NCBI RefSeq assembly: GCF_003044185.1
Contig: NZ_PYYB01000001.1
Location: forward strand, 1,426,001-1,490,000
Source of the DNA: Paraconexibacter algicola
GTDB taxonomy: Bacteria; Actinomycetota; Thermoleophilia; Solirubrobacterales; Solirubrobacteraceae
Reading direction: 5' to 3'
DNA: 64,000 bases
The notes below the pieces were generated by a model, which saw nothing but the letters and a program-made list of their open reading frames with translations, was not told the DNA's origin and searched no databases. Position numbers and translations under genes: made by a program. Of the stretch, positions 1 to 64,000 are shown piece by piece; position 1 is the stretch's first letter; each line of letters starts with the position of its first letter.

Positions 1-3000
1 AGACCGTCGCGCTCGACGCCACGCTCACGGCGGACTTCGCCTGCGCCGCGGACACCGCGACGACGCTCGCCACCACCGGCGGCTGCGTCGCCAGCGTGTC
101 CGGCCCGACCGTGACCGCCACCGCGGTCGCCGACGGGGACACGCTGCCCACCGCCGCGGCCGGCACCTACACGCTGACCGTGACCGCGACCGACGCGCTC
201 GGCCAGACCACCACCGAGACGGCCACGTACACGGCGACCGACGGCCCGGCGGTCCAGCTGACCTCCCCGGCCCCGAACGCGGTGTTCGCGCGCAACCAGG
301 CCGCGACCCTCACGTACACCTGCACCGCGGCGGCCACGGCGGTCGTCAGCTGCGGCGCGACGGTCACCCCGCCCGGCGGATCGGCCACGCCGCTGCCGTC
401 CGGCAGCGCGCTCCCGACGACGGTCGAGGGCGTCCACGCCGTCGAGGTCCTGTCCACCGACACGCTCGGCCAGGTCAGCACCGTCACCCGCACCTACCGC
501 GTGGTCGCCCCGCCGACCGCGACGATCACCGCGCCGACGAACGACCTGCTCCTGAAGAGCGGGGCGGGCGCCGTCGCCGAGTTCGCGTGCGCGTCGGCGA
601 CGTCGACGATCGCCTCGTGCGTCGCCCGGCTGACCAACCCGGCCGGCACCGAGACGACGGTCGCCCCCGGGGCCGCGCTGCCCACGGTCGTCGCCGGTCG
701 CTACACGCTGCGGCTCACCGCGACCGACGCGGTCGGCCAGACCGCGAGCGCGACCGTCGCGTACACGGTGGCGGCGCCGCCGACCGTGCGGATCGACGCG
801 CCCGCCGAGCGGGCCGCGTTCCAGCCCGGTGACCGCGCGACCGCCTCGTTCGCGTGCGCGTCGGCGGCCTCGACCGTCAGCTCGTGCGCCGCGAAGGTCC
901 AGCCGCCCTCCGGTGACCTCGTCACGGTGGAGAACGGCGGCGCGCTGCCGACCGGGACCGCCGGGACCTACACGATCGTGGCCACCGCGACCGACGCCCT
1001 CGGGCAGACGAGCACCACCTCGCGGCAGTACCTCGTCGCGGTCTGCGAGAAGCGCGTCGCGTTCGGCCTCGTCGAGATCACCACGAACGACTGCTTCGCC
1101 CGCTCCGGCAGCGAGGCCGTGCCGCGCTACGAGACCACCTCGGCGGTGACGGTCAACGGCGTGCCGCTGCCGGCGCCGCCGTCCGGTCAGCGGTTCACCG
1201 CGATCGCCCCGTCCCAGGGACGCCCGGGGGGCCGCATCCAGCTGTCGGGCGCCTCGATCAAGGTCGGCTCGCTGACCGTCTACAACGGCGACATCGGCTG
1301 GGACCTCCCCGCCGGTGGCGAGGGCGACGAGAAGAAGGTCGCCACCCTCGCGGTGCCCACCGGGACGACGTTCCAGGGCCTCAAGGTCCCCGGCTCGGCC
1401 GACATCCGCTTCGGCCTGCGCGGCGGCACCTACTACTCGGTCTTCACGCTGAACATCGGCCTGCCCGAGCAGTTCACCACGATGCCCGGCGGCGGGGGCG
1501 GCAGCCAGGGCGTCACCGGGCAGGGCTCGATCCGCGTCGACCGCAACGGCGTCCGCTACGACGGCATGATGCTCCACGTCCGGGACATCTACCTGGGCAA
1601 GCTCAAGGTCGATGAGGCGTGCCTCTCGTTCGTGCCCGCCGGCTCGAGCCAGGCAGTCGCCCCGTGCCCGGCCCCCGAGCTCAACGGGGAGCCGTACATC
1701 GAGTGCCCCACCGACTCGAACACGGCCCGCTGGAACGGCAACGCGAAGATCACCCTCCCCACGGAGGCGGAGACCGAGCTCGCGATCTTCGGCGGCCTCG
1801 CCGACGGTCAGGTGTCGAGCTTCGGCGGCTTCGTCAACAACCTCGGCACGAGCGTCCCGCTCGCGACCGGCGTGTACCTGAACCAGATCGGGGTCGGCCT
1901 CTGCCTCAAGCCGCCGCCCTTCAAGCTCAAGGGCTCGGTCGGCGTCTCGATCCTGCCCGCGGGCAAGAAGGACACGATCGCGCTCAACGGCGCCTTCACG
2001 TACACCGACTCGACGCCCGACTCGGTCTGGTCCGTCCAGGTCGAGGGTGACGTCGTCGTGCTCGGCACGAAGGTCGGCGGCGGTGGGGTCACCTACCGGC
2101 CCAACGGCCTGATCGACTTCTACGCCCGCGCGGCGCTGAAGTTCAGCGTGCTGTCGGTCGAGGGTCGCGTCGACGGCTTCCTCGACACCCGGGCCAAGCG
2201 GTTCAACATCGACGGGCAGGCCCGGATCTGCGTCGCACCGCTGTGCGCCGAGGCCCTCGCGGTCCTGTCGAACATCGGTGCCGCCGGCTGCGTCACCCTC
2301 GGCACGATCACGATCCCCTACCCGTGGCTCACGGGCTTCCCGCCGCGCTACGAGACGCGGTACAAGAAGATCCCGCTGAAGGCCGGTGCCGGCGTCAAGT
2401 GGTCCGGCGGCGCGGACGTCTGGGGTGGCTCCTGCGACCTCGACTCCTACCGCGTCGAGCGGCCGACCGCCCGCGCGGCGCAGGCCGGCCAGCTGACGTT
2501 CGGCGTCGCCGGCGGCCAGCCCGCCAACAGCGTCCGGCTCACCGGCCGCGACGCGCCGCCGTCGGTCACGCTGACCGGGCCGGGCGGCACGACGTTCACC
2601 AGCCCGACCGACGGCAGCGGCTACAAGCGCACCGACGACTTCATCCTCGTCGAGAACCCGGAGGACAAGACGACGTCGATCCTCATGATCAAGCCCAAGG
2701 CCGGTCGCTGGACCGTCACCGCCGGGCCGGGTCCGGAGGGCGCGGTGTCGATCGAGACCGCCGACTACAGCCCGCCGGCGAGCTTCAAGGGCTCGGTGAC
2801 GTCCACGAAGAGCAAGGGCACCAAGCGCCTGGAGCTCCTCTACTCGCTCGACGAGGGCTCCAACGTCCAGATCGTCGAGGAGAGCGCCGACGGCCGGCTG
2901 ACCGGCACGCTCGTCGAGCGGCTGACCGGCACGCGGTGCGGCAAGGGCGTCCCGTCCGAGCTCGGTGGCGTCCCGGTGCGCTGCGCCTCGGTGGCGTTCA

Positions 3001-3479
3001 CCCCGACCGAGGGCCCGGGCGGACCGCGCGCGGTCTCCGCGGTGGTGACGAACGCCGCCGGCATGCCCCGTGAGCGGGTGCGCCTGGCGACCTACATCGC
3101 GCCCGACCAGGTCCTGCCGAGCCGCCCGCAGCGCGTGCGGATCCGGCGCACGGCGAAGAACAAGGTCGTCGTGACCTGGAGCCGCTCGACGCCCGCGATC
3201 GAGCAGATGGTCAGCCTGAAGCTGTCCGACGGCCGGCAGTTCGGCGTCTCGCTGAAGCGCTGCTCGTCGTTCGTGCTCCACGGGGTGCCCGCGGGCGTGG
3301 CCGTCGAGGCCCGCATCGCCGGCCGCCGTGCCGACAGCGAGCTGGGGACCGCCTCGCAGACGCTGCTGAAGCGGACCGCGAAGACCGCCGGCTGGAAGGG
3401 CAAGGACAAGCCGCGGACCTGCCGGCCGGAGTTCTATCCCGGCGGCTTCCAGTCCAAGCCGGAGCCGGGAGTCCGCTAG
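1..3479 (+). CDS. Surface or secreted protein with Cys-paired Ig-like repeats (5' end missing)
   Basis: The reading frame is open from the first bases of the window, so the gene starts upstream; the GTG at 96 lies inside a repeat and is not a credible start. The N-terminal third has at least four repeats of roughly 90 residues. Each has two cysteines 10-16 residues apart (for example F-A-C-A...S-C), a 'G(T/R)YTL..TATDA(L/V)GQT' strand and a closing Y-x-V/T. These look like bacterial Ig-like folds stabilised by a disulfide. The remaining ~800 residues include more Cys pairs, a Gly-rich stretch and a basic C-terminus; I do not recognise them. No LPXTG or membrane anchor is seen at the C-terminus. 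The gene ends in TAG and is followed by a strong hairpin. Function unknown; an extracellular structural or adhesive role is inference. Confidence 0.75.
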   Translation, partial: TVALDATLTADFACAADTATTLATTGGCVASVSGPTVTATAVADGDTLPTAAAGTYTLTVTATDALGQTTTETATYTATDGPAVQLTSPAPNAVFARNQAATLTYTCTAAATAVVSCGATVTPPGGSATPLPSGSALPTTVEGVHAVEVLSTDTLGQVSTVTRTYRVVAPPTATITAPTNDLLLKSGAGAVAEFACASATSTIASCVARLTNPAGTETTVAPGAALPTVVAGRYTLRLTATDAVGQTASATVAYTVAAPPTVRIDAPAERAAFQPGDRATASFACASAASTVSSCAAKVQPPSGDLVTVENGGALPTGTAGTYTIVATATDALGQTSTTSRQYLVAVCEKRVAFGLVEITTNDCFARSGSEAVPRYETTSAVTVNGVPLPAPPSGQRFTAIAPSQGRPGGRIQLSGASIKVGSLTVYNGDIGWDLPAGGEGDEKKVATLAVPTGTTFQGLKVPGSADIRFGLRGGTYYSVFTLNIGLPEQFTTMPGGGGGSQGVTGQGSIRVDRNGVRYDGMMLHVRDIYLGKLKVDEACLSFVPAGSSQAVAPCPAPELNGEPYIECPTDSNTARWNGNAKITLPTEAETELAIFGGLADGQVSSFGGFVNNLGTSVPLATGVYLNQIGVGLCLKPPPFKLKGSVGVSILPAGKKDTIALNGAFTYTDSTPDSVWSVQVEGDVVVLGTKVGGGGVTYRPNGLIDFYARAALKFSVLSVEGRVDGFLDTRAKRFNIDGQARICVAPLCAEALAVLSNIGAAGCVTLGTITIPYPWLTGFPPRYETRYKKIPLKAGAGVKWSGGADVWGGSCDLDSYRVERPTARAAQAGQLTFGVAGGQPANSVRLTGRDAPPSVTLTGPGGTTFTSPTDGSGYKRTDDFILVENPEDKTTSILMIKPKAGRWTVTAGPGPEGAVSIETADYSPPASFKGSVTSTKSKGTKRLELLYSLDEGSNVQIVEESADGRLTGTLVERLTGTRCGKGVPSELGGVPVRCASVAFTPTEGPGGPRAVSAVVTNAAGMPRERVRLATYIAPDQVLPSRPQRVRIRRTAKNKVVVTWSRSTPAIEQMVSLKLSDGRQFGVSLKRCSSFVLHGVPAGVAVEARIAGRRADSELGTASQTLLKRTAKTAGWKGKDKPRTCRPEFYPGGFQSKPEPGVR

Positions 3480-3493
3480 ACGGGCCGCGACGC

Positions 3494-3524
3494 GGACGGG
3501 CGGCCTGTCGCAGGCCGCCCGTCC
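3494..3524. terminator. Bidirectional intrinsic-type hairpin
   Basis: There is a perfect 14-bp inverted repeat (arms 3494-3507 and 3511-3524) with a 3-nt TCG loop. It lies between the convergent ends of the repeat protein (stop 3479) and the lipoprotein (stop 3555). There is no clear U-tract, as is usual in very GC-rich genomes. It probably ends transcription from both sides. Confidence 0.75.
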
Positions 3525-3554
3525 GGGTCCGTCACGGATGTCGGTACCGCCGCG

Positions 3555-4121
3555 TCAGCTCTTGGAGAGCTCGTCGCACTTCGGTGCCGCGTCCTGCAGC
3601 TTCTTCGGCGCCTTGAGGCTGTCGAGCGGGTTCTGCTGCTTGGCGAGATCGCCGAGGGCGCTCTGCAGCTCCATCAGGCCGCTCGTGTCGCCCTTCGCCA
3701 CGCCCGACAGGTCGATGCCCTCCAGGCGCGTCGCCGTCGTGCTCGCGATCTTGGCAACCGCGTTGATGCCGGTCGTGAGCGTCCGGTCGAACGACTCGTA
3801 CTCCTGCGGCACGTCCGCCTCGCCGAGCTTCTTGATCTCGGCGGTCAGGGTGCTCGAGTAGGACGACAGCACGTCGGCGAGCGCGCCCGCCGCCTTCTGC
3901 GGGTCGGCGCCCGCGCCGGAGGCGGCGCGCTGCACGTCGGTCTGGAGCGACTGCTGCTTGGTCAGCAGGTTGCCGCAGAAGGTGTTGAGCGCCGCCGGGT
4001 AGTCCTTCGCGGAGGACCCGCCGTCGTCGTCGCCGCCGCAGGCGACGAGACCGAGGCTCGCGGACAGTCCGAGCACGACGGCCCCGGTGCGCGCCCGGGA
4101 GCGGAGGGAGGTGATGACCAT
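3555..4121 (-). CDS. Putative lipoprotein of unknown function
   Basis: The protein has 188 residues. It has a short basic N-terminus, a hydrophobic stretch and a lipobox L-V-A-C with the lipidated Cys near residue 28. A Gly/Asp/Ser-rich spacer follows, then a largely alpha-helical domain with one further Cys pair candidate (residues ~48 and ~182). No family was recognised. It should be exported and anchored to the outer face of the membrane. The start is supported by a TAGGCT -10 box at 4129-4134, 7 nt before the ATG, which predicts a leaderless mRNA. It converges on the repeat-protein gene and shares its terminator. Confidence 0.7.
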   Translation of the reverse strand: MVITSLRSRARTGAVVLGLSASLGLVACGGDDDGGSSAKDYPAALNTFCGNLLTKQQSLQTDVQRAASGAGADPQKAAGALADVLSSYSSTLTAEIKKLGEADVPQEYESFDRTLTTGINAVAKIASTTATRLEGIDLSGVAKGDTSGLMELQSALGDLAKQQNPLDSLKAPKKLQDAAPKCDELSKS

Positions 4122-4188
4122 GGGCGCAAGCCTAGTGCGTCCGCGCCCACGGCCACGCCGGGCCGGAGCCCGGAGCCCTCACAGCGGA

Positions 4189-4452
4189 CTACTTTCCGGC
4201 GAAGTACTCCTGGTTGATCTGCACGAACTTCGCCCACTCGTCCGGGAGCTGGTCCTCGGCGAACGCCGCGTCGACCGGGCACGCCTCGACGCACGCGTCG
4301 CAGTCGATGCACTCCTCCGGGTCGATGTAGAGCTGATCGACCTTGTCGTAGTCGGGCTCGTCGGGCGTCGGGTGGATGCAGTCGACCGGGCAGACCTCCA
4401 CGCAGGAGTTGTCCTTGGTTCCGACGCAGGGCTCCGCGATGACGTAGGCCAT
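4189..4452 (-). CDS. fdxA: 7Fe-8S type ferredoxin
   Basis: This 87-residue acidic ferredoxin should act as a soluble low-potential electron carrier. Cys residues at 9, 17, 21 and 25 (C-x7-C-x3-CP-x2-C) and at 48, 51, 54 and 58 (C-x2-C-x2-C-x3-CP) match the actinobacterial [3Fe-4S][4Fe-4S] ferredoxin pattern. Length and the acidic tail fit the family. The start at 4452 is chosen because the protein begins M-A-Y-V-I as family members do and a GAGGA Shine-Dalgarno sequence lies just upstream; the frame stays open further upstream, but that part is non-coding antisense to the next gene. It is divergent from the molybdopterin oxidoreductase gene, so an electron-transfer link between them is possible but unproven. 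Confidence 0.93.
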   Translation of the reverse strand: MAYVIAEPCVGTKDNSCVEVCPVDCIHPTPDEPDYDKVDQLYIDPEECIDCDACVEACPVDAAFAEDQLPDEWAKFVQINQEYFAGK

Positions 4453-4551
4453 GTGTTTCCTCGTGTTCTCAGGACGGCAAGGGTGCGGCGTCATACTACG
4501 ACAGGAACGCCACAGGTCCTCTCCTACCGACGGAAGAACGAGCACCCCCGA

Positions 4552-5175
4552 ATGGGCATCACCTCCAAGATGATCGGCGAGCGCGGCCGGCGACAGGCCG
4601 GGAAGCTGGGGATCGACCCCGCCCGCGTCCCGCCCGGCCAGTACCTCACCGAGCGCTTCCCGGTGCTCACCGTCGGCCGCAACCCGACGGTCGACATGAC
4701 CCGCTGGGACCTGAAGATCTGGGGCGAGGTCGACGAGCCCTACACGCTCACGTGGGAGGAGCTCCACGCGCTCCCGCAGACCACCGTCACCGTCGACATC
4801 CACTGCGTCACCCGCTGGTCGAAGCTCGACACCACCTGGACGGGCGTGCGCGTCAGCGACCTGCTCGACCGCGCGGGCGTCCGCGCGACCGGCACGCACG
4901 TCATGGCGCACTGCGACGGCGGCTACACGACCAACGTGCCGCTCGAGGCGCTGCGGGCCCCCGACGTGCTCGTCGCCCACAGCTACGAGGGCGCCCCGCT
5001 GGAGCCCGACCACGGCGGCCCGCTGCGGCTGCTCGTCCCCTCCCGCTACTTCTGGAAGTCCGCGAAGTTCCTGCGCCAGCTCGAGGTCATGCCCGAGGAC
5101 CGGCAGGGTTTCTGGGAGCTCAACGGGTACCACAACGACGCGGACCCGTTCACCGAGCAGCGTCACTGGTTCTGA
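4552..5175 (+). CDS. Sulfite-oxidase-like molybdopterin oxidoreductase
   Basis: This 207-residue protein belongs to the sulfite oxidase/MsrP (YedY) molybdopterin fold. The probable molybdenum-ligating Cys is residue 85 in a D-I-H-C-V-T-R-W motif. The following 'L-D-x-x-W-x-G-V' and the Y-x-W-K-S-(A/x)-K-F segment near the C-terminus are also typical. It has no Tat or Sec signal and no haem or dimerisation domain, so it is a short cytoplasmic form; the physiological substrate is unknown. The ATG at 4552 is chosen because upstream frame has no family similarity. Its TGA overlaps the next ATG by one base (TGATG), indicating translational coupling to the SDR protein. Confidence 0.85.
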   Translation: MGITSKMIGERGRRQAGKLGIDPARVPPGQYLTERFPVLTVGRNPTVDMTRWDLKIWGEVDEPYTLTWEELHALPQTTVTVDIHCVTRWSKLDTTWTGVRVSDLLDRAGVRATGTHVMAHCDGGYTTNVPLEALRAPDVLVAHSYEGAPLEPDHGGPLRLLVPSRYFWKSAKFLRQLEVMPEDRQGFWELNGYHNDADPFTEQRHWF

Positions 5176-6104
5176 TGCTGCTGCTCACCGGAGCGACCGG
5201 CACGACCGGCGCGGCGCTGCTGCGCCGCCTCACCGCCGCGGGCGTCCCCACGCGCGTCCTCGTGCGCGATCCCAAGCGGCTCGGGCCCGAGCGCGTGCGG
5301 GTGCAGATCGCGCTCGGCGACCTCTCCGACCCGCCGTCCTTCCGCAACGCGCTGCGCGGCGTGCGGACCGTCGTGCACCTCGCCGCCGCCAGCCGCGACC
5401 AGGAGCAGGGCTCGATCGAGGAGCTCGGCGGGATCGCCACCTGGCGCATGGTCGAGGCCGCGGAGAAGGCCGGGGTCGAGCACTTCGTGTTCTTCAGCGC
5501 GCTCGGCGCGTCCGCGCACAACCGCACGCGGTTCCTGCGCTCCAAGGCCCACGCCGAGGAGGCGGTCCGCTCCAGCGGGCTGCGCCACACGATCTTCGCG
5601 CCGTCGATGGTCTACGCCCCCGGCGACGAGGCGATGACGCTCATCGCCCGCCTGGCGCTGCTGCCGGTCGTGCCGATGAGCGGCCGCGGGCGCGCGCACT
5701 TCCAGCCGATCTGGGGCGACGACGCCGCCGACTGCGTGATGAGCGTCCTCGGCTACCCGCCGGTCGGCGCCACCGGCGAGCTGCCGGTCGCCAACGGCAG
5801 CCCGTACGTGCCGACCGAGAACGCCCGCTACGAGCTGGCCGGCCCGGACACGATCACCGGCCGCGAGATGTTCGAGCTCGCCGTCCGCGCCACCGGCCGT
5901 CCGCGGCCCGTCGTCCCGGTCCCGACCGCGGTCACCTACCGCGTGCTGCGCGCCGCCGAGATGCTCGTGTCCCACCGTGCGCTCGCCACGTGGGACGAGG
6001 CGGAGCTGCTCGAGGTCTCGATGACCTCGCGCTCGGGCACCGCCGACGCCGAGCGCCTCGGGGTCCGCCCGCGGCGTATGGCCGCGGTGCTCGGCGCGGC
6101 CTGA
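5175..6104 (+). CDS. NAD(P)-binding atypical SDR (NmrA/NDUFA9-like)
   Basis: The protein has 309 residues. Its N-terminal Rossmann fold opens with T-G-A-T-G-T-T-G at residues 4-11, then an acidic/Arg pair suited to dinucleotide binding and a 'V-V-H-L-A-A' strand. It lacks a clear Y-x3-K catalytic pair, which is usual for atypical SDRs of the NmrA or complex-I NDUFA9-like type that act as sensors or epimerase-like reductases. It is coupled to the molybdopterin oxidoreductase by a one-base stop/start overlap, so they are probably made together. The specific reaction cannot be told from the sequence. Confidence 0.8.
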   Translation: MLLLTGATGTTGAALLRRLTAAGVPTRVLVRDPKRLGPERVRVQIALGDLSDPPSFRNALRGVRTVVHLAAASRDQEQGSIEELGGIATWRMVEAAEKAGVEHFVFFSALGASAHNRTRFLRSKAHAEEAVRSSGLRHTIFAPSMVYAPGDEAMTLIARLALLPVVPMSGRGRAHFQPIWGDDAADCVMSVLGYPPVGATGELPVANGSPYVPTENARYELAGPDTITGREMFELAVRATGRPRPVVPVPTAVTYRVLRAAEMLVSHRALATWDEAELLEVSMTSRSGTADAERLGVRPRRMAAVLGAA

Positions 6105-6131
6105 GCGCCGGCCCGCTACCGTGGCCCGCCC

Positions 6132-6755
6132 ATGCGCGCCACGGTCCTCGCCCTGCTGCTGCTCGCCCTCGGCGCCACCCCGGCCGCCGCGGCCGGGCGC
6201 ACCGTCGTCTTCGGCCTCACCGCCACCCCGCAGGAGCGGCCCGCGCAGGTCCCCCTCCAGGCCGACGCGGGACCGTCGCTGCAGGAGCTGACCTGGACGG
6301 ACTGGGGCGCGGCGACGACCACCGGCACCGGCACCTGGGTCCTCGACTGCACCCGCGGCGGCCCCTCGTGCGGGACCGACACGGGCGTCACCCGACACCC
6401 CGCCCGCTACACGCTCACCCGGCCCGCCGCCTGCCCGCGCCTGGGGCCCGACGTGCGCGCCTACACGCGCGGAACGCTCGTCGTCGACGAGCCCACCGGT
6501 CCCCGGACCGTCCGCCTGGACCCGGGCCGGGAGGCGTGCGCCCGCGCGCCCTCGCTCGCCGCCGCGACGCGCGCGATCCGCCGCTTCCTGCTGCGCCGCG
6601 GTCCCGTGGAGCGCCTGCGCGTGCGCTGCGACCGGCCGACCGGCGGCGACCGCGAGTGCCGCGCGCGGTACCGGTCACGCGGCCGCGCGCGCACCCTCGA
6701 CGTGTTCGTGCTCGGGCGCCTCTCCGGTGCGCCCGAGGTCCGGCCGGTCGGCTAG
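6132..6755 (+). CDS. Secreted protein of unknown function
   Basis: The protein has 207 residues with a classical Sec signal (hydrophobic Leu/Ala core, A-x-A near residues 18-20). The mature part has about seven Cys, suggesting disulfides, and an Arg-rich C-terminal half. No family is recognised. A TACCGT -10 box at 6117-6122 lies 9 nt before the ATG with no Shine-Dalgarno sequence, so it may have its own near-leaderless promoter. The TAG stop shares the palindrome CTAG (6752-6755) with the stop codon of the convergent amidase gene. Confidence 0.65.
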   Translation: MRATVLALLLLALGATPAAAAGRTVVFGLTATPQERPAQVPLQADAGPSLQELTWTDWGAATTTGTGTWVLDCTRGGPSCGTDTGVTRHPARYTLTRPAACPRLGPDVRAYTRGTLVVDEPTGPRTVRLDPGREACARAPSLAAATRAIRRFLLRRGPVERLRVRCDRPTGGDRECRARYRSRGRARTLDVFVLGRLSGAPEVRPVG

Positions 6756-8200
6756 CTGACCGGGGCGCGGCGCGCCGCCCAGGGGGCGGCGGCCTCGAGC
6801 TGCGCGCCGACCGCCAGCAGCGTGCCCTCGCCCGCGGGCTGCCCGACGAGCTGCACGCCCACGGGCAGGCCCGCGTCCGGGTCGCCCGCCGGACGCTCGT
6901 ACAGCGGCAGCGAGATCGCCGGGGAGCCCGTCAGGTTGCTGATCGCCGTGTAGGGGGTGAAGAGGCCCGAGCGCGCGAAGTCCTCCATCGGCGTGGCCGA
7001 GCACGCGTCGATCGTGCCCAGCGGCACCGGCGCCTCCGCCAGCGACGGCATCAGCAGCAGGTCGTACCCGGCGGTGAAGGTGACGATCGCCCGCGCGAAG
7101 CCCTGCAGCTGCGCGTCGGCGAGCGCCGCCTGCGTCGCGCTGATCCCCTGGCAGAGCTCCCAGATCGCCCAGCTCAGCGGCTCCATGTTCTGCGGGGACG
7201 GCTCGGTGCCGTTGACCATCCCGGCGAACGCCATCTGCATCGTCAGCGCCGGGCCGAACGACGCGCTGAACAGCTGCAGGACCCCCGGCACGGTCCAGGG
7301 CACGTCCTCCACCTCGACGACCTCGTGGCCGAGGCCGCTGAGCAGCTCCGCCGCGTCGCGCAGCGCCTGCGCGTGCACCGGGTCGAGCGTCGCGTCCTCC
7401 AGCGGGGAGCGGGTGACGAGCGCGATCCGCAGCCGGCCCGGATCGCGGCGCGCGAGCTCCGCGAACGGCGCCTCGGGCGCCGGGGCCCAGGCGATGTCGC
7501 CGAGCTCCGGTCCGGCGAGGACGTCGAGCAGCTCGGCGGTCTCCTGGACGGTGCGGGTGAGCACCCCGTCCTGCACGAGCAGCTGATACCCGAGCTCGGG
7601 AGCCAGGGAGATCCGGCCGCGCTGCGGCTTCAGGCCGACGAGCCCGCAGCACGCCGCCGGGATGCGGGTGGAGCCGCCGCCGTCGTTGGCGTGCGCGATC
7701 GGCACCATGCCGCTGGCGACCGCGGCCGCGCTGCCGCCGGAGGAGCCGCCCGGCGTGCGGCCGGTGTCCCAGGGGTTGCGGGTCGCGCCGAAGCGGCGGG
7801 TCTCGGTGACCGGGAGGATCCCGTACTCCGGCAGCGTCGTGGAGCCGACGATCACGAACCCGGCGTCCTTCAGGCGGCGGACGGTGTTGTGGTCGGTCGG
7901 CGCGACGAAGTCGCCCATGAGCTCGGCGGCGAACGTCAGGCGCCGGCCCGCGATCGAGCGGTTGTTCTTGATCGCGATCGGCACCCCGGCGAACGGGCGC
8001 GGGTCGCCGGGCGCGATCCCGTCCGCCTCCTCGAGGGCGTCGTCGTAGACGTCGACGAAGGCGTTCAGCTGCGGGTTCAGCGCCTCGATGCGGTCGAGCG
8101 AGGTCTGGACGAGCTCGCGGCTCGACAGCTCCCCGGAGCGGACCTGCGCCGCCAGCTCGGTGACGGGGCGGAAGAGGACGTCCTGCGCGGTCTCGGGCAT
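6752..8200 (-). CDS. Amidase signature family hydrolase
   Basis: This 482-residue protein is a full-length amidase-signature enzyme that hydrolyses an amide bond. The Ser-cisSer-Lys triad is visible: Lys78 in A-I-K-N-N, the Gly/Ser loop G-G-S-S-G-G-S at 151-157, and the nucleophile Ser177 in G-G-G-S-T-R-I-P. No GatB or GatC gene is adjacent, so it is more likely a stand-alone amidase than the GatA subunit of the tRNA amidotransferase. No signal peptide is present. It is divergent from the CGNR regulator gene, with only 66 bp between start codons, so it could share control with that operon. Substrate unknown. Confidence 0.88.
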   Translation of the reverse strand: MPETAQDVLFRPVTELAAQVRSGELSSRELVQTSLDRIEALNPQLNAFVDVYDDALEEADGIAPGDPRPFAGVPIAIKNNRSIAGRRLTFAAELMGDFVAPTDHNTVRRLKDAGFVIVGSTTLPEYGILPVTETRRFGATRNPWDTGRTPGGSSGGSAAAVASGMVPIAHANDGGGSTRIPAACCGLVGLKPQRGRISLAPELGYQLLVQDGVLTRTVQETAELLDVLAGPELGDIAWAPAPEAPFAELARRDPGRLRIALVTRSPLEDATLDPVHAQALRDAAELLSGLGHEVVEVEDVPWTVPGVLQLFSASFGPALTMQMAFAGMVNGTEPSPQNMEPLSWAIWELCQGISATQAALADAQLQGFARAIVTFTAGYDLLLMPSLAEAPVPLGTIDACSATPMEDFARSGLFTPYTAISNLTGSPAISLPLYERPAGDPDAGLPVGVQLVGQPAGEGTLLAVGAQLEAAAPWAARRAPVS

Positions 8201-8239
8201 GCGGCGACCCTATCCGGCGACGGACGGCCCGCCGAGGCG

Positions 8240-8267
8240 TAACCAGTTGACTGCTAGTATGTGGTTA
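8240..8267 (+). promoter_or_regulatory. Leaderless promoter with candidate autoregulatory operator
   Basis: An inverted repeat TAACCA (8240-8245) / TGGTTA (8262-8267) is centred around a TAGTAT -10 box (8255-8260). The ATG begins at 8267, 7 nt after the -10 box, so the A of the start codon is the likely transcription start. The half-sites are 22 bp apart centre to centre, two helical turns, as expected for a dimeric repressor. The CGNR regulator encoded here is the natural candidate to bind it. Confidence 0.5.
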
Positions 8268-8926
8268 TGCAGCTGCGGGGTCTCGACGAACGCACCGACC
8301 TCGACCTCCCCGAGGAGCTCGAGCTGCCGCTGCGCTCCGGCGCGCCCTACTGGTACTGGCTGGGCGGGCGGCCCTCCCTCGACCTCGTCAACACCCGGCG
8401 CGAGCGCTGGCGCCGCGGCGTCGAGACGCTCTGCAGCGCCGCCGACCTCGGCGCCTGGCTGCACACCGCCGGGCTCATGGACCGCGTGCCCGCCCGGGTC
8501 GGGCGCGACGTGCTCGACGTGCTCGACGAGGCGCGGGCGCTGCGCGAGGCGATCGACCGGCTCGTCCTCGCCACCGTCACACCCGAGCCCGCCCGCCGCG
8601 ACGACGTCGCCCTCGTCGACGAGTGGCTCGCCTTCGCCGGGACCCGCCCGCAGCTGCGCCTGGCGGACTCCGGCCTCGTCGTGCTCGGCGAGCGCGCCGC
8701 CGCCGACTCGCCCCGCCGCGCGCTCGGCGTGCTCGCGCAGGACGCGGCGACGATGCTCGGCACCGACGCCGGCCGCGCCCGCGTGCGGATCTGCGCCGCC
8801 GACGACTGCAGCGCCCGCTTCTACGACCGCTCCCCCGCCGGACGACGCCGCTGGTGCTCGATGCGCACCTGCGGCAACGCCGCCAAGGCCAGGCGCCACC
8901 GCGCCCGCGCCCGGGGGGACTCATGA
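8267..8926 (+). CDS. CGNR zinc-finger transcriptional regulator
   Basis: The protein has 219 residues. The N-terminal ~150 residues resemble the ABATE domain (putative stress-induced ligand-binding region). The C-terminus carries the CGNR zinc finger: C-x4-C, then R-W-C-x4-C-G-N-A-x-K-A-R-R-H-R, a pattern known from predicted DNA-binding regulators. The ATG at 8267 is preferred over the GTG at 8261 because it sits 7 nt after a TAGTAT -10 box and a leaderless start would explain the lack of a Shine-Dalgarno sequence. It overlaps the MFS gene by 4 nt (ATGA), so it is probably the local regulator of that operon. Confidence 0.88.
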   Translation: MQLRGLDERTDLDLPEELELPLRSGAPYWYWLGGRPSLDLVNTRRERWRRGVETLCSAADLGAWLHTAGLMDRVPARVGRDVLDVLDEARALREAIDRLVLATVTPEPARRDDVALVDEWLAFAGTRPQLRLADSGLVVLGERAAADSPRRALGVLAQDAATMLGTDAGRARVRICAADDCSARFYDRSPAGRRRWCSMRTCGNAAKARRHRARARGDS

Positions 8927-10227
8927 GCGGCGAGGAGCGCGCCCACACGCTGCGCTACCGCTGGGTCGTGCTCGCCGTCGGCGCGTTGGGCGCCGGGGCG
9001 TTCAACTCGCTGCGGATGGGCCTCCCCGCGATCTCCCCCGAGCTGCGGTCCACCTACGCGCTGTCGCTCCCCGAGGTCGGCCTCGCGTTCACCGCGCTCA
9101 GCGTCGGCGTACTCGTCACGCTCGTCCCCTGGGGCCTGCTGAGCGACCGGATCGGGGAGCGGCCCGTCATGACCGTGGGCCTCACCGGCACCGCCGCGGC
9201 GCTGCTGCTCGCCGCGTCCGCCCGCAGCTTCGGCGCGCTGCTCGCCGCCTTCGCCCTCGCCGGCATGTTCGGGGCCAGCGCGACCGGAGCGTCCGGTCGC
9301 GCCGTCATGGGCTGGTTCCCGCGGCGCGAGCGCGGCTTCGCCCTCGGCATCCGGCAGATGGCCCTGCCGCTCGGCGGGGCGATCGCCGCGGTCACGCTGC
9401 CCGCGCTCGCCCACCGCGGCGGCCTCGAGCTCGCGCTGCACGCCCTCGCCGGGGCGTGCGCCGGGGCGGCCGTCGCCGCCGCGATCTGGCTGCGCCCCGC
9501 GCCGCCCCTGCCCGCGTGGCAGGCCGCCCGGATCGCCGCCGCGCACGCGGGCGAGCCGCCCCCCACGCGCGACCCGCGCGCCTGGCGGCTCGGCGCCGGC
9601 AGCGCCCTGCTCGTCACCGCGCAGGCCGCGCTCATCGGCTTCCTCGTGCTGTACCTCGTCGACGTCGAGGGCCTCGCCCCCGGGCCGGCCGCCGCCGCCC
9701 TCGCCGCGACCCAGTTCGCGGGGGCGATGAGCCGCATCGTCGCCGGCCGCAGCAGCGACCGGGCCGGCGCGCGCCTGCCGCTCCTGCGCCGCATCGCGCG
9801 CCGCAACGCGCTCCTGCTCGCCGCCGTCGCGGCGCTCGTCGCGCTCGGCACGCCGCTGGCGATCCCGCTCGCGCTCGCCGCGACCGTCTCGACGATGTCG
9901 TGGAACGGCCTGGCCTTCACCGCCGCGGGCGAGATCTCCGGCCGCGACCGCGCCGGGGTCGCCATGAGCCTGCAGAACACGATCGTCGCGCTCGGCACCA
10001 CGGTCGCCCCCGCGGTCTTCGGGCTCGTCGTCGCGTCCACCTCGTGGGCGCTCGGCTTCGCGCTCGTCGCCGTCGCGCCCGCCCTCGCCGTCGTCGTCCT
10101 CGCGCCCCTGGAGGGCGACGAGACCGCCCGCAACGCGCGCCGCGAACGCGCGCGGCGATCGCGCCCGCCGGGCGGCGACGGCCCGGAGCGCCTGTCCACC
10201 ACCACCCTCGGAGGGTCACCCGCATGA
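8923..10227 (+). CDS. Major facilitator superfamily transporter
   Basis: This 434-residue membrane protein has about 12 hydrophobic segments and the loop 2-3 signature G-x-L-S-D-R-I-G-E-R typical of MFS carriers; a second copy-like loop R-S-S-D-R-A-G-A-R lies in the C-terminal half. It resembles the anion or sugar-acid porter type with a Pro/Arg-rich central loop and a long basic C-terminal tail. It overlaps the CGNR gene upstream and the citrate-synthase-like gene downstream by 4 nt each, so it may import a carboxylate used by that enzyme; that link is inference. Confidence 0.87.
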   Translation: MSGEERAHTLRYRWVVLAVGALGAGAFNSLRMGLPAISPELRSTYALSLPEVGLAFTALSVGVLVTLVPWGLLSDRIGERPVMTVGLTGTAAALLLAASARSFGALLAAFALAGMFGASATGASGRAVMGWFPRRERGFALGIRQMALPLGGAIAAVTLPALAHRGGLELALHALAGACAGAAVAAAIWLRPAPPLPAWQAARIAAAHAGEPPPTRDPRAWRLGAGSALLVTAQAALIGFLVLYLVDVEGLAPGPAAAALAATQFAGAMSRIVAGRSSDRAGARLPLLRRIARRNALLLAAVAALVALGTPLAIPLALAATVSTMSWNGLAFTAAGEISGRDRAGVAMSLQNTIVALGTTVAPAVFGLVVASTSWALGFALVAVAPALAVVVLAPLEGDETARNARRERARRSRPPGGDGPERLSTTTLGGSPA

Positions 10228-11300
10228 GCGACGTCCAGTCCGGCCTCGAAGGCGTCATCGCCTTCGCCACCACCATCGCCGAGCCCGACAAGGAGGGTGG
10301 GGCGCTGCGCTACCGCGGCGTCGACCTCGAGGACCTCGTCGGCAGCGTCCCCTACGAGCAGGTCTGGGGTCTCCTCGTCGACGGGACCCTGCGGCCCGGC
10401 CTCGCGCCCGCGGAGCCGCACCCGCTGCTCGTGCGCTCCGGCGACCACCGCGTCGACGTCCAGAGCGCGCTGGCGATGCTCGCGCCCGAGTACGGCTACC
10501 GGCCCGTCATCGACATCAGCGACGAGCAGGCCCGCGACGACCTCGCCCGCGCGTCGGCGCAGGCGCTCTCGTTCGTCGCCCAGTCCGCCCGCGGGCTCGG
10601 CCGGCCGTGGGTGCCGCAGGAGGAGGTCGACCGCGTGACGACGCTCGCCGGCCGCTTCCTCACCCGCTGGCGCGGCGAGGTCGACCCGGCGCACGAGAAG
10701 GCGATCGACGCCTACTGGATCGCCGCCGCCGAGCACGGCATGAACGCCTCGACGTTCACCGCCCGCGTCGTCACCTCGACCGGGGCGGACTGCGCCGCGG
10801 CGCTCTCCGCCGCCGTCGGCGCCCTCTCCGGGCCGCTGCACGGTGGCGCGCCCTCCCGCGTGCTCGCGATGATCGAGGGCGTCGAGCGGACCGGGGACGC
10901 CGAGCGCTGGGTCAGGGACGCGCTCGACCGCGGCGAGCGGCTGATGGGCTTCGGCCACCGCGTCTACCGGGCCGAGGACCCGCGGGCGCGCGTGCTGCGC
11001 CGCACCGCGAGCGAGCTCGGCTCCCCCCGCTACGAGGTCGCCGCCGCGCTCGAGCAGGCGGCGCTCGCCGAGCTGCAGGCGCGCAAGCCCGACCGCGTCC
11101 TCGCGACGAACGTCGAGTTCTGGAGCGCGGTGATCCTCGACCTCGCCGAGGTGCCGGCGGACCTCTTCACCCCGATGTTCACCTGCGCGCGGGTCGCGGG
11201 CTGGTCCGCGCACATCCTCGAGCAGAAGCGCGAGGCGCGGCTGATCCGGCCGACCGCCCGGTACGTCGGCGAGGGGCCGCGCCCGGTCGGGGCGGTCTAG
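10224..11300 (+). CDS. Citrate/2-methylcitrate synthase-like enzyme
   Basis: The protein has 358 residues, close to the short type II citrate synthases. It should condense an acyl-CoA with an oxo acid. Catalytic-His motifs are present: E-H-G-M-N-A-S-T, G-P-L-H-G-G-A-P and F-G-H-R-V-Y. The third catalytic position, normally Asp in N-V-D-F-Y-S, is Glu here (N-V-E-F-W-S-A-V), a variant compatible with altered substrate preference. It ends R-P-T-A-R-Y-V-G, similar to known citrate synthase tails. It is the last gene of a three-gene coupled operon with a carrier and a regulator, unlike a housekeeping gltA. The stop codon shares CTAG (11297-11300) with the convergent MarR gene. Confidence 0.85.
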   Translation: MSDVQSGLEGVIAFATTIAEPDKEGGALRYRGVDLEDLVGSVPYEQVWGLLVDGTLRPGLAPAEPHPLLVRSGDHRVDVQSALAMLAPEYGYRPVIDISDEQARDDLARASAQALSFVAQSARGLGRPWVPQEEVDRVTTLAGRFLTRWRGEVDPAHEKAIDAYWIAAAEHGMNASTFTARVVTSTGADCAAALSAAVGALSGPLHGGAPSRVLAMIEGVERTGDAERWVRDALDRGERLMGFGHRVYRAEDPRARVLRRTASELGSPRYEVAAALEQAALAELQARKPDRVLATNVEFWSAVILDLAEVPADLFTPMFTCARVAGWSAHILEQKREARLIRPTARYVGEGPRPVGAV

Positions 11301-11749
11301 TCGTCGTCGGCGGCGGCGCGCTGTGCGGCGACCGCGCGGCGCAGCAGGTCCCGCAGGGCGCGCTGCTCCTCGCGGGGGAGCGCGGCCAGCGGGTTCGGCC
11401 CGGCGTCGAGCGCCGCGGTGACCTCGGCGTGCAGCGCGCGACCGTCCTGCGTGATGACGAGGTGCTTGACGCGCCGGTCGTGCTCCGCGGCGCGGCGCTC
11501 GACGAGGCCCCGCCGCTCCAGCCGGTCGACGATCCCGGTGACGTTGGAGTTGTCGCAGTGGAGCGTCGCGGCGAGCTCGCCCATCGGGGTCGGCTCGCCG
11601 CAGCTGAGGCGGCGCAGCGCCAGCCACTGCGGCGGCGAGAGGTCGCGCTCGCGCAGCGTGTCGAGGAACCAGCCGCGCGCAGGCCCGGTGAGCTCGTGGA
11701 CGAGACGCCAGGCCTCGACCGCGGGGGCCTGTCGGGTGCCGGTGGCCAT
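11297..11749 (-). CDS. MarR-family winged-helix regulator
   Basis: The protein has 150 residues. A typical MarR winged helix runs from about residues 35-105: 'L-S-P-P-Q-W-L-A-L-R-R-L', the recognition helix region 'H-C-D-N-S-N-V-T-G-I-V-D-R-L-E-R-R-G-L-V', then D-R-R-V-K and the wing. It contains Cys50 and Cys65, so redox sensing is possible but not shown. A TACCAT -10-like box at 11758-11763 and a large palindrome at 11771-11803 lie directly upstream, which suggests autoregulation. The ATG follows G-G-G-G-A-G with almost no spacing, so a leaderless start is as likely as a Shine-Dalgarno one. Confidence 0.9.
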   Translation of the reverse strand: MATGTRQAPAVEAWRLVHELTGPARGWFLDTLRERDLSPPQWLALRRLSCGEPTPMGELAATLHCDNSNVTGIVDRLERRGLVERRAAEHDRRVKHLVITQDGRALHAEVTAALDAGPNPLAALPREEQRALRDLLRRAVAAQRAAADDD

Positions 11750-11770
11750 CTCCCCGGATGGTAGCTGAGG

Positions 11771-11803
11771 TCCGCGATCGTTGATGACCTCAACGGTCGC
11801 GGA
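11771..11803. promoter_or_regulatory. 14-bp palindromic operator, likely for the adjacent MarR protein
   Basis: The arms 11771-11784 and 11790-11803 are reverse complements at 13 of 14 positions, separated by TGACC. The core GTTGA-N5-TCAAC is the type of site bound by MarR dimers. It sits between the divergent marR-type gene and the membrane-protein gene, upstream of -10-like boxes on both sides (TACCAT at 11758-11763 on minus, TATGCT at 11812-11817 on plus). Confidence 0.6.
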
Positions 11804-11852
11804 TGAGTGCGTATGCTTCGCGCCTGCGCCGTACCTCCGACCCACCGGATCG

Positions 11853-12434
11853 ATGAGCGACTCCCGTCCCACCCCGTCCCCCGCGGCCGAGCGTCCCGCT
11901 GTCGCGCGGCGCTGGACGCCGCGCTGGATCGCCGGCGTGATCGCGCTGGTCGTCGCCGTGGTCGGCACGATCGCGGTCGGCCTGCAGGCCGGCTCGGACC
12001 TGCCGGGCGGACCCGACGTGCTGCGCGTGGCGTCCGCGACGCGCCTGGCCCCGACCGACCCCGCACCCGCGGCCCGCGACGGGCGGCTCGCGCTCGCCGT
12101 GGAGGGCGTCGCGTTCCCGGACCTCACCGGCCGCCCGCTGCGCTGGCAGGCCGTCGGCGCGCGCCGTGACGAGCTCGGCGGCCGCGCGATCACGACGGTC
12201 GCCTATCGCGACCCGGCGGGCGTCGCGATCGGCTACTCGATCGTGGCGGGGGCCGCCCTGGCCGCGAACCCGGGGGACGGCTCCGTCGAGCGCGACGGCA
12301 CGACCTACCGCGTCTTCAACCGCGGCGGCCGCATCACGCTCGCCTGGGAGCGCGACGGCCACACCTGCGTCCTCGACGCCCCGCCCTCGGTCGACGTGCA
12401 GCGCCTCGTCGACGCGGCCGCCGCCGGCGCGTAG
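11853..12434 (+). CDS. Single-pass membrane protein, anti-sigma-like extracytoplasmic domain
   Basis: The protein has 193 residues. A ~24-residue cytoplasmic Pro/Arg-rich tail is followed by one membrane helix (about residues 25-44) and an outer domain of ~145 residues. The last segment, with 'G-Y-S-I-V-A-G', 'R-I-T-L-A-W-E-R-D-G-H-T-C-V-L' and a final helix, resembles the outer domain seen in actinobacterial anti-sigma factors, but no zinc-binding anti-sigma domain is present. The ATG at 11853 is chosen; the frame extends 24 codons upstream but that region holds the promoter. It may be controlled by the MarR-type palindrome. Function unknown. Confidence 0.6.
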   Translation: MSDSRPTPSPAAERPAVARRWTPRWIAGVIALVVAVVGTIAVGLQAGSDLPGGPDVLRVASATRLAPTDPAPAARDGRLALAVEGVAFPDLTGRPLRWQAVGARRDELGGRAITTVAYRDPAGVAIGYSIVAGAALAANPGDGSVERDGTTYRVFNRGGRITLAWERDGHTCVLDAPPSVDVQRLVDAAAAGA

Positions 12435-12439
12435 CCGGG

Positions 12440-12514
12440 CCGCGCCCGCGATCCGGGCGTTCTGGGTGATCCGGGACCCGTATGTGGCGCTCGGGTCACC
12501 CAGTACGGGGTGGG
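12440..12514. repeat. Palindromic repeat element, copy 1
   Basis: This is the first of two direct copies of a ~75-nt element. A 12-bp stem (12462-12473 with 12492-12503, one T-G wobble) encloses an 18-nt loop ending TGTGGCGCT and is flanked by GGGCGTT on the left and ACGGGG on the right. It lies between convergent genes and resembles REP/MITE-like intergenic elements. Confidence 0.65.
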
Positions 12515-12549
12515 GTGCGTGGCGTGGGCGCGGCGCGGTGGCCGCGCGG

Positions 12550-12624
12550 ACCGCGCCCGCCGTGGGCGTTCTGGGTGATCTGAGGCCCATATATGGCGCT
12601 CGGATCACCCAGCACGGGGGTGGG
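12550..12624. repeat. Palindromic repeat element, copy 2
   Basis: This is the second copy, 110 bp downstream of the first and about 85% identical by eye. The 12-bp stem (12571-12582 with 12601-12612) keeps pairing with one wobble although two stem positions differ from copy 1, so the structure is conserved. The loop contains CCATATATGG. The rest of the 12435-12651 intergenic stretch holds nothing else I can identify. Confidence 0.65.
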
Positions 12625-12651
12625 AGGTGCGCCCGCGCCCGCCGCGCGGCG

Positions 12652-14463
12652 TCAGGGGCGTTCGCGGAAGGCGCCCATCTCGCGGTGCAGGCGGCCGGCC
12701 TGGGCGATCAGGGGGAGGGCGAGCAGGGCGCCCGAGGCCTCACCGAGGCGCAGACGCAGGTCGAGCAGCGGCTCGAGGCCGAGCTCGGCGAGCACGAGGC
12801 CGTGCGCGGGCTCGGCGGAGCGGTGACCGGCGATCAGGTGCTCGGCGAGGAGCGGCTCCTCCCGGACCGCGCACAGCGCCGACACGCTCGCCGCGTACCC
12901 GTCCAGCACGACCGGCAGCCGGCGGGCCGCCGCGCGCGCGGTCGCCCCGGCGAGCGCCGCCAACTCCAGGCCCCCGGCCGTCCGCAGCGCCTCATGGCCA
13001 CCGAGCGCGCGCCCGCCGACCCGGGTCAGGACCGCCTCCACCGCGGCGCGCTTGCGGGCGATCCCGGCGTGGTCGCTGCCGGTGCCCCGCCCGACCAGCC
13101 GCTCCGGGCCGGCCACGCCGAGGACCGCGGCCAGCGCCGCCGCGGTCGTCGTGTTGCCGATGCCGATCTCCCCGAGCACGACGCAGTCGACGCCCGCGTC
13201 GGCGAGCTCGTCGACGAGCGTCGCGCCCGCCTCGAGCGCCGCCCGCAGCTGCGCCGCCGACAGCGCGTCCTCGCCGACGAGATCCGCCGTGCCGTCCGCG
13301 ATCCGCAGGTCCCGCACGCCCGGCACCCGCGGTCCGCGCAGCCCGACGTCCGCCGCGAGCAGCCGGTGACCACCCGCCGCGCACAGCACCGCGACCGCGG
13401 TCTCACCGCGGCCGGTGGCGGCGAGGATCTCCCCCGACACGGTGCCGTCGAAGAGGCTCGTCCCGCGGCCGACGTGCCCGTGGTCGGCGGCCGCCACCAG
13501 GACCCCGGCGCGCAGCTGCGCGGGCGGGGCGGCGCCGGTGATCGACGCCCACCGCTCGACCACCGCGTGCAGGGCGCCGAGACTCCCGGTCGGCGTGACG
13601 AGCTCGTCGAAGCGGTCCCGGGCGGCGACGAGCGCCCGGACGTCCGGCCCCGCACCGGCGAGCCCGTCACGGCCGGCGGAGGACGAGGCCCCGGCCGCTC
13701 GGGCGCGGGCGCTCACCGGCGCGGCGTCGTCCCAGCGGTCCTCCATCACCACGTCCCGCAGCGGCAGGCGCGCCGCCCAGCCCGCGGCCTCCAGGCCCGG
13801 CCGCACCGGTCGCTCGTCCGGCCAGCCGAGGCACAGCCACGCCATCGGCTCGACCCGCGCCGGGATCCCGAGCAGCTCGCGCAGGTCGTCGGGCCGGTAG
13901 AAGCTCACCCAGCCGACGCCCAGGCCCTCCGCCCGCGCGGCGAGCCACACGTTCTGGATCGCGCACGCCGTCGAGTACACGTCGGTCTCCGGGATCGTGC
14001 CGCGGCCGAACACCTCGGCGCCGTCCTCGCCGCGGTCGCAGCAGACGACCAGGCCGATCGGGGCCTCCACGACCCCCTCGATCTTCTGGTCCAGGAAGTG
14101 CCCGGCGCGCTCGTCGAACCGCTCCGCCTGTCGCAGACGCTCCCGCTGCGCGATCGTCCGCATCGCGCTGCGCGTGCCCCGGTCGCGCACCACCACGAAC
14201 CGGGTCGGCTGCATCAGCCCGACGCTCGGCGCCCGGTGGCCGGCGGTCAGGACGCGCTCGAGGACGTCGTCGGGGATCGCGTCCGCGCGGAACCGACGGA
14301 TGTCCCGGCGCTGCTCGATCACCGCGTGGACCGCGGCACGGGCGTCGTCCGCGAACCGCCACGCGCGAGGGTCCGCCGCCCGCTCCGCGGCCCGTGACGG
14401 ATCGAATCCCGCCGGGGTCGGCGGGCGCACGAACGCGTCGGAGGACGACGGGGGCCGGGACAT
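12652..14463 (-). CDS. bluB-cobT: BluB-CobT fusion: DMB synthase and nicotinate-nucleotide:DMB phosphoribosyltransferase
   Basis: The 603-residue protein joins two enzymes of the cobalamin lower ligand. Residues ~35-245 are BluB (flavin-destroying 5,6-dimethylbenzimidazole synthase): Q-R-R-D-I-R-R-F-R at 51-59 with Asp54 at the position of the known catalytic Asp, A-P-S-V-G at 78-82, and a E-T-D-V-Y-S-T-A-C-A-I-Q-N segment. Residues ~270-600 are CobT, which makes alpha-ribazole phosphate: A-D-H-G, G-E-I-G-I-G-N-T-T at 431-439, G-R-G-T-G at 458-462, and the catalytic Glu575 in R-L-G-E-A-S-G. The start at 14463 lies 10 nt after a TACCGT box; the frame continues upstream but that DNA encodes the opposite-strand riboswitch. 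The gene itself has no riboswitch. Confidence 0.93.
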   Translation of the reverse strand: MSRPPSSSDAFVRPPTPAGFDPSRAAERAADPRAWRFADDARAAVHAVIEQRRDIRRFRADAIPDDVLERVLTAGHRAPSVGLMQPTRFVVVRDRGTRSAMRTIAQRERLRQAERFDERAGHFLDQKIEGVVEAPIGLVVCCDRGEDGAEVFGRGTIPETDVYSTACAIQNVWLAARAEGLGVGWVSFYRPDDLRELLGIPARVEPMAWLCLGWPDERPVRPGLEAAGWAARLPLRDVVMEDRWDDAAPVSARARAAGASSSAGRDGLAGAGPDVRALVAARDRFDELVTPTGSLGALHAVVERWASITGAAPPAQLRAGVLVAAADHGHVGRGTSLFDGTVSGEILAATGRGETAVAVLCAAGGHRLLAADVGLRGPRVPGVRDLRIADGTADLVGEDALSAAQLRAALEAGATLVDELADAGVDCVVLGEIGIGNTTTAAALAAVLGVAGPERLVGRGTGSDHAGIARKRAAVEAVLTRVGGRALGGHEALRTAGGLELAALAGATARAAARRLPVVLDGYAASVSALCAVREEPLLAEHLIAGHRSAEPAHGLVLAELGLEPLLDLRLRLGEASGALLALPLIAQAGRLHREMGAFRERP

Positions 14464-14495
14464 GGGGGCGACAACGGTAACGCGACACGGCGTCG

Positions 14496-14525
14496 TTGAC
14501 GTTCGTGCGCCGCGTTCGCTAGGTT
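14496..14525 (+). promoter_or_regulatory. Sigma-70-type promoter of the rightward cobalamin operon
   Basis: A TTGACG -35 box (14496-14501) and a TAGGTT -10 box (14520-14525) are separated by 18 bp. They lie just upstream of the cobalamin riboswitch core, predicting a start near 14532. The promoter is in the gap between the divergent bluB-cobT gene and cbtB. Confidence 0.55.
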
Positions 14526-14531
14526 GGCCGA

Positions 14532-14711
14532 CGAACCACGTGGCGGCGCGCAGGAACCCGGTTGAAATCCGGGGCGGTCGCGCCACTGTGTCCGGGGAGC
14601 GACCCTCAAGCAGCCACGGCCCGCAACGGGCTGGAAGGCGAGGCGAGCAGCGATCCGGGAGCCAGGACACTCCGCCCGCCACGGCCCATCGATTCGGGAC
14701 GCCTGATCCCG
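14532..14711 (+). promoter_or_regulatory. Cobalamin (B12) riboswitch
   Basis: The conserved core lies at 14551-14590 (A-G-G-A-A-C-C-C-G-G followed by G-A-A-A-T-C-C-G-G and G-C-C-A-C-T-G-T). The B12-box-like AGCCAGGACAC is at 14660-14670. A CGGGA/TCCCG hairpin (14695-14711) abuts the cbtB Shine-Dalgarno sequence GGAGG (14712-14716), and GAGGCCTC next to the ATG is self-complementary. This favours control of translation initiation, although transcription attenuation cannot be excluded. It should repress the downstream cobalt-uptake and cobalamin genes when adenosylcobalamin is high. Confidence 0.93.
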
Positions 14712-14720
14712 GGAGGCCTC

Positions 14721-14909
14721 ATGAACACCACCGCTGCGCCCACGCCCGTCCCCGTCCGCGATCTGCTCCCCGCGATCGTCGCGGCGGCCGCGATGCTGGT
14801 GCTGCTGTACCTCGTCCAGTTCGACCAGGGCGCCGTCTCGCAGACCGGCAGCTTCCTGCACGAGCTGGTCCACGACGCCCGGCACCTGCTGGGCGTGCCC
14901 TGCCACTAG
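14721..14909 (+). CDS. cbtB: CbtB, small subunit of predicted cobalt transporter
   Basis: This 62-residue protein has one transmembrane helix (about residues 15-33) and a His-rich C-terminus, H-E-L-V-H-D-A-R-H-L then P-C-H at the end. This is the hallmark of CbtB, whose His residues are thought to bind Co2+. It directly follows a B12 riboswitch and precedes cbtA, the standard arrangement for this predicted cobalt uptake system. The ATG at 14721 has a GGGAGG Shine-Dalgarno sequence. Confidence 0.92.
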   Translation: MNTTAAPTPVPVRDLLPAIVAAAAMLVLLYLVQFDQGAVSQTGSFLHELVHDARHLLGVPCH

Positions 14910-14927
14910 CGGCCAGGGGACATAGCC

Positions 14928-15680
14928 ATGACCTGGGCTCCCATCCGCCGGGGGGTCGTCGTCGGCGTGCTCGCCGGGCTGCTCGCCGGCCTGTTCGCGT
15001 ACCTCGTCGGCGAGCCGCTCGTGCAGGACGCCATCGACATCGAGGAGTCGAAGGCCGCCGCGCACGCCGGCCTGACCTTCATCCCCGCCCACATCTCCGA
15101 CGTCGTCGTCTCCCGGGACGCGCAGCGCGGAGGCCTGTTCCTCGGCAACGTCCTCTACGGCGTCGCCATGGGCCTGATCTTCGCGGTCGTGTTCCTCGCG
15201 GTCCGCGGCCGCGGCCGCGCCCGCAGCGACTGGCAGCTGTCGCTCGTCATCGCCGGCTGCGCGTTCGTGGCGCTCGTCGCGCTCCCGTTCGTGAAGTACC
15301 CGGCCAACCCGCCCGCCGTCGGCGACCCCGACACGATCGGGGACCGCACCGCCTACTACGTGATCCTGCTCGTCGCCGGCGCCCTGTCGGTGCTCGCCGC
15401 GATCCGCGTCGGCCGGCTCGCCGAGAGCGGCGGGGAGGAGCCGTGGCGCCGGCCGCTGGCGATGGTCCTGACGTTCGGGGTGCTCGCGCTCGTCCTCGTG
15501 CTCGCGCTGCCCGACGTCGACGAGGTGCCGTCGGACTTCCCGGCGTCGCTGCTGTGGCAGTTCCGGCTCAGCTCGCTGGGCACGCAGCTCGTCTTCTGGA
15601 CGTCGCTGGGGATCGGCTATGGCATCGCCGCCGACCGGGCGCTGCGCCCCGCCGCCGCGCGGGCCGCGGTGACGACCTAG
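14928..15680 (+). CDS. cbtA: CbtA, membrane subunit of predicted cobalt transporter
   Basis: The 250-residue integral membrane protein has about six hydrophobic helices. The N-terminal 'R-R-G-V-V-V-G-V-L-A-G-L-L-A-G' helix and the following E-x-x-V-Q-D-A-I-D-I-E-E segment match CbtA. It probably forms a cobalt importer with CbtB to supply CobN. It lies 18 nt after cbtB and 8 nt before the histidine phosphatase gene, so the riboswitch should reach both. Confidence 0.9.
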   Translation: MTWAPIRRGVVVGVLAGLLAGLFAYLVGEPLVQDAIDIEESKAAAHAGLTFIPAHISDVVVSRDAQRGGLFLGNVLYGVAMGLIFAVVFLAVRGRGRARSDWQLSLVIAGCAFVALVALPFVKYPANPPAVGDPDTIGDRTAYYVILLVAGALSVLAAIRVGRLAESGGEEPWRRPLAMVLTFGVLALVLVLALPDVDEVPSDFPASLLWQFRLSSLGTQLVFWTSLGIGYGIAADRALRPAAARAAVTT

Positions 15681-15688
15681 GAGGCCCG

Positions 15689-16372
15689 GTGCGACGGCTG
15701 GTGCTGGTCCGGCACGCGCGCACCGCCGCGGTGCGCGCCGCCGGCTTCCCCACCGACGACGAGCCGCTGGACGCGACCGGCGTGGCCGCCGCCCGCGCCG
15801 GGGCCGCCGCGGTCGCCGCCGCGGGCTGGGCGCGCGACGGCGCGCTGCGCTCCCCCCTGCCGCGGGCGGGCGAGACCGCCGCGCTGCTGGGCCTGCCCGA
15901 CGCGACGCCCGTCGCCGCCCTGGCCGAGGCCGACTTCGGACGCTGGGCGGGGCGCACCCTCGCCGAGGTCGCCGCGGGGGACCCCGACGCGGTCACCGCC
16001 TGGATGACCGATCCCGCCGCGGCGCCGCACGGCGGCGAGTCGCTGGCCGACGTCGTCGCGCGGGTCGGCGCGTGGCTCGACACGCGGGCCGCGCCCGGCG
16101 GGCCGGAGGGCCGGATGCTCGCGGTCACGCACGGCGGCGTGGTGAAGGCCGCGCTCGTCCACGCGCTCGGCGCGCCGCTCGACGCGTTCTGGCGCCTGGA
16201 CGTCGCGCCGCTCGGCGTGACCGAGCTGCACGCGCACGACGGCCGCTGGACCGTCGCCGGGGTCAACCGGCCGCTCGTCGCCGCCCCCGCCCCCGCAGCC
16301 GACGCGGCCGTCACGCCCGACCGCCGCGGCCGCGAGCCGCGCGCGCTCGGCGCGGTCTGGGGCGGCCGATGA
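15689..16372 (+). CDS. Histidine phosphatase, candidate alpha-ribazole phosphatase
   Basis: The 227-residue protein belongs to the phosphoglycerate-mutase-like histidine phosphatases. The phosphohistidine motif appears as L-V-R-H-A-R-T-A near the N-terminus (family usually R-H-G), with R-S-P-L-x-R-A-x-E-T, 'G-G-E-S' and the second His in V-T-H-G-G-V-V-K. Given its place in a B12 operon, removal of the 5' phosphate of alpha-ribazole phosphate or cobalamin phosphate (CobC role) is the likely job. The GTG at 15689 follows an AGGAGG Shine-Dalgarno sequence. The last ~40 residues are a basic Ala/Pro tail. The 3' end overlaps cbiB by 4 nt. Confidence 0.82.
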
Positions 16373-17295
16373 GCGCGGCCGCGCTGCTCGGCGGCTGGAC
16401 CGCCGACGCGCTCCTGGGCGACCCGCGCCGCGGCCACCCGGTCGCCGGGTTCGGCCACGTCGCGTCCCGCGTGGAGGCCGCCGCGCACGCCCCGCGCCGC
16501 GGCCGCGGCGCGGCGTGCGTCGCCGCGCTCGTCGGCGGGACCGCGCTGCTGGCCGAGCTCGCCGCCCGTCGGCTCGGCCGCGGTCCGGTGCTCGTCGCGG
16601 TCACCTGGGCGGCGCTCGGCGGTCGCTCGCTCGGCACCGTCGCCGCGCGGATCGCCGCGCACCTGCACCGCGACGATCTCGCCGGCGCGCGCACCGCGCT
16701 GCCCGCGCTCGTCGGCCGCGACCCGGCGGCGCTCGACGCCGACGGCGTCGCCCGCGCGGTCGTCGAGAGCGTGGCCGAGAACACGAGCGACGCGGTCGTC
16801 GGCGCGCTCTTCTGGGGTGCGGTCGCCGGGCCCGCCGGGGTCGCCGGGTTCCGTGCCGCGAACACGCTCGACGCCATGTGGGGGCATCGCTCCGACCGCT
16901 ACGCCGACTTCGGCTGGGCGGCCGCCCGGCTCGACGACGCGCTCGGCGCCGCGCCCGCCCGGCTCACCGCGGCGCTCACCGCCGCCGCCGCACCGCTCGT
17001 CGGCGGCTCCCCCGCCCGGGCGCTCGCCGCCGCCCGCTCCCCGGCCGCGCTCGCCCACCCGTCCCCCAACGCGGGCGTCGTCGAGGCCGCGTTCGCCGGG
17101 GCGCTCGGCGTGCGGCTCGGCGGGCGCCTGAGCTACAACGGTCGCACCGAGGACCGCCCGGTCCTGCACGCGCCCGGACGGCCGGTCGCGGTCGGCGACG
17201 TCGCGCGCGTGGTCCGGCTCTCCCGCGCGGTCGGGCTCGGGGCCGCGGGCGTCTGCGCGCTCGCCCGCCACGCCGTCCGGAGGACCGGGCGATGA
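16369..17295 (+). CDS. cbiB: Adenosylcobinamide-phosphate synthase (CbiB/CobD)
   Basis: The 308-residue membrane enzyme attaches (R)-1-amino-2-propanol O-phosphate to adenosylcobyric acid. Family signatures include [13 protein letters not shown] near the N-terminus, 'E-S-V-A-E-N-T-S-D' (conserved), 'N-T-L-D-A-M-W-G-H' and P-S-P-N-A-G followed by Y-N-G. Several hydrophobic segments are present. The start ATGA overlaps the upstream stop and the stop overlaps cobQ by 4 nt. Confidence 0.95.
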
Positions 17296-18830
17296 GGGGC
17301 GCACTGCTCGTCACCGGCACCCACTCCGACGCGGGCAAGTCGCTCGTCACCGCCGGCATCTGCCGCTGGCTGCACCGCCAGGGCGTGCGGGTCGCGCCGT
17401 TCAAGGCGCAGAACATGGCGCTCAACAGCGTCGTGACGCGGGACGGCGGGGAGATCGGCCGCGCCCAGGCCGTGCAGGCCGCCGCCTGCGGCCTCGAGCC
17501 GCAGATCGCGATGAACCCGATCCTCATCAAGCCCTCCGGCTCCGGGCACAGCCAGGTGATCGTCAACGGCCGCCCGTACGCGGACGCCGACGCGCGCAGC
17601 TACCAGTCGCTGAAGGACGAGCTGAAGCCGATCGTCGCGCGGGCGCTCGCCGACCTGCGCGCCCGCTACGACGTCGTCATCTGCGAGGGCGCCGGCTCCC
17701 CCGCCGAGATCAACCTCCGCCACGCCGACCTCACGAACATGGGGCTCGCGCGCGCCGCCGGCCTGCCGGTCCTGCTCGTCGGCGACATCGACCGGGGCGG
17801 CGTCTTCGCGTCGCTCATCGGGACGCTCGCCGCCCTGGACCCCGACGACCAGGCGCACGTCGGCGGCTACCTCGTCAACAAGTTCCGCGGCGACCTCGGG
17901 ATCCTCGCCCCCGGACTCGAGGACCTCCGCGCCCGCACCGGCCGCCCGACGCTCGGGGTGCTGCCGTTCGCCGAGGACCTGTGGCTCGACGTCGAGGACT
18001 CGCTCGCGCTCGACGCGCGCGCCGACCGCACCGCCCCGGACGTCGCCGCCGCCGACGTGCTCGACGTCGCCGTGCTGCGCCTGCGCTGGATGAGCAACTT
18101 CACCGACGTCGACGCGCTCGCCTCCGAGCCCGGCGTGCGCGTGCGCTTCACGCGCTCGCCCGCCGACGTCGCGCGCGCCGACCTCGTCGTCATCCCCGGT
18201 ACCAAGGCGACGGTCGAGGACCTCGCCCGCCTGCGCGCCGACGGCCTCGACCGCGCGCTCGCCGACCGCGCGGCCGCCGGGGGCGCGATCCTCGGCATCT
18301 GCGGCGGCTACCAGCTGCTCGGCGCCCGGATCGAGGACGACGTCGAGTCGCGGCGCGGCGTCGTCGACGGGCTCGGGCTGCTGCCGGTCGCGACGCGGTT
18401 CGCCCCCGACAAGGTCCTGCGCACCTGCACCGGGACCGCGCCGGACCTCGACGCGCCCGCCGGCGGCTACGAGATCCGGCACGGCCGCGTCGCGACGACC
18501 GGCGGACGGCCGTGGCTGCGCCACGACGACGGCACCGACGAGGGCTGCGTCGCCGGCGCGGTCCGCGGCACCTCGTGGCACGGCGTGCTCGAGCACGACG
18601 CCCTGCGCCGCGCGCTCCTGCGCGACGTCGCCACGCGGACCGGCCGCGCGTTCCGTCCCGGGACCGCGTCGTTCGCCGCCGTCCGCGCCGCCCACCACGA
18701 CACGCTCGGCGACCTCGTCGAGCAGCACGTCGACACCGCCGCGCTCACCGACCTCATCACCGGCGGGGTCCCCGCCGGGCTGCCCTCGCTCACCCTGACC
18801 CTGGAGGCGCCCGCGTGCTCCGCTTCGTGA
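17292..18830 (+). CDS. cobQ: Cobyric acid synthase (CobQ/CbiP)
   Basis: This 512-residue amidotransferase makes the b, d, e and g amides of adenosylcobyrinate a,c-diamide. The N-terminal dethiobiotin-synthetase-like ATPase starts G-T-H-S-D-A-G-K-S, with the typical [11 protein letters not shown]. The C-terminal class I glutaminase has the nucleophile in G-I-C-G-G-Y-Q and the His of S-W-H-G-V-L-E. Length fits the family. It overlaps cobN by 16 bp, the only junction in this operon part that is not a 4-nt overlap. Confidence 0.96.
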
Positions 18831-21800
18831 CGACCGCCGACACCGAGATCCTCGCCACCGCCGGAGCGGTCCGCCGGCTCCCCGACGACTTCCCCGAGGT
18901 GCGCTGCGCCAACCCGCGCGGCACCCGCGAGATCGAGGCCTTCTGCGACCACGTCCTCGACGGGGCGCGCGTCGTCGTCCTGCGCGTGCTCGGCGGCCGC
19001 CGCGGCTGGGACGGCGGCGTCGACCGGCTCGCGCAGCGCTGCCGCGAGGAGGGCGTCGCGCTGATCGCGCTCGGCGGCGAGGCGCGACCCGACGCGGAGA
19101 TGACCGCGCTCTCCACCGTGCCCGCGGGCGCGGTCGCGCAGGCGGGCGAGTACCTCGCCTCCGGGGACGTCGGCAACGTCGAGCAGCTGCTGCGGTTCCT
19201 CGCCGACACGTTCCTGCTCGAGGGCTTCGGCTTCGAGGCGCCCGCGCCCGTCGAGCAGGTCGGCGTGTACCTCCCCGGCCGCGGCGACGTCACCGTCGAG
19301 GAGGCGCTCGCCGACCGCGACCCCGCCCGGCCCGTCGTCGGCATCACCTTCTACCGCTCCCACCGCCTCACGGGGAACACGGACTTCGTCGACGGGCTCT
19401 GCGCGGCGATCGAGCGCGCCGGGGGGACGCCGCTGCCCGTCTGGTCCTACACGCTGCGCCGCGGCACCCACGACGGCCGCGTCGCCGCCCTGGACCTCCT
19501 CGACGGGCACGTCGACGCGCTCATCACCACGATGCTCGCGACCGGCGGCTCCAACGCCGGGGACGCCGCCGACCCGGCCTCGGGCGAGGACCGCATGGAC
19601 TGGGACGCCAGCGCGCTCGAGGCGCTCGACGTCCCGGTGATCCAGGCGCTCTGCGTGACCCGCAGCCGCGCGCACTGGAGCGAGCACGACGAGGGCCTGC
19701 CGCCGATCGACGCCGCCACCCAGGTCGCGATCCCCGAGTTCGACGGACGCATCATCGCCGGCCCGATCTGCTTCAAGGAGGCCGTCGAGGAGGAGGGCGT
19801 GCGCGGCGTCGGCTGCCCCGTCCCCCGCTACGTGCCCGACGCGGAGCGCTGCGACCGGCTCGCCGGGCTCGTGCTGCGTCACGCCCGGCTGCGCGACCCG
19901 TTCCGGCCGGCGTCGCCGCGGATCGCGATCGTGCTGACCGCGTTCCCGACGAAGCACGCCCGCATCGGGATGGCCGTCGGCCTCGACACGCCCGCGAGCG
20001 CGATCCGGCTCCTGCACGCGCTGCGCGGGGACGGCGTCGACGTGCGCGACATCCCCGCCGACGGCGACGCGCTCATGCACGAGCTCATCGCCGCGGGCGG
20101 CCACGACCCCGAGTTCCTCACCGACCGCATCCTCGCGCAGGCCCCGCTGCGGCTGCGCTCCCAGGAGTACCTCGACTTCTACGCGACGCTCGACGAGGAC
20201 CTCCGCGCGTCGATGGAGGAGCAGTGGGGCCAGGCGCCCGGGGACCGCTACCGCGACACCTCCGACGGCCGCGACGACCTGGTCATCGCGGGCGTCGAGT
20301 ACGGCGACGTCGTCGTCCTCATCCAGCCGCCGCGCGGCTACGGGGAGGACCAGGTCGGCATCTACCACGACCCCGAGCTCGCCCCCGCCCACCACTACCT
20401 CGCCGCGTACCGCTGGCTGGACCGCCACTGGCGGGCCGACGCGGTCGTGCACCTGGGCAAGCACGGCACGCTGGAGTGGACGCCCGGCAAGATGCTCGCG
20501 CTGTCGCGCGGTTGCGCCCCCGACGTCGCGCAGGCCGACATGCCGCTCGTCTACCCGTTCGTCGTCAACGACCCCGGGGAGGGCGCGCAGGCCAAGCGCC
20601 GCGCGCACGCCGTCGTCGTCGACCACCTCGTGCCGCCGATGATGCGCGCCGAGAGCTACGACGAGCTCGCCGACCTCGAGGGCCTGATGGACGAGTACGC
20701 GCGCCTGGAGGTCCTCGACCCGAGCAAGCTCCCCGGCCTCGGCGCGGAGATCTGGAAGGCGATCCAGGCCGCGAACCTCCACGACGACCTCGGGCTGTCC
20801 GCCGAGGAGGAGCCCGACGACGCCGGCACGCTCGTCGAGCACCTCGACGGGTACCTCTGCGAGGTCAAGGACGTCCAGATCAAGGACGGCCTGCACGTCC
20901 TCGGCGCGCCGCCCGCGGGGCCGCAGCTGCGCGGCCTCGTCGCCGCGATCGCGCGCCACGCGACGACCGTCGCCCCCGGACTGCGCGAGGCGATCGGCGC
21001 GGCGTTCGGCCTCGACGAGCCCGCGCTCGTCGCCGCGCCCGGCGAGCGCGTCCCCGCCGACGCGAGCGCCGCGCTGCTGGCCCGCTTCCCGGGCACGGGC
21101 TACCGGGGCAGCGACCTGCTCGACCGGCTGCAGGAGGCGCAGGACACGCTGCTGGACGACCTCGCCGACCGCGACTGGGACCCGGCGCAGGCGCCGGGCG
21201 CGGTCCGCGACGTGCTCGGTCTCGACCCGACGGTCGCGGGCGCCGGGATCGTCCGGGCGCTCGAGCACGCGGCCGGCACGATCGTCCCCGCGCTGCGGCG
21301 CTCCACCGACGAGATGACGAACGTGCTGCGCGCGCTGCACGGCCACCACGTGCCCGCCGGACCGTCCGGCTCCCCGACCCGCGGGCGCTTCGACGTCCTG
21401 CCGACCGGGCGCAACTTCTACACCGTCGACCCGCGCGCGCTGCCGTCGCCGCTGTCGTGGGAGACCGGGGTGAAGCTCGCCGACGCGGTCCTCGAGCGGC
21501 ACGTCGCCGACACCGGCGAGCTGCCGCGCATGGTCGGGCTCGTGGCGTGGGGCACCGCGGCGATGCGCACCCAGGGCGACGACGCCGCCGAGGTCCTGGC
21601 GCTGCTCGGCGTGCGGCCGACCTGGCATCCGTCCTCGCGTCGCGTCACCGGCCTGGAGGTCGTGCCACTGGAGGAGCTCGGCCGCCCCCGGATCGACGTG
21701 ACGCTGCGGATCTCCGGGTTCTTCCGCGACGCGTTCCCGCACCTGCTGACGCTGCTCGACGACGCGGTCGCGACGGTCGCCGCGCTCGACGAGCCCGACG

Positions 21801-22615
21801 AGCAGAACTACGTGCGCGCGCACGCCCGCGCGGAGGCGGCGGCGCTCGCCGACACCCTCGACGAGGCGGCCGCCTGGCGTCGCGCGACGACCCGCGTGTT
21901 CGGCTCCAAGCCCGGCACGTACGGGGCCGGCCTGATCCAGCTGCTGGAGACGCGCGACTGGCGCGACGACCAGGACCTCGCGCGCGTCTACGAGGCGTGG
22001 GGCGGGTTCGCGTACGGGCGCGGCCTGGACGGCGTGCCCGCCGGGGAGGCGATGCGCGCCGCGTTCCGTCGGATCGACGTCGCGGTCAAGAACGTCGACT
22101 CGCGCGAGCACGACCACCTCGACTCCGACGACTACTACCAGTATCACGGCGGCATGGTCGCGACCGTGCGGGCGCTCTCGGGCCGCGAGCCGGCCGCGTA
22201 CCTCGGGGACTCCTCGGACCCGGCGCGCGTGCGGATGCGGACCGTGCAGGAGGAGACGCGCCGGATCTTCCGCGCGCGCGTCGCCAACCCGCGCTGGATC
22301 GGCTCGATGACCCGGCACGGCTTCAAGGGCGCCGCCGAGCTGTCGGCGACCGTCGACTACCTGTTCGGCTACGACGCCACCACCGGGGTGGCCGACGACT
22401 GGATGTACGAGCAGGTCGCCGAGAAGTACCTGCTGGACGAGGACATCGCCGCGTTCATGGACGAGGCGAACCCGTGGGCGGCGCGCGCGATCGCCGAGCG
22501 GCTGATCGAGGCCGCCGACCGCGGCCTGTGGGCGGCCCCGGCACCCGAGACGCTCGCCGCGGTCCGCGACCGCTACCTGGCGCTCGAGGGCGAGCTGGAG
22601 GAGGCCTCGGCGTGA
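18815..22615 (+). CDS. cobN: Cobaltochelatase large subunit CobN
   Basis: This 1,266-residue protein inserts Co2+ into hydrogenobyrinate a,c-diamide using ATP hydrolysed by its AAA+ partners. The conserved chelatase core [10 protein letters not shown] and 'N-x-P-G-E-G-x-Q-A-K-R-R' are present, as is the late 'G-F-K-G-A-A-E-L' segment. Length is normal for aerobic-pathway CobN. The GTG at 18815 is chosen as it begins at the family N-terminus (L-R-F-V-T-T-A-D-T). The chlI-D fusion gene follows with a 4-nt overlap, giving the full chelatase in one unit. Confidence 0.97.
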
Positions 22616-24561
22616 GCACGTTCCCGCTGAGCGCGATCGTCGGCCAGGAGCCGCTCGTCGAGGCGCTGCTGGTCTGCGCCGTCGACCCCGGCGTCGGCGG
22701 CGTGCTCGTGCGCGGGGAGCGGGGGACCGCGAAGTCCACCGCGGTGCGGGCGCTGAGCGACCTGCTCGCGGATGACGGCCGGCTCGTGGAGGTGCCGCTC
22801 GGCACGACGCTCGACCGGCTCGTCGGCGCGCTGGACCTCGGGCGGGCGCTCGCCGGGGAGGCCGCCTACGAGGAGGGCCTGCTCGTGCGCGCGGACGGCG
22901 GGATGCTCTACGTCGACGAGGTGAACCTGCTGGCCGACCACCTCGTCGACGCGCTGCTGGACGCCGCCGCGACCGGGGTCGTGCGGGTCGAGCGGGAGGC
23001 GGTCTCGGTCACGCGCGAGTCGCGCTTCCTGCTCGTCGGGACGATGAACGCGGAGGAGGGCGAGCTGCGCCCGCAGCTGCTCGACCGCTTCGCGCTCGGG
23101 GTCGACGTGACGACCCCGCGGGATCCGGCCGTGCGCGCCGAGGTCGTCCGGCGCCGCCTGGCGTTCGAGGCGGACCGGGCCGGGTTCGTCGCCGCGTGGG
23201 CGTCCGCCGAGGCGACGCTGCGGGCGCGGATCGCCGCCGCCCGCGCGGTCCTGGCGCGCGTCGTGCTGCCGGAGCGCGAGCTGCTGCGGATCACCGGGGC
23301 GTGCGCGGCGCTCGGGCTCGACGGCGTGCGCGGCGACGTCGTCTGCGCACGCACCGCCCGGGTGCTGGCCGCGCTCGACGGGGTCGAGGTCGTCGACGCC
23401 GGGCACGTCGAGCGGGCGGCGCAGCTCGCGCTCGCGCACCGCCGCCGCCGCGACCCGCTGGAGCAGGCTGACGCGGGCCACGCCGAGATCGCCGACGCGG
23501 TCGCGGGCGCCGCACCCGACGGCGACCCGCCGCACGAGCCGCTGCCGGACGGGCCGGAGGGGCCGGACGGGCCGGGGGGCGGCGGAGGGTCGCGGCCGCC
23601 CGCCGGGGACGACGGCCCCGCGCGCGGCGGCGACCGCTCCCACGACGGACCCTGGACCCCGCCGTCCCGCTCGCACGACGCCCCGGCCCGTGCGCGGGAC
23701 GGCGCGGCGCCCGACCCCGCCTGCGCGCAGGACGACCCGGCCCACGATGCGTCGGCTCGGCCGGGCGGCGAGCAGCCGGACCCGTCGGCTCGCGCCGCGG
23801 CCGCGGGCGGCGTCCCGGACCCCGAGCGTGCCGCGCTGCGCGCGCGGCTCGCGCTCGCCGGGCGCGGCGAGGGCCCGGCCGGGCGGCGCGGGCGCAGCGT
23901 CGGCCCGGACGCGGGCGTCATCGACACGCGCGCGGCCGAGCCCGGGGACCCGCTGGCGCTCGTCCCCACCCTGCTCGCGCGACTGCCGTACGAACCCCCG
24001 CACCCAGCGCGGGAAACGCACGGCGGTCGCACCGCGGTCCGCGCCGGCCGGGAGGGGGCGCTGCTCGTGCTCGTCGTCGACACCTCCGGCTCGATGGCCG
24101 CCCAGCGGCGCCTCGCCCGCGTCAAGGGCGCGCTGCTCGACACGCTCCGCGACGCGTACGCCCGCCGCGACCGCGTCGCGATCGTCGCCTTCCGCGACGC
24201 CGCCGCCACGCTCGTCGCGGCGCCCGGCACGCCGCTGGAGCAGGCCGCCGCGGCGGTCCGGGCGCTCCCCGCGGGCGGCCGCACGCCGCTGGCCGCCGGC
24301 CTCGACGCGGCCGCCGACGTCGTCCACCGCGAGCGCGTCCGCGACCCGCGGCGCCGCGCGCTCGTCGTCGTCCTCACCGACGGCCGCGCCCCGCAGGACC
24401 AGGCGGCCGCCACGCACGCCGCCGGGCGCCGCCTGGCGCAGCTCGCCGACGTCCACCTCGTCGACACCGAGGACGGCCCCGTCCGGCTCGGGCTCGCCGC
24501 CGAGCTCGCACGCGCCGCGGACGCCACCGTCACCACACTCAGCACCCGGAGGGCCGCATGA
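22612..24561 (+). CDS. ChlI-ChlD-type AAA+/VWA chelatase subunit, partner of CobN
   Basis: The 649-residue protein combines an AAA+ ATPase (Walker A G-E-R-G-T-A-K-S-T near residue 37-45, Walker B G-G-M-L-Y-V-D-E-V-N-L-L, and an A-R-x-R-like sensor region) with a C-terminal von Willebrand A domain holding the MIDAS motif V-D-T-S-G-S-M and T-D-G-R. A low-complexity Pro/Gly/Asp/Arg linker of about 130 residues joins them, as in BchD-type proteins. With CobN next door and no CobS/CobT-type chelatase genes, it most likely supplies the cobaltochelatase motor. No chlorophyll genes are seen, so magnesium chelation is unlikely. Confidence 0.92.
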   Translation: MSTFPLSAIVGQEPLVEALLVCAVDPGVGGVLVRGERGTAKSTAVRALSDLLADDGRLVEVPLGTTLDRLVGALDLGRALAGEAAYEEGLLVRADGGMLYVDEVNLLADHLVDALLDAAATGVVRVEREAVSVTRESRFLLVGTMNAEEGELRPQLLDRFALGVDVTTPRDPAVRAEVVRRRLAFEADRAGFVAAWASAEATLRARIAAARAVLARVVLPERELLRITGACAALGLDGVRGDVVCARTARVLAALDGVEVVDAGHVERAAQLALAHRRRRDPLEQADAGHAEIADAVAGAAPDGDPPHEPLPDGPEGPDGPGGGGGSRPPAGDDGPARGGDRSHDGPWTPPSRSHDAPARARDGAAPDPACAQDDPAHDASARPGGEQPDPSARAAAAGGVPDPERAALRARLALAGRGEGPAGRRGRSVGPDAGVIDTRAAEPGDPLALVPTLLARLPYEPPHPARETHGGRTAVRAGREGALLVLVVDTSGSMAAQRRLARVKGALLDTLRDAYARRDRVAIVAFRDAAATLVAAPGTPLEQAAAAVRALPAGGRTPLAAGLDAAADVVHRERVRDPRRRALVVVLTDGRAPQDQAAATHAAGRRLAQLADVHLVDTEDGPVRLGLAAELARAADATVTTLSTRRAA

Positions 24562-25178
24562 GCACCCCCACACCGCTCCAGAAGCACGGCGCGGACGTCG
24601 ACGTCCCGCACACCCCCGACGACCGCGGCTCCGCCGAGCCCAAGCGCCGCAAGCCGCGCGACCGGCCGCTGGTCATCGTCATCACCGGTCACGGCAAGGG
24701 CAAGAGCACCAGCGCGTTCGGGATGCTCCTGCGCGCGTGGGCCCGCGGGTACCGCTGCGGCGTCTTCCAGCTCGTCAAGAGCGGCAAGTGGAAGGTCGGG
24801 GAGGCGAAGGCGGCGGAGGCGCTCGGCAACATCGACTGGGAGAAGATGGGCGACGGCTGGTCGTGGCTCTCCAAGGACCTCGAGGAGTCCGCCGACATGG
24901 CCCGCGCCGGCTGGGAGGAGGTCAAGCGCCGGATCGGCGACGAGCGCTACGAGTTCCTCGTCCTGGACGAGCTGACCTACCCGGTGACGTGGGGCTGGAT
25001 CGACGTCGAGGACGTCGTCACCACGATCCGCGACCGGCCGGGCTTCCAGCACGTCGTCATCACCGGCCGCGACGCCGCCCCCGAGCTGCTGGAGCTCGCC
25101 GACCTCGTCAGCGACATCGGGAAGGTCAAGCACCCGATGGACCAGGGCATCCGCGCGCAGCAGGGGATCGAGTGGTGA
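24558..25178 (+). CDS. cobO: Cob(I)yrinic acid a,c-diamide adenosyltransferase
   Basis: This 206-residue CobO/CobA-type enzyme transfers adenosyl from ATP to the corrin cobalt. The P-loop is G-H-G-K-G-K-S-T, followed by 'A-W-A-R-G' and the conserved V-L-D-E-L-T-Y and T-G-R-D-A. A charged ~35-residue N-terminal extension precedes the core. It starts in an ATGA overlap with chlI-D and ends in a GTGA overlap with the ApgM-like gene. Confidence 0.96.
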   Translation: MSTPTPLQKHGADVDVPHTPDDRGSAEPKRRKPRDRPLVIVITGHGKGKSTSAFGMLLRAWARGYRCGVFQLVKSGKWKVGEAKAAEALGNIDWEKMGDGWSWLSKDLEESADMARAGWEEVKRRIGDERYEFLVLDELTYPVTWGWIDVEDVVTTIRDRPGFQHVVITGRDAAPELLELADLVSDIGKVKHPMDQGIRAQQGIEW

Positions 25179-26065
25179 CCGCGTTCGAGGTCGTCCTCGA
25201 CGGCGCCACCGAGCCGGTCGGCCCGCACCCGACGTCGCTGGAGCGCGCCGCCACCCCGACCCTCGACGAGCTCGCGCTGCGCGGCGAGGTCTCCTGGCGG
25301 CGGACGATCCCGCGCGGCCTGCCCGTCGGGACCGAGACCGCGATGCCGGTCCTGCTCGGCTGGACCCCGACCGCCCCGGTCGCGCGCGGCGCCCTCGAGG
25401 CCGCGGCGCGCGACCTGCCCGTCCCGGCCGGCCGGCGCGCCCACCGCCTCGACGGCCCCGGGATCGGGGACCTGCGCGCGCTGCGCGACGCCGGCTTCAC
25501 GCTGCACGACCTCACGCGCCGCCGCGCGCTCGTGCCCGGTCACGGCGCACCCGTCCGGGGCGGGCTGGAGCCGCCGCGGACGGTCCTGGCGATCGGCGCC
25601 GGGCCGCTGCCCGCGCTGGGGTCCGACGTGCGCATCTGGGCCGACGGGCTCGTGCCCCCGCCGGTGCTCGACGCCCGGACCGTCGTCGTCGCCGCGGTCG
25701 GCGCGGCCGCCGGGGTCGCACGGCTGCTCGGCGCGGACGTGATCGTCCCTGACGGCGCCACCGGGGACACCGACAGCGACCTGCGCGCGAAGGCCCGCGC
25801 CGCGCTCGCCGCCGCCGACCGGCCCGGGGTCGCGCGCGTAGTCGTGCACGTCGGCGCGCCCGACGCGGCCGCGCACCGCCGCGACGCGGAGGCGAAGGTC
25901 TGCGCGATCGAGGCGGCCGACCGTCACGTGCTCGCCCCGCTGCTGGCCGCGGTCGCCGCCCGCCCCGGGCGCGCGTCGCTCGCGGCGGGCGCCGACCACG
26001 GCTGCGACCCCGCCACCGGCCGCCACCACGGCGCGCCCGTCCCGTGGGTCCGGTGGGCGTCGTGA
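25175..26065 (+). CDS. ApgM-like alkaline-phosphatase-superfamily metalloenzyme in the cobalamin operon
   Basis: The 296-residue protein resembles archaeal-type cofactor-independent phosphoglycerate mutase (ApgM), but is about 100 residues shorter. Visible matches: V-L-D-G at 7-10, an A-A-T-P-T-L-D-E-L-A segment, G-A-T-G-D-T-D-S-D-L-R-A-K-A near 194-207, V-H-V-G-A-P-D-A-A-A-H at 224-234, A-D-H-G at 273-276 and H-H-G-A-P-V-P at 284-290. Candidate metal ligands Asp9, Asp230, His234, Asp274, His275 and His284/285 are retained. The usual G-S-D nucleophile loop is G-T-E here (Thr53). It overlaps cobO and cobB by 4 nt each, which ties it to cobalamin synthesis. The reaction is unknown; phosphatase or phosphomutase action on a corrinoid or ribazole phosphate is a guess. 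Confidence 0.75.
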   Translation: MTAFEVVLDGATEPVGPHPTSLERAATPTLDELALRGEVSWRRTIPRGLPVGTETAMPVLLGWTPTAPVARGALEAAARDLPVPAGRRAHRLDGPGIGDLRALRDAGFTLHDLTRRRALVPGHGAPVRGGLEPPRTVLAIGAGPLPALGSDVRIWADGLVPPPVLDARTVVVAAVGAAAGVARLLGADVIVPDGATGDTDSDLRAKARAALAAADRPGVARVVVHVGAPDAAAHRRDAEAKVCAIEAADRHVLAPLLAAVAARPGRASLAAGADHGCDPATGRHHGAPVPWVRWAS

Positions 26066-27435
26066 TCCCGCGCATCGTCGTCGCGGGCACCTCGTCCGGG
26101 GCCGGGAAGACCTCGGTCGCCTGCGGGATCATCGGCGCGCTGCGCGCCCGCGGGCACCGCGTGCAGGGGTTCAAGGTCGGCCCCGACTACATCGACCCGA
26201 CGTACCACGCGCTCGCCGCCGGCCGCCCGGGCCGCAACCTCGACGCGTTCCTCAGCGGCGCCGAGCTGATCGCCCCGCTCGCCCGCCACGGCGCGACCGG
26301 GGCGGACATCGCGGTGGTCGAGGGCGTCATGGGCCTGTTCGACGGGGCGTCCGGCCGCGGCGAGCTCGCCTCCACCGCGCACGTCGCGAAGCTCCTGCAG
26401 GCCCCGGTCCTGCTCGTCGTCGACGCGGCGGCGATGGCCCGGTCCGCGGCGGCGATCGTGCACGGGTACCGCACGTTCGACCCCGAGGTCGACATCGCGG
26501 GCGTCGTGCTCAACCGCGTCGGCTCGGAGATCCACGAGCAGCTGCTGCGCGAGGCGATCGAGCCGCTCGGGGTCCCGGTCGTCGGCGCGATGCGGCGCGA
26601 CGAGCGCGTCGCCGCCCCGGAGCGCCACCTCGGCCTCGTCCCCGCGGTCGAGCGGGAGACCCGCACCCGCGCCGCGCTCGACGCGCTGGCCGAGTGCGCG
26701 ACCCGCTACGTGGACCTCGACGCCGTCGAGCGGCTCGCGCGCGCCGCGCCCGTGCTCCACGGGGAGGCGTGGACGCCCCTGGCGGCGGGCGACCGCCGCG
26801 CCCGCGCCCGCGTGGCGATTGCGCGCGGCCCCGCGTTCAGCTTCCACTACACGGAGAACCTCGAGCTGCTCGAGGCCGCGGGGGCGGAGCTCGTCCCGTT
26901 CGACCCGGTCGCCGACCCGCGGCTCCCGCAGGACACGGGCGCCCTCGTCCTCGCCGGCGGCTTCCCGGAGGTCCACGGCGAGGCGCTGGCGGAGAACCGC
27001 ACGCTGCGCGAGGAGATCGCCGCGTTCGCGGCCGCGGGCGGACCGGTGCTCGCCGAGTGCGGGGGCCTGCTGTACCTCGCCCGCACGCTCGAGGGCCGCG
27101 CGATGTGCGGCGTGCTCGACATCGACGGCGTGATGGCCGGGCGGCTCACGCTCGGCTACCGCGAGGCGGTCGCGGCCGCCGACTCCCCGCTGTGGTCGGC
27201 GGGGGACACCGTCCGCGGGCACGAGTTCCACTACTCCACGGTCGTGCCGGGGGAGGGGACCGACGCCGCCTGGACGCTCACCGCTCGCGGGCGTTCCCGG
27301 CGCGAGGGCTTCGTCACCGCGGGCGTGCACGCCAGCTACCTGCACACGCACTGGGCGGCGACCCCGGCGGCGGCGACGCGGTTCGTCGACGGTGCCGTCC
27401 GCCATCGCGCGTCCCGGGTGGTCGCGCGCGCGTGA
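26062..27435 (+). CDS. cobB: Hydrogenobyrinic acid a,c-diamide synthase (CobB/CbiA)
   Basis: The 457-residue amidotransferase adds amides to the a and c side chains. The N-terminal ATPase begins I-V-V-A-G-T-S-S-G-A-G-K-T-S, with 'K-V-G-P-D-Y-I-D-P' and 'E-G-V-M-G-L-F-D-G'. The C-terminal glutaminase has L-A-E-C-G-G-L-L-Y and a late H-A-S-Y-L-H. Three in-frame GTGs are possible (26044, 26053, 26062); 26062 is chosen because it forms a GTGA overlap with the preceding stop, the rule throughout this operon. Confidence 0.95.
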   Translation: MIPRIVVAGTSSGAGKTSVACGIIGALRARGHRVQGFKVGPDYIDPTYHALAAGRPGRNLDAFLSGAELIAPLARHGATGADIAVVEGVMGLFDGASGRGELASTAHVAKLLQAPVLLVVDAAAMARSAAAIVHGYRTFDPEVDIAGVVLNRVGSEIHEQLLREAIEPLGVPVVGAMRRDERVAAPERHLGLVPAVERETRTRAALDALAECATRYVDLDAVERLARAAPVLHGEAWTPLAAGDRRARARVAIARGPAFSFHYTENLELLEAAGAELVPFDPVADPRLPQDTGALVLAGGFPEVHGEALAENRTLREEIAAFAAAGGPVLAECGGLLYLARTLEGRAMCGVLDIDGVMAGRLTLGYREAVAAADSPLWSAGDTVRGHEFHYSTVVPGEGTDAAWTLTARGRSRREGFVTAGVHASYLHTHWAATPAAATRFVDGAVRHRASRVVARA

Positions 27436-29072
27436 GCCTCGTCGTCGTCATCGGCGGGACCCGCTCCGGGAAGAGCGCGCGGGCGGAGGCGCTCGCGGCC
27501 GCGTCCGGGCTGTCCGTGACCTACGTCGCGACCGGCGCGGTCATCGACGGGGAGATGCGCGAGCGCGTCGCCCGCCACCGCGCGCGACGCCCGGCGCGGT
27601 GGGCGACCGTGGAGCCGGACGCCGACCCGCTCGCGGTCGCCGCCACGATCGCGCGCGACGGCGGCTGCGCGCTCGTCGACGGGATCGGGGGCTGGCTGGC
27701 GACCGCCCAGCACCACGGCACGGACCTCGCGGCGTGCGTCGCGGCGGCCCGCGAGCTGTCGACGCGCGGCGGCCGGGTGATCGTCGTGGCCGAGCACGCC
27801 GGTGCGGGCGTGACGCCGATGGACGCGCTCACCCGCGCGTGGGTCGACGCGGTCGGCGAGGTCACCCAGGCGCTCGTCGCCCGCGCGGAGGTCGCGGAGC
27901 TCGTCGTCGCCGGACGGGTCGTCCCGCTCGCCGCGGGCGCCCCGGCGGGGGGCGACCGGCCTCTTGTCGGCACGTCGGAGGGGGACGAGGTGCGCCCGGT
28001 CGCGCCCACCTCCGGCGCGGGCGGCGGCCCGCCCGACGACGCCCTCGCCGACCTGCGGGTGCACGGTGACGCGGCGCTGGCGCCCGGCCTCGCGGACCAT
28101 GCGGTGAACGTGCTCGACGGCGGCCCGCCCGGCTGGCTGCGCGCCGCGCTGCGCACCGCCCTGGAGACGGCCGTCGATCGCTATCCCGACGAGCGCGACG
28201 CCTGCGCCGCGCTCGCCGCCCGTCACGGCCGCACCCCCGGGGAGGTCGTGCCGACCAACGGGGCCGCCGAGGCCCTGTGGCTGCTCGGTCCCGCGCTCGC
28301 GCCCCGGCACGCCGCGGTCGTCCACCCCGCGTTCACCGAGACCGAGGCCGGCCTGCGCGCCCACGGCATCCCCGTCACGCGCGTGCTGCGCGACCCCGAC
28401 GCGGGCTTCGCGCTGCACCCGTCCGCCGTCCCCGCCGACGCGGACCTCGTCGTCGTCGGCAACCCCGCGTCCCCCTCCGGCACGCTGGACCCGGCCGCCG
28501 CGCTCCTGGCCCTGCGCGCCCCGGGCCGCACGGTCGTCGTCGACGAGGCGTTCCTCGACCTCGTGCCGGGGGAGCCGGGATCGCTCGCCGCCGAGCCGCT
28601 CCCGGACGTGATCGTGGTGCGGTCGCTGACGAAGTCGCTCGCGCTCGCCGGGGTGCGCGCCGGCTACGCCCTGGCCGCCCCCGCGCTCGCGCAGCGCCTG
28701 CGCGATGTGCGCCCGCCGTGGTCGGTCAACGCGCTCGCGCTCGCCGCGCTGCGGGCCGCGGCGGAGCGGCCCGACGCGCTCGCCGACGCCGCGCGCCGCG
28801 CCGAGGCCGAACGCGAGGACCTCGTCGCGCGGCTCGCCGACGCCGTTCCGGGCCTGCGGACCTGGCCGTCGGTGACGAACTTCGTGCTCGTCGAGATGCC
28901 CGACGGGCCCGGCGCCGTCGCCCGGCTGCGGGCCGACGGCATCGCGGTCCGGCACGCCGCCTCGTTCCCGGGCCTGCACGCGGGGCACGTGCGGCTCACC
29001 GCGCGCGACCCGCAGGCCAACGCGAGGCTCGTCGCCGCGCTCGCGGCCGCCGTCCCGGCAGGGGTCCGATGA
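27432..29072 (+). CDS. cobU: Fusion of adenosylcobinamide kinase/guanylyltransferase and threonine-phosphate decarboxylase-like aminotransferase
   Basis: The 546-residue protein carries two nucleotide-loop enzymes. Residues 1-~170 are CobU/CobP: P-loop G-G-T-R-S-G-K-S at 8-15 and H-R-A-R-R-P-A-R-W at 49-57, where His49 matches the guanylylated His. After a Gly/Pro linker, residues ~205-546 are a fold-type I PLP enzyme of the CobD/CobC type that makes (R)-1-aminopropan-2-yl phosphate from threonine phosphate: N-P-A-S-P-S-G at 344-350, D-E-A-F at 371-374, and the PLP Lys401 in S-L-T-K-S-L-A-L-A-G. HisC-like activity cannot be excluded, but the operon favours the cobalamin role. One polypeptide would thus make the linker and activate the corrin that receives it. 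Confidence 0.9.
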   Translation: MSLVVVIGGTRSGKSARAEALAAASGLSVTYVATGAVIDGEMRERVARHRARRPARWATVEPDADPLAVAATIARDGGCALVDGIGGWLATAQHHGTDLAACVAAARELSTRGGRVIVVAEHAGAGVTPMDALTRAWVDAVGEVTQALVARAEVAELVVAGRVVPLAAGAPAGGDRPLVGTSEGDEVRPVAPTSGAGGGPPDDALADLRVHGDAALAPGLADHAVNVLDGGPPGWLRAALRTALETAVDRYPDERDACAALAARHGRTPGEVVPTNGAAEALWLLGPALAPRHAAVVHPAFTETEAGLRAHGIPVTRVLRDPDAGFALHPSAVPADADLVVVGNPASPSGTLDPAAALLALRAPGRTVVVDEAFLDLVPGEPGSLAAEPLPDVIVVRSLTKSLALAGVRAGYALAAPALAQRLRDVRPPWSVNALALAALRAAAERPDALADAARRAEAEREDLVARLADAVPGLRTWPSVTNFVLVEMPDGPGAVARLRADGIAVRHAASFPGLHAGHVRLTARDPQANARLVAALAAAVPAGVR

Positions 29073-30289
29073 GCGCCCCGGTCCAGGTCGTGGGCATCGG
29101 CGCCGACGGCTGGGCGGGCCTGGGCCCTGCCGCCCGCACCGCGATCGCGGACGCGCGCAGCCTGCTCGGCTCGCCGCGCCAGCTCGGGCTCGTCCCCGCC
29201 GAGGCGACCGCGGCGGACCGTCACGCCTGGCCGTCGCCGCTGCGCGACGCGTACGCCACGACGCTCCCGGCGCTCGCCGACGCGGGCGGGCTCGCCGTGC
29301 TCGCCTCCGGCGACCCGATGCTCCACGGCGTCGGCGCCACGCTCGCGGACCGCCTCGGCCCCGGGCGGCTGCGCGTCCACCCGCACGTGTCGGCGTTCCA
29401 GCTCGCCTGCGCCCGGCTGGGCTGGGCGGCGGCGACCGTCGAGCTCGTCAGCGCGGTCGCGCGGCCCGCGGACGTCGTCGCCACCCAGCTGCAGCCCGGC
29501 CGGCGGCTGGTCGCCTACGTCACGGGCCGTGACGGTGCGGCGCGCCTCGCCGCGGCGCTGCGCGAGCGCGCCCACGGCGCCAGCACGCTCGTCGTCGCCG
29601 AGCGGCTCGGCGCGCCGGACGAGCGCGTGACCCGCACGACCGCGGCGGCGTTCGACGGGGACGCCGACCCGCTGCACCTCGTCGCCGTCGAGGTCCGTCC
29701 CGACCACGCCGGGGTCCCGCTGCTCCCGCGCACCCCGGGCCTGCCCGACGAGGCCTACGCCCACGACGGCCAGCTCACCAAGCGGGACGTCCGCGCGATC
29801 ACGCTCGCCGCCCTCGCCCCCGTGCCGCACGCCCTGCTCTGGGACGTCGGCGCGGGCTCCGGCTCGGTCGGCATCGAGTGGTGCCGCGCGGAGCCGACCG
29901 CGCGCACCCTGGGCTTCGAGCCCGACCCGGTCCGGGCCGCCCGGGCCCGCGAGAACGCGCGCACGCTCGGGGTGCCCGACCGGGTGGAGATCCGCGAGGG
30001 ACGCGCCCCCGACGCGCTCGCCCAGGCGCCCGCCCCGGACGCGGTGTTCGTCGGCGGCGCCGTCAGCGTCCCCGGCGTGCTCGACGCCGCCTGGTCGGCG
30101 CTCGCGCCCGGCGGCCGACTGGTCGCCAACGCGGTCACGGTCGAGTCCGAGCAGGCGGTGATCGTCGCCCGGGCCGCACACGGCGGGCGGCTCGTGCGGA
30201 TCCAGCTCGCGCACGCCGACGCGGTCGGCGCGTTCACCGCGATGCGCCCCGCGCTCCCGATCACGCAGTGGGCGGTGCGCAAGCCGTGA
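29069..30289 (+). CDS. cobL: Precorrin-6Y C5,15-methyltransferase (decarboxylating), CobL (CbiE-CbiT)
   Basis: The 406-residue protein has an N-terminal CbiE tetrapyrrole methylase (V-V-G-I-G-A-D-G-W, then L-A-S-G-D-P-M-L-H-G-V-G) and, from about residue 225, a CbiT SAM domain (T-K-R-D-V-R-A, L-W-D-V-G-A-G-S-G-S-V-G-I-E-W). This is the usual fused CobL of the aerobic pathway: it methylates C5 and C15 and decarboxylates the C12 acetate. Overlaps of 4 nt on both sides. Confidence 0.96.
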   Translation: MSAPVQVVGIGADGWAGLGPAARTAIADARSLLGSPRQLGLVPAEATAADRHAWPSPLRDAYATTLPALADAGGLAVLASGDPMLHGVGATLADRLGPGRLRVHPHVSAFQLACARLGWAAATVELVSAVARPADVVATQLQPGRRLVAYVTGRDGAARLAAALRERAHGASTLVVAERLGAPDERVTRTTAAAFDGDADPLHLVAVEVRPDHAGVPLLPRTPGLPDEAYAHDGQLTKRDVRAITLAALAPVPHALLWDVGAGSGSVGIEWCRAEPTARTLGFEPDPVRAARARENARTLGVPDRVEIREGRAPDALAQAPAPDAVFVGGAVSVPGVLDAAWSALAPGGRLVANAVTVESEQAVIVARAAHGGRLVRIQLAHADAVGAFTAMRPALPITQWAVRKP

Positions 30290-31038
30290 CGGTCTTCTTC
30301 GTCGGCGCGGGCCCGGGCGCCGCGGACCTCCTGACGCTCCGCGCGGCCCGCGTGCTCGCCGCCGCCCCCGTCTGCGTGTACGCGGGCGCGCTCGTGCCCG
30401 AGGAGGTGCTCGCCCACTGCCCGCCCGGTGCCGAGCTCGTCGACTCCCAGCACCTCACGCTCGACGAGATCGAGGCGGTCCTCGCGCGCGCGCACGCGCG
30501 TGAGCAGGACGTCGCGCGCCTGCACTCGGGGGACCCGTCGCTCTACAGCGCGGTGACCGAGCAGGCGCAGCGACTGCGCGCCCGCGGCATCCCGTACGAG
30601 ATCGTGCCGGGCGTCCCCGCCTACGCGGCCGCCGCGGCGACGATCGGCCGCGAGCTCACCGTGCCCGGGGTCGCGCAGACGGTCGTGCTGACCCGGCACG
30701 CCCGCCAGGCCACCGCGATGCCCGCCGGGGAGGAGCTCGACGGGCTCGCCGCGCACGGCGCGACGCTCGTGCTGCATCTCGCGACGCAGGCGCTCGACGA
30801 GCTCGCCCCGCGCCTCGCGCACCACTACGGGGCCGACTGCCCGGCGGTCGTGGTGGCGCGCGCATCGTGGCCGGACGAGCGGGTGCTGACCGGCACGCTC
30901 GCGACGATCGCCCGCCAGGTCGCCCAGGCCGGGGTCCGCCGGACCGCGACGATCCTCGTCGGTCCCGCGCTCGCGGGGGCGGACGCCGACGGGGCGTGCG
31001 CGTCGCACCTCTACAGCGCCGCGCGGGAGCGGCCGTGA
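30286..31038 (+). CDS. cobM: Precorrin-4 C11-methyltransferase (CobM/CbiF)
   Basis: The 250-residue SAM-dependent methylase has the family start V-F-F-V-G-A-G-P-G-A-A-D-L-L-T, 'Y-A-G-A-L-V-P', R-L-H-S-G-D-P-S-L-Y-S and 'Y-E-I-V-P-G-V'. It methylates C11 of precorrin-4. The GTG start overlaps the cobL stop by 4 nt. Confidence 0.96.
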   Translation: MTVFFVGAGPGAADLLTLRAARVLAAAPVCVYAGALVPEEVLAHCPPGAELVDSQHLTLDEIEAVLARAHAREQDVARLHSGDPSLYSAVTEQAQRLRARGIPYEIVPGVPAYAAAAATIGRELTVPGVAQTVVLTRHARQATAMPAGEELDGLAAHGATLVLHLATQALDELAPRLAHHYGADCPAVVVARASWPDERVLTGTLATIARQVAQAGVRRTATILVGPALAGADADGACASHLYSAARERP

Positions 31039-31796
31039 GCGGCCGGCTGCTGCTCATCGGGATCGGCTGCGGCGACCCCGAGCACCTGACGCTGCGCGCC
31101 GCGCGCGCGATCGCCGAGCTCGACGTCCTGTTCGTCGTCACGAAGGGCCGCGGGCCCGACGACGAGCTCGTCGGGCTGCGCCGCGAGCTCGTCCGTCGCC
31201 ACCGCCCGACGGGCGCGCCGCTGCGCGAGGTCGAGCTGGCCGACCCGCCGCGCCCGTGGCGGACCGCCCCGGACTACGCGGAGGCGGTCGCGACGTGGCG
31301 CGCCGGTCGCGCCGCCCTGTGGCGCGCGGCGCTCGCCGACATCGCCGACGGGCGGACCGGCGGGTTCCTCGTGTGGGGCGACCCGTCCCTGTACGAGTCG
31401 ACGCTCGCGGTCGTGCAGGAGGTCCGGGAGGGCCTCGCTCTCGAGCTCGAGGTGATCCCGGGGGTGAGCAGCGTCCACGCGCTCACGGCCCGTCACGCGA
31501 TCCCGCTCAACCGCGTCGGCGGGGCCGTCCAGATCATGCCCGCGCGCCGCCTGGCCGCGCACGGCATGCCCGACGGTGTGGACGACGTCGTGGTGATGCT
31601 CGACCCCGACTGCGCGTTCACGGCGCTCGACCCCGACGGCCTGGACATCCACTGGGGCGCGTTCGTCGGGACCCCGGACGAGCTGCTGCTCGCCGGGCCG
31701 CTCGCGCAGACCGGGCCGCGGATCGTCTCGGCGCGCGCCGCGGCGAAGGCCCGCAAGGGCTGGATGTTCGACCTCTACCTGCTGCGCCGCCGATGA
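31035..31796 (+). CDS. cobF: Precorrin-6A synthase (deacetylating), CobF
   Basis: The 253-residue methylase starts L-L-L-I-G-I-G-C-G-D-P-E-H-L-T, with 'V-V-T-K-G' and W-G-D-P-S-L-Y-E-S. These features distinguish CobF, which methylates C1 and extrudes the C20 acetyl group, from other cobalamin methylases. CobF is specific to the oxygen-dependent route and, with CobG, defines this pathway as aerobic. 4-nt overlaps at both ends. Confidence 0.93.
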   Translation: MSGRLLLIGIGCGDPEHLTLRAARAIAELDVLFVVTKGRGPDDELVGLRRELVRRHRPTGAPLREVELADPPRPWRTAPDYAEAVATWRAGRAALWRAALADIADGRTGGFLVWGDPSLYESTLAVVQEVREGLALELEVIPGVSSVHALTARHAIPLNRVGGAVQIMPARRLAAHGMPDGVDDVVVMLDPDCAFTALDPDGLDIHWGAFVGTPDELLLAGPLAQTGPRIVSARAAAKARKGWMFDLYLLRRR

Positions 31797-32533
31797 CCGC
31801 CGGCCGCGTGCTCGTGCTGGGCGGCACCGGCGAGGCGCGCGACCTCGCCGCGCTGCTCGTCGCCGACGGGGTGCCGGTGACGAGCTCCCTGGCGGGCCGG
31901 GTCGCCCGTCCGCGCCTGCCGGCCGGGGAGGTCCGGGTGGGCGGCTTCGGCGGCGTCGACGGCCTGCGCGCGTACCTGCGCGAGCACGCGGTGCGGGCCG
32001 TGGTCGACGCCACGCACCCGTTCGCCGAGCGCATCGGCGCGAACGCGGCCCGGGCCTGCGCGGCGGACGGCGTGCCGCTGCTGCGCCTGGCCCGGCCCGG
32101 ATGGACGGAGCGTCCGGGGGACCGCTGGCACCGCGTGCCGGACCTGCCCACGGCCGCCGCGCTCGTCCGCGATCTCGGCGCGCGGGTCTTCCTGACGAGC
32201 GGCCGGCAGGGGCTCGGTGCGTTCTCGGGGGACGCGACGACCTGGTTCCTCGTCCGCACGGTCGACCCGCCCGACCCGGCGGACCTCCCGCCCCGTCACG
32301 AGCTGCTCCTGGACCGCGGCCCGTACCGGCGGGAGGGCGAGGGCGCGTTGCTCGACGCGCACCGCATCGACGTGCTCGTCACGAAGGACTCGGGGGGCGC
32401 GCTGACGGTCGCGAAGCTCGACGCGGCCCGCGAGCGCGGCCTGCCGGTCGTGGTCGTCGACCGGCCGCAGCGGGCGGCGGTCGAGCAGGTGTCGGACGCC
32501 GCCACGGCGGCCGCCTGGGTGCTGGCCCGCTAG
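31793..32533 (+). CDS. cobK: Precorrin-6A reductase (CobK/CbiJ)
   Basis: The 246-residue NADPH-dependent reductase begins V-L-V-L-G-G-T-G-E-A-R-D-L-A, contains V-D-A-T-H-P-F-A, 'F-L-T-S-G-R-Q', and T-K-D-S-G-G. It reduces precorrin-6A to dihydro form. It is the last gene of the rightward operon; the next gene is on the other strand. No strong terminator hairpin follows, only short weak ones. Confidence 0.95.
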   Translation: MTAGRVLVLGGTGEARDLAALLVADGVPVTSSLAGRVARPRLPAGEVRVGGFGGVDGLRAYLREHAVRAVVDATHPFAERIGANAARACAADGVPLLRLARPGWTERPGDRWHRVPDLPTAAALVRDLGARVFLTSGRQGLGAFSGDATTWFLVRTVDPPDPADLPPRHELLLDRGPYRREGEGALLDAHRIDVLVTKDSGGALTVAKLDAARERGLPVVVVDRPQRAAVEQVSDAATAAAWVLAR

Positions 32534-32618
32534 CCCCGGCGACGCTGCCAGCGCACGCCGCGCAGCTCCAGTCGCGTGTCGGCGCCGGCGTCCTCGTCCG
32601 AACACGGACCGGATCGTG

Positions 32619-32801
32619 TCAGGCGGGACGGGCGGCCGTCGCCGACCGCGGGTCCAGCACGGGGACGGGGGGTGACGCGGACGGCGCGGTCCGCCGGGGG
32701 GCCGGCAGCGGGGTGCCGCAGCGGACGCAGTCGTCGCGGGTCGACCAGCGCGCCGCCGTGTAGGCGGGCAGCGCGCAGGTCGGGCAGGTCACGAGGGGCA
32801 T
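32619..32801 (-). CDS. Small zinc-ribbon protein
   Basis: This 60-residue protein has two C-x2-C pairs (Cys6/Cys9 and Cys25/Cys28) that make a typical zinc ribbon, followed by a disordered Pro/Ala/Arg tail. A GAGAGGAC Shine-Dalgarno-like sequence precedes the ATG. It lies 50 nt downstream of the cobIJ stop on the same strand, so it may be co-transcribed from the cobG riboswitch promoter. Function unknown; a link to metal handling is only suggested by position. Confidence 0.6.
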   Translation of the reverse strand: MPLVTCPTCALPAYTAARWSTRDDCVRCGTPLPAPRRTAPSASPPVPVLDPRSATAARPA

Positions 32802-32851
32802 GTCCTCTCGACGTACCCGGGACGCGCAGGTCACGGCCCTTCTGTCCCGAT

Positions 32852-34414
32852 TCAGGCGCGTACCGGATACGAACGTGGCGTGTGGACGATGCTGCGCCCG
32901 TCGGTGCCGGTGGTCACCCGGGACTGCGACGACCCGACGAGCAGCAGCGTGCGCATGTCGACCACGGCGGTGTCGAGCTCGCCGAGGCCGACGACGTCGA
33001 CCGTCTCCTCGGGCGCGCCGACCGCGCGGGCGACGACGACGGGCGTGTCCGGCGCGCGGTGGCGCCGCAGCACCTCGACGGCACGGTCGAGCTGCTCGCG
33101 GCGGGTGCGCGAGGCCGGGTTGTAGAGCGCAAGCGCGAAGTCCGCCGCGCCCGCGGCGTCCAGGCGTCGCTCGACGACCTCCCAGGGCTTGAGGATGTCG
33201 CTCAGCGACACGACCGCGAAGTCGTGGCCCAGCGGTGCCCCGACGCGCGCCGCGGCGGCCTGCATGGCGCTGATGCCCGGCACGACGCGCACGTCGACGT
33301 CGCCGAGCGGGGAGCCCGCGGCGCGCTCCTCCTCCCACGCCTCGAGCACGGCGGCGGCCATCGCGAAGATCCCGGGGTCCCCGGAGGACACGACCGCGAC
33401 GCGCCGTCCGGCGGCCGCGAGCTCGAGCGCGTGGCGCGCACGGTCGAGCTCGACGCGGTTGTCGGTCGGGAACCGCTCGAGGCCCGGCCGGTCGGGCACG
33501 CGCCGCACGTAGGTGTCGTAGCCGATGAGGGCGTCGGCGGCGTCGAGCGTGGCGCTCGCCTCGGGCGTGCGCCACGCGGGGCCGGCGGGACCGAGCCCGA
33601 CGACGCTGACCCAGCCGCCCGCGCCGTCGCTCGCAGCGGTGGCCGGCGGGGTGTCCGCGACCGCACGGGGCCGGTCGCGCTCGCGGCGCAGCCGGTCGTC
33701 GGCGCTCGTCGGCACGAGCACGATCGACATGTACGGCACCCCGCCCGCGTCGACGTCCTCGAGCGCGGCGACCCGCTGGTCGGGATGGGAGGCCCGCTCG
33801 ACGTAGACGCCGCGGTCCGCGACCCCGGCGTCCTGCGCGGCCGCGCGCGCACCGGCGAAGGTGCGGCCGAGCTTCATCACGACGGCGGCGTCGCCGTCGG
33901 CCAGGCGCCGGGCGAGCTCGGCGCGCGGCAGCGTGCCCGGCAGCACGGTGAGCACGTCGTCGTGCTTGCACAGCGGGGCGCCCGCGGCGGCCGCGGCGGC
34001 GCTGAACGCGGTCACGCCGGGCACGACCTCGGTCGGGTAGCGGTGCGCGAGACGCTCGTGCAGGTACATGTAGGAGCCGTAGAAGAACGGGTCGCCCTCG
34101 CAGAGCACGACGACGTCGCGGCCCGCGTCGAGGTGGGCGGCGATCGCCTCCGCGCCCGCGTCGTAGTAGTCGCGCAGCGCCCGGTCGTAGGCCTGCGCGT
34201 CGTCGGTGCCCTCGACCGTCGTGGGGTACACGAGCGGCAGCTCGAGCTGGTGGTCGCGCAGGTGCGGGGCGGCGGCCGAGCGCGCGACCCCGCGGCGGCC
34301 GCGGGCGATCGGGTACGCGACGACGTCGGCGGCCTGCAGGATCCGCAGCGCCTTGACGGTCAGCAGCTCGGGGTCGCCCGGGCCGACGCCCAGGCCGGTC
34401 AGCCGCCCGCTCAT
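32852..34414 (-). CDS. cobI-cobJ: CobI-CobJ fusion: precorrin-2 C20- and precorrin-3B C17-methyltransferases
   Basis: The 520-residue protein joins two methylases. Residues 1-~250 are CobI (G-L-G-V-G-P-G-D-P-E-L-L-T, then L-C-E-G-D-P-F-F-Y-G-S-Y), which methylates C20. Residues ~265-520 are CobJ (V-V-G-L-G-P-A-G-P, Y-D-T-Y, 'S-S-G-D-P-G-I-F-A-M-A', V-P-G-I-S-A-M-Q-A-A-A), which methylates C17 with ring contraction. CobIJ fusions are known in actinobacteria. The frame stays open far upstream, but the start at 34414 fits the family and overlaps the cobH stop by 4 nt. Confidence 0.95.
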   Translation of the reverse strand: MSGRLTGLGVGPGDPELLTVKALRILQAADVVAYPIARGRRGVARSAAAPHLRDHQLELPLVYPTTVEGTDDAQAYDRALRDYYDAGAEAIAAHLDAGRDVVVLCEGDPFFYGSYMYLHERLAHRYPTEVVPGVTAFSAAAAAAGAPLCKHDDVLTVLPGTLPRAELARRLADGDAAVVMKLGRTFAGARAAAQDAGVADRGVYVERASHPDQRVAALEDVDAGGVPYMSIVLVPTSADDRLRRERDRPRAVADTPPATAASDGAGGWVSVVGLGPAGPAWRTPEASATLDAADALIGYDTYVRRVPDRPGLERFPTDNRVELDRARHALELAAAGRRVAVVSSGDPGIFAMAAAVLEAWEEERAAGSPLGDVDVRVVPGISAMQAAAARVGAPLGHDFAVVSLSDILKPWEVVERRLDAAGAADFALALYNPASRTRREQLDRAVEVLRRHRAPDTPVVVARAVGAPEETVDVVGLGELDTAVVDMRTLLLVGSSQSRVTTGTDGRSIVHTPRSYPVRA

Positions 34415-35049
34415 TCGACGGCGCTCGCGAGGGCGTTGACGGCTGCGGCGGCGATCGCGCTGCCGCCCCGGCGGCCGCGGACGATCACGTGCTCGACGCC
34501 CAGGGCGGGCGCGCGCAGCGCGAGGTCCTCCTTGGACTCGGCGGCCCCGATGAAGCCGACGGGCGCGCCGACGATCGCGGCGGGGCGCGGCAGCCGCTCG
34601 GCCTCGAGCAGGTCGAGGAGGTGGAACAGGGCGGTCGGGGCGTTGCCGATGACGACGAGCGCCCCGGCGAGGTGGTCGGCCCAGAGCTCGACCGCGGCCG
34701 CCGTGCGGGTGTTGCCGATCGCGGCGGCGTGGTCGGCGACGCGCGGGTCGGTCAGGGTGCAGAGCACCGGGTTGTCGGCGGGGAGCCGGCGGCGCGTGAC
34801 GCCCGACGCGACCATGTTCGTGTCGCACAGCACCGCGGCGCCCGCCTGCAGCGCGGCCTCGCCCGCGGCGCCGAAGCCGGGGGAGGCGGCGATGTCGCCG
34901 ACCAGGTCGGTCATGCCGCACGCGTGGATCATGCGCACGACGGTCCGCTCGAGCACCGGGTCGAGCGCCTCCAGTCCCGGGGTCTCGGCGCGGATGGTGG
35001 CGAACGACTGCCGGTAGATCTCGGCGCCGTCCTGGATGTACGTGCTCAT
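34411..35049 (-). CDS. cobH: Precorrin-8X methylmutase (CobH/CbiC)
   Basis: The 212-residue enzyme moves the C11 methyl to C12, giving hydrogenobyrinate. The typical motifs are E-I-Y-R-Q-S-F-A-T-I-R-A-E near the start, 'R-M-I-H-A-C-G-M' with the catalytic His43 region, D-T-N-M-V-A-S-G and 'G-N-A-P-T-A-L'. Both ends overlap neighbours by 4 nt. Confidence 0.97.
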   Translation of the reverse strand: MSTYIQDGAEIYRQSFATIRAETPGLEALDPVLERTVVRMIHACGMTDLVGDIAASPGFGAAGEAALQAGAAVLCDTNMVASGVTRRRLPADNPVLCTLTDPRVADHAAAIGNTRTAAAVELWADHLAGALVVIGNAPTALFHLLDLLEAERLPRPAAIVGAPVGFIGAAESKEDLALRAPALGVEHVIVRGRRGGSAIAAAAVNALASAVE

Positions 35050-36203
35050 GCCTGCACCTCCCAGCCGCCGTCCGGACGGGCGGTGACGGCGCGCCGGACC
35101 TCCGGGGTCTGGCCGCAGCGTCGCGGGCAGGCGGACCAGTGCTCGCGCGGGGCGTCCGCCGGGCGCTCCGCGGCCCGTGCGGCCGCGGCGGCGCGCACGT
35201 CGGCGAGCGCCGATCCGCAGGCCCCGCGTCCGGCGCACGCGGTCAGGCCCTCCCAGCCCGTCCCGGGGGTGACGACCAGCCCGCTGGCGGCGAGGGCGGC
35301 GAGGACGCCGCCGGCGCGGCCGGGCTCCAGGTCCACGAGCGCGACGGTCCGCCGGTGCGAGACACGGGCGCGCGCGCCGCGGCCGACCTCGTCGGCGAGG
35401 AGCTCGAGCGTCTCCGCGGCGAGGCGGCCCAGCGGGGCGAGCGCCCCGACCGCGTCACGCCCGTCGGGCTGGCGCAGCACGCCGACGAGCGGCGGCGCGG
35501 CGGTCCCGACCGCGGGGGCCGACGGGGTCGCGCACGCGCCGGGCAGCTCGGCGATCCGCCACGCGCCCGGCGGGCGCACCGCGAGGAAGCGGCGGGCGAG
35601 CGCGACGGCGGCCGCGACCGGGTCGGCCTCCACGCGGGTGCCGAGCGGGCCGGCCGCGACCTCCCAGCGGCCGTCGGGGCGCGCGGTGAGGCGCACGTCC
35701 GCGTCGACCGTGGCGGTCGCGCCGCTGCCGTCGTCGATCACGTGCAGGTAGCGGCCGGGGAGCGTCGCGAGCCGCGGGTCGCCGCACAGCGCGTCGTCGA
35801 GCGCGTCGAGCACGGCGTCGATCCGGCGGGCGTCGGCGAGCGAGCCGGCGCGGCGACCGGCGAGCGGGTCGGCGAGCGCGTTGCGGACCCGGTCGTGCGT
35901 CGCGGAGCGCAGCAGCCCGGTCGCGGCGAACGTGGCGGCGAGCGGCTCGAGGTCGGCGGCCGCGAGGCCGCGCACCTGCAGGTTGGCGCGCGCGGTCAGC
36001 TCGACGATCCCGTTGCCGCGACGGGCGGCGCCCGCGACGGCGCGCAGCGCGGCCGCCCCGATCCGCCCGCCGAACGGGCGGGCCCGGACGAGCAGGCCGT
36101 CCTGGGCCTCGTGCGGCCGCAGGAGCCCCGGGCAGCGATCGTGCGCGGAAGCGCGGTCTGACGGCGCGCGACGCGCCGATGGGTCCTTCACCGTGACGGG
36201 CAC
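35046..36203 (-). CDS. cobG: Precorrin-3B synthase (CobG)
   Basis: The 385-residue protein is a monooxygenase related to nitrite/sulfite reductases that uses O2 to form the C20 hydroxy-gamma-lactone. The [4Fe-4S]/sirohaem-type Cys pairs appear as T-A-C-A-G-R-G-A-C (C-x5-C) and S-A-C-P-R-R-C-G (C-x3-C). The N-terminal ferredoxin-like half has 'L-T-A-R-A-N-L-Q-V-R-G'. The GTG at 36203 follows a GGAG Shine-Dalgarno sequence. It is the first gene after the second cobalamin riboswitch. Confidence 0.94.
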   Translation of the reverse strand: MPVTVKDPSARRAPSDRASAHDRCPGLLRPHEAQDGLLVRARPFGGRIGAAALRAVAGAARRGNGIVELTARANLQVRGLAAADLEPLAATFAATGLLRSATHDRVRNALADPLAGRRAGSLADARRIDAVLDALDDALCGDPRLATLPGRYLHVIDDGSGATATVDADVRLTARPDGRWEVAAGPLGTRVEADPVAAAVALARRFLAVRPPGAWRIAELPGACATPSAPAVGTAAPPLVGVLRQPDGRDAVGALAPLGRLAAETLELLADEVGRGARARVSHRRTVALVDLEPGRAGGVLAALAASGLVVTPGTGWEGLTACAGRGACGSALADVRAAAAARAAERPADAPREHWSACPRRCGQTPEVRRAVTARPDGGWEVQA

Positions 36204-36214
36204 AGCACTCCATC

Positions 36215-36376
36215 CATCGTGGACTGTGATGCGCGAAGCCGAGTCTCCTGACTCCCGGATCGTCGCTTCCCTCCGCCTTCCCGGACCGGTGGGTCCAGTG
36301 GCTCGATGGGGGTCGCTCCCCGGTCACAGTGGCGAGGACCGTCCCGGAGTTGCACCGGGTTCCTCGTGCGTCGCGT
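36215..36376 (-). promoter_or_regulatory. Cobalamin (B12) riboswitch
   Basis: Read on the minus strand, the core lies at 36324-36365 (G-A-G-G-A-A-C-C-C-G-G-T, then C-T-C-C-G-G-G and G-C-C-A-C-T-G-T), and the B12 box AGTCAGGAGACTC at 36241-36253. A TAGCAT -10 box is at 36382-36387, giving a start near 36375. It leads directly into cobG and should repress cobG-cobH-cobIJ when adenosylcobalamin is plentiful. A downstream pairing of the loop with the box region is expected but cannot be resolved by eye. Confidence 0.93.
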
Positions 36377-36415
36377 GGCGCATGCTATCGGTCGGCGCCC
36401 GCTCCGGGGGAGGGG

Positions 36416-37066
36416 TCAGCCCGACAGTCGCCAGACCGCTTCGGCGACGAGCGCCACCGCGAGCGCGACGCCGAGCCGCCGGCTCCGGTCGCGGCCACGC
36501 CGCAGCGTGCCCGCAACGGCGACGGCGGCGGCGACGCCCGCGAGGACGGCGGCGGCCGTGCCGCTCAGCACGGCAACCACGACGGCGGCCGCTGCCGGAT
36601 GCGCGACACCGGGACGGACGGTGGCGAGCCCGACCGCCACCGCGGCGAGCGCGGACAGCGGCGGGACCGCCCAGGCGTCCCCGGCCGTCGCACCGAGCGT
36701 CCCGACCGTCGACGCGACGGCCAGCAGCGCGGCGCGCGTCGCCGCCTGCGCGTGCGCCGCGTCGCGTGGACCGGGCAGCAGCAGCGTCCCGTCGCGCCGA
36801 CCGGTGACGGGACCGGTCCCGGCGGGGACCGCGCCGGGGGCGCGCCGGCCGCGCCGCAGCGGCAGCCGCTCCCGCAGCCGGCGCCCGCCGACGGTCGTGC
36901 CGAGCGCCAGGACGAGCCGCCACCAGGGACGGCTGCGCTCCTGCCCGCCCTCGGGATCGTCGAGGCGTCGTGGGGCGGCGGACGGCACGCCCGGACCGCC
37001 GGCGAAGCGGTGGGCGAGGGCGGCCGCGACGGCCGTCACGGCGAGCAGCAGCAGCGCGTGGCCCAC
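36416..37066 (-). CDS. Membrane protein of unknown function
   Basis: The 216-residue protein has an N-terminal hydrophobic helix, an Arg/Gly/Pro-rich middle, and three or four C-terminal hydrophobic Ala/Val-rich stretches. No family is recognised. It starts with GTG only 5 nt past the MOSC gene stop, so translation is probably coupled to it. It ends about 30 nt before the cobG promoter. The overall composition is extreme (Ala, Arg), but codon third positions are strongly G/C as in its neighbours. It is not a CobS: no CobS motif is seen. Confidence 0.5.
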   Translation of the reverse strand: MGHALLLLAVTAVAAALAHRFAGGPGVPSAAPRRLDDPEGGQERSRPWWRLVLALGTTVGGRRLRERLPLRRGRRAPGAVPAGTGPVTGRRDGTLLLPGPRDAAHAQAATRAALLAVASTVGTLGATAGDAWAVPPLSALAAVAVGLATVRPGVAHPAAAAVVVAVLSGTAAAVLAGVAAAVAVAGTLRRGRDRSRRLGVALAVALVAEAVWRLSG

Positions 37067-37070
37067 GCGC

Positions 37071-37805
37071 TCAACGGCCGGGTGGCGCGATGGTCACGGT
37101 GTCCCCGACGCGCAGGACTCCGCGGGCGGTCGGCCGGGCGTTCATCCCGAACAGGCCGCTGCGCGCCCGCGTGATCCAGCGCAGGATCTCCGGGCGGCGC
37201 TCCGCGGTGTCCGGGTCGCGCGTCGGGATCACGCAGCGCACGCACGGGTGCAGGAAGGTGAACGGCACGCCGCCGATCTCCATCGACCCGCCCTCCCAGT
37301 CCTCCTCCGCGTACGCGGGCACGCCGTCGAGCCGGACGTGCACGTTCGTGCGCCAGCGCCGCAGGTCGAGGTCGCCGAGCACGTCCTCGACCGCCGCGTG
37401 GGTGGCGGCCGTCGTGAGCAGCACGGTGCCCCCGAGGTCCTGCTGTCCGGTCACGTCGCGGCGCAGCGTCACCGACCGGCCGAGGTCGGCGGCCAGCGCG
37501 CCGGGCAGCGCCGGGTCGTCCCACCGCCACGGGCCGGCGCCGTCGGGTGCGGTCAGGTGCGGCAGCGGCGGGTCGTCGGGGTCGAGCGCGTCGGGCGCCA
37601 CGTCCGGGTAGCGCGCCGACCAGCGCAGCATCCGCGAGGCCTGCCGGGCGGTCAGCCGCCGGGAGGCGTCCTGGTGGACGTCGTAGAGCGCGTGCGTGCG
37701 GTCGCCCGCCGCGCCGCGCCCGTCGACCACGAGCGCGTCGACCTGCTCGCCGCCCATCGACTTGACGGGCCAGCGGTGCAGCGAGACGACCGTGCCGTGC
37801 AGCAT
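37071..37805 (-). CDS. MOSC-domain protein
   Basis: The 244-residue protein has an N-terminal MOSC beta-barrel segment (Y-P-V-K-S-like W-P-V-K-S-M-G-G-E near residues 12-20) and a C-terminal MOSC domain with R-W-R-T-N-V-H-V, and a Cys-bearing F-L-H-P-C-V-R-C-V-I-P-T loop. The Cys in that loop matches the position proposed to bind sulfur or molybdenum in mARC/YiiM-type enzymes. A role in molybdenum-cofactor-linked reduction is likely but the substrate is unknown. Confidence 0.87.
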   Translation of the reverse strand: MLHGTVVSLHRWPVKSMGGEQVDALVVDGRGAAGDRTHALYDVHQDASRRLTARQASRMLRWSARYPDVAPDALDPDDPPLPHLTAPDGAGPWRWDDPALPGALAADLGRSVTLRRDVTGQQDLGGTVLLTTAATHAAVEDVLGDLDLRRWRTNVHVRLDGVPAYAEEDWEGGSMEIGGVPFTFLHPCVRCVIPTRDPDTAERRPEILRWITRARSGLFGMNARPTARGVLRVGDTVTIAPPGR

Positions 37806-37832
37806 CCGCGCAGGACGGCTGGTCGGGCGGGG

Positions 37833-38267
37833 CTAGACGGCGGCCCCGTTGGCGGTGAACGTCACGTCGATGTTGCCGCGCGTCGCGTTGGAGTACGGGC
37901 AGACCTCGTGCGCCGCGCGGACGATGTCGGCGGCGGCCGCCGCGTCCGGCACGCCGGGGAGCGTCACGTCCATCTCGACCGACAGCGCGAAGCCGCGCTC
38001 GGGCGTGGGGTGGAGGTTCACGCGCGAGGTGATCGACACGTCCCCGAGCTCCGCCTTCGTGCGCCGGGCGACGGCCCCGAGCGCGCCCTCGAAGCAGGCG
38101 GCGAAGCCGATCGCGAACAGCTGCTCGGGGTTCGTCCCGCCGCCCTCGCCGCCGAGCTCGGCCGGCATCCGCAGGTCCACGGCGAGCGCCCCGTCGGAGG
38201 TCTCGCCGTGGCCGTCGCCCCGGCCCCCGGAGACGGTGGCCTGGGCGGTGTAGAGGATCTTGCTCAT
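37833..38267 (-). CDS. ohr: Organic hydroperoxide resistance protein (Ohr)
   Basis: The 144-residue OsmC/Ohr-family thiol peroxidase reduces organic hydroperoxides. Both catalytic cysteines are present: Cys58 in F-A-A-C-F-E-G-A and Cys123 in E-V-C-P-Y-S-N-A-T-R-G-N. The second motif is diagnostic for Ohr rather than OsmC. The start has a TATCGT -10 box 7 nt upstream, so the mRNA is probably leaderless. No adjacent ohrR is seen. Confidence 0.95.
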   Translation of the reverse strand: MSKILYTAQATVSGGRGDGHGETSDGALAVDLRMPAELGGEGGGTNPEQLFAIGFAACFEGALGAVARRTKAELGDVSITSRVNLHPTPERGFALSVEMDVTLPGVPDAAAAADIVRAAHEVCPYSNATRGNIDVTFTANGAAV

Positions 38268-38299
38268 GGGGGCGACGATACCCACCCCCGTGCGGCGGG

Positions 38300-39856
38300 T
38301 CAGACGGCCGCGATCTCGCGGCCCTCGGCGGCCGCCTTCGCGTACTCGTCCTTGAGGATCCGCTTGAACAGCTTGCCGGTGTCGGTGCGCGGCAGCTCGG
38401 CGCGGAAGTGCACGGCCTTCGGGCACTTGATCTTCGAGAGCTTCGACTGGCAGTACGCGATCAGCTCGGCCTCCAGGGCGGCGGCCTCCTCGGCGGAGGA
38501 CGGGAGGGTCCGCGGCTGCACGACCGCCTGGACGGCCTCGCCGAAGTCGGCGTCCGGCACGCCGAAGACGGCGGCGTCCATCACTGCGTCGTGCGCGAGC
38601 AGCACGTCCTCGGCCTCCTGCGGGTAGACGTTCACGCCCCCGGTGATGATCGTGTACGACGCCCGGTCGGTCAGGTAGAGGAAGCCGTCCTCGTCGAGGT
38701 GGCCGATGTCGCCGAACTGCGCCCAGCCCTGGTCGTTGACGACGGTCGCCGTCTTCTCCGGGTCCTTGTGGTACTGGAACGGCGGGCCCTCGGCGAAGTA
38801 CACGGCGCCCGTCTGCCCGGGCGCGACCTCCTGCCCGTCCTCCCCGAGGATCTTCGGCTGCCCGATGACGGCCTTGCCGACGGACCCGGGGTGCTCGAGC
38901 CACTGGCCCGCGGTGATCCAGGTGACCCCGCAGCCCTCGGTCGAGCCGTAGTACTCGTGGATGATCGGGCCGAGCCAGTCGATCATCTGGTGCTTGACCT
39001 CGGGCGGGCACGGGGCGGCCGCGTGCGTGACGGCCTTCAGCGACGACACGTCGGCGGCGTCGCGCACCTCCTGCGGCAGGCGCAGCAGCCGCACGAACAT
39101 CGTCGGGACGACCTGCATCGAGGTGACGCGGTGCTGCTCGATCAGCCGCAGCATCTCCTCGGCGTCGAAGCGCTCCATCATCACCACGGTGCAGCCCATC
39201 TGCTGGTAGCTCATGACCCAGCGCAGCGGGGCCGCGTGGTACAGGGGGGCGGGCGACAGGTACACGTCGTCCGGGGAGGCGCCGAGCAGGCCCTTGAGCA
39301 CCGGGGTGATGAGGTGCGGCGCGTCGTAGGGCGCCTCCAGCGAGCGGGGGGTGATGCCCTTCGGCTTGCCGGTCGTGCCGGAGCTGTAGAGCATGTCGCG
39401 CCCGCCGATCCGCTCCTCGCCCAGCGGCGTGTCCGGCAGGCCCTCGATCGCGTTCTCCAGCGACGTGTAGCCGTCGATGTCACCGCCGACGGAGTAGTAG
39501 TGCTCGACGGTCGGCGTCGCGGCCTTGATCGCCGCGGCCTTGTCGGCGTACTTCGCGCTGAGGACGTAGATCCGCGCGTCGCAGTTGTCGACGATGTAGG
39601 AGAGCTCCTCGGCGCTCAGCGCGGTCGACGTCGCCGTGTACAGCAGCCCGGCGTAGTGGGCGCCCCAGAGGACGTCGAGGAACACGGGAGCGTTCTCGAT
39701 CGTCATGGCGACGTGGTCGCCGACGCCGAGGCCGTGCTGGCGGAAGAGGTGCGACAGCCGGTTCGCGGCGGTCTCGAGGTCGCCGAAGGTCGTGACGTGG
39801 CCGCTGCCCGCCATGACGAGCGCGGGCTTCGAGGGATCGTGGGCTCCAGGGTGCAT
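38300..39856 (-). CDS. Acyl-CoA synthetase (AMP-forming)
   Basis: The 518-residue adenylate-forming enzyme activates a carboxylic acid to its CoA thioester. The phosphate-binding loop is Y-S-S-G-T-T-G-K-P-K-G near residues 155-165, followed by E-Y-Y-G-S-T-E-G, G-D-I-G-H-L-D-E-D-G and the catalytic Lys in R-T-D-T-G-K-L-F-K-R. Full length for a fatty-acid or bile-acid-type CoA ligase; substrate unknown. It is divergent from the secreted lipase gene, which could release fatty acids for it. Confidence 0.9.
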   Translation of the reverse strand: MHPGAHDPSKPALVMAGSGHVTTFGDLETAANRLSHLFRQHGLGVGDHVAMTIENAPVFLDVLWGAHYAGLLYTATSTALSAEELSYIVDNCDARIYVLSAKYADKAAAIKAATPTVEHYYSVGGDIDGYTSLENAIEGLPDTPLGEERIGGRDMLYSSGTTGKPKGITPRSLEAPYDAPHLITPVLKGLLGASPDDVYLSPAPLYHAAPLRWVMSYQQMGCTVVMMERFDAEEMLRLIEQHRVTSMQVVPTMFVRLLRLPQEVRDAADVSSLKAVTHAAAPCPPEVKHQMIDWLGPIIHEYYGSTEGCGVTWITAGQWLEHPGSVGKAVIGQPKILGEDGQEVAPGQTGAVYFAEGPPFQYHKDPEKTATVVNDQGWAQFGDIGHLDEDGFLYLTDRASYTIITGGVNVYPQEAEDVLLAHDAVMDAAVFGVPDADFGEAVQAVVQPRTLPSSAEEAAALEAELIAYCQSKLSKIKCPKAVHFRAELPRTDTGKLFKRILKDEYAKAAAEGREIAAV

Positions 39857-39940
39857 GGCCCATCCCTATCGCGCGCGGGAACGGAAGTCAGGAGCGAACC
39901 GTCCGCCCGGGGGGTGCGGATCCTTCGCGCGGGAGAGCGT

Positions 39941-39961
39941 CGATCGGCGGGGGGCCGATCG
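39941..39961. promoter_or_regulatory. 8-bp perfect palindrome in a divergent intergenic region
   Basis: CGATCGGC (39941-39948) and GCCGATCG (39954-39961) flank a GGGGG spacer in the 190-bp gap between the acyl-CoA synthetase and the lipase genes. It could be an operator for both. Nothing else in the gap is clear except a TAGGCT -10 box (40032-40037) for the lipase. Confidence 0.35.
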
Positions 39962-40046
39962 CGGGCCGCGGTTGGGACGCCCGACACTCCAGGGGCCGGA
40001 GGATTGGTGGTCCCCCCACCCTGGGGCGCTCTAGGCTCGCCGACCC

Positions 40047-41276
40047 ATGCGGTCCCTGTCCCGGTTCCTCGCTCTCGCGCTGACGCTCGCCGTCGCGGCG
40101 CCCGCGGCCGCGCACGCCGTCACGCCGCCCGCCGGACCGCGCGGCGACGCGTTCTATGCGCCGCCCGCGTCGCTCGTGCGCGGGGGACCCCCGGGCTCGA
40201 TCGTGTGGGCGCGGACCGCCGACCCCCTGGTCCGCGTCCCCGGTGCGCGCCGGACGATCACGGTCCTGCACCGCTCCCGCGCGATCGACGGGACGCCGAA
40301 CGTCGCGTCCGCGAGCGTCGCGTTCCCGCGGGCCGATCCGCCCGCGGGCGGGTGGCGCACGGTGGTCTGGAACCACGTGACGACCGGGGCGGCGGACAGC
40401 TGCGCGCCGACGCGCACGCGGGAGGACTCGCCGGAGCGGGAGAAGATGACCCGGGCAGACCCGATGGTCCGGGCGCTGCTCGAGGCGGGCTTCGTCGTCG
40501 TCCGTCCCGACTACGAGGGTCTCGGCACGCCGGGCGGCCACCCGTACCTCGTGGGCCGCAGCCTCGCGCGGACCAGCGTCGACGCGTTCCGTGCCGCGCG
40601 CGCGGTCGCCAGGCGGATCGGGCCACGCTGGCTCGTCGCGGGGCACTCCGAGGGCGGGCAGGCCGCGCTGTTCACCGGGGCGCTCGGCCGGGCCGCCGTA
40701 CCCGGGACGACGCTCGAGGGCGTGGTGGCGATGGCGCCGCCGACGCACATGCGCGACTACTTCGCGCTCGGCCCGCTGATCCCGGTCGCCGGCCCCGGCG
40801 TGGCCGAGCTGTCCACGCTCGCCGGGCTCATCCTCCACGGCGCCGCGCTCGCCGAGCCGCGCCTGGCGCGCCTCTACCGCGAGGGCGCGCTGAGCGACCG
40901 CGCGCTCGCGCTGCTGCCGCACCTGGAGGAGCGCTGCTTCCTGGAGCTCGGTCGCCGGGACTCGTGGGGAGGGCTTGCCCCGGCCGCGATCCCCGGGCCG
41001 CGGCTCGACGCCGCCCGGGAGCTCCTGTACCGCGTGCTCGACGAGAGCGATCCGCGCGCGGTGCGGATCCCCGCCGGACTGCCCGTCCGTCTGGATCAGG
41101 GCGTGATCGACCCCGTCGTGCCCGTCGTCTTCACCGAGGAGCTCGTCGCGGGCCTGCGCCGTGGCGGGACCGACGTCACCTACCGGCGGTACCCCACCGC
41201 CACGCACCAGAACATCACGGCCGCCGACCAGGCGGTCGTCCCCGCGACGGCGTGGATCGCCGCGCGCCTGCGCTGA
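40047..41276 (+). CDS. Secreted lipase/alpha-beta hydrolase
   Basis: The 409-residue protein has a Sec signal peptide (cleavage after A-A-H-A near residue 24) and an alpha/beta-hydrolase fold of the secretory-lipase (LIP) type. The nucleophile elbow is G-H-S-E-G-G-Q near residues 207-213; a late Asp (V-I-D-P) and His (T-A-T-H-Q-N) can complete the triad. It probably hydrolyses esters outside the cell. A TAGGCT box 9 nt upstream of the ATG indicates a short or absent leader. The M28-like peptidase gene follows after 14 nt. Confidence 0.85.
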   Translation: MRSLSRFLALALTLAVAAPAAAHAVTPPAGPRGDAFYAPPASLVRGGPPGSIVWARTADPLVRVPGARRTITVLHRSRAIDGTPNVASASVAFPRADPPAGGWRTVVWNHVTTGAADSCAPTRTREDSPEREKMTRADPMVRALLEAGFVVVRPDYEGLGTPGGHPYLVGRSLARTSVDAFRAARAVARRIGPRWLVAGHSEGGQAALFTGALGRAAVPGTTLEGVVAMAPPTHMRDYFALGPLIPVAGPGVAELSTLAGLILHGAALAEPRLARLYREGALSDRALALLPHLEERCFLELGRRDSWGGLAPAAIPGPRLDAARELLYRVLDESDPRAVRIPAGLPVRLDQGVIDPVVPVVFTEELVAGLRRGGTDVTYRRYPTATHQNITAADQAVVPATAWIAARLR

Positions 41277-41290
41277 GGAGCCCCGCCACC

Positions 41291-43150
41291 ATGACCGCCC
41301 GTCGCCTCGCCCTCGTCGTCCTCGTCGCGCTGCTCGCGCCTCCCGCAGCCGCGGCGCACGCCCGGAACCCCGTCCCCGCCACGCTCCCGTCCGACGATGA
41401 GATCTTCCGCACGATCGAGGAGATCACCGCGAAGGGCCCGCGCCGCCTGGGAACGCCCGGGGGCCCGTTCGCCGTGAACTACGTGAAGGGCCGGTTCGAG
41501 CAGTACGGGCTGAAGGACGTCCACGTGGAGGAGACGCCGGCGTGGTCGTGGGAGGCCCGCGGCCACCGCCTCACCTACGGCGGGCGCGAGATCCCGTCGT
41601 CCCCGGCGGTCTACTCGCAGAGCCCGTCCGCCCGGGCCGTCGGCCGCTTCGACACCCCGCCAGGGGGTCTGCGCTCCCCGCTCGTCGACATCCGCGGTGC
41701 GAGCCCGGAGGACCTTCGTGGCCGCGACCTGCGCGGTCGCATCGTGCTCTTCGACCTCGACTTCCAGCTGCCGCTCGCGGGGCTCCTGCCGTTCACCGAG
41801 TTCCTCTGGGACCCGGCCAACACGCTCATCGCCTCGCCGAAGACCCTGACCCAGGCGAACCCCTACATCACGAACTTCAGTGCCGCGATCGAGGCGGCGC
41901 AGGAGGCCGGGGCGGCGGGCTTCGTCGGCGTCCTCGGCGAGTACTTCGACTCGCACGAGTACCACAACGAGTTCTACCGCCGGCTCGTCGTGAAGATCCC
42001 CGGGATGTGGGTGACGAAGGCGGAGGGGGCGCGCCTGCGCGCGCAGCTGGCCGCCGACCCCGACACCCCGGCGAACCTCGTGCTCGAGACGACACGCGAG
42101 GAGAAGCCCGCGAGCGTCGTCGTCGGCGTGCTGCCGGGGCGCAGCACCGACGCGATCATGATCCAGACCCACCACGACTCCGGGCACACCGGCGCGGTGG
42201 AGGACGGCAGCGGCGTCGCCGAGGTGCTCGCGCTCGCCAAGCACTACGCCGCGCAGCCCGCGTCGAGCCGCGAGAAGACGCTGCTGTTCACGACCTTCGA
42301 CTCGCACTTCACCGGCTACCAGGCGCACTTCGCGTTCGTGAAGCGCCACATCCTCGAGCGCGACCCGGCCCGTGATCCCTACCGGATCGTCGCGAACGTC
42401 ACGCTCGAGCACATCGCGAAGGCCGCGCTGATCGGGGATGACGGGTCGCTGCAGGTGAGCGACCTGCCGGAGCCGCGCGGGATCTTCGAGAACTTCAACC
42501 CGGCGCTGAAGGCCGACCTGATCGCGAACGTCGTGCGCAACGACCTGCGGCGCACCGCGGTGCTCAACGGGACCGCGCTGCAGCCGGTCGGGGTGCCGAC
42601 GGACGCGTCCGGCGTCCTCGTCGCGGGGATCCCGACCGCGAGCCTCATCGCCGGGCCGATCTACCTCTACGACGCCGCCGACACCCTCGACAAGGTCCTC
42701 AAGGACGAGCTGCAGCGGGTCGCGCAGGCGTTCGTCGAGTTCATCGACCGGCTGGACGAGTCCCCGTCGGAGACGATCGGTCTCGTGCCGCTGAGCGCGA
42801 GCCTCGCGCTCGGCCGCGCCGCGACGAGGGCGGTCACCGGGGAGCGGGGCACCGAGGTCTCGACGGACCGGGTGGAGGCGGCGCCCACGGTCGGCTGCGT
42901 GCCGGCGGCCACGGGTCCCGCGGTCGCCGCGGTCCGGCTGCGGCGCAGCGGCGCCGTGACGCGGCTGACGTTCCGCAGCCGGCGGTCCCAGCGCGTGCGG
43001 ATCACGGTCCGTCACCGGTCGGGGCGGGCCGTCGTCCTGCGACGGCTGACCGCGATCCGCGGCTGCCGGCGCTACCAGGTGCGGCTGCCCGCGACCGTCG
43101 AGCGCGTCCGCATCGGCGGCCGGGGCGGGACGGTCACGGCGCGCCGGTGA
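41291..43150 (+). CDS. Secreted M28-family peptidase homologue with altered metal site
   Basis: The 619-residue protein has a signal peptide (cleavage near residue 22), a protease-associated-like insert (about 110-250) and an M28 aminopeptidase-like domain (about 270-500): T-H-H-D-S then E-D-G-S-G-V-A. The usual Glu-Glu pair is replaced by T-F-D-S-H-F, and the last zinc-binding His of the 'H-x4-D' segment appears as Tyr in Y-L-Y-D-A-A-D-T-L-D. It may have lost or altered peptidase activity. The C-terminal ~90 residues are a basic beta-rich module. Its last 17 bp overlap the convergent PucR gene. Confidence 0.78.
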   Translation: MTARRLALVVLVALLAPPAAAAHARNPVPATLPSDDEIFRTIEEITAKGPRRLGTPGGPFAVNYVKGRFEQYGLKDVHVEETPAWSWEARGHRLTYGGREIPSSPAVYSQSPSARAVGRFDTPPGGLRSPLVDIRGASPEDLRGRDLRGRIVLFDLDFQLPLAGLLPFTEFLWDPANTLIASPKTLTQANPYITNFSAAIEAAQEAGAAGFVGVLGEYFDSHEYHNEFYRRLVVKIPGMWVTKAEGARLRAQLAADPDTPANLVLETTREEKPASVVVGVLPGRSTDAIMIQTHHDSGHTGAVEDGSGVAEVLALAKHYAAQPASSREKTLLFTTFDSHFTGYQAHFAFVKRHILERDPARDPYRIVANVTLEHIAKAALIGDDGSLQVSDLPEPRGIFENFNPALKADLIANVVRNDLRRTAVLNGTALQPVGVPTDASGVLVAGIPTASLIAGPIYLYDAADTLDKVLKDELQRVAQAFVEFIDRLDESPSETIGLVPLSASLALGRAATRAVTGERGTEVSTDRVEAAPTVGCVPAATGPAVAAVRLRRSGAVTRLTFRSRRSQRVRITVRHRSGRAVVLRRLTAIRGCRRYQVRLPATVERVRIGGRGGTVTARR

Positions 43151-44285
43151 GCTCCTGGTGCAGCAGCGCGAGCCGCAGCTGCACGAGGTCGTCCAGACGG
43201 CGCAGCGACAGGCCGGTCAGCGCCTCGTAGCGGTGCAGCCGGTTGCGGACGGTGTTGGCGTGCACGGCGAGGGCGTCGGCGGTCGCCTCGGCGGCGAGCT
43301 CGTGCGCGAGAAACGCCCGGACCGTGTCAAGGACCTCGGGCGCGTCGAGCACCGGCCGCACGCACCGGGCGTGCAGCAGGCCGGCGAGCTCCGCCTCCGC
43401 CCGGGTCATCGCGTGCAGCGGCACGCGGTCGAGCGTCAGGACGCCGTGCAGCCCGAACGCCGCGGCGGTCTCGACCGTCCGGGTGGCGAGCGCGAACGAG
43501 GACGGGAGCGCGGCCAGCGGCCCGACCGGGCCGAGGCCGACCACCACGCCCGGGGCGTCGGGCAGCGTCGGGCGGCGCGGGGCGAGGCCGATCACGTCAC
43601 CCTCGTAGGGAACCGCGATCCCCCCGTCCAGGACGCCGGGCAGCTTCAGCGCGCTGAGCAGGGCGGCGGGGCCGTCCGGGGTCGTCGTCCGGGCACGGAA
43701 CGCGAGCACCTCGCGCAGCGGGTCGAGCCCGATCGCGGCCGCGACCGACGCGGGGGCCGCACTGGGCGAGAGCAGTAGCTCGTGGACGAGGCCGGTCCGC
43801 CGGTCGCTGTCGGCGAGCGCGAGCTCGAGCTCCCGCGCCCGGTAGGCGGCCGTCGCCAGATCCATGAGCGGTCCGGCGTAGCTCCAGACGCGGCTGGTCA
43901 GCTGCAGCACCTCGAAGGGCTGCAGCTCCCCGATCTCCGCGGCAGCCCAGAGCTCCCGGAAGATCTCGTCGACGGTCATCCGGTAGACGCGCAGCATCCC
44001 CTCCAGGGGGAGGCGCTGGACGGCGCGCGTGTCGCCGATCAGGCTCATCGTCTCCCGGTCCTGCGGGGTGAACGTGCGCGCCTCCAGCAGCGCGGCGACC
44101 GCGAGGCCGAGGTCCCGCTGGATGCCCTCGAGCACCTCCGCGACGTCCAGCACCCCGTACTCGGGGATCTCCGCGACGGCCCGCTCCGCGGTCCGCGCCG
44201 CCACCCCGGGGAGCCGCGGGGCGAGCACCTCGACCATCCGCCGGACCGCGTCCGGGGACGGCTCCAGCGACCGCGTGTCAGTCAT
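43134..44285 (-). CDS. PucR-family transcriptional regulator
   Basis: The 383-residue protein ends in the PucR C-terminal helix-turn-helix: 'L-A-V-H-A-N-T-V-R-N-R-L-H-R-Y-E-A-L-T-G' with 'L-R-L-A-L-L'. The N-terminal part is an alpha-helical RsbT co-antagonist-like/sensor region and the middle a GGDEF-like fold remnant. It is a DNA-binding activator of unknown regulon. The start is chosen at the ATG 8 nt inside the DUF2237 gene end, so both are likely co-transcribed. Confidence 0.85.
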   Translation of the reverse strand: MTDTRSLEPSPDAVRRMVEVLAPRLPGVAARTAERAVAEIPEYGVLDVAEVLEGIQRDLGLAVAALLEARTFTPQDRETMSLIGDTRAVQRLPLEGMLRVYRMTVDEIFRELWAAAEIGELQPFEVLQLTSRVWSYAGPLMDLATAAYRARELELALADSDRRTGLVHELLLSPSAAPASVAAAIGLDPLREVLAFRARTTTPDGPAALLSALKLPGVLDGGIAVPYEGDVIGLAPRRPTLPDAPGVVVGLGPVGPLAALPSSFALATRTVETAAAFGLHGVLTLDRVPLHAMTRAEAELAGLLHARCVRPVLDAPEVLDTVRAFLAHELAAEATADALAVHANTVRNRLHRYEALTGLSLRRLDDLVQLRLALLHQELTGAP

Positions 44286-44673
44286 CGAGCAGCGACGATG
44301 GGTCCGCGGGCACGTCGACCGCGTGCTCCTGCAGCGCCTCGAGCGGGACGAGGTCGAGGGTCCGCTCGTTCGTCGCCGCGAGCACGACGAACGCCGCGGC
44401 CCCGTCCTCGTGGGCGCGCAGCCAGTTGCGCGCGGTGACGCACCAGCGGTCCCCGGGCACGAGGCCCGGGAAGCGGAAGGCGGGCACCGGGGTGGAAAGG
44501 TCGTTGCCGATCGACCGCTGGTGCGCGAGGAACTCCTCGGTGACGACCGCGCAGATCGTGTGCGCCCCCAGGTCCTCGGGCCCGGTGGCGCAGCATCCGT
44601 CACGGTAGAAGCCGGTGAGGGGGTCGGTGCCGCACGGCTCCAGCGGCCCGCCCAGGACGTTGCGCTCGCTCAT
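44278..44673 (-). CDS. DUF2237 family protein
   Basis: The 131-residue protein is almost entirely the DUF2237 domain: N-V-L-G-G-P-L-E-P-C near the start, D-P-L-T-G-F-Y-R-D-G-C-C, G-N-D-L-S-T-P, F-P-G-L-V-P-G-D-R-W-C. Function of the family is unknown. The many conserved Cys suggest metal or redox chemistry. It overlaps the PucR gene by 8 bp. Confidence 0.9.
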   Translation of the reverse strand: MSERNVLGGPLEPCGTDPLTGFYRDGCCATGPEDLGAHTICAVVTEEFLAHQRSIGNDLSTPVPAFRFPGLVPGDRWCVTARNWLRAHEDGAAAFVVLAATNERTLDLVPLEALQEHAVDVPADPSSLLDD

Positions 44674-44689
44674 CGTCGCGCAGTCTCCC

Positions 44690-45535
44690 CTACCTGGTCC
44701 TCCCGTACATCCGCGCGGTCAGCGGCGCGAAGACCGCGGTGATGACCGCCGCCTCGCCGAGCACGAGCAGGACGTCGCCGGCCGCCGCGCTGCCGGCCAT
44801 CAGGTCGCGTGTGGCGGTCACGAGGTGGGAGATCGGGTTGACGTCCACGAACGCCTCGAGGCCGGCGGGCATCGTCGCCGGGTCGACGAAGATGTTCGAC
44901 AGGAACAGCAGCGGGAAGACGGCCATGAAGCCGGCGTTGAGCACCGCGTTGGGGGTGCGCATGATCAGGCCGAGGGTCGTGAAGACCCAGCTGAGGCCGA
45001 ACGCGAACGCGATCACGAGCGCGACGGCGGCGACGGCCCCGAGCAGGCCGCCCTCGACGTCGAAGCCGAGCGCGATGCCGACGAGGATCGTCATCGCCGA
45101 CGCGATCAGGTACCGGACGCAGTCGCCGAGGACCGCGCCGACGAGCGGGGACGGCCGCCAGATCGGCAGGGTGCGGACGCGGTCGACGACGCCCTTGGTC
45201 ATGTCGGTGTTGAGCGTCACCCCGGAGTACACGGTGGTGAAGAGGACGGCCTGCACGAGGATCCCGGGGAGGATGTACTGGAGGTACTCGCCGGTCCCGC
45301 CGGCGACCGCGCCGCCGAACAGGTAGGTGAACATCACGAGGAACAGCACCGGCGTCACGAGGACGTCGAGGAGCTGCTCGGGCACGTGCTTGATCTTCAG
45401 CATGCCGCGCCAGCCGAACGTCATCGCGGTCGACAGCGCGCCGGGGCGCGGCGGGCGCTCCCCGGACTGCAGGGCGGCGTGGAGCGCCTCCCCGGTGGTG
45501 AACGTGTCCTGCTGGTCGTGCTCGACGGTGCTCAT
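44690..45535 (-). CDS. ABC-2 type permease (DrrB-like)
   Basis: The 281-residue protein has about six membrane helices and the ABC-2 motif region near '[11 protein letters not shown]'. An N-terminal cytoplasmic tail of ~45 residues precedes the first helix. Coupled to the ATPase gene by a 4-nt overlap, it forms a DrrAB-type exporter, typically of drugs or lipids. Confidence 0.92.
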
Positions 45536-46515
45536 CGCGCGGTCGCCTCCTGCTGCGGGGTCTGCTCGTCGGGGGTCTGGCCGGTGAGGGCGAGGAAGAC
45601 CTCGTCGAGGCTCGGCTGGCCCAGGCCGAAGCTCTCGACGCGGACGCCGAGCCCATCGAGGTCCCCGAGGGCGCGCGCGGCGAGCGCCGCGTCGGCCACC
45701 GGGATCGTCAGGGAGGCGGGCTCGGGGAGCAGCTGCGCCTCCCCGCCGATCGCGCGTTCGAGTGCCGCGCGCGCGTCGGTGCGGCGGTCCGGGTCGGCGA
45801 GCCGCACGTGCAGCGTGCTCTGCCCGACGGATCCCTTCAGCTGCCCGGGGGTGCCCTCGGCGATGACGGTGCCGCGGTCGATCACCGCGATGCGGTCGGC
45901 GAGCTGGTCGGCCTCGTCGAGGTACTGCGTGCACAGCAGCACCGTCGTGCCCTCGCCGACGAGCGCGCGGACGATGTCCCAGACCTCCGCGCGCGAGCGC
46001 GGGTCCAGGCCGGTGGTCGGCTCGTCGAGGAACATCAGCTGGGGGGTCACGACGATGCTCGCCGCGATGTCCAGCCGCCGGCGCATGCCGCCGGAGTAGT
46101 GCTTGGCCTGCCGTCCGGCGGCCGCCTCCAGGCCGAAGGCGGCGAGCAGCTGGTCGGCGCGCGCGGCCGCGGCGCCGCCGCGGTAGCCGAGCAGGCGGGC
46201 GAGCAGCAGGAGGTTCTCGCGACCGGTGAGGTCCTCGTCGACGGAGGCGAGCTGGCCGGTGAGGCTGATCCGCTCGCGGACCCGGTCGGCCTCCGTCACG
46301 ACGTCGTGCCCGAGCACGCGGGCGGTCCCGCCGTCGGGGCGCAGGAGCGTGGCGAGCATCTTGATGGTCGTCGTCTTCCCGGCCCCGTTGGGGCCCAGGA
46401 CGCCGTAGACGGTGCCGCGGCGCACGGCGAGGTCCACGCCGTCGACGGCGCGGTGCTCGCCGAACGTCTTGATCAGTCCGGTGGCCTCGATGGCGAGGCC
46501 GTTGTCGCGTGACAC
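45532..46515 (-). CDS. ABC transporter ATPase (DrrA-like)
   Basis: The 327-residue ATPase has Walker [10 protein letters not shown], the signature Y-S-G-G-M-R-R-R-L, Walker B L-M-F-L-D-E-P-T and a C-terminal extension with '[15 protein letters not shown]', typical of DrrA-type daunorubicin-resistance ATPases. The GTG start has a GAAGGAGA Shine-Dalgarno sequence, so this gene has a leader, unlike the divergent DHA2 gene. Confidence 0.95.
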
Positions 46516-46625
46516 GGGGTCTCCTTCGGTGGTCGTCTGTGCGTCTGACCGGGGAGCAGGCGGGAACTCATCGCGGACCCGCCAGGTCCGTCACCGACGC
46601 GATGCTACGACAGTCGCCGCACCAG

Positions 46626-46656
46626 AAGCGGAGCCGTGCTTCCGCTTTGGTAGCGT
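46626..46656 (+). promoter_or_regulatory. Inverted repeat and leaderless -10 box upstream of the DHA2 exporter
   Basis: AAGCGGA (46626-46632) and TCCGCTT (46641-46647) form a 7-bp palindrome with an 8-bp spacer. It is followed by TAGCGT (46651-46656), and the ATG begins 7 nt later at 46663. The palindrome covers the expected -35 region and lies between two divergent exporters, as TetR/MarR operators often do. Confidence 0.5.
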
Positions 46657-46662
46657 GGACGC

Positions 46663-48126
46663 ATGGTCACCGCACAGACCCAGGATCCCCACTTCGAGCG
46701 ACGCTGGCTGATCCTCGGCGTCATCGGGATTGCGCAGCTCATGGTCGTCCTCGACGCGACGATCGTGAACATCGCGCTCCCGTCCGCCCAGGCGGACCTC
46801 GGCTTCTCCGACGCCAACCGCCAGTGGATCATCACCGCGTACGCGCTGCCCTTCGGCAGCCTGCTGCTGCTCGGCGGGCGCATCAGCGACCTGTTCGGGC
46901 GCAAGCGGGCGTTCATCACCGGGCTGCTCGGCTTCGCCGCCGCGTCCGCGCTTGGCGGCCTCGCCCAGAGCTTCGGGGTGCTCGTGACCGCCCGCGCGCT
47001 GCAGGGCGCGTTCGGGGCGCTGCTGGCCCCGGCGGCGCTGTCGCTGCTGGCGGTGACGTTCACCGACCCGGCCGAGCGTGGCAAGGCGTTCGGCATCTAC
47101 GGCGCGATCGCGGGCATGGGCGGCGCGGTCGGGCTGCTGCTCGGCGGCGTCCTCACCGAGGTCCTCGACTGGCGCTGGTGCCTGTTCGTGACGCTCGTGT
47201 TCGCGCTGCCCGCCGCCGCAGCGGGGTCGCGCCTGCTGCACCACCTGCCCTCCCCGATGCGCCCGCCGCTGGACCTGCCCGGCACCGTCACCGCGACGAC
47301 CGGCCTGCTGGCGCTCGTCTACGGCTTCTCGCACGCCGAGAGCGACGGCTGGACCGACGCGCTGACGCTCGGCCTGTTCGTGGTCGCGGTCGTCCTGCTG
47401 ACCGTGTTCGTGCAGCTGCAGCGCCGCGCCGAGCACCCGCTGCTGCCGATGCGCGTCGTGGTCGACCGCAACCGGGGCGGCGCGTACTTCGCGATGATGA
47501 GCGCCGGCGTCGGCATCTTCGGCGTCTTCATCTTCCTGACGTTCTACCTGCAGCAGACGCTCGACTTCTCGCCGATCGAGACCGGCGTGGCGTTCATGCC
47601 GATGAACCTCTCGATCGTCTCGACGTCGATCCTCGTGAACACCCGGATCCTCGCCCGGACCGGTCCCCGGCCGCTGATCCCCACCGGCATGGGGCTCGCC
47701 GCGGTCGGTCTCGCGCTGCTGACCCGCATCGAGGTCGACGGCGGCTACGCCACCCACGTGCTGCCGTCGCTGATCCTCGTCGGCATCGGGTTCGGGCTCG
47801 TCTTCGCCCCCGCCTTCCAGGGTGCGACCGCGGGCGTCGCGCCGCAGGACTCCGGCGTCGCGTCGGCGATGGTCAACACCTCCCAGCAGGTCGGCGGCGC
47901 GATCGGCACCGCGCTCCTGACGACGCTCGTGGTCTCGGCCACCAGCGGGTACGTCGAGGACCGCGTGCCCGGCCCCGCGGTCGCCGCGGAGGCGGCGGTG
48001 CACGGCTACACGGTCGCGTTCTGGGTCGGAGCGGGGATCTTCGTGGTCGGGGCGATCATCACCCGGCTGCTGCTGCGCCCCGGGGTGCTGGCGAGCCCCC
48101 ACGCCGCGCCCGCCGCCGCGCACTGA
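46663..48126 (+). CDS. DHA2-family (EmrB/QacA) drug exporter
   Basis: The 487-residue protein has about 14 hydrophobic helices. The first helix has L-D-A-T-I-V-N-I-A-L-P, the hallmark of 14-TMS DHA2 drug:H+ antiporters. The loop 2-3 motif is G-G-R-I-S-D-L-F-G-R-K-R. The start has a leaderless layout (TAGCGT-N6-ATG). It is divergent from the DrrAB operon; the substrate is unknown. Confidence 0.93.
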   Translation: MVTAQTQDPHFERRWLILGVIGIAQLMVVLDATIVNIALPSAQADLGFSDANRQWIITAYALPFGSLLLLGGRISDLFGRKRAFITGLLGFAAASALGGLAQSFGVLVTARALQGAFGALLAPAALSLLAVTFTDPAERGKAFGIYGAIAGMGGAVGLLLGGVLTEVLDWRWCLFVTLVFALPAAAAGSRLLHHLPSPMRPPLDLPGTVTATTGLLALVYGFSHAESDGWTDALTLGLFVVAVVLLTVFVQLQRRAEHPLLPMRVVVDRNRGGAYFAMMSAGVGIFGVFIFLTFYLQQTLDFSPIETGVAFMPMNLSIVSTSILVNTRILARTGPRPLIPTGMGLAAVGLALLTRIEVDGGYATHVLPSLILVGIGFGLVFAPAFQGATAGVAPQDSGVASAMVNTSQQVGGAIGTALLTTLVVSATSGYVEDRVPGPAVAAEAAVHGYTVAFWVGAGIFVVGAIITRLLLRPGVLASPHAAPAAAH

Positions 48127-48153
48127 GCGGCGCGGACCGGCCCGCGCGAGGGA

Positions 48154-48753
48154 TCAGTCCAGCGGGAGCGAGACGGCGCGGTTGCCGATGCGCACCGCGA
48201 CCGTCTCGCGGTCGCGCAGCGCGAGCGTCGTCGCCCCCGCGGTCTCGAACCGCAGCTCGCCCTGGACGCTGCGGCCGGCGGGCACGCGCGCCGCGAGCGG
48301 CCCGGCGGGCTCGACCGCACGCGGGTCGGGCTGCACGCGGTCGTCCCCGGCGACGAGCCGCAGCCGGGCGAGCGGCCCGGCCGGAAAGGCGTCCAGCGCC
48401 GTCGTGCCGCCGTTGCGCAGCCGCACGACGACGGCGACCCGCGCGCGTCGCCGCTCGCGGCCGCGCTTCGTCGTCGCGGCCTCGAACGTCGCGCGGACGA
48501 GCCGCACGCGCACGCCGTCGGCCAGCGGGATCTCGCGCGGATCGACGGTCGCGTCGGCGTCGGGACGGTCCGCCGCGGTGGCGGTGCCGGTCGCCGTCGT
48601 GGCGGCCTGCGTCGTCGTCGATCCGTCCCCGTCGTCGTCCCCGCCGAGCGCACCGGCGGCGGCACCGATGCCCAGTCCGATCGCCAGCCCGGCGGCGATC
48701 GCCGCGAGGGCCTTGAGGATCCCGAGCAGTCGCTCCAGCGGCGTCCGTGGCAC
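48154..48753 (-). CDS. Membrane-anchored protein with outer Ig-like domain
   Basis: The 199-residue protein has an N-terminal membrane helix (about 14-36), a Thr/Ala/Asp-rich spacer and a beta-rich outer domain with a 'V-A-V-V-V-R-L-R-N-G-G' strand typical of DUF4352-like folds. No catalytic motif is visible. The start is a GTG. It converges on the DHA2 exporter end and is divergent from the metzincin gene. Confidence 0.6.
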   Translation of the reverse strand: MPRTPLERLLGILKALAAIAAGLAIGLGIGAAAGALGGDDDGDGSTTTQAATTATGTATAADRPDADATVDPREIPLADGVRVRLVRATFEAATTKRGRERRRARVAVVVRLRNGGTTALDAFPAGPLARLRLVAGDDRVQPDPRAVEPAGPLAARVPAGRSVQGELRFETAGATTLALRDRETVAVRIGNRAVSLPLD

Positions 48754-48808
48754 TCCGGCAGTATCGCAGGGTCATGTCCCAGGCCCTGCCGGTCGATGAC
48801 CCCGAGTG

Positions 48809-50872
48809 ATGCGCCTCCCCGTCCTGCTGCTGTCCGCGACCCTCGTCGCACTCTCCTCCTCCCCGGCCCTCGCGGCCCCGTCGCTGCGGCAGGACGGGCG
48901 TACCGTGCGGTTCGCCGATCCGACCGTCACGGCGACCACGACCACGACCCTGCAGGGCGACCTCGTCGAGCTCAGCCACGGCCCCGAGCGCTATCTGCTC
49001 GAACGTCCGTCCGGTGAGCTCGTGCCCGTCGACTTCGGGGACGTGGAGCTGCCCGAGGCCTCCCTCGACAACCCGGTCACCGCGACCGTCACCGACGCCG
49101 GGGAGGTGCGCCGCGCGACGCTCGACACGTCCCCGCGCTCCACGACCGGCCCCGTCAGCTCCCACCGCGCGTACGTGGCGAAGGTCGGCAACCGCGGCAC
49201 GCTGGACAACGGCGACGGCACCGCCGCGACCGACGCGCAGATCGGCGCGCTCGTCGACACCGCCCTGGCCCGCTGGCAGGAGGAGAGCAACGGCGCGATC
49301 TCGAGCTTCACGCGCGTCGACCTGCGGACCTTCTCGACGGCGTCGGACTGCTCGAGCGGCTCGACGCTCTACAACGAGGCCGCCACGAACGCCTACCCGG
49401 GCGTCTCGTTCTCCTCCACGTCGGGCAACCACCTGATCGTCGTCGGCGGCACGACCTGCGGCGGCGGGATCGGGACGGTCGGCACGAGCATCGCCAGCGG
49501 CGGCCGGCTGAACTTCAACTGGAGCCCGACGAAGAACCTCCACACGCTGCTGCACGAGCTCGGTCACAACCTCAGCCTCGGGCACGCGCACGCCTGCACG
49601 GACGCGCTGCCCGGCTGCGCGAGCGTCGGCGAGTACGGCAACCTCTACGCGATCATGGGGGCGACGGTCGTCGCCGACCCGCCGTTCACCCCCGCGGCGC
49701 TCGACAGCTTCGAGCGCGCCCGGCTCGGGATCGCGGACCCGGACGAGATCGCCGACGTGCGGCTGCCGGCCGGCCGGCGGACCGTCCGCGCCACCTACGA
49801 CCTGCGCGCCCGCGGGACCGCCGCCGGCCTGCGCGGGCTGCGGCTCGTCGACCCGGTCGGCGGGGCGGTGCGGTTCGTGGACTGGCGCAGCGGCGGCGCC
49901 CGCGACGCGCTCTCCTACTACGCGTCCTCGCTGGCGACGTTCCAGACCCGGATCCCGAACCCCGGGATCACCGTCGAGCAGGTCGAGGCCGACGGGCGCA
50001 CCGCGACGCTGCAGGCGTACCCGAAGACGAACCCGGCCGCCGGCGACGTGTTCGGCCTGACCGCGGGCCGCGCGTTCACCCGGGGCGGCACGACGGTGAC
50101 CGCGGTCGCCCTCGGCACCCCGGGCGACCCGAGCTCGACCGCGCGCGTCGAGGTGGCGCTCACCGACCCGACCGTGGCGCCCGACACCGCGATCGTCGCC
50201 GGGCCGGACGAGGGCGCGACGATCCTCGATCCGTCCCCGGTCCTGCGCTTCGGCCCCGACCCCGCCGAGCCCGGCCTGCAGCTCGACTGCCGCCTGGACG
50301 ACGCGGCGTGGGCGCCGTGCACGAGCCCGCTGACCCTGCCCGAGCTCGCCGACGGCCTGCACGTCTTCCGCGTCCGCGCGCGCGACGGCGACACGCTGCT
50401 GGACGACTCCCCCGCGGTGCGGACCTTCGCGGTCCTCCGGGGTGCGCCCGCCCCCGCGGAGGACACGGCCGCCCCGGCCGAGCCGCCCCCTGCCGCCGCG
50501 ACCCCGACCACCGTCCCTGCCATCCCGGTGACCGCCACGCCGGCGACCGCCGTGCCCGCGGACGCCCGGCGACCGGCGAAGCTCACCGTGCGCCGCGCGT
50601 CGCTGTCGGCGGCCAGGCGCCGGCTCGTCGTCGTCGCCCCGATCAGCGCCCGCGCCTCCGGCGCCGTGCGCGTGACGCTGCGGGCGGCCGGACGGACGCT
50701 GCGGTTCCGGGCGCCGGTCGTCCCGGCCCGGGGCCGGGTGACGATCCGCCGCACGGTCGGCGCCGCGATCGCGCGCGCCCGCACCGCGACGTTGACGCTC
50801 GCCTACGCGGGCGACGCGGACACCGCGCCGCAGACCGTCACGGTCCGCCTGCCGCTGCGCCCCGGGCGCTGA
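48809..50872 (+). CDS. Secreted metzincin-like metalloprotease
   Basis: The 687-residue protein has a Sec signal (cleavage after A-L-A-A near residue 22). The zinc motif is H-E-L-G-H-N-L-S-L-G-H-A-H (H-E-x2-H-x2-G/N-x2-H), with the metzincin Met-turn Y-A-I-M-G later, so it is likely an active gametolysin- or reprolysin-like protease. Two possible Cys-rich loops flank it. The C-terminal half has Ig-like or stapled domains, an Ala/Pro/Thr-rich linker and a final beta module. An in-frame GTG lies one codon upstream of the ATG. A strong convergent terminator follows. Confidence 0.85.
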   Translation: MRLPVLLLSATLVALSSSPALAAPSLRQDGRTVRFADPTVTATTTTTLQGDLVELSHGPERYLLERPSGELVPVDFGDVELPEASLDNPVTATVTDAGEVRRATLDTSPRSTTGPVSSHRAYVAKVGNRGTLDNGDGTAATDAQIGALVDTALARWQEESNGAISSFTRVDLRTFSTASDCSSGSTLYNEAATNAYPGVSFSSTSGNHLIVVGGTTCGGGIGTVGTSIASGGRLNFNWSPTKNLHTLLHELGHNLSLGHAHACTDALPGCASVGEYGNLYAIMGATVVADPPFTPAALDSFERARLGIADPDEIADVRLPAGRRTVRATYDLRARGTAAGLRGLRLVDPVGGAVRFVDWRSGGARDALSYYASSLATFQTRIPNPGITVEQVEADGRTATLQAYPKTNPAAGDVFGLTAGRAFTRGGTTVTAVALGTPGDPSSTARVEVALTDPTVAPDTAIVAGPDEGATILDPSPVLRFGPDPAEPGLQLDCRLDDAAWAPCTSPLTLPELADGLHVFRVRARDGDTLLDDSPAVRTFAVLRGAPAPAEDTAAPAEPPPAAATPTTVPAIPVTATPATAVPADARRPAKLTVRRASLSAARRRLVVVAPISARASGAVRVTLRAAGRTLRFRAPVVPARGRVTIRRTVGAAIARARTATLTLAYAGDADTAPQTVTVRLPLRPGR

Positions 50873-50878
50873 AACGAC

Positions 50879-50908
50879 GGAGGGCCCGGCGCGAACGCCG
50901 GACCCTCC
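50879..50908. terminator. Hairpin between convergent metzincin and groL genes
   Basis: A 13-bp stem (GGAGGGCCCGGCG at 50879-50891 with its near-perfect complement at 50896-50908, one mismatch) encloses a CGAA tetraloop. It lies between stop codons of the metzincin gene (50872) and groL (50940). Confidence 0.75.
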
Positions 50909-50939
50909 GATCAGACCTGCAGTCCCCGGGGGGACGTGG

Positions 50940-52565
50940 CTACATCATGCCGCCCATGTCGGGCATGCCGCCACCCATCCCGCCGCCGTCCTTCTCGGGG
51001 ATCTCGGCGACGATGGCCTCGGTGGTGAGGATGTTCTTCGCGATCGACGCCGCGTTCTGCAGCGCGGAGCGCGTGACCATGGCCGGGTCGATGACGCCCT
51101 CGGCGATGAGGTCGACGATCTCGCCGGTCGCGGCGTTGAGGCCGTGGCCCTTCTTCGCCTTGCGGACGTCGTTGACGACGACCGAGCCCTCGAGGCCGGC
51201 GTTCTCGGCGATCTGACGGAGCGGCTCCTCCAGCGAGCGCAGGATGATGCGCGCGCCGGTCTGCTCGTCGGAGTCGTAGTCGTCGAGCTTCAGGGTGTCG
51301 GCCGCCTGGAGCAGCGCGACGCCGCCACCGGGGACGATGCCCTCCTCGAGCGCCGCACGGGTCGCCTGCAGGGCGTCCTCGACGCGGTGCTTCTTCTCCT
51401 TGACCTCGGTCTCGGTGGCCGCGCCGACCTTGACGACCGCGACGCCGCCGGACAGCTTCGCGAGGCGCTCCTGGAGCTTCTCGCGGTCGAAGTCGGAGTC
51501 GGTGTTCTCGACCTCGGACTTGATCTGGTTGATGCGGCCCTTGATGGCGGCCGCATCGCCGGCGCCGTCGACGATGGTCGTGGCGTCCTTCGACACGACG
51601 ACGCGACGGGCGCGACCGAGCTGCGTGATCTGGGTGTTCTCGAGCTTGAGGCCCATCTCCTCGGTGATGACCTCGCCGCCGGTCAGGATGGCGATGTCCT
51701 CGAGCATGCGCTTGCGGCGGTCGCCGAAGCCCGGCGCCTTGACCGCGACGCCCGTGAAGGTGCCGCGCAGCTTGTTCACGACGAGGGTCGCGAGGGCCTC
51801 GCCCTCGAGGTCCTCGGCGATGATGAGGATGCTCTTGCCGGACTGGATGACCTGCTCCAGGACGGGCAGGACGTCGCGGACGGAGCCGATCTTCTGGTTC
51901 GCGATGAGGATGAACGGATCCTCGAGCACGGCCTCCATGCGGTCCTGGTCGGTGACCATGTAGGGCGAGACGTAGCCCTTGTCGAACTGCATGCCCTCGG
52001 TGAACTCGAGCTCGAGGCCGAAGGTGTTGCCCTCCTCGACGTTCACGACGCCGTCCTTGCCGACCTTGTCGATCGCGTCGGCGATGACGTCGCCGATCTC
52101 GTCGTCACCGGCGGAGATGGACGCGACGCGCGCGATCTGCTCCTTGCCGCTGACGGGCTTGGACTGCTTGGCGATGTTGTCGACGATCGAGTTGACCGCC
52201 GTCTCGATGCCCTTCTTGAGCGCGAGCGGGTTGGCGCCGGCCGCGACGTTCTTCAGGCCCGCGCGGACGATGGCCTGCGCGAGGACGGTCGCGGTGGTGG
52301 TGCCGTCGCCGGCGACGTCGTTGGTCGCCGTGGCGACCTCGCGGACGAGCTGCGCGCCCTGGTTCTCGAAGACGTCCTCGACCTCGATCTCACGAGCGAT
52401 GGTGACACCGTCGTTGGTGATCGTCGGGGCGCCGAACTTCTTGTCGAGGACGACGTAGCGGCCCTTCGGGCCGAGCGTCACCTTGACGGCGTTGGCGACG
52501 GCGTCCACGCCGGCCTCGAGGGCCTTGCGCGCGGACGAGTCGAACTTGATCTCCTTATGAGCCAT
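50940..52565 (-). CDS. groL: 60-kDa chaperonin GroEL
   Basis: The 541-residue chaperonin subunit begins M-A-H-K-E-I-K-F-D, carries the ATP motif [15 protein letters not shown], and ends in the GGM-type tail ([11 protein letters not shown]), which helps substrate folding inside the ring. The first ATG has a GAGGA Shine-Dalgarno sequence and lies 15 nt after groS. The divergent CIRCE pair upstream of groS should control both. Confidence 0.98.
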
Positions 52566-52580
52566 ATCTGGTTCCTCTTC

Positions 52581-52877
52581 CTACTTCGTGACCTTGGCGA
52601 GGACGTCGGACTCGCGAAGGACCAGGAGGTCCTCGCCGTCGACCTTGATCTCGGTGCCGCCGTACTTGCTGTACAGGACGGTGTCGCCGGCGGCGACGTC
52701 GAGCGGGATGCGCTTGCCGTCGTCCTCGAGCTTGCCGTCGCCGACCGCGAGGACCTCGCCCTTCTGGGGCTTCTCCTTGGCGGTGTCGGGGAGCACCAGG
52801 CCGCTGGCCGTGGTCTCCTCCTCGTCGATGGCGCGGACGATCAGGCGATCACCCAGCGGCTTCAGGTTCAGGGACAT
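52581..52877 (-). CDS. groS: 10-kDa co-chaperonin GroES
   Basis: The 98-residue protein has K-P-L-G-D-R-L-I-V near the start, the mobile loop [12 protein letters not shown] and the roof region [22 protein letters not shown] precedes the ATG, a clear Shine-Dalgarno sequence. First gene of the groESL operon. Confidence 0.98.
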
Positions 52878-52917
52878 GCTTCCTCCGTGGGGAGCAGGTG
52901 GTTCGGTGACGTCGGGT

Positions 52918-52944
52918 TTGGCACTCACCGGTCGAGAGTGCCAA
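52918..52944. promoter_or_regulatory. CIRCE element (proximal), HrcA operator
   Basis: TTGGCACTC-N9-GAGTGCCAA is a perfect inverted repeat matching CIRCE (consensus TTAGCACTC-N9-GAGTGCTAA with G/C at one position). It lies between the groS start and a TATCCT -10-like box (52957-52962 on minus), so it covers the start of the message. Confidence 0.95.
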
Positions 52945-52990
52945 CCACTCCGCCGCAGGATACACACCGGAGCGTCTCGCGCCAGTCCGG

Positions 52991-53017
52991 TTGGCACTCT
53001 TTTCACACGAGTGCCAA
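52991..53017. promoter_or_regulatory. CIRCE element (distal), HrcA operator
   Basis: A second perfect TTGGCACTC-N9-GAGTGCCAA lies 73 bp upstream of the first, about seven helical turns, on the other side of the promoter. Two HrcA sites on the same face would give tight repression at normal temperature. Confidence 0.93.
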
Positions 53018-53077
53018 CGACTGGCGGGGGTCCGGTCGCCGGGTGACCCCGCCGCAGCCGGCGGACGTACCGCTGAG

Positions 53078-53236
53078 GTGGTCGCCCGCTCCGCCGTCAT
53101 CGCCGTCGTCGCGGCGCTGAAGCTCGCCGTCGTCCTCGCCGTGCTCGGCGCCACGACGGCGGTCGTCGCCGTCGCCGCCGCGGCGCTCGCCGCGCTCGTG
53201 CTCGCCCAGGGAGCCCGGACGGCCCGCCGCGGGTAG
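53078..53236 (+). CDS. Possible small membrane protein
   Basis: A 52-codon frame from the GTG at 53078 to TAG at 53234-53236 encodes two hydrophobic Ala/Val stretches (about residues 5-24 and 26-45) and a short basic tail. It lies just upstream of the FkbM methyltransferase. No family and no Shine-Dalgarno sequence are seen; composition alone could give this by chance in GC-rich DNA. Confidence 0.3.
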
Positions 53237-53248
53237 CCTGCGGCGACC

Positions 53249-54061
53249 GTGTCCGCCACCCCCGAGATCGCCAAGGCCCGCGTCCGCGAGCTCCTCCTGC
53301 GCGCCGCCGACAGGGCCGGGCTCGAGGTCCGGCGCCGCGGCCGCGGCGTGCGCCGCACCCTCACCGAGGTCCTCGAGCACTACGCGGCGCTCGGCGTCGC
53401 CCCCGCCACCCTCGTCGACGTCGGGGTCGCCGCGGGCACCCCCGTCCTCTACGACGCGTTCCCGCACGCCCGCCGGCTGCTCGTCGAGCCGCTGCGCGAG
53501 TGGGAGCCGACACTGCGCGACCTCGTCGCCGCCGCGCCCGCCGGATCCGCCTACGAGCTGTGCGCGGCCGGCCCGCAGCCGGGCGAGCTGGAGATCGGCG
53601 TCCACCGCGTCCTGGCCTGCTCGAGCATGGTCGGAGACCGCGCCGGAGACGGGGCCGACGTCGAGCGGCGCGTCGTGCCCGTCCGGCGCCTGGACGACGT
53701 CGTCGCCGCCCACGGGCTCGACGACGGTCGTCCGGTCGTGCTGAAGGCCGACGTCGAGGGCGCCGAGCTCGAGGTCCTCAAGGGCGCCCCCGCGACGCTC
53801 GAGCGCACGCAGCTCGTGCTCCTGGAGGTCTCGCTCTTCGCGCTGAACCCCGGCGGCGCGCAGCTCGCCGAGGTCGTCGGCTGGATGGCCGAGCACGGCT
53901 GGGCCGTCGCCGACCTCTACGACGGGCACGTCCGCCCGCTCGACGGGCAGCTCGCCCAGATCGACATCGCCTTCACGCGCGAGGACGGCCCGCTGCGGGC
54001 CGACCACCGCTACGCGCGGCCCGAGCAGGCCGACGCGCTCTACCGCTCCTGGGGGCTCTAG
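53249..54061 (+). CDS. FkbM-family methyltransferase
   Basis: The 270-residue protein has a class I SAM fold with L-V-D-V-G-V-A-A-G-T-P near residue 54, 'L-V-E-P' after the second strand and L-K-A-D-V-E-G-A-E-L-E-V-L-K-G, the diagnostic FkbM block. FkbM enzymes O-methylate sugars, lipids or antibiotics; the substrate here is unknown. The GTG start lies 9 nt after a TAGCCT -10 box with no Shine-Dalgarno sequence. The stop shares CTAG with a minus-strand gene. Confidence 0.87.
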   Translation: MSATPEIAKARVRELLLRAADRAGLEVRRRGRGVRRTLTEVLEHYAALGVAPATLVDVGVAAGTPVLYDAFPHARRLLVEPLREWEPTLRDLVAAAPAGSAYELCAAGPQPGELEIGVHRVLACSSMVGDRAGDGADVERRVVPVRRLDDVVAAHGLDDGRPVVLKADVEGAELEVLKGAPATLERTQLVLLEVSLFALNPGGAQLAEVVGWMAEHGWAVADLYDGHVRPLDGQLAQIDIAFTREDGPLRADHRYARPEQADALYRSWGL

Positions 54062-54297
54062 CGGCCCGTCAGGCCGCGCACGGGCCGCGGCTCGCGCGGC
54101 CGGTAGCGCAGCGGCCCGACCGGCCGCCCCGTGTCGTCGGTCTCGTAGCCGACGACGGTCAGCAGCTCCGCGCGTTGCAGTCGCGCGACCGCCTCGAGCG
54201 CGGCCGCGGGCCGCAGCCGCGACCGCTCGGCCAGCTCGCGGACCCCGAGGGGCGCGCCGGCGCGGTCGAAGGTGCGGAGGAGCTCGTCGTCGGTCAC
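54058..54297 (-). CDS. Small winged-helix DNA-binding protein
   Basis: The 79-residue protein has a helix-turn-helix-like pattern 'G-V-R-E-L-A-E-R-S-R-L-R-P-A-A-A-L-E-A-V-A-R-L' followed by a wing with R-A-E-L-L-T-V. A GTG at 54297 is the likely start; an ATG at 54375 would add 26 low-complexity residues. No ligand domain is present. Its stop is the shared CTAG with the FkbM gene. Confidence 0.5.
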   Translation of the reverse strand: MTDDELLRTFDRAGAPLGVRELAERSRLRPAAALEAVARLQRAELLTVVGYETDDTGRPVGPLRYRPREPRPVRGLTGR

Positions 54298-54445
54298 GCC
54301 CCGGTGATCGGCCGGGGCGCTCGGCGGACCCACCGGGACGGACGGGTGATGGAGGTTCCGGCCGTCAAGCGGCACGGAACCTGTGCGACCGGGATCCGGG
54401 CCGGCCGGCGGCAGTGCGCCCCGGCCGACCCGCGACCGGCGGTCG

Positions 54446-57400
54446 CTAGTTGAGCCCGCCCGCCGCGATGACGTTCCCGCCGCCCGCGGCGATGACGCCG
54501 AGGCCGTTGTCGGAGATCAGGTTGAGCCCGCCCGCGGCGACGACGTTCGCGCCGCCGGGAGCGATGACCTTGGCGCCGTCCGGCAGCGTGATCAGGTTGC
54601 CGCCGCCCGGGGCGATGACCCCGAGGCCGTTGTCGGAGATCAGGTTCAGGCCACCCGCCGCGATCACGTTCGCGCCACCGGCCGCGACGACGTTCGCGCC
54701 GCCCGGGGCGATGACGTTGCCGCCCCCGGAGGCGACGACGCCGTTCGGGCCGATCCGCCACAGGCCGCTGGTCACCCTGGTCACCTGCGCGGCCTGCGGG
54801 TCGCCGCTGACGGTGCCCCGGCCGAGCGACATGATCGACACGCCGAACTGCTTCGTCGCGCCGACGACCTGCTCGGTGGCCCCGCCGGTGAGCTGGGCCA
54901 CCTGTCCGCCGAGCGCCTTCAGGCACGACGTGATCGCGGCGAAGAACTCCGGGAGGCCCGCCGCGCTCGCGCGCGGCGCGCTCGACAGCGTGAACCGCCG
55001 CGAGGATCGCGACCAGGTGTACGTGCGGCCCGTGACGGTCGTGAAGCCGCCCTTCTCGCCGCGGTCCCGCACCCGGAAGCTCGTGTAGCCGTAGATCCGC
55101 TCGCCGGAGCGGTCCGCCCACTCGCTGAGCACGTGGATGGTGCCGGCCTTCTTCGGCGTGACGGTCGCCGCGGTGACGCCGGCGGAGCTGGTCTGCCGGG
55201 TGACGTCGCTCCCGCCGACCTCGTGGAGGTCGATCCGGACGCGGGCGCCCTGGACGCGACGGCCCGCACGGTCGCGGAGGGTGACGCCGAACGTGTTCGG
55301 CTGCCCTGCGGTGAGCGAGAAGTCGTCGGCCACCGGGCCCGGGTCGGTCGAGCTCAGGACGCCGGAGGTGCGCCACGTGACGATGTCGAGCTTCGACTGG
55401 TCGGTCGGCACGTTGACCGTGACGTCGCCGTCCTTCGCGATCGACTTCACGATCGGATCCGCGGCGCTCTTCGTCGGCACGAGGACGAGGTCCGAGCCGC
55501 TGCCGCACCCGGCGGCCTTCAGCTGGGCGAGCGCGAGGTCGAGGTCGTCCTGCTTCAGCGACGCGCGCAGCGCCGAGCAGTGCGACCGGTCACCCTTCTC
55601 GCCCGCCCAGTACTGCAGGCGGACCGCGAGCTGCGCCGTCGTGCTGGTGGCGTGCGTGCTCTTCGCGGCGGGGGTCTGGGCGATGACCTCGCCGACCTTC
55701 CACCTCCCGCCGCCCGGACGCTTGGGGAGGTCCTCCGCGTCGCGGATGACCCGGTCGGCCGTGACGTCGGCGTAGACGACGCCGCGCAGGACCTTGTCGC
55801 GGGCGTCGTCGAGGCTCCGCCCGACGACGGCGGGCATCGCCCGCGAGGCCGCCGTGTCCTGCGTGCCGCCGACCACGAAGCCGAACGGGGCCGGCGGGGT
55901 CACGACCACCGGCGGGGTCGCGCCACCGCCACCGCCGCCGCTGCCACCGCCACCGGGCGGCGGGGTGGAGCCGCCGGGCGGGGTCGGTCCGCCGTCCCCG
56001 CCGCCCGCCGGCGCCGGGGCCACGGTGATCTGCCGCGAGGCCGTCGCGGTCTCGCCGCCGTTGTCGGACACCCGCACCTCGACGGTGTAGGTGCCCGCCT
56101 GCGTGAACGTCGCCTGCGCGGTCGTCCCGACCACGTCGTCGAAGTCCCCGTCGTCGTCGAGGTCCCAGCGCGTGTCGGCGATCGTGCCGTCCGGGTCGGA
56201 GGAGGTCGACGTGAAGGTCGTGACCTGCCCGGCCACCGGGGCCGCGGGCGTGTAGTCGAACGACGCGGTCGGCGCCTGGTTCACGGTGCCCCGCAGGACG
56301 CTCGCGCGGATCGGGGAGCCGGCCGGTCCCTGCGCCCACCACGTGACCACCGGCGGGCCGTCGCCCCCGGCCGAGACGAAGGGGTAGTAGGCGTGGTCGT
56401 CGGGGTCGCTGATGCGCTGCGCCGAGGTCCAGGCACCGTCGCGCGGATGGCGCGCGACGTACACGTCGCGGTAGCCCGAGTCCTGCTGCGGCTGGGTCCA
56501 GATCACCGTGGCGGTGCCGTCCGCCTCGAGCGCGGCGCCCGGGACGAACTGGACGCTGCCGGCGGAGGTCGTGTTGACGGGATCCAGGATGTGCTCGGTC
56601 CACACGCCGTTGCGCCGCGTGAACGCCGTGGGGAGCACGTCGGGGAACGAGCCGATGGCGCCCGGGACGTCGGCGTAGACGGCCAGGACCGCGTCACCCG
56701 CGGCGTTGGTCACGAGGGGCCGGATGTCGTCCTCGTAGGCGGTGTCGCTCGTGTTCCACAGTCCGCGCCGGTCGCTCACGAGCTGCGGGGCCGAGAGGCT
56801 GTCGTCCGCGCCGATCGTCCGCGCCTGGATCGACCAGTCGCGGCTGCCGCTGACGAACTGCGACCAGCTGTAGGTGGCCAGGACGCCGTCGCCGTCACGC
56901 GCGAGGGCGAAGCTGATCGCCGCCGCGTTGAGGACGTCGCAGCTGCCGTGGTTGAGCTGGCCCGAGGGGTCCCAGGAGCCGCCCGGGTTCTGCGTCGCGT
57001 AGCGGACGGTGTTGCACCCTCCGTCGTGCCGACTCCAGGCCGCCACCGCGGTCCCATCGGTGCGGGTCGTGACGACGACGTTCTCGTTGCGGACGTAGCT
57101 CCCACCCGAGGGGCTCAGGCCGACGACGGACCCGGCCGCATACGTGCCGTTCTCGTCCTGCAGCGTCACGGCCTGGACCGCGCTGCTCGCGTCGGCGTTG
57201 GCGTGACGGTCCCAGGCGATGGTCACGTCGCCTTCGTCGTTGATCGCGACCGCCGGCCGGGTGGGCCACTCGCCGTACGGCGCTGCGACGGCGGCGGCCG
57301 TCGCGGCCGGCGTCCACGTCGTGGTGCCGCGGCGCTTCACCGCGTAGCGGACGCGACACGCGTACGGCTCGCCGTTCGTGGACGGGTCCAGGCACGAGAC

Positions 57401-57757
57401 CCAGGCGACCACGACGTCGCCGGCGGGGTTCGACGCGATCGGGAACCGCGCGTCGACCGAGCCGTTGGACAGCTTCTCGTCCTCCTCGCCGGTGAGGCGG
57501 CGTTCCGGCCCGAAGGTCCCGCCGGCCGAGCGGGTGCGGGCGAAGAGGTCGCAGCGGCCGCCGACGCACTCCAGCCAGGCCACGGTCGTGGCGCCGGTGC
57601 CGTCCGAGGCCGACACGTTCTTGGTGTGCGAGGCGCTCCCGTCGGGCGAGGACAGGGTCTCCACCTGCCACGTCGGCCCGGCGGCGGACGCCGGCGAGCA
57701 GCAGAGGACGGCGAGGAGCGTCGTCGCGAGGGCGACGACCCGCTGGACCGGGCGCAT
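54446..57757 (-). CDS. Large secreted protein: BNR-like propeller, PKD, PASTA-like and octapeptide repeats
   Basis: The 1,103-residue protein has a Sec signal (cleavage near A-S-A-A at residue ~26). Residues ~30-490 contain recurring W/V-A-W-x-S and 'G-D-V-V-V-A-W' strands that suggest a BNR/sialidase-like propeller. A PKD domain (D-P-D-G-T-I-A-D-T-R-W-D-L-D-D-D-G-D-F) follows near 505-590, then a Gly/Pro linker, a PASTA-like segment (M-P-A-V-V-G-R-S-L-D-D-A), Ig-like or Cys-bearing regions, and the octapeptide tail. The role is unknown; adhesion or carbohydrate binding is inference. A GGAGG Shine-Dalgarno sequence precedes the ATG. Confidence 0.8.
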   Translation of the reverse strand: MRPVQRVVALATTLLAVLCCSPASAAGPTWQVETLSSPDGSASHTKNVSASDGTGATTVAWLECVGGRCDLFARTRSAGGTFGPERRLTGEEDEKLSNGSVDARFPIASNPAGDVVVAWVSCLDPSTNGEPYACRVRYAVKRRGTTTWTPAATAAAVAAPYGEWPTRPAVAINDEGDVTIAWDRHANADASSAVQAVTLQDENGTYAAGSVVGLSPSGGSYVRNENVVVTTRTDGTAVAAWSRHDGGCNTVRYATQNPGGSWDPSGQLNHGSCDVLNAAAISFALARDGDGVLATYSWSQFVSGSRDWSIQARTIGADDSLSAPQLVSDRRGLWNTSDTAYEDDIRPLVTNAAGDAVLAVYADVPGAIGSFPDVLPTAFTRRNGVWTEHILDPVNTTSAGSVQFVPGAALEADGTATVIWTQPQQDSGYRDVYVARHPRDGAWTSAQRISDPDDHAYYPFVSAGGDGPPVVTWWAQGPAGSPIRASVLRGTVNQAPTASFDYTPAAPVAGQVTTFTSTSSDPDGTIADTRWDLDDDGDFDDVVGTTAQATFTQAGTYTVEVRVSDNGGETATASRQITVAPAPAGGGDGGPTPPGGSTPPPGGGGSGGGGGGATPPVVVTPPAPFGFVVGGTQDTAASRAMPAVVGRSLDDARDKVLRGVVYADVTADRVIRDAEDLPKRPGGGRWKVGEVIAQTPAAKSTHATSTTAQLAVRLQYWAGEKGDRSHCSALRASLKQDDLDLALAQLKAAGCGSGSDLVLVPTKSAADPIVKSIAKDGDVTVNVPTDQSKLDIVTWRTSGVLSSTDPGPVADDFSLTAGQPNTFGVTLRDRAGRRVQGARVRIDLHEVGGSDVTRQTSSAGVTAATVTPKKAGTIHVLSEWADRSGERIYGYTSFRVRDRGEKGGFTTVTGRTYTWSRSSRRFTLSSAPRASAAGLPEFFAAITSCLKALGGQVAQLTGGATEQVVGATKQFGVSIMSLGRGTVSGDPQAAQVTRVTSGLWRIGPNGVVASGGGNVIAPGGANVVAAGGANVIAAGGLNLISDNGLGVIAPGGGNLITLPDGAKVIAPGGANVVAAGGLNLISDNGLGVIAAGGGNVIAAGGLN
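54449..54739 (-). repeat. Tandem octapeptide-encoding repeats at the 3' end of a secreted-protein gene
   Basis: Read on the minus strand, 12 units of 24 nt (one is 27) encode the pattern V-I-A-A-G-G-(A/G/L)-N. They begin with V-V-A-S-G-G-G-N and end exactly at the stop codon with V-I-A-A-G-G-L-N. A larger unit containing L-I-S-D-N-G-L-G occurs twice. Confidence 0.85.
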
Positions 57758-57802
57758 GAGGGACCTCCGGAAGAGTCTGGACCTGTAGAGACCCTGCCGT
57801 GC

Positions 57803-57823
57803 GCTGCCGGGCCGCGCGGCAGC
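57803..57823 (-). terminator. Hairpin after the ASCH gene
   Basis: GCTGCCG (57803-57809) and CGGCAGC (57817-57823) form a 7-bp perfect stem with a 7-nt loop. It lies between the end of the ASCH gene and the start of the large secreted-protein gene, all on the minus strand. A weak terminator or processing site is likely. Confidence 0.45.
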
Positions 57824-57857
57824 CTACCGCGCCGCGCGCCGATATGCGACCGATGCT

Positions 57858-58256
57858 CTAGTTCTGCGCCCCACCGATGCCGTGCAGGCGATCGGTGAAG
57901 GTCGGCGGGTTCTCGATGATCTGCGAGAACCGCACGACGGTGACGATGTCGTCCATCGTCACGGACTTGCCGTAGATCTGCTCGAGGAAGTGGATCATCT
58001 CCTCGTGGCGGCGGAACTCGGGGTTGTCGTGCTCGATGTCCCGCGGCGTCAGGTCCTTCACGCGCTTGACCTCGACCTGGTCGATGACCGCGTCGAAGAT
58101 CTTCTCGCGCGGCGAGTGCTGGTACCCGATGGTGACCATCACCGCCTGGTTCTTCTTGTACTTGTGCGACTTGTCACCGAGCCGGATCGTGGCCGTCTTG
58201 CGGCCGCGCTTGAGCTGGTCGGCGAAGATCGTCGAGTAGAAGTTCAGGACCTGCAT
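57858..58256 (-). CDS. ASCH-domain-like protein
   Basis: The 132-residue protein starts M-Q-V-L-N-F-Y-S and has the PUA/ASCH-type G-R-K-T-A-T-I-R-L-G-D-K segment near residues 18-29, then D-A-V-I-D-Q-V-E-V-K and a charged C-terminal half. ASCH domains bind RNA or act as small amidohydrolases on nucleosides. A TAGGGT box 8 nt before the ATG suggests a leaderless mRNA of its own, although the Nudix gene ends just 12 nt upstream. Confidence 0.8.
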   Translation of the reverse strand: MQVLNFYSTIFADQLKRGRKTATIRLGDKSHKYKKNQAVMVTIGYQHSPREKIFDAVIDQVEVKRVKDLTPRDIEHDNPEFRRHEEMIHFLEQIYGKSVTMDDIVTVVRFSQIIENPPTFTDRLHGIGGAQN

Positions 58257-58267
58257 GGACCGCAACC

Positions 58268-58699
58268 CTACCCGGTGCCGATCACGAGGGACACCGCCTT
58301 CTCGGCCATGCTCCGCTCGCCGTCGTAGGTGAGCGTCCGCGCGGCCTCCTGCAGCGGCACCCAGCGGGCGTCCTCGACCTCGTGGTCGTGGTCGGCCGGG
58401 TCCCCGTCCACGTAGTCGAGCAGGAAGAAGGCGACGACCTTCGCGATCCGCCGGCCGTCGCGCTGGTACCAGTAGCGGACCTCGCCGAGCTTCTCGCGGA
58501 CCTCGCAGGTGACGCCCGCCTCCTCGCGGACCTCGCGCAGCGCGGCCTGCTCGGGCGTCTCGCCCGGATCCGGGTGCCCCTTCGGCAGCGCGAGCACCTT
58601 CGAGCCGTCCGCGGCGCGCCGCGTCGGCACGATCACGATGCACTGGCCGTCACGGACGACGACGCCGCCGCAGGAGAACTCGGGGTCGGGGCGCGCCAT
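58268..58699 (-). CDS. Nudix hydrolase
   Basis: The 143-residue protein has the Nudix box G-x5-E-x7-R-E-V-x-E-E-A-G (positions ~41-62) and a P-K-G-H-P-D-P-G-E loop, of the diadenosine polyphosphate hydrolase/MutT type. It removes nucleoside-diphosphate-linked groups and may clean oxidised nucleotides. The start shares one base with the Crp-family stop (TGATG). Confidence 0.9.
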   Translation of the reverse strand: MARPDPEFSCGGVVVRDGQCIVIVPTRRAADGSKVLALPKGHPDPGETPEQAALREVREEAGVTCEVREKLGEVRYWYQRDGRRIAKVVAFFLLDYVDGDPADHDHEVEDARWVPLQEAARTLTYDGERSMAEKAVSLVIGTG

Positions 58700-59382
58700 C
58701 AGTAGATGTAGCCCCGCAGCGCGCCCGGCTGGTGGATCGTGACGCGGCCGCGGCCCTGCGTGAGCACGCCCGCCCGCTCGAGCACCGCCATGAAGCGGCT
58801 GGCCGACTCGCGGCTGGAGCCGGCGAGCTGCGCGATGTCCGCCTGGGTGATCGTGACGAGCACGTCCTCCTCGCCCGCGCCCTCGTTGCGGGCCTGCTCG
58901 CAGAGCTGGACGAGCACCTCGGCGACGCGGCTCTGCACCGTCTGGAAGGACTGGCGCGCGAGGCGCTCGTTGGCCTCCCGCAGCCGCCGCCCGAGCCCGA
59001 CGACGAGGTTGACCGCGATGTCCGGGTGGTCGCGCATCAGCCGCCGCATGTCCTGGCCGAGGATCGCCAGCGCCTCGACCTCGTCGAGCGCCTCCACGGT
59101 CGCCGAGCGCTTCTCGTCGTCGAACATCGCCAGCTCGCCGAAGATGTCGCCCGGACCGAAGTGCGCGAGCGCGATGCTGCGCCCGTCGCCGTGCTCGCGC
59201 AGCGCCCGCGCGTGGCCCTGCCGCACGAGGTAGCAGGTGTCCGAGGTGTCGCCCTCGCGGAAGATCACCTGGTGCGGCGCGAAGCGCCGCGGAACGGCCA
59301 CGCGGGCGATGTGCTCGAGGTCGGTGTCGCCCAGCGCCTCGAAGACGGGAACCCGGGAGAGCAAAGCGGTCGTCTCGGCCAC
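58699..59382 (-). CDS. Crp/Fnr-family transcriptional regulator
   Basis: The 227-residue protein has an N-terminal cyclic-nucleotide-binding beta barrel (F-E-A-L-G-D-T-D-L-E-H-I-A, G-D-I-F-G-E-L-A-M-F-D, R-S-A-T-V-E-A) and a C-terminal winged helix with 'Q-A-D-I-A-Q-L-A-G-S-S-R-E-S-A-S-R'. The G-E-L-A and R-S-A positions fit cNMP binding, so it may be a true CRP-like activator. The GTG start lies 6 nt after a TAGGAT box, so the mRNA is probably leaderless. Confidence 0.93.
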   Translation of the reverse strand: MAETTALLSRVPVFEALGDTDLEHIARVAVPRRFAPHQVIFREGDTSDTCYLVRQGHARALREHGDGRSIALAHFGPGDIFGELAMFDDEKRSATVEALDEVEALAILGQDMRRLMRDHPDIAVNLVVGLGRRLREANERLARQSFQTVQSRVAEVLVQLCEQARNEGAGEEDVLVTITQADIAQLAGSSRESASRFMAVLERAGVLTQGRGRVTIHQPGALRGYIY

Positions 59383-59434
59383 GGACCGATCCTACGCGCC
59401 CGGGGCACCACCGCGGCGCCGAACGCGGATGTCG

Positions 59435-59452
59435 TCCCGCCATCGGGCGGGA
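59435..59452 (-). terminator. Hairpin after the sigma factor-DUF4349 operon
   Basis: TCCCGCC (59435-59441), loop ATCG, and GGCGGGA (59446-59452) form a perfect 7-bp stem about 29 nt downstream of the DUF4349 stop on the minus strand and upstream of the Crp-family promoter. Confidence 0.55.
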
Positions 59453-59480
59453 TTCCCGCGTCCGGCCCGCAGGTCGGGTG

Positions 59481-60743
59481 CTACGCCGCGGCGTCCAGGG
59501 CGCGGGCGCGGCGCCGGCGGACGGTGGTGCGCGCGGCCGCCCAGGCGAGCAGCGCGAGCAGGCCCAGCGGCACGAGCGCGGCGGCGGCGATCACCGCGAC
59601 CCCGGCGGCGACCTGCAGCAGCCGCCAGGCGTCCCCGGCCGCGTCCCCCGGCGTCCAGGCGCCGCCCCCGTCCTCGTCGGACGTCGCGCCCGCCCCGGCG
59701 GACGGGTCGCCGCTGACGAGGACCGTGACGGTCGCGCGGTCGGTGCGGGCGCGCAGCCGCTGGACGTCGGCCTGCGCGGCCGCGATCCGGCGGCGGCTGT
59801 CGGCGATCCGCGCCCGCAGGCTCGACACCTGCCGGTTGGTCTGCGCTCGCCCGAGCGCCTTCAGCAGCGCGGCGCGCTCGTCGCGCGCGTCCTGCAGCCG
59901 GTCCGTGGCGGAGACCACCGCGCCGGTGATGTCCTGGCTGTCCTGGTCGAGTCCGGCGACGCTCGCGAGCTTCGAGAGGTCCGCGATCGCGCGGTCCAGC
60001 CGGGAGGTCGGGATCCGCAGGTCGAGCGTCGCCTCGCCGCCGTCCGGGGACGTGCTGATGCGCGAGGAGGCGACGATGCCGCCGAGGCCCTGCGCGGTGC
60101 GGATGACCCCGTCGGCGACACGCTGCACCTCGTCGGGCCGGGCGGTCAGCGACAGGGCCGCCGAGCGCTCGACGCGGCGGGTCCGCTGCCCGGGCGCACC
60201 GGCCGAGGGGACCGCGGGCGCCGGGCTCGCGACGGACGGCGCCGCGCCGGACGGGCCCGGCAGCGACGAGGCGGGCGCGCCGGTCGCCGCCTGCGGGGCG
60301 GACTCGCGCGCGGCGTCCGGCGCCTCGGGCGGCGTCGCCGTGGCGCCCGCGTCGGTCGCCGGACGCGTGTCCTGCGCCACCGGCGCGCCCAAGCCGCTCA
60401 CCTCCACGGTCTCGCTCCCGGTCAGCGCCGCGGTCGTGACCGTGACGCCGACGACCGCGACCGCGGCGACCGCGAGCACGGGCCGCAGACGCAGACCCGA
60501 CGGGCGCACGCGGGCGAGCAGGCCGGCGCTGCGCGACGGGCGGGGAAACCCGTCCCGGACGCGCTCGTCGAGCGCGACGCGGGCGGGGCCGGTGAAGCGG
60601 GGCGCGGTCGCGCGCGTCTCGCGGACGAGGTCGGTCAGCAGCGGGTCGGCGCCCGCGTCCCCGGCGAGCGCGCGCTCGAGCTCGGCGAGCTCGGCGGCGA
60701 CCACGGGATCGAGGTCCTCGGGGGTGTTCTGGCGGCGGGTCAT
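59481..60743 (-). CDS. DUF4349-domain membrane protein, probable sigma-factor partner
   Basis: The 420-residue protein has a cytoplasmic Glu/Leu-rich ~75-residue N-terminus, one central helix (about 86-108), a long Pro/Ala/Thr-rich stretch and a DUF4349 domain (R-x-A-x-L-S-L-T, 'G-G-x-V-x-S-S', L-x-L-R-I-P) with coiled coil, then a C-terminal membrane helix. It lies one ATGA overlap after the ECF sigma gene. Its cytoplasmic start could act as the anti-sigma part, but it lacks the usual zinc-binding anti-sigma motif. Confidence 0.8.
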   Translation of the reverse strand: MTRRQNTPEDLDPVVAAELAELERALAGDAGADPLLTDLVRETRATAPRFTGPARVALDERVRDGFPRPSRSAGLLARVRPSGLRLRPVLAVAAVAVVGVTVTTAALTGSETVEVSGLGAPVAQDTRPATDAGATATPPEAPDAARESAPQAATGAPASSLPGPSGAAPSVASPAPAVPSAGAPGQRTRRVERSAALSLTARPDEVQRVADGVIRTAQGLGGIVASSRISTSPDGGEATLDLRIPTSRLDRAIADLSKLASVAGLDQDSQDITGAVVSATDRLQDARDERAALLKALGRAQTNRQVSSLRARIADSRRRIAAAQADVQRLRARTDRATVTVLVSGDPSAGAGATSDEDGGGAWTPGDAAGDAWRLLQVAAGVAVIAAAALVPLGLLALLAWAAARTTVRRRRARALDAAA

Positions 60744-61276
60744 GAGCAGGCCTCCCGGAGCTTCGTCACGGCACGGTGGATGCGGGTGCCGGCGTTGGCC
60801 TCGGAGATGCCGAGGACCCCGGCGATCTCGACGTTGGTCAGGCCGGCGTGGAACTTCAGGGCGATGAGCTCGCGGTCGCGCGCCTCGAGCCGCGCGACGG
60901 CGGCCCGGACGGTGGCGCGGCGGTCCGCGGCCTCCGTCTCCTCGTGGGCGGCGTCGAACGCGGCGGCCGCGTCGGGGTCGTCGGGCTCGACGACGAGCGC
61001 GGCGGTCCGCGACCGTCGTCGCAGCTCGTCGAGCGCGGCGTTGCGGGCAATCCCGAACAGCCAGGCGCGCTCGCTGCCACGGTCGGGCCGGTAGCTCGAT
61101 CGCCTGCGGTACGCCCGCTCGTAGACGGCGGCGGTGACGTCCTCCGACGCGCTGCGGTCCCGCAGCAGCGAGACGACGTACGCGTACACGTCGTCGACCG
61201 TCTGCCGGTACAGCGCGTCGAATGCCACCCGTGCCGTGTTCTCCCTCGGTAGAGCCATGGTCAAGGTGTCACTCAT
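60740..61276 (-). CDS. ECF-type RNA polymerase sigma factor
   Basis: The 178-residue protein has region 2 (F-D-A-L-Y-R-Q-T-V-D-D-V-Y-A-Y, then A-S-E-D-V-T-A-A-V-Y) and region 4 (L-T-N-V-E-I-A-G-V-L-G-I-S-E-A-N-A-G-T-R-I-H-R-A). It directs polymerase to a small set of promoters. The start at 61276 gives M-S-D-T-L-T-M; an internal ATG at 61258 is also possible. The operon with DUF4349 fits ECF groups controlled by a co-encoded membrane protein. Confidence 0.92.
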   Translation of the reverse strand: MSDTLTMALPRENTARVAFDALYRQTVDDVYAYVVSLLRDRSASEDVTAAVYERAYRRRSSYRPDRGSERAWLFGIARNAALDELRRRSRTAALVVEPDDPDAAAAFDAAHEETEAADRRATVRAAVARLEARDRELIALKFHAGLTNVEIAGVLGISEANAGTRIHRAVTKLREACS

Positions 61277-61322
61277 GCACGTACTACGACGCGCCCCGCG
61301 AACCATCACGTATCGTCGTGGC

Positions 61323-61844
61323 ATGGTCGCCCGGCGCGCAACCTCGCTGTCCGCGGCGGCCCTCACGGCCGTCGCCGTCGCCGCCGTCCCGGCCGCCGGG
61401 CAGTCCGAGAAGCCGCGGCCGATCAGCGAGTCCCCCCTGCTCTGGGCGACGGTCAACGTGTGCGACACCGCGGACCGCCCCGACACGATCGGCATCCGCG
61501 CCTCGATGCCCGGCAGCGGCATCAGCGCCGAGCGGATGTTCATGCGCTTCCAGGTCCAGTTCTTCTCCCGCACGGACAACCGCTGGCACAACGTCGGCCG
61601 CGGCGGCGACAGCGGCTTCCTGGCCGTCGGCTCCGGCCGCTACCTGCAGCGCCAGTCCGGCCGCAACTTCGTCATCAAGGCCCCGACCGCGGGCGGCTAC
61701 CGGCTGCGCGGCGCGGTGACGTTCGAGTGGCGTCAGGACGGCGAGGTCGTGCGGCGCGCGCGCACCCGCACCACCAGCGGGCACGGCAACACGCGCGGCG
61801 CCGACCCCAAGGGCTACAGCCGCGCCAGCTGCATCATCCGCTGA
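61323..61844 (+). CDS. Secreted protein of unknown function
   Basis: The 173-residue protein has a Sec signal (cleavage after A-A-G near residue 23) and a beta-rich mature part with 'L-L-W-A-T-V-N-V-C-D-T' and a late conserved-looking Y-S-R-A-S-C-I. One Cys pair is likely. The start is supported by TATCGT (61311-61316) followed 6 nt later by ATG, indicating a leaderless mRNA. It is divergent from the sigma factor and ends 11 bp inside the amine oxidase gene. Confidence 0.65.
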   Translation: MVARRATSLSAAALTAVAVAAVPAAGQSEKPRPISESPLLWATVNVCDTADRPDTIGIRASMPGSGISAERMFMRFQVQFFSRTDNRWHNVGRGGDSGFLAVGSGRYLQRQSGRNFVIKAPTAGGYRLRGAVTFEWRQDGEVVRRARTRTTSGHGNTRGADPKGYSRASCIIR

Positions 61845-63228
61845 GCGCGAGGATCTCCCGCGCCGCGCGGCGGCCCTCGAGCAGCGCTCCGTGCACGGTC
61901 GCGGAGCGCCGCGGGTGCGTCGCCTCGCCCGCGATCCACAGCCGCCCGCCGACCGGCCGGCCGAGCGCCCGACGGTCCGCCGCCCCGGCGCCCGCCGGGG
62001 CGTAGGAGTAGGCGCCGCGCGTGAGCGGGTCGCGCGCCCAGTCCGTCGTGCGCACGCCGACCGGCTCGGGCATCCCCGCACCGTGGATCGTCCGCAGCGC
62101 CGCCACCGCCCGGGCCACCCGCTGCGCCGGGGGCAGGCCGGCCAGCGCGCGGGCCGCGCCGCCGCCGTTCAGCGCCATCAGCGCGGGCGCGTCGCCGACG
62201 CGGTCGAGGTTGAAGAACGCCGAGAACGGCGCGCCCGGTCGGGTGCGGCGCGCGATCAGGTCGACGTCGTCCCAGAACGCCTCCTCGAACCGCAGCACGA
62301 CCTTCTCGTAGCGACCCAGCCGCAGCCGCCGCAGCGCCCGCGCGTGCGCCGCGGGCAGGCCCTCGGGCAGCCGGATCACGCCCGCGGCCAGCACGCCGAT
62401 CGACGGCGTCAGCACGGCGAATGCGGCGCGCGTCCGGCCGGACGGGGTGTGGACGACCACCCCGCCGGCGGAGCGGTCGATCCGCCGAACGGGGGAGCGC
62501 AGCACGACCCGCAGGTCGCGGGCGAGCGCGCCCGCGAGGCGGTCCAGGCCGTCCGGGACGACGAGCTGCGGTCCGGGGAAGTCGCCCTCGGCGAGCATCT
62601 CGCCGAGCGACAGCTGCGCGAGCGTCGCGCCGTGGTCCTCCGCCAGGGCGGTGAGCGACAGCCGCAGCTCGCGCGCCCGGTCGGCGGGCAGGCCGTACGC
62701 GTCGATCCCGGCGGCCAGCACGTCGCCGACCGCGGCGCGCGGATCGCCCTCCTCCTCGGCGAGGTCGTAGAACCGCTCGACGTCGCGCTCGAGCCGCTCG
62801 AGCGTCGCCTCGGGGATCCGCTCCCCGTCGCCGTCGTACACCACGACGGTGCCGTCGCCCTGCTCCCCGCCGACGTCGAAGACCGCGGTCTCGACGTCCG
62901 CGTCACGGGCCAGCGCGGTCAGCGGGTTGCCGTCGCGGCCGTGGATCCAGGAGGCGCCGAGGTCGACCGGCAGGTCCTCCCAGCCGCGGTCGGTGTGCAC
63001 GCGACCGCCGATCCGCTCCCCGGCCTCGAGCACGAGCACGTCGAGGCCGCCGTCCTGCAGCGCCCGGGCGGCCCCGAGGCCGGCCATGCCGGCCCCGACC
63101 ACCACGACGTCGACCCGGCGGGCGGGCTCCTCGTCGCCGCCGCACGCGCCGAGCGCGGTCGCGGAGACGGCGGCCAGCGACGTGGCGAGGAACTCGCGGC
63201 GCCGCAGGCCCCGGACCGGGTCGCTCAC
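61834..63228 (-). CDS. Tat-exported FAD-dependent amine oxidase, lipoprotein
   Basis: The 464-residue protein starts with a Tat signal (R-R-R-E-F-L) that ends in a lipobox A-C (G-A-C near residue 29), so it is likely folded in the cytosol and lipid-anchored outside. FAD binding is shown by V-V-V-G-A-G-M-A-G-L near residue 42 and E-A-G-E-R-I-G-G-R; the C-terminus has G-E-A-T-H-P. The family oxidises amines, including polyamines. Substrate unknown. The stop overlaps the secreted protein gene by 11 bp. Confidence 0.87.
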   Translation of the reverse strand: MSDPVRGLRRREFLATSLAAVSATALGACGGDEEPARRVDVVVVGAGMAGLGAARALQDGGLDVLVLEAGERIGGRVHTDRGWEDLPVDLGASWIHGRDGNPLTALARDADVETAVFDVGGEQGDGTVVVYDGDGERIPEATLERLERDVERFYDLAEEEGDPRAAVGDVLAAGIDAYGLPADRARELRLSLTALAEDHGATLAQLSLGEMLAEGDFPGPQLVVPDGLDRLAGALARDLRVVLRSPVRRIDRSAGGVVVHTPSGRTRAAFAVLTPSIGVLAAGVIRLPEGLPAAHARALRRLRLGRYEKVVLRFEEAFWDDVDLIARRTRPGAPFSAFFNLDRVGDAPALMALNGGGAARALAGLPPAQRVARAVAALRTIHGAGMPEPVGVRTTDWARDPLTRGAYSYAPAGAGAADRRALGRPVGGRLWIAGEATHPRRSATVHGALLEGRRAAREILALSG

Positions 63229-63944
63229 GGCGACGCGTCCGCGGGGAAGAGGCGCGGGTCGTTGGTGATGATCCCCGCGACCCCGAGGCGCTCCAGCGCG
63301 GCGATCCGGGCGGCGTCGTCGACCGTCCAGACGTACAGCTCGCCGCCCGCGTCCGCGACCGCGCGGGCCAGGCGCGGGGTGACGAGCGACCAGTGCGCCA
63401 TCAGCGCGTCGACCCGGCCGGCGCGGATCGCGGCCGCCGCCTGCCGCGGCACGGTGCGGCGCAGCACGCCGACCGCCCCGTACGCGAGCGGGCGGGTCAG
63501 CGGGTGCGCGAGGTAGTCGCGGCGGACCTTCGGCACCGACCAGCCCAGGCGGATCTCCGGGGCGATCGCGCGCAGCCGCGCCAGCGACGCGACCTCCATC
63601 GTCGAGATCAGCGTCCGCTCGGTCAGGCCGTGCTCGCGCAGCGCGGCGACGACCCGGTCCTCGTAGCCGGGGAGCTTCAGGTCGACGTCCAGCTCGATCC
63701 CCGCGAAGGCGGGCGCGGCGAGGTGCGCGAGGCCCTGCTGGAGCGTCAGCGGCTCGCGTGCCGCGGCGTCCTCGTAGTCGTGGGCGAGGAGCAGGGCGCC
63801 GGTGCCGTCCTGGTGGGCGGGGAGGACGTCGAACTCGATCATGTCGACGCCCAGCCCGAGGGCCGCGTCGAAGCTCGCGGCCGTGTTGCCGTGCGCGAGC
63901 GCGTGCGCGCCCTTGTGCCCCACGCGCCGGGGCCGGTCCCTCAC
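63225..63944 (-). CDS. Glycerophosphodiester phosphodiesterase (GDPD)
   Basis: The 239-residue protein has the GDPD metal and catalytic motifs: V-G-H-K-G at the start, H-G-N-T, I-E-F-D-V and L-A-H-D, then D-V-D-L-K and a C-terminal T-N-D-P. It hydrolyses glycerophosphodiesters to glycerol-3-phosphate and an alcohol. A GTG at 63944 overlaps the upstream gene stop in GTGA, as is normal in this genome; an ATG at 63953 and a GTG at 63962 are alternatives. It is coupled to the amine oxidase by another 4-nt overlap. Confidence 0.88.
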   Translation of the reverse strand: MRDRPRRVGHKGAHALAHGNTAASFDAALGLGVDMIEFDVLPAHQDGTGALLLAHDYEDAAAREPLTLQQGLAHLAAPAFAGIELDVDLKLPGYEDRVVAALREHGLTERTLISTMEVASLARLRAIAPEIRLGWSVPKVRRDYLAHPLTRPLAYGAVGVLRRTVPRQAAAAIRAGRVDALMAHWSLVTPRLARAVADAGGELYVWTVDDAARIAALERLGVAGIITNDPRLFPADASP

Positions 63945-64000
63945 CGCTGACATCCCGGGCACCAGTATGTCGAGCGGTTGTCGTCCCCGAGGCGTCCCAT
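63941..64000 (-). CDS. Fpg/Nei family DNA glycosylase, C-terminal fragment cut by the window edge
   Basis: A minus-strand frame runs to the window edge and ends at TGA 63941-63943. Its last 19 codons include R-S-T-Y-W-C-P-G-C-Q-R, the end of the zinc finger of formamidopyrimidine/endonuclease VIII-type glycosylases that remove oxidised bases. The Y-W-C-P-G-C-Q form is closer to Nei than to MutM. The rest of the gene lies outside the window. It overlaps the GDPD gene by 4 nt. Confidence 0.75.
   Translation of the reverse strand: MGRLGDDNRSTYWCPGCQR

Follow-up and report, generated by a model that had tools for sequence, protein, structure and literature searches.

The window analyzed here, 64,000 nucleotides of the Paraconexibacter algicola genome, encodes on its minus strand an exported protein of 1103 amino acids (P0001; Table 1). 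Its N terminus resembles a signal peptide by eye, in keeping with the original prediction of a large secreted protein. Residues 27 to 485 contain recurring G-D-x-V-x-A-W motifs and look like a beta-propeller; no Pfam family matched within these residues. Next come a PKD domain and, below the Pfam cut-offs, PASTA-like and Big_1 Ig-like domains, the last of which is conserved in a protein of Nocardioides soli. On the plus strand of the window (48806-50872), a separate exported protein bears a metalloprotease-like HELGHNLSLGHAH motif, recognized by eye.

Residues 1007 to 1103 consist of twelve consecutive repeat units. In order, these read VVASGGGN, VIAPGGAN, VVAAGGAN, VIAAGGLN, LISDNGLG, VIAPGGGN, LITLPDGAK, VIAPGGAN, VVAAGGLN, LISDNGLG, VIAAGGGN, and VIAAGGLN, the last standing directly before the stop codon (54446-54448). 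Both the count of twelve and the ending on a repeat boundary had been claimed from the sequence and are confirmed. The strict eight-residue period with conserved G-G and N, claimed at the same time, holds for the nine units that match [VL]-[VI]-A-x-G-G-x-N; the two LISDNGLG units have lost G-G and N, and the nine-residue LITLPDGAK breaks the period once. No more than two strict units appeared in any of 20,000 shuffles of the tail, against nine observed, and self-identity of the tail peaks at lags 8 (0.47) and 16 (0.42) and does not exceed 0.26 at the remaining lags from 2 to 19. The array is not a chance product. Tandem Repeats Finder (TRF) detects two periods in the array DNA, one of 24 bases and one, at block level, of 123 bases, so the array probably grew in part through block duplication.

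Table 1. The exported protein of 1103 aa and its parts, in window positions
Feature	Position	Strand	Basis
ORF, 1103 aa, exported protein with array (P0001)	54446..57757	-	ORF and Pfam domains
Putative signal peptide, residues 1-26	57680..57757	-	By eye
Residues 27-485, G-D-x-V-x-A-W motifs recurring every 60 residues or so	56303..57679	-	Motif listing
PKD domain, residues 493-579	56021..56281	-	Pfam PF18911, E 2.1e-10
PASTA-like domain, residues 641-701	55655..55837	-	PF03793, E 0.00041, 20.7 bits, below cut-off 23.2
Big_1 Ig-like domain, residues 819-879	55121..55303	-	PF02369, E 0.00014, below cut-off
Conserved stretch preceding array, residues 925-1000	54758..54985	-	Alignment with Nocardioides soli and G033 contig 221
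Array, twelve units, residues 1007-1103	54449..54739	-	Ends at stop codon
Unit 5, variant LISDNGLG	54620..54643	-	Sequence
Unit 7, nine-residue LITLPDGAK	54569..54595	-	Sequence; ITLPDGAK also in Nocardioides soli array
Unit 10, variant LISDNGLG	54497..54520	-	Sequence

The unit is conserved in phase and at the protein level

A DNA pattern for three consecutive units, run over named genome contigs, matched at least 120 stretches, and 80 loci are listed. The consensus is [VIL]-[VI]-[AS]-[AQSP]-G-G-[GAL]-N; a minor type reads L-I-[GS]-x-[DN]-G-[GAS]-[GST]. In 568 units drawn from 82 proteins, G occupies position 5 in 84% and N or D in 13%; N occupies position 8 in 83%, A position 3 in 76%, and G position 7 in 72%. 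These figures lean on the motif used, and position 6 is G by construction. Octads eight residues downstream of strict units have G at position 6 in 83% and N at position 8 in 76%, and the position-8 N drops to 0 to 7% at offsets 5, 7, 9, 11, and 12, a test of phase that is partly built in because the loci were selected by three consecutive units.

Only 8 of 171 pairs of adjacent units with identical protein sequence also share identical DNA; therefore, the peptide itself, rather than the DNA, is conserved. The codon-position contrast is 0.059, 0.039, and 0.475 over the 80 listed loci, where it is partly built in since the search pattern itself dictates the first two codon positions, and 0.205, 0.094, and 0.358 in the window, which was not chosen by pattern. 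The conclusion is accordingly based on the identical-peptide pairs and the window values. When position 5 is left unconstrained under a looser rule, the residue before the G is N, D, or G in 100 of 120 variant units (67 of 87 distinct octads). Outside the arrays, this holds for 1166 of 4433 G residues and for 292 of 970 occurrences of the same loose motif.

Sorted by title, the 80 listed loci fall into six named phyla plus a metagenome-assembled genome (MAG) titled Cyanobacteria, RYN_339: Pseudomonadota 19, Bacteroidota 18, Verrucomicrobiota 16, RYN_339 11, Acidobacteriota 6, Actinomycetota 5, Gemmatimonadota 4, and unspecified 1, an assignment in which MAG titles may be wrong. At the level of the order, a two-unit DNA pattern is found in 5 of 232 genomes and the reversed pattern in none; at the level of the genus, the two-unit pattern is found in two of eight. 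In a 115-genome sample of the phylum of one listed locus (L123), three units in a row occur in that locus's own genome only. The repeat is rare and sporadic in occurrence, yet almost unchanged between distant phyla. All 17 whole genomes chosen as matching contain the two-unit pattern and none contains the reversed one, with 2 to 9 matches per genome in 16 of them and 83 in RYN_339. These 83 matches are distributed over many contigs, several of the arrays lying shortly behind a lipobox, and constitute an expanded lipoprotein set (RYN_339 loci L102, L112, L115, L122, L132, L142, L155, L164, L175, L179, and L181).

The nearest proteins resemble the window protein beyond the array. The Nocardioides soli protein aligns at 45% over residues 783 to 1063 and has ITLPDGAK within its array, and a protein from contig 221 of genome G033 aligns at 33% over residues 635 to 1097, has LISDNGLG units, and ends in ...IIGTASGN. 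In genome G005, the last unit of an array, ...VISAGGAN, again lies at the stop codon. A search of 396 genomes of the phylum with the tail protein gave six that match at E ≤0.001, including the window genome; at the six loci outside the window genome, the central open frames lacked a VIAxGGxN array, several being of low complexity, and we did not count them as carriers. Plasmids gave no match to the tail. Viral contigs contain the two-unit DNA pattern in 30 stretches, none of which gives two strict units in the frame read. Homolog alignment added two more viral loci (L222 and L223); of these, L222, a portal-like protein, has one isolated VVSAGGAN instead of an array and was set aside.

Carriers of the array are mostly exported proteins and vary in architecture. 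Of 60 ORFs that include a 5' end, a simple in-house rule predicts a signal peptide in 49; a lipobox is present in 8 of 59. Among 75 carriers, the first 25 of 43 Pfam families include ricin B lectin (11/75), DUF4214 (7/75), and NHL (6) heads. The array ends exactly at the C terminus in 24 of 75 ORFs; other arrays are internal or near the N terminus, the early ones behind a lipobox chiefly in RYN_339. Since arrays occur in C-terminal, internal, and N-terminal positions, the repeat suits a structural module. Neighboring ORFs (135 from 23 loci chosen from the 80) contain no recurring assembly or secretion gene. A few small clusters by sequence are present among them, and some of these join closely related organisms (Hymenobacter, Chitinophaga).

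Two groups of carriers stand out by sequence. A DPW motif is common to 17 of 81 ORFs, most with an ECNIxxYNNGxWxxYxEL-like module. This unnamed C-x-DPW...ECNIxxYNNGxWxxYxEL module lies at the N terminus of L113, L138, L153, L160, L177, and others, from Bacteroidota, Gemmatimonadota, Acidobacteriota, and Pseudomonadota; two DPW ORFs tested against Pfam had no match. The second group (L140, L148, L154, L156, and L165) comprises small exported Sphingomonas proteins of 124 to 154 aa in which a short L-[RQ]-V-W end comes after three units.

Relation to named repeats and predicted structure

Pfam and NCBIfam scans of the window protein place no family on the tail, and searches of PDB sequences, by phmmer with the tail and by a profile of eight tails, gave no credible match, which upholds the view that the repeat is unlike RTX or pentapeptide repeats. 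Among the 75 carriers, the repeat has no name in the first 25 of 43 Pfam families or the first 25 of 31 NCBIfam families. Literature searches by strings of the repeat, by shorter strings, and by DUF4214 or ricin with repeats found no description, minor-type strings had no match, and the literature found on octapeptide solenoids did not describe a VIAxGGxN repeat. Within the scope of these searches, the tail is one example of a real, undescribed octapeptide repeat family that extends far beyond the window. The best reading is that this family is unnamed but of an already known general kind.

RTX proteins carry a nine-residue GGxGxDxUx repeat with calcium-binding Asp. The VIAxGGxN repeat is likewise short, Gly-rich, and borne by exported proteins, often at the C terminus, but it has a period of 8 rather than 9, Asn in place of Asp, and practically no acidic residues. 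We rejected RTX membership on the period, the absence of acidic residues from the nine strict window units, and the lack of an RTX Pfam match in the window protein. Composition also bears on a metal- or ligand-binding stack like RTX, which had been proposed for the tail. Regular ladders of Asn could conceivably bind something, but charged residues occupy 0.14% of positions in strict units, and the whole window array holds three Asp and one Lys, with no Glu, Arg, His, or Cys. Because charged residues are nearly absent, metal binding is disfavored, and we give this proposal next to no credence.

The CsgA motif of curli is a strand followed by G-x-x-N, and curli and Fap repeats have a period of about 20 or more residues. 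The octapeptide array resembles them in the strand followed by G-x-x-N and differs in its period of 8. The sole literature match to strings of the repeat is a FapC construct that contains NIAAGGGNQQSN (PMC11787515). The Curlin repeat PF07012 is absent from the window genome (0/1; the E. coli control was positive), and curli membership was rejected. Ice-nucleation proteins are beta-repeats with an octad-related period. Here, there is no 16-residue super-period, as identity at variable positions is 0.690 between neighboring and 0.691 between next-neighboring units (201 pairs each); nor is there a Thr-x-Thr array or, in the window protein, a Pfam match. We rejected ice-nucleation membership on this equality of lag 1 and lag 2.

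AlphaFold2 modeling of the window tail with seven relatives places strand in most units, mostly 8 residues apart, at a mean pLDDT of 51.6 and a pTM of 0.43. For the Hymenobacter DPW protein (L138) with fourteen relatives, the head is modeled with two helices and three strands at pLDDT 80 to 91, followed by an array devoid of secondary structure at pLDDT about 45 to 55. Foldseek found no match at E ≤0.001 for either model; among the nonsignificant matches to the window-tail model are left-handed beta-helix enzymes and ice-binding proteins. Neither model is proof of any fold, because AlphaFold2 reportedly predicts solenoids too readily for repeat sequences (PMC11795689). From the models, a beta-strand repeat is plausible. 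The beta-solenoid of the original prediction is possible on these models, which give strands in the window tail, at low confidence, and none in the L138 array. Since two-residue hairpin turns are usually built of [NDG]-G and P-D-G is a usual choice for three-residue ones, the unit sequences suggest an antiparallel, stackable sheet as a serious alternative to a solenoid.

Possible roles of the tail

We favor, at a probability of roughly 45%, a beta-strand/turn repeat that acts as a structural tail on exported proteins and is self-associating or adhesive. Each unit would form one short beta-strand (about x-N-V-I-A-x) and a two-residue G-G, N-G, or D-G turn, and the units would stack into a neutral beta structure rich in valine, isoleucine, and alanine, serving as a tail or stalk. 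Most likely, copies would associate with one another, the cell surface, or the matrix, thereby displaying the attached heads in many copies: propeller-like, PKD, PASTA-like, and Ig-like domains in the window protein, and ricin-type lectin or DUF4214-type domains elsewhere. The repeat itself, its phase, its conservation as a peptide, its spread, and its carriers are direct observations; we infer the strand/turn geometry and the display function as well as self-association, the last from composition and carriers only. This reading draws on the phase and peptide-level conservation of the unit, the preference for N, D, or G before the G in variant units, the modeled strands about 8 residues apart, the predicted export, the kinds of head, and the variety of array positions. 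Weighing on the other side are the low confidence of the window-tail model, the Hymenobacter array modeled without strands, the lack of significant Foldseek matches, the absence of a recurring assembly or secretion gene among the 135 neighbors, and the rarity of the repeat.

Several other readings account for part of the same evidence. A monomeric beta-solenoid stalk, close to the idea first put forward, would have two octapeptides per 16-residue coil and form a rigid spacer or cap that does not self-associate. The modeled strands about 8 residues apart and the kinds of protein among the nonsignificant Foldseek matches are what it would lead one to expect, but the pLDDT of 51.6 comes from a method reported to be solenoid-biased for repeats (PMC11795689), the 16-residue super-period is missing, and the PDG unit and N-G/D-G turns fit hairpins at least equally well; we consider such a stalk unlikely. 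A flexible, essentially unfolded spacer, selected for small, neutral composition and not for fold, would agree with the unstructured L138 array and the low-confidence window tail. However, nothing in such a spacer would require N at position 8, G at position 6, and beta-branched residues at positions 1 and 2 to stay in phase in several phyla, or the protein to stop at a unit boundary, as 24 of 75 ORFs do; we are similarly disinclined to accept it.

In a further reading, the tail would trimerize the protein as an intertwined beta-helix of the T4 gp5C and VgrG kind, which likewise consists of octapeptides. In the six-residue strand of gp5C, position a is mostly G and position b mostly N or D (PMC3004832). 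VIAxGGxN units share the eight-residue period, the Gly-rich kink, and a G-[ND] before the short strand, here G-N at positions 7 and 8 before V-I-A-A (G7 in 72% and N8 in 83% of the 568 units, N8 leaning on the motif used), and the tail has a weak PDB match to a putative type VI secretion protein (E 1.9). However, the dominant valine at gp5C position g corresponds to repeat position 5, where G stands in 84% (again leaning on the motif). No Gp5 Pfam family is found in the window protein at E values up to 10, or among the first 25 of 43 families for the other 74 carriers, and, unlike gp5C and VgrG, the carriers are exported proteins of many architectures; a trimer of this kind is improbable. A C-terminal sorting or secretion signal for a dedicated machine would explain why 24 of 75 ORFs end on a unit. 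It is disfavored because arrays are also internal or just after a lipobox (the 8 of 59 ORFs above) and have no recurring partner gene among the 135 neighbors; 2 to 9 two-unit matches in 16 of 17 genomes are also few for a signal common to many proteins, and we rate the idea as very improbable.

A bolder form of the self-associating tail is doubtful in our estimation. Here, VIAAGGGN-type octapeptides would be an undescribed cross-phylum self-assembly module, whose antiparallel V/I/A-lined sheets stack like silk or functional amyloid and polymerize secreted lectins, DUF4214-type proteins, and surface proteins into matrices. Each unit would be a six-residue strand with a two-residue hairpin turn and uncharged faces, and the one-residue insertion in LITLPDGAK would exchange a two-residue hairpin turn for one of three residues, P-D-G.

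If the reading as a structural strand/turn tail is true, a named repeat profile would label the most conserved part of a class of exported proteins in several phyla. It would also offer a simple, nearly charge-free eight-residue peptide for studying the folding and assembly of neutral beta repeats outside the cell, and the lectin and DUF4214 heads make a matrix or adhesion role directly testable.

The window genome has two further matches to the tail, which belong to a prophage-like gp5-type repeat protein and were treated as shared composition. A second, different octapeptide repeat, AYDSATVR/AYGSATVS, is encoded in this genome by a prophage-like 461-aa ORF (L041, G000:C3:459746-460327) that matches the Pfam families Gp5_trimer_C (2.8e-11) and DUF7666 (7e-12).
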